Source: Candidatus Saccharimonadota bacterium
GTDB taxonomy: Bacteria; Patescibacteriota; Saccharimonadia; Saccharimonadales; JACOTW01
NCBI GenBank assembly: GCA_016178135.1
Contig: JACOTW010000001.1
Span: 64,228-96,528, forward strand
DNA length: 32,301 nucleotides
Direction: 5' to 3'
Shown here: in pieces, positions 1-32,301 of the stretch
Layout of the letters: each line of letters starts with the position of its first letter
Position numbering within the stretch: position 1 is the stretch's first letter
Program-made: the position numbers and the translations under genes
Notes under the pieces: generated by a model
The model's database searches: none
What the model was told of the DNA's origin: nothing
Seen by the model: only the letters and a program-made list of their open reading frames with translations

Positions 1-124
1 CCTCAGAGTCGAAGACAAACGGTTTTTCTTCTCTCAATGTAGCTACTGCTACCTCTCCTTCAGCCAAACCACTCCCAACTCGAGCTGATTTAGCCTGGGA
101 ACGGGCGATTTTGCGTAAGTCCAG
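1..124. repeat. Family-1 palindromic element (copy 1), truncated by window edge; right TIR ...GGGCGATTTTGCGTAAGTCCAG
   Basis: Shares ctcgagctgattt/cgccctgggaacgggcgattttgcgtaagtccag with the copies at 10402, 22803 and 29428; flanked by TAAA. Confidence 0.85.
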
Positions 125-758
125 TAAATTTTCGTGTTTCGTGAGGAAGTTGGCCACTGAATACGTATTCGGTTAGAATGGCAGTGGTTTCTTTTATGAG
201 ATTTGGCAGTTGTTTTTGTTCCTCATCGTTAAAGTTTGCCAGTACAAAATCGGCACCATCAATCTGCGGAGGTTTTTTGGGGCCTATACCTATACGTACT
301 CGCCCAAAATCTTCTCCGAAGTGCTGAATGATCGATTTAATGCCATTATTACCGGCATCCGTGCCCCCTACGCGAGTTCTGATTTGGCCAAATGGTATGT
401 CTAGCTCGTCATGAATAATGACGGTTGAAGCGTTGGTAATTTTGTAAAAACTAGCCACCGCCTGAACTGCTTCGCCACTAAGATTCATAAAGGTTGTGGG
501 TTTTATAGCAATGACACGAGTGTTTCCTAAGGTGCCACTCGCAAATAGACATTTGAGATCTTTTTTTTCAATCCATTCTGTTAAGTCCGTTATTTTGGCG
601 AATGAATCAATACAGGCGAAGCCAATGTTATGACGCGTATCTTCGTATTGCTTGCCCCTATTGCCTAACCCAACAATCATTACGGTGTTTTGCAGGCCTA
701 GTGTATAAAGTGGTTGTTTTTCTGTGCTGTCGTAAGGGTTTTTTTGAAATAATGCCAT
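90..758 (-). CDS. pth: Peptidyl-tRNA hydrolase; C-terminal residues TGLTQNRPFPG encoded by the family-1 element
   Basis: VGLGNRGKQYEDTRHNIGF, KPTTFMNLSGEAV and HDELDIPFGQIR motifs. Confidence 0.95.
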   Translation of the reverse strand: MALFQKNPYDSTEKQPLYTLGLQNTVMIVGLGNRGKQYEDTRHNIGFACIDSFAKITDLTEWIEKKDLKCLFASGTLGNTRVIAIKPTTFMNLSGEAVQAVASFYKITNASTVIIHDELDIPFGQIRTRVGGTDAGNNGIKSIIQHFGEDFGRVRIGIGPKKPPQIDGADFVLANFNDEEQKQLPNLIKETTAILTEYVFSGQLPHETRKFTGLTQNRPFPG

Positions 759-762
759 ATAT

Positions 763-2151
763 TTAGGATATCTTATCTTCGTGCTCGCGTCGCCGAATTT
801 CGCGGTTTCGTTCCTTGGTGGGACTTACGCCGTGTTTGTGTGTTTCATGTTTTTCAAAAAACCAGAACTTAATGGGCGTTCCATCAAATCCAAAGGCTTC
901 ACGCAACTCTCTCTCCATAAAACGCTTATAACTCCAGTGTAAAAACTTGGTATGAGCGCCATAAACTTTAAAATTAATCGGACTATCTTCTTCTTGGATG
1001 ATGTAATTGAGCTTTGGCATGCGGTTCTTGAGTCCGGCGGGCGGATGTTTATCAACTGTTTCACGCAACCACCGATTAAGATCGCGTGTTTTTATAGAAG
1101 TTTGGCGTTTATCGACAATGTCTAGCAATAGATCAAATAACTTAGTAACGTTTTGGCCGGAAACCGAGCTGGTGAAGATTAGCGGTGCCCACGGTACGAA
1201 ATCGTAGTTATTAACAATTTGTGGCGCTAGAGAATCTCTTGTAAAAGCATCTTTGTCTAGACTATCCCATTTACTAACCACCAAAATCAACCCTTTACCG
1301 GCTTCTTTTACCATGCCAGCAATTTTTTGGTCTAGAGTAACATGCAGCTCGTTGGCATCCATTAATAGCAAACAAACATCGGATTGTTCAATAGCGGCTA
1401 GGCTACGTATAACACTAAAGCGTTCTATGCCTTGTCCGATTTTACCGGCGCGTCGAATCCCAGCAGTGTCCATTAGCTCAATTTCCTTGCTCTTATAGCG
1501 AACAATAGTGCGATTAACGTCTCTGGTGGTGCCAGCCCGGTCGGCTACGATAGCTTGTTGTTTTTTGGCCAGAGCATTAAATAAGGCGGACTTACCAACG
1601 TTTGGGCGTCCCAGGATTGCCAGATGCATACGGTCGTTTGCTTCGTATTCGGTCATGTGCGGAATAGCTAGGGTTAGTTGGTCCAAAAGGTCTTCTATGC
1701 CCCTATTCTGGGTTGTGCTGGTGAGAATAATAGGCTTAATGCCAAGTCGTTGATAATCTTCGGGTATAGCCTTAAGCTTTTTATCAAATTTGTTAACTAC
1801 TAAAAATACTGGTTTACGGGTTTTTAGGGCCATTTTAGCTACGCGACGGTCTTCGTCTGTTATTAACGCATCAGCTTCAATAACAACCCAAATAACATCA
1901 GCACTATCGGCGGCCTGTTGGATTTGTTCCTGAATAGTGAACTCAAAATCGTCTTCGGCATCTTTGATACCGGCGGTGTCGATAAGCCAAAAATGTTGAC
2001 CATTATAATCAGCCTTGGCCCAAATACTATCACGAGTCGTACCGGCTTCTTGGGCTACAATTGCCTCTCGGTGATCTAAAATCGCATTGAATAAACTGGA
2101 CTTACCTACGTTAGCTCGTCCGACAATGGCGACAATTGGTAATTTCTTCAT
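763..2151 (-). CDS. der: Ribosome biogenesis GTPase Der (EngA), two GTPase domains
   Basis: Two G1 motifs (GRANVGKSSLFN, GRPNVGKSALFN) and a C-terminal KH-like domain. Confidence 0.97.
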   Translation of the reverse strand: MKKLPIVAIVGRANVGKSSLFNAILDHREAIVAQEAGTTRDSIWAKADYNGQHFWLIDTAGIKDAEDDFEFTIQEQIQQAADSADVIWVVIEADALITDEDRRVAKMALKTRKPVFLVVNKFDKKLKAIPEDYQRLGIKPIILTSTTQNRGIEDLLDQLTLAIPHMTEYEANDRMHLAILGRPNVGKSALFNALAKKQQAIVADRAGTTRDVNRTIVRYKSKEIELMDTAGIRRAGKIGQGIERFSVIRSLAAIEQSDVCLLLMDANELHVTLDQKIAGMVKEAGKGLILVVSKWDSLDKDAFTRDSLAPQIVNNYDFVPWAPLIFTSSVSGQNVTKLFDLLLDIVDKRQTSIKTRDLNRWLRETVDKHPPAGLKNRMPKLNYIIQEEDSPINFKVYGAHTKFLHWSYKRFMERELREAFGFDGTPIKFWFFEKHETHKHGVSPTKERNREIRRREHEDKIS

Positions 2152-2180
2152 CTAGTATAGGATAACACGAACAATTCACA

Positions 2181-2196
2181 GGACTTACGTAAGTCC
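2181..2196. repeat. Minimal fused family-1 ends (GGACTTACGTAAGTCC perfect palindrome)
   Basis: Both 8-bp ends of the family-1 TIR joined head-to-head, followed by AG|TTAA. Confidence 0.6.
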
Positions 2197-2198
2197 AG

Positions 2199-3020
2199 TT
2201 AATTGGCGGCTTGATAGTTACCACTTGATAAAAGTCCAAGTTTATAAGGGCCAAAATGGGTGCGGTGGAGCTTGATTACCCTATAGCCTAAGTGTTCGAA
2301 AGTACGTCGGATTTGGCGGTTTCTGCCCTCTTGCATGATGACTTTCCATTCTTTGCGTTGATTATTGATTAAGTCCAGCGCCAGTGTACTTAGCCCATCT
2401 TCTAGCAATACTCCCTGCTGGGTTATTTTTTGAAAATCGGCTTGACCTAGGTCTTTATTAAGGGCTATCTTGTACTTTTTGATTTTTTCAAACTTGGGAT
2501 GCGTAAGCTCATAAGCAAGTTGTCCATCATTTGTAAGTAGCAATAGGCCGGATGAATTTTTATCAAGTCGTCCTACGGGCTTGAGATGATGAAGATTTGC
2601 TGGCAATAAGTTATAAATGGTCTGATTTCCTTGGCTGTTCCGAGAACAAACGTAGCCAACCGGTTTATTTAGCAGGATGGTTTGATATTTGACATTAGGT
2701 GTACTGGACTTATGTAAAACTCCCCCATTCCCAGATCGAATTCTATCGACTGTAAACGGTTTTTCGTCTCTTGATGTAGCTAAGGCTATCCGTCCTTCAG
2801 GTAAAACTGTTTTCGCTGGATATAATTCACTCTGGGAACCGACGATTATGCGTAAGTCGATTATATCCCGATTGTCAAGTGTTACGGTGTCGTCCAAATT
2901 AATTTCTTGTCCTAGGTGCGCGACGCTATTATTGACACTTACTCGGCCTTGACGAATAGCCTCATCAGCCACACGCCTACCCATACCCGTAGTTTGTGCC
3001 AAAAATTTATTTATTCGCAT
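2199..3020 (-). CDS. RsuA/RluB-family 23S/16S rRNA pseudouridine synthase with a ~54-codon in-frame palindromic insert
   Basis: N-terminal S4 domain (RINKFLAQTTGMGRRVADEAIRQGRV); catalytic LKPVGRLDKNSSGLLLLTNDG; KPVGYVCSR. Confidence 0.93.
   Translation of the reverse strand: MRINKFLAQTTGMGRRVADEAIRQGRVSVNNSVAHLGQEINLDDTVTLDNRDIIDLRIIVGSQSELYPAKTVLPEGRIALATSRDEKPFTVDRIRSGNGGVLHKSSTPNVKYQTILLNKPVGYVCSRNSQGNQTIYNLLPANLHHLKPVGRLDKNSSGLLLLTNDGQLAYELTHPKFEKIKKYKIALNKDLGQADFQKITQQGVLLEDGLSTLALDLINNQRKEWKVIMQEGRNRQIRRTFEHLGYRVIKLHRTHFGPYKLGLLSSGNYQAAN
2704..2861. repeat. Family-1 palindromic element (copy 3), in-frame within the pseudouridine synthase gene
   Basis: ctggacttatgtaaaactcccccattcccag ... 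ctgggaaccgacgattatgcgtaagtcgat; flanks TGTA/TATA; 158+4 = 162 bp. Confidence 0.9.
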
Positions 3021-3028
3021 GTACCTAT

Positions 3029-4411
3029 TTAAGTAACACTATGCGTCGGATCAATGACTTCGCCGCTGACTGGTTTTATGGGTTCAGTAGAGGTATCTGG
3101 TATGGTATTTGACGCAATACTTTGTCCAGTTGGAGTAATTATGGCGCTCGTGGGTGGCATGGGTGCCATATCGTTACTTAGCTCTTTTTCCAGTAGCTGG
3201 TTGATGTCTGGCTTAATGTCTGGGTTATTGATGGGTTGAATGATTTTTTTGTGGTTCACCGGAACACCACCGGAATCGCTATCCTTTTTATTATTAGATG
3301 TAGTTTGACCAGCTGTAGTTGCTGGCGGGGTTGAGATAGTGTTGCTGGCCGGAGCTGTCGGTGTTGATGCTTCCATGATTTTATTAACGACGTCAGCCAG
3401 ATCATCTGGTGATGGGACTTTTTTTGTCGGGTCAGCTGGTACCTCGGAGACATTGGCTTTTTGATCGGCTGGCGCACTGACGACCTCAATATGTTGGGGT
3501 GTAACTGCGGGTGCGCTAGGTATTTCTGCTGTTTTTTGGATTACAGGATTATTGTCATTTGGCATACTGCTGATTGTTGGGTTTTGGTTTATAAATTGAT
3601 CGATTTCTTTATCTATTTCTGCTTCTTCAGCAGCGGTTGTTTGCGTTAGGGACGCATCAATTACATGTGGGTTAGTCATGGTTGGCGGTGTTGGTTGAGT
3701 GTTTAGTGGGGGTGGTTGTGTGGCGGGCGTAACTGTTTTATTTGTGTTATTGTCGTTATTTCCAACTACTGGCTGGGTTATGGGGGCTACTGTTGGGCTA
3801 GTGAAGTTTGGATGTATTTGGTCTTTTGGTTTGTTGGCTAACTGTGTTGGAGTCGTAGGATTATTTGTGGCTATATTTTCTTTGGGTAAATCTGTAGTTG
3901 TTGGCGGTGTTTGTGGTGTTAGCGTGATCGGTAAAGTGCTGGATGCGGGATCTGGCGGGGCTAAATTGCTTGGTGTTAATTGAGCCGTAGCAGATGGGCT
4001 GACGGATGAATCGCTGGCGACTGGAGTAGCACCACCGACATTATTATTGTTTAGGATTTCACGCGCTACATTGGCTACGTCTTCCAGAGTAACCTGCGAC
4101 TTGATCAGATATTTATCAGCTCCAAGTTTATCAGCACGGATTTTATCTTCTGCCTGAGAGAGTGCGGTCATTATAACGACCTTAGTGTTTCTTGTTTCAG
4201 GAGTGCTACGTAATATATCAAGCATGTCAAAACCACTAATTTTTGGCATCATAACATCAGATATAATTAGATCTGGCTTTTCTTTGACGGCCATAGCCAA
4301 GGCTTCTTCCCCATCCTGGGCAGATATAATCTCGTAACCTTCTGCCAATAGGCGCGCCTCATATATTTCGCGTAGATTATTGTCGTCTTCCACTAGCATT
4401 ATTTTTGCCAT
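3029..4411 (-). CDS. Response regulator (REC domain) with a ~330-aa Pro/Thr/Asn-rich low-complexity tail
   Basis: KIMLVEDDNNLREIYEARL, PDLIISDVMMPKISGFDML, ADKYLIKSQ; tail rich in P, T, N. Confidence 0.9.
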   Translation of the reverse strand: MAKIMLVEDDNNLREIYEARLLAEGYEIISAQDGEEALAMAVKEKPDLIISDVMMPKISGFDMLDILRSTPETRNTKVVIMTALSQAEDKIRADKLGADKYLIKSQVTLEDVANVAREILNNNNVGGATPVASDSSVSPSATAQLTPSNLAPPDPASSTLPITLTPQTPPTTTDLPKENIATNNPTTPTQLANKPKDQIHPNFTSPTVAPITQPVVGNNDNNTNKTVTPATQPPPLNTQPTPPTMTNPHVIDASLTQTTAAEEAEIDKEIDQFINQNPTISSMPNDNNPVIQKTAEIPSAPAVTPQHIEVVSAPADQKANVSEVPADPTKKVPSPDDLADVVNKIMEASTPTAPASNTISTPPATTAGQTTSNNKKDSDSGGVPVNHKKIIQPINNPDIKPDINQLLEKELSNDMAPMPPTSAIITPTGQSIASNTIPDTSTEPIKPVSGEVIDPTHSVT

Positions 4412-4528
4412 AATTAACGCCCTTTTCGCTTATTTAAAATTTTCATATTTTGCTTAGCTTAAGTTTATCCTTAATAGTGCTTATGTTTTTGTTATTATAG
4501 CATGAAATTTAAAATCAGAAATTTTCTA

Positions 4529-6280
4529 CTAGGTGATGGTTGGTGCTGGTATGTTAACTGTCTCGCCGCCCTGAAGTTGTTCTGCCGTCTGACTATCTAT
4601 CCTCGGTAAATTAATAAAAAACGTACTGCCGGAGCCAGCCTTGCTTTCTACCCAGATTCGACCACGATATAGTTCGATGATCTTACGACAAATAAAAAGT
4701 CCCAGACCCGTTCCGCCAATAGTGCGCGTTGTTGAATTATCGACGCGGTAAAATTTTTGAAATAAATGTTCTATATCTTCTTCTGGAATACCTGATCCGG
4801 TATCCTTTACATAAATCTGCACAATATCACGATCCCCAGTGAGGCCGATTGTTATTTTACCGGTTTCAGTGTATTTCACGGCGTTGTCGAATATGTTTGT
4901 AATGACTTCGCGTATGCGTTCTGGGTCAGCGTGGATGTAGTATAGTGGTTTTATGATTTTGCTACTGCCAGTTGTTGTTTCGCTTTTCATTGTGCCAGTA
5001 CCTATAACGAACTGCGTAAATAATCCTTTTTTCTCGGCTGCGAAGCGCAGTGTATCGACGAGTTGTTCTATAAAAGTGCCCATCTCTACGATTACAGGAT
5101 GGCTTACCATGCGCCCATCTTCGGCTTTGGCACTGGTTAGTAGGTCCTGAAAAAGTTGGCCAAGATGTTGAGTGCTGGCATGGGCTTTTTCAAGGTATTC
5201 TCTGGCTTTGTCATCAATCTTACTGACTTGTTCGTTCAGGGCAAGTGCTAGATAGCCTTCAATGGCTGCCACTGGAGTGCGCATTTCGTGACTAGCTGTA
5301 CTAATGAAGTCAGCACGCTGTTTTTCCTCTTCACGCTCCTTGCTTATATCTCGTAATACCGCCACAGTTCCAGCGAATTCGCTAGTTTCGGGGAGTAGAA
5401 CGGGCGAAATAACCAGTGATATAATCTGATTTTTGCCATCACGACCTACTAAATTAAAGACCTTGCTTAGGTGTTCCTTTTGGCTTAAAACCGTCGAGAA
5501 AGGATCCTGCTCCTTGGTTAGCTCTTTGCCATCCTCGGTCATGAGTTTTGTAACTAGGCGGACATCAATACCGGTTGCTTCTTCAATTTTCCACTGAGTC
5601 ATGACTGAAGCCGAAGGATTTATTAGGGTGATGTTGCCCTGAGTGTTGGTTACTATGATGCCATCAGCTATGGATTGTATCAGGATTTCTGCCTGCTGTT
5701 GATTACTACGGAGTTGACCGGTTAGTTTGCTAACTTGCTGGCTTTCTTGGTCAATGTATTGAGTTCGACAGATAAAATAGCTCGCTAAACTAATCAAAAA
5801 AGACCCAACCAAGACACCTATACTAAATTTATCAAAAGCTTGCCGGCTCTCTACGTTGCCTGTTGTTGTCAAGATGGAATAAAGTAAAACTATAAAGACA
5901 GCAGCTATTAGAGGATATTGACCAAAAATACCAGTAGCCAGTATGATAGACGCCCAAGCAATTAGGTACCATGAATGAAACCCGCCAGTGTTATGCACAA
6001 GGCTTATGACCCCGAGAGTTACGATCATGGTGCTTACTAAACATGCAAACCATGCTCCTTTGAGTACGGCATAACGTTTAAAAAAGAACAAGCCATACAG
6101 AAATTGAAGCGCCGATAGAATGCCCGTAACGAATGATAGGCCCAGTGTAACCCTGACTTCGCTTACAAACGATATGTGAGAGAATATGTTGGCAGCAATT
6201 ACTCCAACCAAAAAAATAAGACTAGAAAACGTCAAAAGCCGGTTGTACCAGTAGTAATATTTCTCATTAACTAACTGCAT
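4529..6280 (-). CDS. Membrane PAS-containing sensor histidine kinase
   Basis: N-terminal TM helices; H-box STASHEMRTPVAAIEGYL; N-box ITNIFDNAVKYTE; GTGLGLFICRKIIE. Confidence 0.95.
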   Translation of the reverse strand: MQLVNEKYYYWYNRLLTFSSLIFLVGVIAANIFSHISFVSEVRVTLGLSFVTGILSALQFLYGLFFFKRYAVLKGAWFACLVSTMIVTLGVISLVHNTGGFHSWYLIAWASIILATGIFGQYPLIAAVFIVLLYSILTTTGNVESRQAFDKFSIGVLVGSFLISLASYFICRTQYIDQESQQVSKLTGQLRSNQQQAEILIQSIADGIIVTNTQGNITLINPSASVMTQWKIEEATGIDVRLVTKLMTEDGKELTKEQDPFSTVLSQKEHLSKVFNLVGRDGKNQIISLVISPVLLPETSEFAGTVAVLRDISKEREEEKQRADFISTASHEMRTPVAAIEGYLALALNEQVSKIDDKAREYLEKAHASTQHLGQLFQDLLTSAKAEDGRMVSHPVIVEMGTFIEQLVDTLRFAAEKKGLFTQFVIGTGTMKSETTTGSSKIIKPLYYIHADPERIREVITNIFDNAVKYTETGKITIGLTGDRDIVQIYVKDTGSGIPEEDIEHLFQKFYRVDNSTTRTIGGTGLGLFICRKIIELYRGRIWVESKAGSGSTFFINLPRIDSQTAEQLQGGETVNIPAPTIT

Positions 6281-6369
6281 AGATTTTATATAGTATACGG
6301 TAAGCGTAAGCGGATCGCTAGTACAATCTATACTTACCGCCCCTGTTGTGTTACAATTTAGACAATTAC

Positions 6370-6410
6370 GGTCCCTTAGCTTAGCGGTATATTCTCATCC
6401 AGAAGATCAC
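6370..6410 (+). pseudogene. Degenerate tRNA-Glu-like remnant
   Basis: ggtcccttagcttagcggta...tctcatccagaagatcacgg resembles the intact tRNA-Glu at 6546; preceded by the same acaatt-(ga-caa)-ttacgg leader. Confidence 0.65.
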
Positions 6411-6545
6411 GGATGAAAAATGCCAGTGGCATTTTGCAAGGCCGGAGCCACGACGGTGGCGAGGCGGGGTCGACCAATTCGCCAGCAGGCGAATATGGGT
6501 GACCGAATCCCGCATTCGAACCCGCTCGTTGTACAATTAAATTAC

Positions 6546-6622
6546 GGCCCCTTCGTCTAGCGGTTTAGGATATCTGGTTCTCATCCAGAAGATCGCGGGT
6601 TCGAATCCCGCAGGGGTCACCA
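6546..6622 (+). tRNA. tRNA-Glu (CTC anticodon), CCA encoded
   Basis: Acceptor ggcccct/aggggtc; anticodon loop TTCTCAT; T arm gcggg-ttcgaat-cccgc; CCA end. Confidence 0.93.
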
Positions 6623-6638
6623 AAAGCCAAGAAAGCTA

Positions 6639-6801
6639 AGGGACTGTCTCCTGACAGAAAAAGTGCTTGCCCAATTCGATTATGATCGCCAAAGTTACCT
6701 GGAGTTCGTTGCCGACTATGAAGAAAACAAACAAATGCTAGATGAGCTAAAGTACGAACTAGCAAATTTGTGATTCCCCCATCTGTTGAGGGACAGTCCC
6801 T
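6639..6801. repeat. Inverted repeat pair (agggactgtctcctgacag / ctgttgagggacagtccct) enclosing a short coding-like stretch
   Basis: Arms at 6639-6656 and 6783-6801 are near-complementary. Confidence 0.65.
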
Positions 6802-6817
6802 CGGTTACATCATGGAC

Positions 6818-6861
6818 GATTTTGCGTAAGTCGAGTATATGTCTGGGAACCTAGGTTCCAG
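6818..6861. repeat. Partial family-1 fragments (gattttgcgtaagtcgag|tata plus ctgggaacctaggttccag palindrome)
   Basis: Matches the family-1 right TIR and its inner CTGGGAAC motif. Confidence 0.6.
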
Positions 6862-6989
6862 TTCGTGTAGGGTATGTTCGACCCGACCAATAACGAAATT
6901 ATTAGGCTAACTGAATCCTGTTAGAGCGCGTTGCTCAGGGTAGTTTGTGAGACATAGCCCACCAGTTTGATAATCATAACTCAAGCATA

Positions 6990-7685
6990 TCAGACAGATT
7001 TAGCAGCGAGAATTGCAAATCTCGCAGGGGACATGCTGTAACGGGCAAAGTCTTTGCTGTGTGCTTCATTCATTCCTTCTTGCGTGACTGGACATTCATC
7101 TAAGCTGACGATCCTAAGTCCTGCTTTTGACAATGTGGTTACATAAGTACCTAGCGTTCTGTAAAAATAGGTTTCACTGCCACCCCAGGGCGTATCCACC
7201 TCACGCAGTCCTTCCTGAAAGTATTTATCAAATCCATCACTAACACCGTATCTAGTAGGGTGAACATCTAGCAAGAAGAACATACCGTCTCCCCGCAGAG
7301 CAAGGGCTACTTTTCCGCAAAGCGTTGCAAGTTCAGTATTATCTAAATATCTTAGGCTAAGTTGAGCTGACACAATATCTAATGAAGCGTCTTCTAGTTC
7401 AATATCTTGTATTTTTTGTTCAATAAATCTTGCTTGGGGGAAGCGGTTGCTTGATAGTTCAACGCTTTTATGGTCAGGGTCTACCCCAGTTACATTAGCT
7501 TCAACTGCACCTCTGGCAATGTGGTAGCCTATGACCCTTCCTGAACCACTCCCAATATCTAGTATTTTAGTAGAGTCACTATATGCACTTGCTGGAATGG
7601 CGCGGTCTAATGCAGGTCGCTCAATAAACCGCCAACTATAAGAGCCTTCCGCAAAGGCAGCATAGGCTTCACTTCTCTCTGACAT
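6990..7685 (-). CDS. SAM-dependent methyltransferase (class I)
   Basis: ILDIGSGSGRVIGYHIARG motif I; GVDPDH; LDIVSAQLSLRYL. Confidence 0.85.
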   Translation of the reverse strand: MSERSEAYAAFAEGSYSWRFIERPALDRAIPASAYSDSTKILDIGSGSGRVIGYHIARGAVEANVTGVDPDHKSVELSSNRFPQARFIEQKIQDIELEDASLDIVSAQLSLRYLDNTELATLCGKVALALRGDGMFFLLDVHPTRYGVSDGFDKYFQEGLREVDTPWGGSETYFYRTLGTYVTTLSKAGLRIVSLDECPVTQEGMNEAHSKDFARYSMSPARFAILAAKSV

Positions 7686-7839
7686 GATGCTATTCTACCA
7701 CGCCCGATAGGGTGCATTTCCAGACGTTTGGACAAGGTTATTAGTTTAAGCTGATGATTAACCCGTCCCCATGGCTAATGCCGTTCTGCCCTGTTATTAT
7801 TAAAAATGAAAAAAGCAATTATTTGAAAGTGAATAGCTC

Positions 7840-8280
7840 ATGGCATTAGTAATAAACCCAGATATTGAAATCAAAGACTCTCCTATTCAAGGCAAGGGCT
7901 TGTTTACCAAAGTATCTATTAAAAAAGGTGATGTTATCTGGGTTTCTAAAGGTGAAGAGCCGTATGAAGAAAAATTATATACTGACGAAGAATTCAAGGA
8001 GTTTCAAAAGTGGTGCATAGAGAATGGAAAAGAATGGGACGCAGTAGCCAATGGTGATGGAACACACACGGCTGCAATTTCTGACAGAGATAAGCACCCT
8101 TCTAACTACGGCAACCATAGTTGTGATCCAAACCTAGATAAAAACCATATTGCATTACGTGATATTGAAGCTGGGGAAGAGCTGACCATTGACTATGCTC
8201 AGTTTTCAACAAAAGATTGGGAAATGAAGTGTAACTGTGGAGCAAAAAATTGCAAAGGAATTGTTAGAGGATCACTGTGA
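7840..8280 (+). CDS. SET domain protein (putative lysine methyltransferase)
   Basis: IKDSPIQGKGLFTKVSIKKGDVIW; NYGNHSCDPN; IEAGEELTIDYAQ; post-SET-like CNCGAKNCKG. Confidence 0.88.
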   Translation: MALVINPDIEIKDSPIQGKGLFTKVSIKKGDVIWVSKGEEPYEEKLYTDEEFKEFQKWCIENGKEWDAVANGDGTHTAAISDRDKHPSNYGNHSCDPNLDKNHIALRDIEAGEELTIDYAQFSTKDWEMKCNCGAKNCKGIVRGSL

Positions 8281-8768
8281 TTATTCAGATAGATGGTATA
8301 TCAGGGACTGGCAAAACAACCGCTGCTGAAGAACTTATTAAGCGAGGATACGCTGCCCTTGATGCTGATGAAGCATTTGGCTACTATGGAAACCCTGAAA
8401 CGGGTGAACCGACTTATGAGCAAACCCAACATAATTGGATTTGGGACCTCAATAAGGTTAAGTCATTGGCAAAGTCGTCAGAAGATACCACTATTTTTGT
8501 TTGTGGGGGTGCGATGAACCAGGATAGGGTCAGAGGTGTCTTTGATAAACGGTTTACACTGGTAGTTGATGACGACACTATGCGTCATCGACTCATGACT
8601 CGAACAAATAACGACTTCGGCAAGCATCCAGATGACCTTGCACGACAACTTGAGTGGAATAAAGGAGCTACCGAATACGCAACGAGCATAGGAGCAATAG
8701 TAATTGATGCGACCAAACCGATTGAACAGGTTGTAGATAATATTTTGGCTGAATCAGGAATTAAATAA
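8277..8768 (+). CDS. P-loop NTPase / small-molecule kinase-like protein
   Basis: Walker A GISGTGKTT near the N-terminus; adenylate/shikimate kinase-like length; GTGA overlap with upstream stop. Confidence 0.75.
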   Translation: MIIQIDGISGTGKTTAAEELIKRGYAALDADEAFGYYGNPETGEPTYEQTQHNWIWDLNKVKSLAKSSEDTTIFVCGGAMNQDRVRGVFDKRFTLVVDDDTMRHRLMTRTNNDFGKHPDDLARQLEWNKGATEYATSIGAIVIDATKPIEQVVDNILAESGIK

Positions 8769-8778
8769 CATGAGCGAT
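8751..8778 (+). repeat. Direct repeat flanking the NUDIX gene (left)
   Basis: gaatcaggaattaaataacatgagcgat, 25/28 identical to 9304-9331. Confidence 0.8.
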
Positions 8779-9321
8779 ACCATAAGGTCAAAGCAAGCAG
8801 ATAATGAAGAGATACTGGATTTAGTTGACGAAAATGACATTGTTATAGGTAGGATAGGTCGAGAAGAAGCAAACTCGCTTACATCTTCTAGCAAGTTAAA
8901 GGGATATATTCGTGCATCGGATATGTTTCTAATAAATGACAAGGGTGAGTTTTGGGTGCCGAAAAGAACACCCCACAAACGATTATTTCCTAATGGTCTA
9001 GATTTTAGTGTCGGAGGTCATGTTGAATCAGGCGAAGATTATCTTACTACGGTCTTACGTGAAACCGAGGAAGAAATAAACCTAAAGCTTCAACCTGAAG
9101 ATGTCACATTGGTAGATGTGCAAAGGATTGATGAAAACAGATATTTTAATGCTCTATATATTCTCATGACAAACAAAACACCCGACTTTAACCCTGATGA
9201 CTTTGTGTCTGCTGAATGGCTCACTCCACAGGCTTTACTTAAGATGATAGAAGAAGGTGTTCCCGCAAAAACCAATATTAAGTTAGCAGTTAAACGCATA
9301 TTAGAATCAGGCATTAAATAA
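8770..9321 (+). CDS. NUDIX hydrolase (isopentenyl-diphosphate isomerase-like)
   Basis: ILDLVDENDIVIGRIGREEAN; GGHVESGEDYLTTVLRETEEEINL NUDIX box. Confidence 0.9.
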   Translation: MSDTIRSKQADNEEILDLVDENDIVIGRIGREEANSLTSSSKLKGYIRASDMFLINDKGEFWVPKRTPHKRLFPNGLDFSVGGHVESGEDYLTTVLRETEEEINLKLQPEDVTLVDVQRIDENRYFNALYILMTNKTPDFNPDDFVSAEWLTPQALLKMIEEGVPAKTNIKLAVKRILESGIK

Positions 9322-9331
9322 GATAAGCGAT
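9304..9331 (+). repeat. Direct repeat flanking the NUDIX gene (right)
   Basis: gaatcaggcattaaataagataagcgat. Confidence 0.8.
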
Positions 9332-9376
9332 TTGGGACCAACAAGGGGTGATGCCGTTATTTGGTACAATTAAGCT

Positions 9377-9739
9377 ATGAAGCACACACATACTGAGACG
9401 GATTTACCGATTGAGAACCAGTACCCCAAGCTGGTAAGAGACAAAATACCTGAAATGATAGAGCGTCAGGGTAAAAAAGCAGAATATCATCTAGAAGAGA
9501 ATGATGAAGAGTACCTAAGCTACCTTTTTGCCAAATTATTGGAAGAAGCTACTGAATTATCACAGGCAGAAGGTAGTGACCACCAAAAAGAGGAAGTTGC
9601 TGATGTCAGAGAGGTAATCTCTGCGATTCAATTAGCTTTAGGGATTACAGAACCTGAGATAAAAGAAGTACAAGCTAGTAAGAGAGAGGAGCGTGGTGGC
9701 TTTACTGGTCGTTTTATTTTAGATTCCCTGCCCGAATAG
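9377..9739 (+). CDS. MazG/PRA-PH-like (all-alpha NTP pyrophosphatase) protein
   Basis: YPKLVRDKIPEMIERQGKKAEYHLEENDEEYLSYLFAKLLEEATEL...EEVADVREVI. Confidence 0.8.
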   Translation: MKHTHTETDLPIENQYPKLVRDKIPEMIERQGKKAEYHLEENDEEYLSYLFAKLLEEATELSQAEGSDHQKEEVADVREVISAIQLALGITEPEIKEVQASKREERGGFTGRFILDSLPE

Positions 9740-9967
9740 TCAATATTGTATAATAGACTGGACATTTCTGTTCAACCACTCGTTCACTTGAAATAACAAA
9801 CAAGATAGATAGAAACACTAACTAAAATACTATACAGTTCTACTCTGCAAGAGAATGTTATCTGTCACCGTTATTGCCCTTATACAGTCGTATACCTCAA
9901 GTAGTTCAGTACAGATTGCGTTCAATTTCGATTTCACATAGTTCACCAAAAACGATACTTGTATATT

Positions 9968-10363
9968 TCAAGCATTTAGCTGGTTTAGGAACTCAACAAG
10001 TTGTTTTGGCGTGATCTCGGCCTTGACTACATAACCATCGGCCTGAACCTCTATGGCTGCACGACCTTCTTCGCTTTGTTCTAAGTTTGTAGTGATAATG
10101 ATCTTGGCACGGAGGTTGGGTGTTTGAGTGGGATCACGAAGCCTTTTCAATACTTCTATACCCGTCATATTAGGCACCATTATGTCCAGTAGAATAATGT
10201 CATAGACATCTGTCTGCGCCTCCTTAAGTCCCTCGATGCCATCTATAACGATATTGACATCATAACCGGCTCTGGTTAAGGCGCGTGCGTATAATTCGCC
10301 TATAAAATGCTCGTCCTCAATACATAAGATTTTTTTATTTGAAGTTGGGCTAGAATTATCCAT
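9968..10363 (-). CDS. Single-domain response regulator
   Basis: KKILCIEDEHFIGELYARAL; YDIILLDIMVPNMTGIEVLKRL; DGYVVKAE. Confidence 0.93.
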   Translation of the reverse strand: MDNSSPTSNKKILCIEDEHFIGELYARALTRAGYDVNIVIDGIEGLKEAQTDVYDIILLDIMVPNMTGIEVLKRLRDPTQTPNLRAKIIITTNLEQSEEGRAAIEVQADGYVVKAEITPKQLVEFLNQLNA

Positions 10364-10401
10364 TGCCTTTAATTTACCACAAATCGCTATTGTTTTTTAT
10401 A

Positions 10402-10579
10402 CTGAATTTGTCGCAAAGCTCCCCCATCCCCAGACCAACTAACCTCGGCTGGTAGCGGTCCGCCTTCTTTCGATGTAGCCTTAGAGTTAATTAGCTCTAA
10501 GGCTACATCTCCTTCAGTCAAACCACTCTCAACTCGAGCTGATTCGCCCTGGGAACGGGCGATTTTGCGACAGGTCCAG
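10402..10579. repeat. Family-1 palindromic element (copy 5) with extended central stem, intergenic
   Basis: ctgaatttgtcgcaaagctcccccatccccag ... ctgggaacgggcgattttgcgacaggtccag; flanks TATA/TATG; center tagccttagagttaattagctctaaggcta. Confidence 0.9.
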
Positions 10580-10602
10580 TATGGTGCATAACAAAAAAGT
10601 AC

Positions 10603-12147
10603 TCATCGGCGGTACAGAGAATGGTTTTTAATCCAGCCATGGGCTTGGCGCACTATGTCTTGGTTGTTGCCTTTTTTGAGTTCGGCTGCAAGTTGACTAT
10701 ACGGTTGGAGAGTGAAACCAAATACACTGCCCTCGCCTTCCTTGGATCTTACCCAAATGTTACCGCCGTGGGCGCTTACTAAAGCCTTGCTAAGGTATAG
10801 CCCCAGACCGGTGCCCCCTATTTGTGTTGAGGTTCGATGACTTCGGGAGAATTTTTCAAACAAATTTGGCAATATGGCAGCCGGAATGCCAACGCCAAAA
10901 TCCTGAACTGTAGTTTCTATAAAGCCATCCTGAGTAAGGCCAGCATGGACAACTATTTCCTTAGTATCGCCACTGTATTTGATAGCATTATCTATGAGGT
11001 TGCTAACTACTTCGTAAATGCTTACCCGATCTGCGGCTATATTTGGCAGGTTGTCATCAATCTTGCATTCAATAGTTTTGCCACGTACCAGGGCATGAAG
11101 TCGCATATCGTCAATGATGTGATTAAGAATATCCGGCCAGCTTTCTTCTTCAAGCCGTAGTACTAATTGATTTTGGTCAATACGCGCAACGTTTAGGATA
11201 TTGTTTACAAAACTTGTGAGAGTTTTGGCAGAAGATTGCATTTTGCGCATGAAGTCAGTTAGTTCAGGACTTAACTTGCCCCTAAACTCTTCTTCAAAGA
11301 CCTCTATGTAACCACGCAGGACTGTCAAGGGTGTTCTTAGTTCGTGTACGGCAATTGATATGAAATCCAGTTGCTGGTCTTCTTTGTTATATTCCTCGCT
11401 ACGATCAAACAGGGTGATGATAAATTCGGTCCCGCTTGGGTTATCTTTATTGTAGTAGGCCGCTAGGTCTACCTGTCTTGGTTCGTTATCATCTTTTAAC
11501 TGGGCATGAACTTGCCGCCAGTAGGAGGTATCAGTGATGCGACTATTCTGGCAATCATGTATCCATGTCTCTAGTGTTTCTTTATGGCTTGGGAAAGACA
11601 AGTTAAGGCTTTCAAATAGGGGCTTTCCTAATAGCTCGGCACTGGTTAATTTACAAAAACTAAGCGCGCTGTTGCTTACGTTGGTTACAAGTTGTTCTTT
11701 GTTGAAGACGAATAAAGGTAGTGGCAGATGACTGACGATAGTTGTCGCTTGAATGATAGCGTTACGATGCTCGGCATCTTCGCGGGCTCCGGCAGTCTCT
11801 AGGCTGGCAAACTGGTATACCTGCATGGCCATACTAGTTATAAGTTCGCGCCCTAGTTTGGCATTTTCAAGATTAGGAGCAGCCGTGCCGCTATGTTCGG
11901 GTGTAACATGCAGAATTGCTTGCCAGACGTAACGCATAGGTTCAAGGATATAATCTGTAATGGAAAAAGCAGCTACGGTTGTGGTTATTGTTGCGGTAAC
12001 GCACGTTACGATCAATATTAACCATGGAGATACGTCGTAAACTTCCCGACCAAGCCACCAGCCCCCAATAATTAAAGCTTGGATCATAAACACAACAACC
12101 ATTGTTGTGGTGATAGCTTGCCGGCGCATTTTCTTAAAATGATCCAC
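10603..12147 (-). CDS. Membrane PAS sensor histidine kinase
   Basis: H-box FISIAVHELRTPLTVLRGY; VSNLIDNAIKYSG; GTGLGLYLSKALV. Confidence 0.95.
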   Translation of the reverse strand: MDHFKKMRRQAITTTMVVVFMIQALIIGGWWLGREVYDVSPWLILIVTCVTATITTTVAAFSITDYILEPMRYVWQAILHVTPEHSGTAAPNLENAKLGRELITSMAMQVYQFASLETAGAREDAEHRNAIIQATTIVSHLPLPLFVFNKEQLVTNVSNSALSFCKLTSAELLGKPLFESLNLSFPSHKETLETWIHDCQNSRITDTSYWRQVHAQLKDDNEPRQVDLAAYYNKDNPSGTEFIITLFDRSEEYNKEDQQLDFISIAVHELRTPLTVLRGYIEVFEEEFRGKLSPELTDFMRKMQSSAKTLTSFVNNILNVARIDQNQLVLRLEEESWPDILNHIIDDMRLHALVRGKTIECKIDDNLPNIAADRVSIYEVVSNLIDNAIKYSGDTKEIVVHAGLTQDGFIETTVQDFGVGIPAAILPNLFEKFSRSHRTSTQIGGTGLGLYLSKALVSAHGGNIWVRSKEGEGSVFGFTLQPYSQLAAELKKGNNQDIVRQAHGWIKNHSLYRR

Positions 12148-12160
12148 TATATATAACTTT

Positions 12161-13411
12161 CTATGGTTTTGAGGTGACGGATCCTACGGTACCAACAATA
12201 CTGATCCAGGTTTGTCCTGGATTAAGTGTCATGGTTGCACCGCTCGCATTAACAAAAGTAAATTGAGCCTTACGATCTGTTTTTGTCCAGGTTCCCGGAG
12301 TTATTACTCCATCTTGAAAAACAAACATAGGACCACTACCAACTGTTGTATAGGTAGTATGTATACCGTCGCCGGCAACGCCTTTTGGCATCACTAAGGC
12401 AATGACGACTTTTGGCGCTAATTGACTACTAGAACCTTCATCATTGTGGGGTTGCCCGCCCTGGCTACGTTTATAGGTATTGGTGGTTTGGTCCCAGTCG
12501 TAATGGGCATTGTACAAAAAGCTGGAAATGTTTAGGTCAACTGATCGAGCATTTGGCGTAGCGCTCGGCTCTTCTTTTTTGCGCGCAAAACCAGTAAACG
12601 TACTGGTACCAAAGCCTTTTTTGCGTTCTAAATCGGTAAGGGTAGGTAGCCCCGAATAAACATTATGTGGTGCATAACGTTTGCTGATCCTTTTGTAGCT
12701 ACCAGAATTAGCAAACTGGTCTAAATCTCGTACGCCAAGTGCTTTAATTTGAGCTAGAGCATCTGGACTGCCACCGACATGAGCTAGGCTACCTTCGAAT
12801 GGTAATATCCAGTCCAAATAATATGGTCGGGCGCTTCTGATTGGGCCAATGTAATCTGGCTGCGTATCCATATACAATGCCAAAAAGCGCGTAATGCCTC
12901 CCTCAGCAACGGCTTCAAAAACTAAACCAGCATCTTTGAGGCCTGATTGTGGGCGGGCATCTGGACTATTTTCTATCATCGCTCCAGTAACCGGTAGAAG
13001 ATTTTGTTCTGGAGTAACTTGAACCCCAGTTAATCGTGAGGCTTCGGTTGTTGGCTTTGGTGGTTCTTTCTTTGTTCTTAGTACTACGGGGGCTGGTTTA
13101 GGCGTTTCTTTTTTAAAAAATTTGTACCAAGCCCCTACCCCGCCACCGCCTATCATGACCAGTAGTATGCCGACAATTAGCCATTGTTTTTTAGTAAGTC
13201 GATGAAAGCGTGTTAGTGTTCTCCAGCTGAAACGGCCTTTTTTTCGTGGAGCTTCATTTTTAGGCTCTGGCCATTGTTCTTCGGCTATTTCTTCCGGTAA
13301 TTTAAAGTCTGGTTTTGGGGTTGAGCTTGTATTGGGTGTAGTATTTGTAGTTATTCGCGAAAAACGCCTAGCACCGGCTCGGTGACTCACCGGCTTAAAA
13401 TTATCTATCAT
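12161..13411 (-). CDS. DUF3048 (YerB-like) membrane-anchored protein
   Basis: VTGAMIENSPDARPQSGLKDAGLVFEAVAEGGITRFLALY...IGPIRSARPYYLDW; single N-terminal TM. Confidence 0.85.
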   Translation of the reverse strand: MIDNFKPVSHRAGARRFSRITTNTTPNTSSTPKPDFKLPEEIAEEQWPEPKNEAPRKKGRFSWRTLTRFHRLTKKQWLIVGILLVMIGGGGVGAWYKFFKKETPKPAPVVLRTKKEPPKPTTEASRLTGVQVTPEQNLLPVTGAMIENSPDARPQSGLKDAGLVFEAVAEGGITRFLALYMDTQPDYIGPIRSARPYYLDWILPFEGSLAHVGGSPDALAQIKALGVRDLDQFANSGSYKRISKRYAPHNVYSGLPTLTDLERKKGFGTSTFTGFARKKEEPSATPNARSVDLNISSFLYNAHYDWDQTTNTYKRSQGGQPHNDEGSSSQLAPKVVIALVMPKGVAGDGIHTTYTTVGSGPMFVFQDGVITPGTWTKTDRKAQFTFVNASGATMTLNPGQTWISIVGTVGSVTSKP

Positions 13412-13453
13412 GTTTATTATTGTATCAAACGCTTATGCTTCTACAAACCTGAA

Positions 13454-13577
13454 CTGTAGCAAAACTCCCCATCCCCAGACCGAATAATCTACTGGACCTG
13501 TCGCAAAATCCCTCGTTCCCAGGACGAATCAGCTCGAGCTGAAGCAACCAAGGTATCAGCAAAGCGCCAAACTCGTG
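13454..13577. repeat. Chimera of two family-1 arm fragments and a family-3 right arm
   Basis: 13454-13490 ctgtagcaaaactccccatccccagaccgaataatct; 13492-13543 ctggacctgtcgcaaaatccctcgttcccagg...; 13545-13577 caaccaaggtatcagcaaagcgccaaactcgtg matches the right arm at 19211-19246. Confidence 0.8.
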
Positions 13578-13583
13578 TATAAT
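13578..13583 (+). promoter_or_regulatory. Candidate -10 box (TATAAT, extended TG) abutting the family-3 end
   Basis: ctcgtgTATAATtttattacaATG; 9 nt before the ATG at 13593. Confidence 0.5.
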
Positions 13584-13592
13584 TTTATTACA

Positions 13593-16154
13593 ATGATCTT
13601 CAAAAACAGGCAACTTTCCGATTTAGAGCCAGAGGGTACCGTTCTTCTGCTTCAGGTTCCACGTACTAATGAAAAAAAAGAGTTAGCTGCCGAGCAAATG
13701 TTTGCTTCCTTGCACGGCCTTCTATTATCTGCCGAAAAAACCCGTATTCATGCTGCTAAGCGCGAGCACTTAAGCTTTGAAATTGCCGTACAACAAAAAC
13801 GTATTGGTTTTTACGTCTGGGTGCCAAACTATCTTAAGAATTTTGTAGAGGAACAAATCTATGCTCAATACCCGACAGTTAATATCTCCGAGGTGCCCGA
13901 CTATACCCTAGTCGAAGACGCTCCGGCTTCAACTCAATTATCTGCCGAACTGCAATTTACTGCCAACGAGGCTTTACCAATCAAAACATTTCCAAGTTTT
14001 GAGGTTGATCCCTTGGCGGCCATAACTGCTGCCTTAGCCCAATTTGAAGATAATGAAGAAGCTTGGCTACAATTAGTTATTCGACCGGCTTCGCATAATT
14101 GGTACAAGAAAAGCGAGCAGTACGCTGCTGGTATTCGCGGTAGCCGGACAAGTTCGGGGGGCTTATTGGGTGCGTTATGGTCTCCGCCCGAAGCTAAGAC
14201 CGAAACCCCGAAACTTGCTGAATATCAAACCGCTAGAGCAGGCGCGGCGGAAGAAAAAAGCCACAAACTAGCCTATGAAGTAGCCTTGAGGATCGTATAT
14301 CGCGGCAATACTTCACCTACCCAGGCACGGATGCGCATCCAGGCCATAACAGCTAGCTTTAAACAGTTCAATACAACCTATTTGAATGGTTTTATTGGCA
14401 AAGTTCTAGGCGAAGACGATCGGTTTATCGATCTATATCGTGCGCGACGGATTGCTGGGCGTGGTTTTGTTTGTAATATAGAAGAGGTTGCCAGCCTTTA
14501 TCACTTGCCACACACTAATGTGGAAACTCCTAATATTCTCTGGGCTAATTCTAAGACGGCTGAACCGCCAGCTAATCTACCGCTTGTTACGGAGCAAACA
14601 ACTAATACAATCAGTCCGATTGCCGTTACTAACTTTCGCGGACACAATACCATGTTTGGCATGCCTAGGGATGATCGCGGGCGGCACCTTTATATCATAG
14701 GACAAACGGGTACTGGTAAATCCGGTTTGCTTGAACTTTTGACCATATCTGATCTCTACAGCCCTTATGGTTTTGCGGTTATAGATCCCCACGGTGACTA
14801 TGCCTTGAATGTACTGCGTCGAGTTCCAGCCGAAAGAATGGGTGATGTTATTTATTTCAATCCGGCTGATACTGATTTTCCGATTGCCTTCAACCCTATG
14901 GAGGTTTATGATAAAAAACTAAAATCTCATACCGCGACAGAGTTAATCGGTGTCCTAAAACGTATGTTTGAGTCTTGGGGTCCACGTCTGGAATATATTC
15001 TACGTTACAGTCTGCTCGCCCTGTTGGACTACCCTAACGCGACAATGCTCGACATTACTCGAATTTTGACCGACAAAAAGTTCCGAATGGAAGTACTGGA
15101 GTACATTGATGATCCGGTTGTGCGAAACTTCTGGCTTGTTGAATTTGCCAGCTGGAATGATAAATTTGCCACTGAAGCTGTTGCACCAGTATTGAACAAG
15201 GTCGGAGCCTTTACTGCCAATCCAACGGTCCGTAATATAATTGGCCAGCCCAAAAGTAGTTTCAATATTCGTCAAATTATGGATGAGCGCAAGATATTGA
15301 TTGTTAATTTGTCTCGAGGCTTAATTGGCGAGGACAATGCCGCTTTGCTTGGTGCCCTGTTGGTTACCAAAATCCAGATGGGTGCTATGAGTCGGGCAGA
15401 CATTCCGCCAGAAGAACGGACACCTTTTTATTTGTATGTTGATGAATTCCAGAATTTTGCCACCGATTCATTTGCCACTATTTTGTCCGAAGCTCGCAAA
15501 TATGCCTTGAATCTGACCGTGGCCAACCAATATATTGCCCAGATGAGTCAAGAAGTTAAAGACGCTGTTTTTGGAAATGTTGGTTCGGTCGTAACTTTCC
15601 GAACAAGTGCCGATGATGCCCGAACCATGCTGAAGTATTTTGAGCCCAAATTCGAAGAACACGATCTCGTTCATATGCATAATCGTCATTTTATTGTCAG
15701 TATGACTATTGCCGGTGAAAAAGTGCAGGCTTTTTCGGCCACAACCCTTAATTTGCCTGAACGAACTAGTGATTACAGTGCCGAAATTATAGCTAATAGT
15801 CGCGAGCTCTATTCCATGCAACGCGACCACATAGAAACGTTTATGCGCAATCGTTATATTACGCAAGCAGATCAACCAAAACAACAAACCCCAGCAAAAC
15901 AACCAGACCACAAGCCGGAACCTTCAAGAGTATCCGCCAGCCCGAGCAAGAAAGCTGCTGAAGATATTCTGAAGCTTACTGGAGCCACACCATATCCTTC
16001 CCATGAAGCGGTGGTAAACTCCACAGAACAACCGAAGCGTAAACGTACTAGATCGCGTCGCAAGAACAAACCAGTGGATACCGCCGAACGAGCTGTTATA
16101 CCTAACAATAATCGGCAACCTAGCGATGACGGGACAATTATTCATCTGCGTTAG
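13593..16154 (+). CDS. VirB4/TraG-like type IV secretion/coupling ATPase (helicase HerA-like)
   Basis: LYIIGQTGTGKSGLLELL Walker A; FAVIDPHGDYA; FYLYVDEFQNFATDSFATILSEARKYALNLTVANQY. The GTG start in the ORF track (13575) would overlap the candidate -10, so ATG 13593 is preferred. Confidence 0.88.
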   Translation: MIFKNRQLSDLEPEGTVLLLQVPRTNEKKELAAEQMFASLHGLLLSAEKTRIHAAKREHLSFEIAVQQKRIGFYVWVPNYLKNFVEEQIYAQYPTVNISEVPDYTLVEDAPASTQLSAELQFTANEALPIKTFPSFEVDPLAAITAALAQFEDNEEAWLQLVIRPASHNWYKKSEQYAAGIRGSRTSSGGLLGALWSPPEAKTETPKLAEYQTARAGAAEEKSHKLAYEVALRIVYRGNTSPTQARMRIQAITASFKQFNTTYLNGFIGKVLGEDDRFIDLYRARRIAGRGFVCNIEEVASLYHLPHTNVETPNILWANSKTAEPPANLPLVTEQTTNTISPIAVTNFRGHNTMFGMPRDDRGRHLYIIGQTGTGKSGLLELLTISDLYSPYGFAVIDPHGDYALNVLRRVPAERMGDVIYFNPADTDFPIAFNPMEVYDKKLKSHTATELIGVLKRMFESWGPRLEYILRYSLLALLDYPNATMLDITRILTDKKFRMEVLEYIDDPVVRNFWLVEFASWNDKFATEAVAPVLNKVGAFTANPTVRNIIGQPKSSFNIRQIMDERKILIVNLSRGLIGEDNAALLGALLVTKIQMGAMSRADIPPEERTPFYLYVDEFQNFATDSFATILSEARKYALNLTVANQYIAQMSQEVKDAVFGNVGSVVTFRTSADDARTMLKYFEPKFEEHDLVHMHNRHFIVSMTIAGEKVQAFSATTLNLPERTSDYSAEIIANSRELYSMQRDHIETFMRNRYITQADQPKQQTPAKQPDHKPEPSRVSASPSKKAAEDILKLTGATPYPSHEAVVNSTEQPKRKRTRSRRKNKPVDTAERAVIPNNNRQPSDDGTIIHLR

Positions 16155-16171
16155 CAGTGCTTCAGGAATTG

Positions 16172-17608
16172 TTACTTGGTTTCCAGCATGACACGAGTTG
16201 TGTTTATGCGTTTAAGAGTGGTTTCTTTGCCGAGTATAACTAGGGTGTCGGCTAGGCCTGGACTGGCTGGGGCTTGAGTGGTTGCGATACGGATAAGACT
16301 GAATAAAACTCTTGGTTTTTGACCGGTGGTTTCTAATAAGAGGTTCAATTTTTTAGTTAAATCTGCCGTAGAAAAATCGCTCTGCTCTAAGGTTGTTTTT
16401 GTTTTTTCAAGTAACTCTTTGAGTTCGTCGTGGCTAAATTTTTTAAGTTGTTTATCATTGTTGATTAGTTCCATATCTACAGGCAGGTCTTTAAAGAAAA
16501 AGCTTGTTAGCTCCGGTAGTTCGGCGAAGTATTTTAGGCGTTCCTGGACCAGCTCGAGAACTTTCTTTCTGTAGGTATCGTCATAATCAGCGGCTTCTGC
16601 TGGCCAGAAGCCTTTACAGCGGGTGTATATATCATCGAGTGTCAAGTTTCTAATATGAGTGCCGTTTATCCATAGGAGCCGCTTTTCATCAAATTTTGCA
16701 CCACTTTTTTGTACGCGTCTTAGGCTGAATTTATCAATAAGCTCCTGAATGGAAAAAACTTCTTGTTCGCTGCCATCGTTCCAGCCTAAACTAGCAATAA
16801 AATTCACTAGTGCCTCGGGCAAATAACCTTCGCGGATATAGTCCATAACGTCCTTGGCGCCATCACGTTTGCTTAGTTTCTTGTTGCCATCTGGTCCTAG
16901 AATGTGCGGCACGGTTGCCAGGAGCGGTTTTTCAATAGCCAGAGCTTCATATAGATTTAGATAGTTTGGTACAGAAGCTAAAAACTCTTGACCACGGATT
17001 ACGTGCGTACACTCCATAAGCAAGTCATCAATAATGTGGGCAAAGTTATAGGTCGGGAAGCCATCACTTTTAATCAGAATAAAATCATCTATAACTTCCG
17101 GGCCAGTGGATAAATCACCCATTACTTCATCGTGCCATTTATAGGCTTTGGGGTCTGATTTGAATCTAAGCGGTTTTGACCCGTCCCATTCGGGAGGATT
17201 TTCTGGGCGATGGTTGCGATATAAAAATGGCTTCTTTTCAATTTGAGCCTGTTCGCGAAATTTCTGAACTTCTTCTGGCGAGTAAGGGTCAACATACGCT
17301 CTACCCTGGTCTACTAGCTTCTCTGCCCATTTTTTATAAGTATCCAGGCGTTCGCTCTGACGATATGGAGCGAAGGGCCCGCCGATATCCGGCCCTTCAT
17401 CATAAATAAGACCTAGAGCTTTTAAGGAATCAAAAATGTGCTGATCAGAGCCCGTTACTTCACGAGCTTTGTCGGTGTCTTCTAGTCTTAGGATAAATCT
17501 GCCTTCACCAGATTGGCGAGCTAGCAACCACGCGAACAAAGCGGTACGTATACCGCCAACATGTAAAAAGCCGGTTGGACTTGGAGAAAAACGTGTTCGA
17601 ACATTCAT
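16172..17608 (-). CDS. gltX: Glutamate-tRNA ligase
   Basis: RTRFSPSPTGFLHVGGIRTALFAWL; KLSKRDGAKDV (KMSKS-like). Confidence 0.97.
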   Translation of the reverse strand: MNVRTRFSPSPTGFLHVGGIRTALFAWLLARQSGEGRFILRLEDTDKAREVTGSDQHIFDSLKALGLIYDEGPDIGGPFAPYRQSERLDTYKKWAEKLVDQGRAYVDPYSPEEVQKFREQAQIEKKPFLYRNHRPENPPEWDGSKPLRFKSDPKAYKWHDEVMGDLSTGPEVIDDFILIKSDGFPTYNFAHIIDDLLMECTHVIRGQEFLASVPNYLNLYEALAIEKPLLATVPHILGPDGNKKLSKRDGAKDVMDYIREGYLPEALVNFIASLGWNDGSEQEVFSIQELIDKFSLRRVQKSGAKFDEKRLLWINGTHIRNLTLDDIYTRCKGFWPAEAADYDDTYRKKVLELVQERLKYFAELPELTSFFFKDLPVDMELINNDKQLKKFSHDELKELLEKTKTTLEQSDFSTADLTKKLNLLLETTGQKPRVLFSLIRIATTQAPASPGLADTLVILGKETTLKRINTTRVMLETK

Positions 17609-17643
17609 TGATTATATTATGCCACAGATGTTCTGGACCTGTA

Positions 17644-17794
17644 CTAGACCTGTCGCAAAATCGTCTGTTCCCAGAGTAAATTATCTCCAGCAAAAACTGT
17701 TCTATTCGAAGTAGAGGTACATTGACAGAAGAAAAACTGTCTGTAGCCGATAGAATTAGATCTGGGGATGTAGGAGTTTTTGGGTAAGTTTTAG
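17644..17794. repeat. Family-1 palindromic element (copy 7, divergent), intergenic
   Basis: ctagacctgtcgcaaaatcgtctgttcccag ... gatctggggatgtaggagtttttgggtaagttttag; flanks TGTA/TATA. Confidence 0.85.
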
Positions 17795-17816
17795 TATATG
17801 CTTTTAAACCCAGCAC

Positions 17817-19097
17817 CTACATACTTGATACTAGGCGGCGCAGTTGATCGCTACTTAGTTTGGAGTTACCCTCAATTTGGTACTTGATACCAGCATTGAC
17901 CCAAACGGCGTTAGCATTATCATAAATATAAATTGTCCTACCTCGCTCTTGTAGAGTCATAGGTTGTTTTCCGCCGTCAACTAGACTACCTAGTAATGTT
18001 TCACTATTCCAGGTGGATGATTGCTGGATAATTTTGAAATTACGATCATCGCTACTAGATTTAAAATTTATAGTAATTTGACCAGATTTGTATTCAATTG
18101 GTCCGTACAGAGCGAATCCTGATGGCTGGTAATCAGGTAGGCTGCCGTGTACCCCGGAGCGCGTAGTGGCTATTCGCATGGCTATATTTGGCACATTTTG
18201 ATAAGCAATAAAACCAGTTAATAATAAAATGGCCATCGAGACGGCACTGATATTTATAGTACGTGGACTGACATGTAACTTGCGGGCGACGCGGTGATGC
18301 AGTTTGGTGTGTCTTTTAATTTTGGGCTGTTCATGGCTTGAGGTATTAGCTAGTGCGTTGGTTAGTGGATAATTTTTTGCTGGTACGGCTATTACGTTAG
18401 CGTGGTGCGGTAGGTTTATCGGGGTGGTCGGCACTTTTGTCGGTACTGGTTGAACTGGTAGTGTAGTAATTTTTGGGCTAGTAAATCCGCTACCAAATTT
18501 ACTGATCAAACGACTTTTTTTGATATGATCGGCACGTAAAATACGACCTTGGCTGACTGGCTGACTGGATTGTCGTGGACTCCTTTGTTCGCCAGCTGAA
18601 CTGGACTTACGCAAAATCCCTTGTTCCCGAGACGAATTAGCTCGAGCGAAAACAGTTTTATCTGGAGGAGAGATACCTGAAAGTACATCGAGAGAGGAAA
18701 AACCGTTTGTAGCCGAGGTTATTCGGTTTGGTGATGATGGAACTTTACGCGAAGCCTCAACCGGATTAATTACTTGATGATCTTGAATATGGTTTGAACC
18801 TGGTATTTTGTTGACGGGCTTATTAACGGCACTACGCATTAGTGTTTTTGATCGTTCGGTCCTGTTTATTATTTTTTGGCTAGCAGAATTCATGTGATCA
18901 GGTAACTTTTTAATAGCGGAAGACATTGTATCTGGTCGTCTGATAAAACCGTCAAGTACTGTACCGGCCTTTGCTGTAGGTGTTGGTGATTTTGAGATAG
19001 TAGCATCGACCAGCTTACCGCTTGTTATATCGTAACGCTTTCCGTTAAATTCGATTGTGTTTTGACGATTAGTCACTTTTTGGCTTACCCTCAACAT
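17817..19097 (-). CDS. Hypothetical single-TM protein, DUF4367-like extracytoplasmic domain, with in-frame family-1 insert
   Basis: TM NISAVSMAILLLTGFIAYQ; domain SGFALYGPIEYKSGQITINFKS...; insert RKVPSSPNRITSATNGFSSLDVLSGISPPDKTVFARANSSREQGILRKSS. Confidence 0.75.
   Translation of the reverse strand: MLRVSQKVTNRQNTIEFNGKRYDITSGKLVDATISKSPTPTAKAGTVLDGFIRRPDTMSSAIKKLPDHMNSASQKIINRTERSKTLMRSAVNKPVNKIPGSNHIQDHQVINPVEASRKVPSSPNRITSATNGFSSLDVLSGISPPDKTVFARANSSREQGILRKSSSAGEQRSPRQSSQPVSQGRILRADHIKKSRLISKFGSGFTSPKITTLPVQPVPTKVPTTPINLPHHANVIAVPAKNYPLTNALANTSSHEQPKIKRHTKLHHRVARKLHVSPRTINISAVSMAILLLTGFIAYQNVPNIAMRIATTRSGVHGSLPDYQPSGFALYGPIEYKSGQITINFKSSSDDRNFKIIQQSSTWNSETLLGSLVDGGKQPMTLQERGRTIYIYDNANAVWVNAGIKYQIEGNSKLSSDQLRRLVSSM
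18601..18757. repeat. Family-1 palindromic element (copy 8), in-frame inside the 17817-19097 CDS; right end degenerate
   Basis: ctggacttacgcaaaatcccttgttcccgagacgaattagctcgagcgaaaacagtttta...ggtttggtgatgatggaactttacgc. Confidence 0.88.
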
Positions 19098-19161
19098 AAA
19101 GTGGTGATAGTATGTATCTTAAACCGTCTATGATTAAATTGGCAAGTAGATTGCTAAAGAT

Positions 19162-19246
19162 CACGAGTTTAGCACTTTTCTATTGCCCCTTGGTTGCACC
19201 TGAACGGCTACAACCAAGGCATCAACGGACAAGTGCGAAACTCGTG
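19162..19246. repeat. Family-3 MITE-like palindrome with perfect 5-bp TSD (AAGAT)
   Basis: CACGAGTTTAGCACTT ... AAGTGCGAAACTCGTG; AAGAT at 19157-19161 and 19247-19251. Confidence 0.92.
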
Positions 19247-19286
19247 AAGATCATAAACTGATTGATTAATAATTTTTGGAAAATAT

Positions 19287-20759
19287 ATGGATTTCTTTGA
19301 CCCTAAAAAAAAGCGTGCTCTAACTTTCCGGCTATATCTTGGCTATGTTCTTATGGGCATCGCGTTACTTATTGGTACGGTGATAATCTGGTATCAGACA
19401 TACGGCTACGATATCGACAGGCAAACGGGGGCGGTTATTCAAAAAGGACTTGTGTTTGTAGATGCCCACCCGGAATCGGCCACTATTTTCTTAAATAATA
19501 AAAACAAAGGCCAGACAGGGTCTCGTCTTACGCCGGTGGCTGGTCGCTATACCCTGGAGCTTAAGCGGAGTGGGTATAGGTCATGGAGACATGATTTTGA
19601 ACTATATGGCGGTACTATTGAGCGATTTGTGTATCCATTTTTATTCCCTGACAAATTGATTACATCAGAAAAGCAAACATATATATCTTCACCTCCGCTA
19701 GTAACGGCTAGTCCTGATCGCCACTGGTTAATCGTTGAGAAGCCAGGTAGTTTGATAGATTTTGATGTGCTTGATATGACTAACCCGTCCGCTAAAATTG
19801 TGCCGATAACCTTACCGGCTGACGTATTGACGCCCAGTAAAGATGAGCAACACATGGAGTTGGTAGAATGGTCTACTGACAATCGCCACGTACTCCTTAA
19901 GCATGTTTTTGGATCAGAAAGTGAATATGTTTTGCTTGATCGTGATACACCATTACGGAGTCTGAATATAAGTAAGGTATTCAGGCTAAAGGCGACCACA
20001 GTCAGCCTTAGAAATAAAAAATCTGATCAATTTTATTTTTATACGGCTGACGGTGGTATTTTGCAGACAGCTGATCTTAAAAGTAACTCTATGTCGCCGC
20101 TATTGACTAAGGTGCTTGCCTACCGTAGTCACGGCAGCAATACGTTGCTGTACGTAACGGACGCATCGTCTACTTTAGGCAAGGTCAAGGTCAGAATTCG
20201 CGACAACAACAAAGACTACACCCTAAAAGAATTACTCGTCGACGATACTTACCTATTGGCGCTGGCACAGTTTAATGAAAAATGGTATATAGCTGCCGGT
20301 GCGTCAAGTGAGGGCAAGATTAGTATTTACCAAAATCCGGCGGACGTTTTGCAAAAGATACCTAGCATTGCCGTAAAACCGATCAGCACACTTAGGGTAG
20401 ATAAGCCGACTAATATATCTTTTTCTATAAATGCACGTTTTATTATGGCGCAGAACGGTTCAAGTTTTGCAGTTTATGATGCCGAGCGTGATCGTCAATA
20501 TCGCTATAATACTGGATTTGTTCTGGCTGCAGGGCAAAAAGCCTCATGGATGGACGGACATCGCATAGTCTATGCTAGTAATGGCTCGGTTGTGGTTGTT
20601 GATTTTGACGGTACGAATCAACAAACGCTATCGCCAGCCAAAGATGGATATGACGTATTTTTTGATAGCGACTACAAGGCATTTTATACGGTTAGCTCAT
20701 CTAAGGTTACGGCTGGTGCGGACGCTGTTTTACGCACTGAGCTAGTAGGCTCTCATTAA
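19287..20759 (+). CDS. PEGA-domain membrane protein with beta-propeller-like C-terminal region
   Basis: TM near N-terminus; FVDAHPESATIFLNNKNKGQTGSRLTPVAGRYTLELKRSGYRSW PEGA motif. Confidence 0.8.
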   Translation: MDFFDPKKKRALTFRLYLGYVLMGIALLIGTVIIWYQTYGYDIDRQTGAVIQKGLVFVDAHPESATIFLNNKNKGQTGSRLTPVAGRYTLELKRSGYRSWRHDFELYGGTIERFVYPFLFPDKLITSEKQTYISSPPLVTASPDRHWLIVEKPGSLIDFDVLDMTNPSAKIVPITLPADVLTPSKDEQHMELVEWSTDNRHVLLKHVFGSESEYVLLDRDTPLRSLNISKVFRLKATTVSLRNKKSDQFYFYTADGGILQTADLKSNSMSPLLTKVLAYRSHGSNTLLYVTDASSTLGKVKVRIRDNNKDYTLKELLVDDTYLLALAQFNEKWYIAAGASSEGKISIYQNPADVLQKIPSIAVKPISTLRVDKPTNISFSINARFIMAQNGSSFAVYDAERDRQYRYNTGFVLAAGQKASWMDGHRIVYASNGSVVVVDFDGTNQQTLSPAKDGYDVFFDSDYKAFYTVSSSKVTAGADAVLRTELVGSH

Positions 20760-20774
20760 ACTAATCACACTCTG

Positions 20775-22055
20775 TTAGCGGGAAAGCCAGCTATAAAGTT
20801 GGTTCCACAGGCTTTTAGAATTACTGGGTAGTATCGCAGGTTTGTTGGCTGCATCTTGATTGACCTTACTGGCAATGTTGGTGCTAGGATTTGGGCTTAT
20901 CTGCTCGCCTATAACTACCAATCGGTTAACAGAAGTACCTGGTGGATCGCAAGTAATTAGAGTAAAAGTCGCAGGTCTATTCGGAATACTGTTTAATACT
21001 GAAACTTCAGTTGGCTTAACGATCTTTTTCTCTACGACTTTATAAATGTACCGCTTGCTATCTTTTTGGAGGTAAAATACGTCGCCGTTGGTTAAGCTTT
21101 TTAGGAGAATAAACGCATATTTGTACTTACCTTCATTAAAAATATTGCCACTACTGTGGCCAAATATAGCACCATTGCCTAGTTCTCCAGGATCGGGTGA
21201 TGTGGCATAATGCAAAACTCCTTCTTCCAGAGCACGTTGGATGGCTTTTTCATCAATCGACGGCTCGTTATAGATTACCGGTGCTTCAACGTTAATCTTA
21301 GGGATAATAATTTTTGGTTCGGCGCTAACAGGAGTGTTTCTAGGATCAATAATAATTGGAGTTGAACTGACAACTTTGCTTGGAGTAATGAAGGGAGCAA
21401 TGAATCGTTCATTAAAAAACCCAAAAAGCATAATCATAAGAACTATTGAGCCCAAGCCCAGCCCAAAAAACAAAGATTTTAAATGCTCTTTCTTTTGTGG
21501 CTTGCGTCGACCAGCAACACGTTTTATGAGTTGATCTTTAATATCGGCCACCGAGCGTACGTCTCGTATATTTTGGGTTGTTTGGGGGGTCTTTTGGTGG
21601 GTACTGCCAGCTGTTTTATGAGTCGACTCTTTAGTTTCTGGCTTTTGTTCTTTTATATAGTGAGCCCCGCCGGAATGATTGGTATAAAATTCTTGCCAAA
21701 CCTCGTGTTTTTGATTGTCCGGCAGATCTAGGTAATAATTGTGCCAAGCGGTTTGGATTTCGGCCAATGATCTGCCAGAATTCGTCAGCTCATACATGAA
21801 TTGCTGATGCTTGGAGCGATGGCTACCAGCCTTAAAAGCCTCTTTTACTTCTTCTTTGACATCTGGCTCGTCCTTGTAAAGGTATCTAATTTTTTGACGA
21901 ACCAATTCTACTGCCGGATCAAGCTTTTTGCTCGACTGCTCGCCTGTCTTAGGCAATGGTTGTACAACCTTGTCTTTATGGACTGGCAAGTTGTATTGCT
22001 TAGGATCAAATAGTGGATTAGTATCTGGATTCATAATGCTATATGTAGGCTTCAT
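20775..22055 (-). CDS. Sortase family protein with long cytoplasmic N-terminal region
   Basis: IIIPKINVEAPVIY; GNGAIFGHSS; FTLITCDPPGTSVNRLVVIGEQ (catalytic Cys/Arg). Confidence 0.9.
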   Translation of the reverse strand: MKPTYSIMNPDTNPLFDPKQYNLPVHKDKVVQPLPKTGEQSSKKLDPAVELVRQKIRYLYKDEPDVKEEVKEAFKAGSHRSKHQQFMYELTNSGRSLAEIQTAWHNYYLDLPDNQKHEVWQEFYTNHSGGAHYIKEQKPETKESTHKTAGSTHQKTPQTTQNIRDVRSVADIKDQLIKRVAGRRKPQKKEHLKSLFFGLGLGSIVLMIMLFGFFNERFIAPFITPSKVVSSTPIIIDPRNTPVSAEPKIIIPKINVEAPVIYNEPSIDEKAIQRALEEGVLHYATSPDPGELGNGAIFGHSSGNIFNEGKYKYAFILLKSLTNGDVFYLQKDSKRYIYKVVEKKIVKPTEVSVLNSIPNRPATFTLITCDPPGTSVNRLVVIGEQISPNPSTNIASKVNQDAANKPAILPSNSKSLWNQLYSWLSR

Positions 22056-22076
22056 TATATAGGACTTTCATACCTT

Positions 22077-22129
22077 CACACATTTCGCATTTTTCCATTG
22101 CCCTCTGGTTGCATCTGAACGGCTACGAA
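22077..22129. repeat. Degenerate family-3 left arm
   Basis: cacacatttcgcatttttccattgccctctggttgcatctgaacggctac matches 19162-19211. Confidence 0.75.
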
Positions 22130-22284
22130 CTGTCTATCTCCTGCCAGTGTGGTTGCCTAGAAGCTCAACAGTTTTCACGTCAAGCAGGGTTATCCTGGAA
22201 TTGGTGAAAAAGTCCCAAAGTCCTATATAATATAATCTACCTAATCCGCACCTTTCAAAACGACTTACTTAGTAGTGAATAAAT

Positions 22285-22369
22285 GGCGCTGTGGCGGAAC
22301 TGGTATACGCGCACGACTCAAAATCGTGTGGGGCAACCCGTGTCGGTTCGATTCCGACCAGCGCCACCA
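22285..22369 (+). tRNA. tRNA-Leu (CAA anticodon), CCA encoded
   Basis: Acceptor ggcgctg/cagcgcc; anticodon loop CTCAAAA; long variable arm tggggcaacccg; T arm gtcgg-ttcgatt-ccgac. Confidence 0.94.
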
Positions 22370-22402
22370 ACTTTATAAGTCGTTCTTTTGGGAGTTCCGC
22401 CG

Positions 22403-23353
22403 TCAGTCGAGTAGAGACGTTGTTAGTGCTTCAAACGCTTTGCTCGGGTTCTGTATTAACCACACAGAGGCGTGGGTGGCGGTTTTGACTTGCCAAACTG
22501 GCAAATCTGTTTCCAGCTTTGTGGTACTGACCTGCCCGCCTACCGCCACAAGAATATTGTTCAAATGTTTTACTACGATACTTACGGGATAATTTTTGGT
22601 CACCTGGTGCAAGGTGTCTACTAGTTTTAGCAAATCCATGCCAAAAGTAACCGGTGTCGGTAGATCAAGACCGGAGACTATCTTTTGGAGTTGAGCCATA
22701 GACACCACGAATGTTGTGTTTGGACGTTCGAAAGCAGACTTAGGGGTATTTAAGAAATAATCAGCAGCATCTTTTGCAATAACTACTGGACCTGTGAATT
22801 TACTGGACTTACCCAAAGCTCCCCCATCCCCAGACCAACTAATCTCAAGCGGTAGCGGTCTGCCTTCTTTCGATGTAGCTAAGGCTACCTCTCCTTCAGT
22901 CAAACCACTATCTGCTCGAGCTGATTTGCCCTGGGAGCGGGCGATTTTGCGTAAGTCCAGTTTACTCATGAATTTTTCTAATAATATGGCTGTTTCACTG
23001 TTGCGTCCAAAATCGCCAACTAGCAATACGCTATCTGCCCAAGCAGATTGCTCAATAAAATCAGCCAAAGCTTGCCGGCTAAAACTGCCGGATGGTGTGC
23101 TGGGAGCGTAATCAACGGTCTCCAGGATATTACCAGCTATCTTCTTGACAGCATCTGGTAATAGCACTCTTGTCAAGCCCACGCCGGCCCTATTGGCTTC
23201 TATATAGGCTTCAGCTGGCGCGGCAAACCCATGCAAGTTGCCACCTATTATTAGTAGCTTGCCAGCATGTTTTTTGTGTTCCGGCCTACTCCATTGTAAA
23301 TCTGGAAAAAGTGGAGCGTCCATGGTTTGTTTATGCCAATATGTAAGATCCAT
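22403..23353 (-). CDS. ADP-dependent NAD(P)HX dehydratase-like (YjeF C-terminal/carbohydrate kinase) with ~54-codon in-frame family-1 insert
   Basis: HKKHAGKLLIIGGNLHGFAAPAEAYIEANRAGVGLTRVLLP; ADSVLLVGDFGRN; insert DLRKIARSQGKSARADSGLTEGEVALATSKEGRPLPLEISWSGDGGALGKSS. Confidence 0.82.
   Translation of the reverse strand: MDLTYWHKQTMDAPLFPDLQWSRPEHKKHAGKLLIIGGNLHGFAAPAEAYIEANRAGVGLTRVLLPDAVKKIAGNILETVDYAPSTPSGSFSRQALADFIEQSAWADSVLLVGDFGRNSETAILLEKFMSKLDLRKIARSQGKSARADSGLTEGEVALATSKEGRPLPLEISWSGDGGALGKSSKFTGPVVIAKDAADYFLNTPKSAFERPNTTFVVSMAQLQKIVSGLDLPTPVTFGMDLLKLVDTLHQVTKNYPVSIVVKHLNNILVAVGGQVSTTKLETDLPVWQVKTATHASVWLIQNPSKAFEALTTSLLD
22803..22960. repeat. Family-1 palindromic element (copy 9), in-frame, with perfect TTTA duplication
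   Basis: TTTA|ctggacttacccaaagctcccccatccccag...ctgggagcgggcgattttgcgtaagtccag|TTTA; 158+4 = 162 bp = 54 codons. Confidence 0.95.
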
Positions 23354-24044
23354 TGCCTGAATTCAATTCGTAAATTACGTTTTTGCGTTCCACAACAATT
23401 TTCCATTCAGCAGCCTTGGCATGATCAAACAGGAGCTTGGTCGGGTTGAATGCTATCGGTTGCTCAACCATTTCTAGCATGGCAATGTCACTTTCGCTGT
23501 CGCCTACACCAATGCTGTCTTTATAGGTAAGTCCATATTTTACCACTAGTTCCTTTAGGTATTCTGGTTTGCGCTCACGTTTTAGAACTTGTTTCTTACC
23601 AGTAAATTTGTCATTTTGTATTTCGTAAATAGATCCGCCAAAATCATCAAAACCATAATAATTTGCTAGTAATTCTACGGTCTCCGTATGTGAAGCGGAA
23701 ATGGCAAAAAGCATATAATCATTTTGTTTTAGCTTTGATATTAGATTGCGAGTGTAGGTGTAGGTTTGGTCTTTATACTCGTCTAGCACTGTTTTGCTGG
23801 TTTCGATTAAGACAGTAGGGCTTATGTGCGTTATAGCACTATCAACCAAGGCGATTAGTTGATGTTCATAAGTTTTGAAAGAATCTTGATTGTCGCGCTT
23901 TTTCCAGTTCATACGTGCCATCCGTACTGCTTCGTAGTCGTTTGCATTGAAATGGCCAAGTTTGGCCAATTGATCAGCCACGGCGTGGTAAAGTTGCCAA
24001 CGTATCAACGTTCCATCCAGATCAAAAACCGCAAATTTTTTCAT
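23331..24044 (-). CDS. HAD-superfamily phosphatase (SerB-like HAD-IB)
   Basis: FAVFDLDGTLIRW; FAISASHTE; IGVGDSESDIAMLEMVEQPIAFNP. Confidence 0.92.
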   Translation of the reverse strand: MKKFAVFDLDGTLIRWQLYHAVADQLAKLGHFNANDYEAVRMARMNWKKRDNQDSFKTYEHQLIALVDSAITHISPTVLIETSKTVLDEYKDQTYTYTRNLISKLKQNDYMLFAISASHTETVELLANYYGFDDFGGSIYEIQNDKFTGKKQVLKRERKPEYLKELVVKYGLTYKDSIGVGDSESDIAMLEMVEQPIAFNPTKLLFDHAKAAEWKIVVERKNVIYELNSGNGSYILA

Positions 24045-24057
24045 AATTCTAAGTATA

Positions 24058-24217
24058 CTGGACCTGTCGCGAAATCCCTCGTTCCCAGGGCGAATCAGCT
24101 CGAGCGAAAACAGTTTTGTCTGAAGGAGAGGTACCAGGGAGGTACATCGAGAGAGGAAAAACTGTTTGTAGCCGAGGTTAGTCGGTCTGGGGATGAGGGA
24201 TTTCGTGACAGGTCCAG
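24058..24217. repeat. Family-1 palindromic element (copy 10), full length, perfect TATA duplication
   Basis: TATA|ctggacctgtcgcgaaatccctcgttcccag...ctggggatgagggatttcgtgacaggtccag|TATA; arms fold into a ~75-bp imperfect hairpin. Confidence 0.96.
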
Positions 24218-25002
24218 TATATACTCACTGGGCAGTGGTCGGAGCCCATTATATCTGGGTGAATTGTAGCATTTTTAATGCTGTCTTTTAAGATTTCTGA
24301 GACCAAGAAGTAGTCTATCCGCCAGCCGACATTACGAGCTCGAGCATTTGCCCAATGCGTCCACCAGGTGTAGTGCCCGTTGCCTTGGGCAAATAACCTA
24401 AATGTATCAATAAATCCAGCATCTATGAATTTTTGAAATCCAGCACGTTCTTCATCGGTAAATCCATGTTTGCCGATGTTGACCTTGGGGTTGGCGAGGT
24501 CATCTTCGGTGTGAGCGACGTTCAGATCGCCACAAAAAATCACCGGTTTAGTTTTTTCTAATTCCTGGCAATGTGCCAAAAACGCTGGGTCCCATTGTTC
24601 ATGGCGTAGCTTCAATCTGGTTAAGTCGCCTTTGCTGTTCGGAGTGTAAACCGTAACTAAGTAAAAGTCTTTGAATTCAGCAGTTAGTACCCTGCCCTCG
24701 CTTGTCGGGTCGCCGTACTTATCGGCTTGCAGTCCACTTTTTTCGGCAATTCCAGGCAAAAAGCCAATAATAACTGATTCTGGCTTTATCTTGGTAAAAA
24801 TTGCAGTGCCAGAATAGCCTTTTTTAGTGGCGGAACTCCAATATTCTTCATAATCGGGCAGGTCAATTTCGGCTTGCCCCTGCTCTGCCTTGGTCTCTTG
24901 CAAACACAAAATATCCGGCTTTTCTTGCTCGATAAACTTCTGGAACATACCCTTGTTCCAGACTGCCCGGATTCCATTGACGTTCCAAGAATATATTCTC
25001 AT
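24178..25002 (-). CDS. xth: Exodeoxyribonuclease III; C-terminal YWTCHEIPHPQTD derives from the family-1 element
   Basis: RIYSWNVNGIRAVWNKG; DILCLQETKA; FCGDLNVAH; IDYFLVS; GSDHCPVSI. Confidence 0.95.
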   Translation of the reverse strand: MRIYSWNVNGIRAVWNKGMFQKFIEQEKPDILCLQETKAEQGQAEIDLPDYEEYWSSATKKGYSGTAIFTKIKPESVIIGFLPGIAEKSGLQADKYGDPTSEGRVLTAEFKDFYLVTVYTPNSKGDLTRLKLRHEQWDPAFLAHCQELEKTKPVIFCGDLNVAHTEDDLANPKVNIGKHGFTDEERAGFQKFIDAGFIDTFRLFAQGNGHYTWWTHWANARARNVGWRIDYFLVSEILKDSIKNATIHPDIMGSDHCPVSIYWTCHEIPHPQTD

Positions 25003-25025
25003 GAATATAATTATATCTTATCCGA

Positions 25026-25093
25026 CACGAGTTTCGTACTTAGCCATTGATGCCAGATGGCAGCTGGGGCGATGGAAAAGTGCGAAACTCGTG
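25026..25093. repeat. Family-3 MITE-like palindrome immediately upstream of pyrH
   Basis: CACGAGTTTCGTACTT ... AAGTGCGAAACTCGTG; imperfect 5-bp TSD TCCGA/TCTGA. Confidence 0.9.
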
Positions 25094-25112
25094 TCTGATA
25101 TACTAGTACGTA

Positions 25113-25817
25113 GTGTATAAACGAGTTTTGCTGAAATTATCGGGTGAACAACTAGCTGGTCAGTTTGATGGTGGAATTGATCCGAATGTAGCTGGCTGGA
25201 TAGCCAACGAAGTCAAAAAAGCCACGGCAACTGATACGCAAGTTGTAATTATGGTTGGTGGAGGCAATTTTGTACGTGGCGCGCAGATTGCCGGACATGG
25301 TATTAGACGTGTAACCGCTGATCATATGGGCATGCTTGGAACGATTATAAATGCACTGGCACTAACGGACATCTTTGAGGCCCACGGACTAGCCACTCGT
25401 TGCCTGACAAACATTTTTGCCGAACAAGTTGCTGAACCTTTCGTTCACCGTCTGGCCAACAAGCATCTTGAAAAAGGCCGAGTTGTGATTGTGGCTGGTG
25501 GTATTGGGCGGCCGTATCTTACTACGGATACGGCCGCCGTTTCCTTAGCATTAGAACTTGACTGTGAAGTGGTACTGAAGGCCACGAAAGTCGATGGAGT
25601 TTACGACAAAGATCCTACTCAATACGATGACGCAGTAAAAATTGAAAAACTTAGTTATCAACAAGCCGTGCAGGATGAAGATATAAAGATTATGGACAAA
25701 GCCGCCATGGGGCTGGCCATGGAACACAAAATGCCAATAGTTATTTTTGATTCTATGCAAGAAGGTAGCCTAGGACGTGCGACGGCTGGCGAACTCGTCG
25801 GCACTATTATTAGCTAG
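25113..25817 (+). CDS. pyrH: UMP kinase (GTG start)
   Basis: RVLLKLSGEQLAG; IMVGGGNFVRGAQ; DHMGMLGTIINALAL; FDSMQEGSLGRA. Confidence 0.95.
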   Translation: MYKRVLLKLSGEQLAGQFDGGIDPNVAGWIANEVKKATATDTQVVIMVGGGNFVRGAQIAGHGIRRVTADHMGMLGTIINALALTDIFEAHGLATRCLTNIFAEQVAEPFVHRLANKHLEKGRVVIVAGGIGRPYLTTDTAAVSLALELDCEVVLKATKVDGVYDKDPTQYDDAVKIEKLSYQQAVQDEDIKIMDKAAMGLAMEHKMPIVIFDSMQEGSLGRATAGELVGTIIS

Positions 25818-26452
25818 ACTTCAAAAGATTGACCGAGTTTGATAGATTGAAATTCTATAGAGTTCTGCGTGGCAAAATTGGTCAGCCAGTTGTTCGTAAA
25901 CATAGCTCCATTTTCGGATAAAAGTGCATCGTGAGTAGCAAAAGCCAATTTCGGCTTGATATTTAGCATGAAGTCAATTGACTCGCTGGCTTTCAGCCAT
26001 GGTCCGGAAGTGGGTACGGCCAGAACTTGGACCGGCGTTTCAGGTAAGGTGAATGAATCACCCGGGTAGTAAAACAGATTATTGACTAGCACCCCAGTAT
26101 TTTTAAATCTTGGTGCATTTTCATGAACAATAGCGTGATTGGTTCCATAAAAAATTAAACTGAAAGGATCTGCATCTTCTTCTTGTTTATCGCTAACGGT
26201 CGTAATATTTTCTAAATCGAATAATTCTTTGGCAACATCTTCGATGGTAAAAATTTTTATGGCAGGATTTTTTGAAACGATGGCTTTGATTTTAGTCTTA
26301 TCAAAATGATCACCGTGAATGTGGGTTATTACTAGAGCTACCGGATTCTCTGGAACTACAAATGAATTGGAAAGCTCACCAGGGTCAATGACTAGTTGCT
26401 TGCCCTGCTCTTCTAAAACTAGGCAAGCGTGCTCGTACTTCGTAATCTTCAT
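25814..26452 (-). CDS. MBL-fold metal-dependent hydrolase (UlaG-like)
   Basis: VITHIHGDHFD; YPGDSFTLPE; FATHDALLSE. Confidence 0.88.
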   Translation of the reverse strand: MKITKYEHACLVLEEQGKQLVIDPGELSNSFVVPENPVALVITHIHGDHFDKTKIKAIVSKNPAIKIFTIEDVAKELFDLENITTVSDKQEEDADPFSLIFYGTNHAIVHENAPRFKNTGVLVNNLFYYPGDSFTLPETPVQVLAVPTSGPWLKASESIDFMLNIKPKLAFATHDALLSENGAMFTNNWLTNFATQNSIEFQSIKLGQSFEV

Positions 26453-26484
26453 ATCTTTAGTATACTACGTGATAGTTATAACTT

Positions 26485-26574
26485 GGAGAGGTCGCATAGT
26501 GGCCTAGTGCGTCGCCTTGGAAAGGCGGTATATCCGCAAGGGTATCGAGGGTTCGAATCCCTCCCTCTCCGCCA
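26485..26574 (+). tRNA. tRNA-Ser (GGA anticodon), CCA encoded
   Basis: Acceptor ggagagg/cctctcc; anticodon loop TTGGAAA; long variable arm; T arm gaggg-ttcgaat-ccctc. Confidence 0.94.
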
Positions 26575-26608
26575 AACATAAACCCCGTATGAAACGGGGT
26601 TTATGTTT
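26574..26608 (+). terminator. Strong hairpin directly after tRNA-Ser (terminator-like, weak U-tract)
   Basis: AAACATAAACCCCGT-atgaa-ACGGGGTTTATGTTT perfect inverted repeat. Confidence 0.65.
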
Positions 26609-26618
26609 GGCTAAATGG

Positions 26619-26874
26619 CACGAGTTTCGGACTTATAGCCCCCGCAAAACAAATTCCCGACTTTTCGAATCACCCTCTTTGGCCCAAAACCGCCTTTCCT
26701 CGTTCAACGTATCTAAGGATATGTCTCTCTCGGAAAAGTCAGTTTTTGACTCAAAGATCATTGCTTCATAAACCCACGAATTTGTTTTGCGGGGACTATA
26801 GCCGGACAGAAAAACTGTTTGCAGTCCCGCATATGCGGGATGAACGGGGGCGATGGAAAAGTCCGAAACTCGTG
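26619..26874. repeat. Family-3 palindrome interrupted by a family-2 element; perfect 5-bp TSD (AATGG)
   Basis: CACGAGTTTCGGACT ... AAGTCCGAAACTCGTG; AATGG at 26614-26618 and 26875-26879. Confidence 0.9.
26638..26796. repeat. Family-2 palindromic element, nested in family 3; TATA duplication
   Basis: TATA|GCCCCCGCAAAACAAATTC ... GAATTTGTTTTGCGGGGAC|TATA, 159 bp. Confidence 0.92.
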
Positions 26875-27067
26875 AATGGTTGTGAATTCGAATGACAATG
26901 CCCTGTGGGCGTTGACCGCCTTTAGCCCCGTAAGGGGTTTCCTTGGCAAAAGTATATTTCTTTTGCCGGAAAGTCGAATCCTCCTCTCCGTCATACGGCA
27001 CATGGTTTTGCCAAAAAAACATTTTACTTGATTCATCTGTAGTATCAGGGTTACACTTTATCAACAG

Positions 27068-27946
27068 ATGCCTGTTATTGAACTACAAGACGTCAGTAAA
27101 CTGTACGGCTTTGGCGATGCCACGACTGTGGCGTTAGACGAAGTCAGTTTGCGTATTGATAAAGGCGAGTTCGTGGCGGTTATGGGGCCAAGCGGTTCCG
27201 GTAAATCATCTCTAATGAATATTCTTGGTTTACTTGACCGGCCCACGCATGGCGCTTATGAGTTGGATGGCCGATCAGTAGCCCGTTTGCGGGCTAATCA
27301 ACGTGCCAAAATGCGTCGTAATCAGATTGGTTTTGTTTTCCAGTCATTTAATTTATTGCCCAAACTTAATGTCCTTGATAACGTGGCATTGCCACTTACT
27401 TACCGTGGCATGACCCAGACACGCCGCCTCAAAAAAGCCGCAGCTATGCTTGAACGTGTTGGGCTTTCTGACAGAGAATATTTTATGCCAAAACAACTAA
27501 GCGGTGGTCAGGCGCAGCGCGTGGCAATCGCACGAGCGCTTATAAGTGATCCTAGTATTATTATTGCCGATGAGCCAACGGGTAATTTAGATAGCTCTTC
27601 TAGTCGTTTGGTGATGGAACTACTGGCTGATGTACATAAGACCGGCAACACCATTTTATTAGTTACACATAATCCGGAACTCACACGTTATGCCTCGCGG
27701 GTTGTTTTTATGCATGACGGTACGATCATAGGCGATGAGAGATCTAAACTCGGCGATGTACCAAAGCTTGCTAAAAGCCTATATTTTCTTCCCAGGAAAA
27801 CCATAGAAGATGATTTGGCGGGTGTATCGGTGTTAATGCAGGAGGTTGAAAAAGAAGGTCCTAAAAAATCCAAGAAAGCTAAAAATAGCACCAAGCAAAA
27901 AACCAGAAAATATCAATCACGTACCAAAAAGAAAGGTACCAAATAG
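27068..27946 (+). CDS. ABC transporter ATP-binding protein (MacB/LolD-like) with Lys-rich C-terminal tail
   Basis: VMGPSGSGKSSLMNILGLLDRPT; QLSGGQAQRVAIARAL; IIADEPTGNLD; tail KKSKKAKNSTKQKTRKYQSRTKKKGTK. Confidence 0.94.
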   Translation: MPVIELQDVSKLYGFGDATTVALDEVSLRIDKGEFVAVMGPSGSGKSSLMNILGLLDRPTHGAYELDGRSVARLRANQRAKMRRNQIGFVFQSFNLLPKLNVLDNVALPLTYRGMTQTRRLKKAAAMLERVGLSDREYFMPKQLSGGQAQRVAIARALISDPSIIIADEPTGNLDSSSSRLVMELLADVHKTGNTILLVTHNPELTRYASRVVFMHDGTIIGDERSKLGDVPKLAKSLYFLPRKTIEDDLAGVSVLMQEVEKEGPKKSKKAKNSTKQKTRKYQSRTKKKGTK

Positions 27947-29172
27947 TGTTGGGTAATGATATTAAGTTAGCCGTTAAATCTATTAGATCGGCCAAATGGC
28001 GTAGTTTTTTGACGATGCTAGGTATAGTGATTGGTGTTGCCAGTGTGGTTATTACTATTAGCTTAGGACAAGGCGTAAGGCAACAACTTATAGGTCAAAT
28101 TGATCATCTAGGATCAGATCTCATTACCGTACGGCCAGGGCGGCTCGTGAATCGAGACATTGCAGGTAACATAACAAGTGTAAATTTGCCTGCATTTTTA
28201 GGAATGTCCTCATTAAGCGAGAATGATTTTAGAGTTATTAAGGAAGCTCCTGGCGTGGGTATCGCCGTACCTTTTGCTGCGGTCAATGGCATACCGCATA
28301 ATGATTCCGTAGAAATGCCGGACGCATTGATCGTGGCCACTAACGAAAATGCGCCGGCAATTCTTGAGCAAAAAGTTGAGTTCGGAGCTTTTTTCTCTCA
28401 AGAAGAAACCACCAAAGAGGTGGCTATTATTGGCCAGCGTGTTGCTGAAAAGTTATTCAACGAAAACGTACCAATTGGTAAAAGTATTAGTATTCGTGAT
28501 CGGACTTTTGTGGTACGTGGTGTATTTGAAGGTTTTCAATCGAGCCCTCTAACGCCTAATACTGACTATAACTCGGCAATATTTGTTCCCTATGAGGCTG
28601 GAAAACGTGTTTCTGGTGGTAACGTGCAAATATATCAAGTACTGGCTAAAGCTACCGAAAAGAAAAAAACAAAAACTACGATTCAGGCTATCAATGATGG
28701 CCTACTGAATGCCCACGCCGGACAAGCCGATTTCACCATACTAAAGCCAAACGAAAATTTAATCATTACCAATACGGTATTTAATTTATTGACAGGTTTG
28801 ATAGGTGGCATTGCTGCTATTTCGCTAATTGTTGCCGGTATTGGCATTATGAATATTATGTTTGTTTCTGTCACCGAACGTACTAAGGAGATTGGGTTGC
28901 GTAAAGCTGTTGGTGGCACAAATCGACAGATATTGGGACAGTTTTTGATTGAAGCCGTAATATTGAGTTTGGTGGGGGGGTTATTTGGTGTCATGGTTTC
29001 ATTTATAGCGAATATATTGATACGCATCTCGACATCGCTCCAACCGGTCATTACCCTTCCGGTTATCCTAATATCGATTGGTGTTGCTTTGGTTGTGGGT
29101 GTTATTTTTGGCATGGCGCCAGCCATTAAAGCCGCGCGAAGAGATCCAATAGAAGCCTTACGCCATGATTAG
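27946..29172 (+). CDS. ABC transporter permease (MacB/FtsX-like), GTG start overlapping upstream TAG
   Basis: MacB-PCD N-terminus KWRSFLTMLGIVIGVASVVITISLGQG; FtsX TM region VTERTKEIGLRKAVGGTNRQIL. Confidence 0.94.
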   Translation: MLGNDIKLAVKSIRSAKWRSFLTMLGIVIGVASVVITISLGQGVRQQLIGQIDHLGSDLITVRPGRLVNRDIAGNITSVNLPAFLGMSSLSENDFRVIKEAPGVGIAVPFAAVNGIPHNDSVEMPDALIVATNENAPAILEQKVEFGAFFSQEETTKEVAIIGQRVAEKLFNENVPIGKSISIRDRTFVVRGVFEGFQSSPLTPNTDYNSAIFVPYEAGKRVSGGNVQIYQVLAKATEKKKTKTTIQAINDGLLNAHAGQADFTILKPNENLIITNTVFNLLTGLIGGIAAISLIVAGIGIMNIMFVSVTERTKEIGLRKAVGGTNRQILGQFLIEAVILSLVGGLFGVMVSFIANILIRISTSLQPVITLPVILISIGVALVVGVIFGMAPAIKAARRDPIEALRHD

Positions 29173-29250
29173 TTGAACTGATTAATGAACTGCTGCCCGA
29201 CTTCCGCCCGGACAACTATCAACAATGCGATACTCAATAGAAGTAGTATA

Positions 29251-29385
29251 GTCCCCGCAAAACAAATTCGTGGGTTTTTGAAGCAATGATCTTTGAGCCA
29301 AAAACTGACTTTTCCGAGAGAGACATATCCTTAGATACGTTGAACGAGGAAAGGCGGTTTTGGGCCAAAGAGGGTGATTCGAAAA
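29251..29385. repeat. Family-2 element, right end replaced; inverted relative to the copy at 26638
   Basis: TATA|gtccccgcaaaacaaattcgtgggtttttgaagcaatgatctttgag...gagggtgattcgaaaa is nearly the reverse complement of 26638-26796. Confidence 0.9.
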
Positions 29386-29427
29386 CTACTCTTCGAGTCT
29401 GAGCCTGAGGGCTCACCTCAGAGTCGA

Positions 29428-29531
29428 AGACAAACGGTTTTTCCTCTCTCGATGTACCCCCGGGCTTCAGACAAAACTGTTTTCGCTCGAGCTGATTCGC
29501 CCTGGGAACGAGGGATTTTGCGTAAGTCCAG
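29428..29531. repeat. Family-1 half element (copy 11) fused to family 2 through a shared palindromic joint
   Basis: gaagacaaacggtttttcctctctcgatgta...ctcgagctgattcgccctgggaacgagggattttgcgtaagtccag|TATA. Confidence 0.88.
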
Positions 29532-29578
29532 TATAGTTTATGATTTTAATATGCCGGTCAAACCATCGCATGATCTTA

Positions 29579-32086
29579 TTAGTATACTGGACCTCTACGA
29601 ACGTGCTTGGCATAAACTCTTGTAAGCCATTTATGTAATTCACTGACGGCTAGTATGGCCGATATCATAGTGCCCGAGCTTAATAATATTGTGGACACGG
29701 GTACCGTTTGAATATCAAATACTGTGCCAAGCGGTCCAAACATAACGAGCATTTGTAGCCCAAACGCTAGGGCAAAACCAGCCAGTAATCCATGATTCGC
29801 TTTTCTGATTTTACTGAATGAGGATTTGTACTCGCTTCTAGCGTTGAAGGCGTTCATCCATTGAGCCGCGATTAGAGTCATGAACCCGACAGTTTGAATG
29901 TAGGTGGTATTATGCCCTTGTCGTTTTAGCACAAACACGACTAGCAGGGTAATGGTGGCCATGGCCAGTCCGATAGCTACCATTCTACTAAGTAAGATTT
30001 TGTTCAGCAGAGGATCTTGTGGCCGCCTTGGCGGGCGTCTCATATACCCGTCCTCTTCAGGTTCTAGACCAAGCGGTATAACCAGTGCAGTATCAGTAAC
30101 AAGGTTGATCCATAGTATTTGAATCGCCGTGACTGGTAGCGGTAATCCGAATAATAACGCGCCAATCATAGTTAAAACTTCACCGAGTGTGGTAGATAGT
30201 ATATAAAAAAGCATTCGCCGAATGTTGTCAAATATTTTGCGCCCTTCGGCGATAGCTTTGATGATGGTTGCGAAATTGTCGTTGAGTAATACTATGCCAC
30301 CAGCGTCTTTAGCTATGTCGCTTCCGGAACCCATAGCAATACCGACATGAGCATTGGCAAGCGCGGGAACGTCATTTACGCCATCGCCTGTCATTGCTGT
30401 AATCTCGGTTTGTTTCAGGGCTTTTAATATTCTGAATTTATCTTCAGGTAATATTCGAGCGAAAACTGTTTTATTACGTATTGTTGTGGCCAGTGCGGAT
30501 GTTTCTTTGGGCAAGTCTACACCTTGTATGACTTGGGCGGGATGATTCGCCAATCCAATCTGTTTACCTATATTGTAAGCGGTCTCATAATGATCGCCCG
30601 TTATGAGTCGGACGCTAATACCGGCCTGGCGTGCGGCACGTATAGCTCGTGCCGCTTCAGGACGTAGTTCATCGGCAAAAGCCACATACCCAGCAAAATC
30701 TATACCGTGATTTTTTATAGTACTTAAATCTTTTGGAGCTGTACCGGAAATCTTATATTTTCCGAAGGCAATTACTCTGTACCCTTTTGATGTAAGTTCG
30801 TGCATAACAGATTCGGCAATATGATACTGTTCTTTTGAAACGCTAGACTTGGCTAGTATATGTTCAGGAGAGCCTTTTATGTAAATAATTCCATCTTTGT
30901 GTATAAACGCTCCACTCATTCTAAGTGCTAGATCAAAAGGATATAGCTTATCTATCTTAGCGTGTCCACTCGCACTATCTTTAATGGCTTGGTCAAGCGG
31001 ATCAGTTGGTGTGGTCGCTAGGTCTATTGTGCGTTCGGCAACCCTCATTACATCGCCCGTATTTGGCGACCAACTGTCTATAATGGATAAATGATTTTTA
31101 GTAAGAGTGCCGGTTTTGTCTGTCGCAATTGTTGTTACTAGCCCAATGTCCTCAATGGCTTTGAATGATCTGACTAATGCTTTTTGTTTTGCCATCCGTT
31201 TCATACCCAAAACGATAATAATTGTCAGGGCAACCGGTAATTCTTCGGGTATGGCAGAAACGGTAAAGGCGAGCACGAAACGTAGTGATTCCCCTGCCGA
31301 AATTCCTCTTGCCAACGACATAATAAATACGATAACCGCTAATGTGCCAACGACCTTAATAAGTAATGTTATAAGTTGATCGATCTTAGACTGAACGGAG
31401 CTTTTGGAATGATCATCAGATGTCAGATTGGCAATTTTACCAAACTCTGTTCGACTACCCGTGTCTACGACCAGCGCTTTGGCAGATCCCGCTATTACAT
31501 ATGTACCTTGAAACACCATATTCTCTTGCTCATATATCGGTTTTGATGATTCAAGCGTCGAAGCGTACTTATGAACTGGCACCGACTCACCGGTAAGTGA
31601 CGATTCATTAACTTGTAAATTGTCTGTGTGAATAATTCGTGCGTCAGCAGGTATTCTATCGCCTTCGCTTAATATAATAATATCCCCAGGAACAAGATTG
31701 ATAGACGAAACAGACTGCTCTTCACGGTCTCTTATTACAATAGCCCGCTGGATGCTGTGCTTCTTTAAGCTTCTTAAGACTCGAGTGGTAGCGTACTGCT
31801 GTGAATAATAAATACAGGCGTTGATTAGGATAATGATGCCGATAATTATCGCGTCAAGAAACTCGTGGCCGATAAGGCTAATAATCGCGGCAACGGCAAG
31901 GACGCCAGCGAACACGTTTCTGAACGGCTCTACAAGTATTCGCCAAAACGGCTCTGTTTTGATGGCAAGCTGATTAGTGCCGTACTTGTTTAGGCGGTTA
32001 GATGCTTCCTGACTAGAGATCCCCCTATCTGAAGTTTCGAGTATTTCATATAATTGTTCAGTATTCTGTTTGTACCAAGTCATACG
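29579..32086 (-). CDS. P-type cation-transporting ATPase (Ca2+ / SERCA-PMR1-like); likely start ATG at 32086
   Basis: DKTGTLTKNHL; TGDGVNDVPALANAHVGIAMG; SLTGESVPV. The ORF-track extension to 32194 runs into the family-1 element. Confidence 0.93.
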   Translation of the reverse strand, partial: RMTWYKQNTEQLYEILETSDRGISSQEASNRLNKYGTNQLAIKTEPFWRILVEPFRNVFAGVLAVAAIISLIGHEFLDAIIIGIIILINACIYYSQQYATTRVLRSLKKHSIQRAIVIRDREEQSVSSINLVPGDIIILSEGDRIPADARIIHTDNLQVNESSLTGESVPVHKYASTLESSKPIYEQENMVFQGTYVIAGSAKALVVDTGSRTEFGKIANLTSDDHSKSSVQSKIDQLITLLIKVVGTLAVIVFIMSLARGISAGESLRFVLAFTVSAIPEELPVALTIIIVLGMKRMAKQKALVRSFKAIEDIGLVTTIATDKTGTLTKNHLSIIDSWSPNTGDVMRVAERTIDLATTPTDPLDQAIKDSASGHAKIDKLYPFDLALRMSGAFIHKDGIIYIKGSPEHILAKSSVSKEQYHIAESVMHELTSKGYRVIAFGKYKISGTAPKDLSTIKNHGIDFAGYVAFADELRPEAARAIRAARQAGISVRLITGDHYETAYNIGKQIGLANHPAQVIQGVDLPKETSALATTIRNKTVFARILPEDKFRILKALKQTEITAMTGDGVNDVPALANAHVGIAMGSGSDIAKDAGGIVLLNDNFATIIKAIAEGRKIFDNIRRMLFYILSTTLGEVLTMIGALLFGLPLPVTAIQILWINLVTDTALVIPLGLEPEEDGYMRRPPRRPQDPLLNKILLSRMVAIGLAMATITLLVVFVLKRQGHNTTYIQTVGFMTLIAAQWMNAFNARSEYKSSFSKIRKANHGLLAGFALAFGLQMLVMFGPLGTVFDIQTVPVSTILLSSGTMISAILAVSELHKWLTRVYAKHVRRGPVY
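29582..29595. repeat. Solo family-1 end (AGTATACTGGACCT) forming the ATPase C-terminus (GPVY*)
   Basis: agtatactggacct is identical to the junction at 24053-24064. Confidence 0.5.
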
Positions 32087-32099
32087 CTTAATTAGTATA

Positions 32100-32190
32100 C
32101 TGGACTTACGCAAAATCGCCCGTTCCCAGGCTAAATCAGCTCGAGTTGAGAGTGGTTTGACTGAAGGAGAGGTAGCCTTAGAGCTAATTA
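32100..32190. repeat. Family-1 element (copy 12), truncated at its center, just upstream of the ATPase start
   Basis: TATA|ctggacttacgcaaaatcgcccgttcccaggctaaatcagctcgagttgagagtggtttgactgaaggagaggtagccttagagctaatta. Confidence 0.9.
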
Positions 32191-32232
32191 ACATCTATCC
32201 GTTGATAGCGAATCTTTAGCAGCTGTCATGAT

Positions 32233-32301
32233 TTTTATTCTGTTTTCTTGGCTTTTGGTCGTACCTATCGGTACGAACCGAAAACAAAAAACAGAATAAA
32301 A
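32233..32301. repeat. Long imperfect inverted repeat at window end
   Basis: ttttattctgtttt...ttttggtcgtacc-tatc-ggtacgaaccgaaaac...aaaacagaataaaa. Confidence 0.75.

Follow-up and report, generated by a model that had tools for sequence, protein, structure and literature searches.

How can a palindromic element lie within a protein-coding gene and leave both DNA strands open to translation? The question is raised by one locus of the window, the 32,301-nucleotide stretch of Candidatus Saccharimonadota DNA analysed here, at which the minus-strand frame of a host protein runs through an inserted element (copy 9). The first-pass annotation had described the plus strand as open through the same element, and both frames are indeed found, the minus-strand host ORF at 22403-23353 and the plus-strand ORF at 22794-23111.

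A palindromic insert in an NnrD-like gene

The insertion site comprises the following features:

22403..23353, minus strand, host gene of copy 9, NnrD-like (NAD(P)H-hydrate dehydratase / carbohydrate-kinase fold), 316 aa, with a 54-residue insert from ~residue 132
22794..23111, plus strand, open reading frame through copy 9
22799..22802, TTTA target-site duplication to the left of copy 9
22803..22960, family-1 palindromic element copy 9, 158 bp, termini CTGGACTTACCC / GCGTAAGTCCAG
22961..22964, TTTA target-site duplication to the right of copy 9

Nothing points to gene status for the plus-strand ORF. The host product has no Pfam family below E 0.001 and resembles the NnrD part of PDB 2ax3 (N-terminal half, E 4.6e-5). 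Protein searches with it find matches in 56 of 61 genomes (the window's own genome, G000, and 55 relatives of the order), and these matches end near residue 131 and resume near residue 184. Exactly 54 residues are absent at one place (between ...ILLEKF.. and KYTG...) from the aligned NnrD orthologues (n=29), which identifies copy 9 as an insertion into an ancestral gene and not as a variable domain.

Further copies of the same family (family 1) are present in the window:

9..125, partial copy at the 3' end of pth (90-758, minus strand)
2704..2861, 158-bp copy within an S4/pseudouridine synthase gene (2199-3020, minus strand), in frame, phase 0
10402..10579, longer copy of 178 bp, intergenic
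13490..13545, one-arm partial copy upstream of ORF 13575-16154
17642..17789, decayed copy between a gltX-like ORF and ORF 17817-19097
18600..18754, copy 8, decayed, opposite arm order, in frame within ORF 17817-19097 (minus strand)
24058..24217, 160-bp copy with a TATA duplication at the 3' end of an xth-like gene, between two different genes
29424..29533, partial copy, intergenic
32098..32181, partial copy at the 5' end of a P-type ATPase ORF (29579-32194, minus strand)

The opposite arm order and in-frame reading that had been ascribed to copy 8 are borne out, and the short tails reported for pth and xth, in which other frames stop quickly, agree with the sequence. The net insert of the 160-bp copy at 24058-24217 would shift a reading frame.

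Anatomy of family 1 and its fit to host genes

The survey of family 1 covered 570 kb, read in stretches, of a Saccharimonadales genome of 800 kb (96.7% complete, in 14 contigs). These stretches hold 89 distinct two-ended copies (the initial tally of 90 had counted one twice) and ~98 partial or divergent relatives. The two-ended copies terminate in CTGGACTTACGC and its reverse complement, and 54 of them have identical 4-bp flanks, every one TNNA; random re-pairing of the flanks gives a mean of 11 and a maximum of 22 such copies in 2000 trials. The length is 158 bp in 54/90, while the rest are mostly 157, 159 or 160 bp long. The elements are short and have no transposase coding capacity, their only ORF being the read-through frame, and they combine the terminal inverted repeats with a fixed 4-bp target-site duplication. 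Structurally, family 1 corresponds to a MITE (miniature inverted-repeat transposable element) that targets the 4-bp sequence TNNA. Compound copies of ~330 bp with matching outer duplications also occur (L038:8544-8874, L049:6880-7209) and look like an element within an element.

The label "palindrome" used in the first-pass annotation is correct as far as the inverted arms go, but the symmetry is imperfect: the consensus shares just 57% identity with its reverse complement, so that a stop-free frame on one strand is not in itself a guarantee of one on the other.

According to a simple codon-usage score, 19 family-1 copies are placed inside genes, 25 at gene ends and 44 in intergenic DNA. All 19 in-gene copies are 158 bp long, compared with 19/44 intergenic ones (P = 9e-6), and 18/19 are read in phase 0, statistics that are partly circular since an open frame was required for the internal class. 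A re-check that admitted any copy with coding sequence on both flanks and on the same strand, whatever its frame, added only three more, one of which is the copy at 24058-24217. On this basis, 158-bp phase-0 copies account for 18 of at most 22 coding-flanked insertions, against an expectation of ~19% (P about 3e-10). The orientations are split 9 versus 10, as predicted by the earlier proposal that insertion can be tolerated either way round, and the untranslated strand is also open in phase 0 in 18/19 internal copies. This pattern of length, phase and orientation is not due to chance, and gene-breaking copies of family 1 are nearly absent. The same proposal had taken one open frame per strand as sufficient for tolerance. 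The frame is open, but tolerance also requires a net insert divisible by three; in genes this insert is 162 bp, or 54 codons (the 158-bp element plus the 4-bp duplication).

The hosts are conserved protein genes, within which the palindrome lies in frame as Rickettsia palindromic elements (RPEs) do in theirs. A Pfam match above the family cut-off was obtained for 15/18 host genes: UvrD, UvrD-nuclease, Mur ligase, DHFR, RsmA/KsgA, TruB, FtsJ/TlyA, NUDIX, two pseudouridine synthases (one named RluB), ROK, FemAB, glycosyltransferase, LPG synthase and peptidase M1. The catalytic domain match is split in two by the insert in DHFR, RsmA and TruB (TruB_N). One glycosyltransferase gene (L039:3366-4814) carries two independent in-frame family-1 inserts.

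A second palindromic family of the same genome (TIR TATAGCCCCCGCAAAACAAATTC) has none of its 40 copies inside genes in the 570-kb sample. Its copies, ~40 in 570 kb and two of them in the window (26662-26800 and 29247-29385), are 97-100% identical. Many are one-ended, being devoid of one outer 23-bp terminal module, with nearly constant breakpoints before TTTTCGAATC and after GCTTCAAAAAC.

Mechanism, selection and competing explanations

Taken as a whole, these data are best explained, with high probability, by a non-autonomous, MITE-like element that enters proteins as a frame-safe filler. Family 1 recognises TNNA targets and duplicates 4 bp, and the 158-bp element thereby yields the net 162 bp (54 codons). 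Its arms are roughly complementary, which leaves one phase (NNA, then CTG GAC TTA ... AAG TCC AGT) free of stops on both strands; insertion in either orientation is therefore tolerated in a gene, as long as the codon phase of the target is suitable. A gene would be truncated or frameshifted by an insertion in another phase or by one of the 157-, 159- and 160-bp forms, and the sample shows no clear case of either inside a gene. The in-frame state of the 54-residue polar insert is observed directly, and its persistence in housekeeping genes suggests that the host protein is translated with it and retains its activity. The inserted peptide itself would act as filler. The dual-strand design has probably been retained through the repeated passage of source copies through genes in both directions, a step that we hold with moderate confidence.

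The enzyme that mobilises family 1 may be lost or may act from elsewhere. Profile searches of the genome gave no match to DDE_Tnp_1 (PF01609) or DDE_Tnp_1_4 (PF13701; IS1380-type), rve (PF00665) matches are confined to short degraded ORFs, and the two Y1_Tnp (PF01797) genes have no adjacent family-1 element; no mobilising transposase was found among these four families. A 1.8-kb stretch in L031, bounded by one long TIR pair with a matching duplication, was considered as an autonomous transposon and rejected, as it encloses a D-Ala-D-Ala ligase-like (Ddl-like) gene and not a transposase. Viral contigs scanned for the TIR contained 12 single matches, none of which formed a two-ended element. The two Y1 genes, whose matches exceed the cut-off, would fit a REP-like element moved by a Y1 (HUH) transposase. 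This origin is very unlikely given the TNNA 4-bp duplications, and in the loci that were read neither gene has a copy of the element close by. HUH transposition is not known to make 4-bp duplications.

Stop counts make the openness of the element explicit. Phase-0 stops per 158-bp copy amount to 0.05 (plus) and 0.11 (minus) in genes and to 0.21 on each strand in intergenic DNA, whereas dinucleotide shuffles contain 2.2-2.5 per copy and strand and the other phases of real copies 1.7-4.2. The equality of intergenic copies and shuffled controls that would have spoken against the first-pass proposal is thus not seen (0.21 versus about 2.4 per strand). Selection on the open frame is seen in one respect only. 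Private mutations, defined as changes absent from the five nearest copies, are neutral in intergenic DNA (silent:replacement 50:104 observed, 47:102 expected), where 13 copies are open on both strands against 13.0 expected under neutrality; intergenic openness is therefore inherited. Within genes the ratio is likewise neutral (32:78 observed, 33:73 expected), with no amino-acid constraint on the inserted peptide detectable from it, and 17 copies are open against 14.3 expected, a mild excess that reflects stop avoidance only. Apart from this avoidance, there is no sign of selection on frame or peptide after insertion.

These ratios bear on the idea that the insert is an exapted peptide selected for a function such as binding, regulation or stabilisation. 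The recurrence of a similar peptide in many unrelated host proteins would suit it, yet the in-gene ratio matches the neutral expectation and the peptides of both strands are used equally, which makes exaptation highly improbable. Even less credible is that the element never reaches the protein, being removed from the mRNA like an intron or bypassed by the ribosome. Copy 9 is predicted to form a strong hairpin (about -63 kcal/mol), and bypassed palindromes are mentioned for yeast mitochondria (PMC6649704). Length and stops would not matter to an element that is removed; in-gene inserts, by contrast, are always open and a multiple of three, and the 157-, 159- and 160-bp copies that are common outside genes are absent inside them.

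The more serious competitor is that composition and palindrome symmetry have left both strands open by accident, the in-gene copies being survivors of random insertion without selection ever having acted on the element, and we place its probability a little below even. Under a pair-preserving null, the G000 consensus has a 2.8% chance of being stop-free in phase 0 on both strands and a 5.3% chance of being so in any shared phase, and the dual-strand openness of one family alone is only mildly surprising. The neutrality of intergenic private mutations also agrees with an accident, as do several related elements of the order that are not open on both strands (L090, L092, L053, L133 and L130), some with stops in every phase (L090, L053 and L130) and some open on one strand only. 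Against it stand the consensus self-complementarity of just 57% and the relatives of family 1 in other genomes. A second Saccharimonadales family (G020) has a single 158-bp relative, 72-78% identical, that is open on both strands. The genome G451, from another Patescibacteria family that lies outside the order as far as its kinship is given, contains a separate family of 161 bp (net 165 bp) with 64% identity to family 1. Despite this 3-bp change in length, phase 0 is again stop-free on both strands in 6/6 of the 161-bp copies, the sampled ones being intergenic; the null for the consensus is 0.6%, or about 8-11% if it had merely drifted from an open common ancestor. Selection on source copies for dual-strand openness is accordingly plausible, not proven, and the case for it rests on few families.

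Some of these relatives are of interest in their own right. A pilin-like protein of G020 (L052:841-1668) starts with the 54-residue peptide of the element, in frame and directly before the GFTIVEM prepilin motif. The search of a third lineage (G065) gave a single copy of a family-1 relative, and a GAPDH of that genome (L127:428-1630) has a C-terminal extension of ~60 residues derived from such a relative in the same reading phase. The G451 element at L139:1501-1661, which has a TAAA duplication, shares the terminus CTGGACTTACGCAAAAT with family 1, an identity which suggests that the element has spread horizontally or that the termini have long been conserved.

A broader proposal can be made only tentatively, and we stop short of favouring it: that a superfamily of Patescibacteria palindromes has been shaped by source-copy selection to be protein-compatible on both strands, with a net length divisible by three. 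Ultra-small genomes, dense in genes, would offer such elements coding DNA to colonise in either direction, and in-frame inserts would have been seeded independently in the housekeeping proteins of several lineages.

Relation to known elements and significance

The closest counterparts of family 1 are the RPEs, reportedly the subject of work by Ogata et al. in 2000 and 2002. Family 1 works like them, though it belongs to another phylum and has a defined duplication. RPEs are palindromes of ~100-150 bp that lie in frame in conserved Rickettsia genes and have counterparts in Wolbachia (PMC10969869, PMC3767692), and, like family 1, they occur in many copies, some in frame within unrelated conserved protein genes without loss of frame and others intergenic (PMC10969869, PMC2229807, PMC3767692). 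Family 1 is set apart from them by description. It resides in an unrelated phylum (Patescibacteria, Saccharimonadales) and has a different TIR (CTGGACTTACGC) and a clear 4-bp TNNA duplication, where a review enters "?" for RPEs (PMC2229807). Its use of both orientations in a single shared phase has been put into numbers, and it follows a rule of 162 bp net.

MITEs with open frames (ERIC/RU, YPAL/RU-2 and the 107-bp Correia element of Neisseria) are also short and non-autonomous with TIRs and target duplication, and some have open frames fused to genes (PMC2229807, PMC2759123). However, these are mainly intergenic with occasional fusions (PMC2229807, PMC2759123), whereas about one-fifth of the two-ended family-1 copies lie in genes, in housekeeping domains. 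The coding inverted repeats of nematomorph mitochondria likewise lie within protein genes that stay functional (PMC6649704). By contrast with family 1, which is imperfect, dispersed, mobile, target-duplicating and decaying, those repeats are perfect and actively maintained (PMC6649704). No report of such elements in Saccharibacteria or Patescibacteria was found in the literature searched, which excluded most subscription journals and with them the original RPE papers, and priority is not certain.

In-frame palindromic insertion in proteins has so far been treated as a peculiarity of Rickettsiales, and family 1 provides a case in another phylum. Given its sharp footprint and the values obtained for phase, length and orientation, the survival of selfish DNA inside proteins becomes directly testable. 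For annotation, it is a warning that dozens of Saccharibacteria proteins contain transposon-derived segments. The family-1 inserts are also natural experiments in which ~54 residues have been added to essential enzymes.
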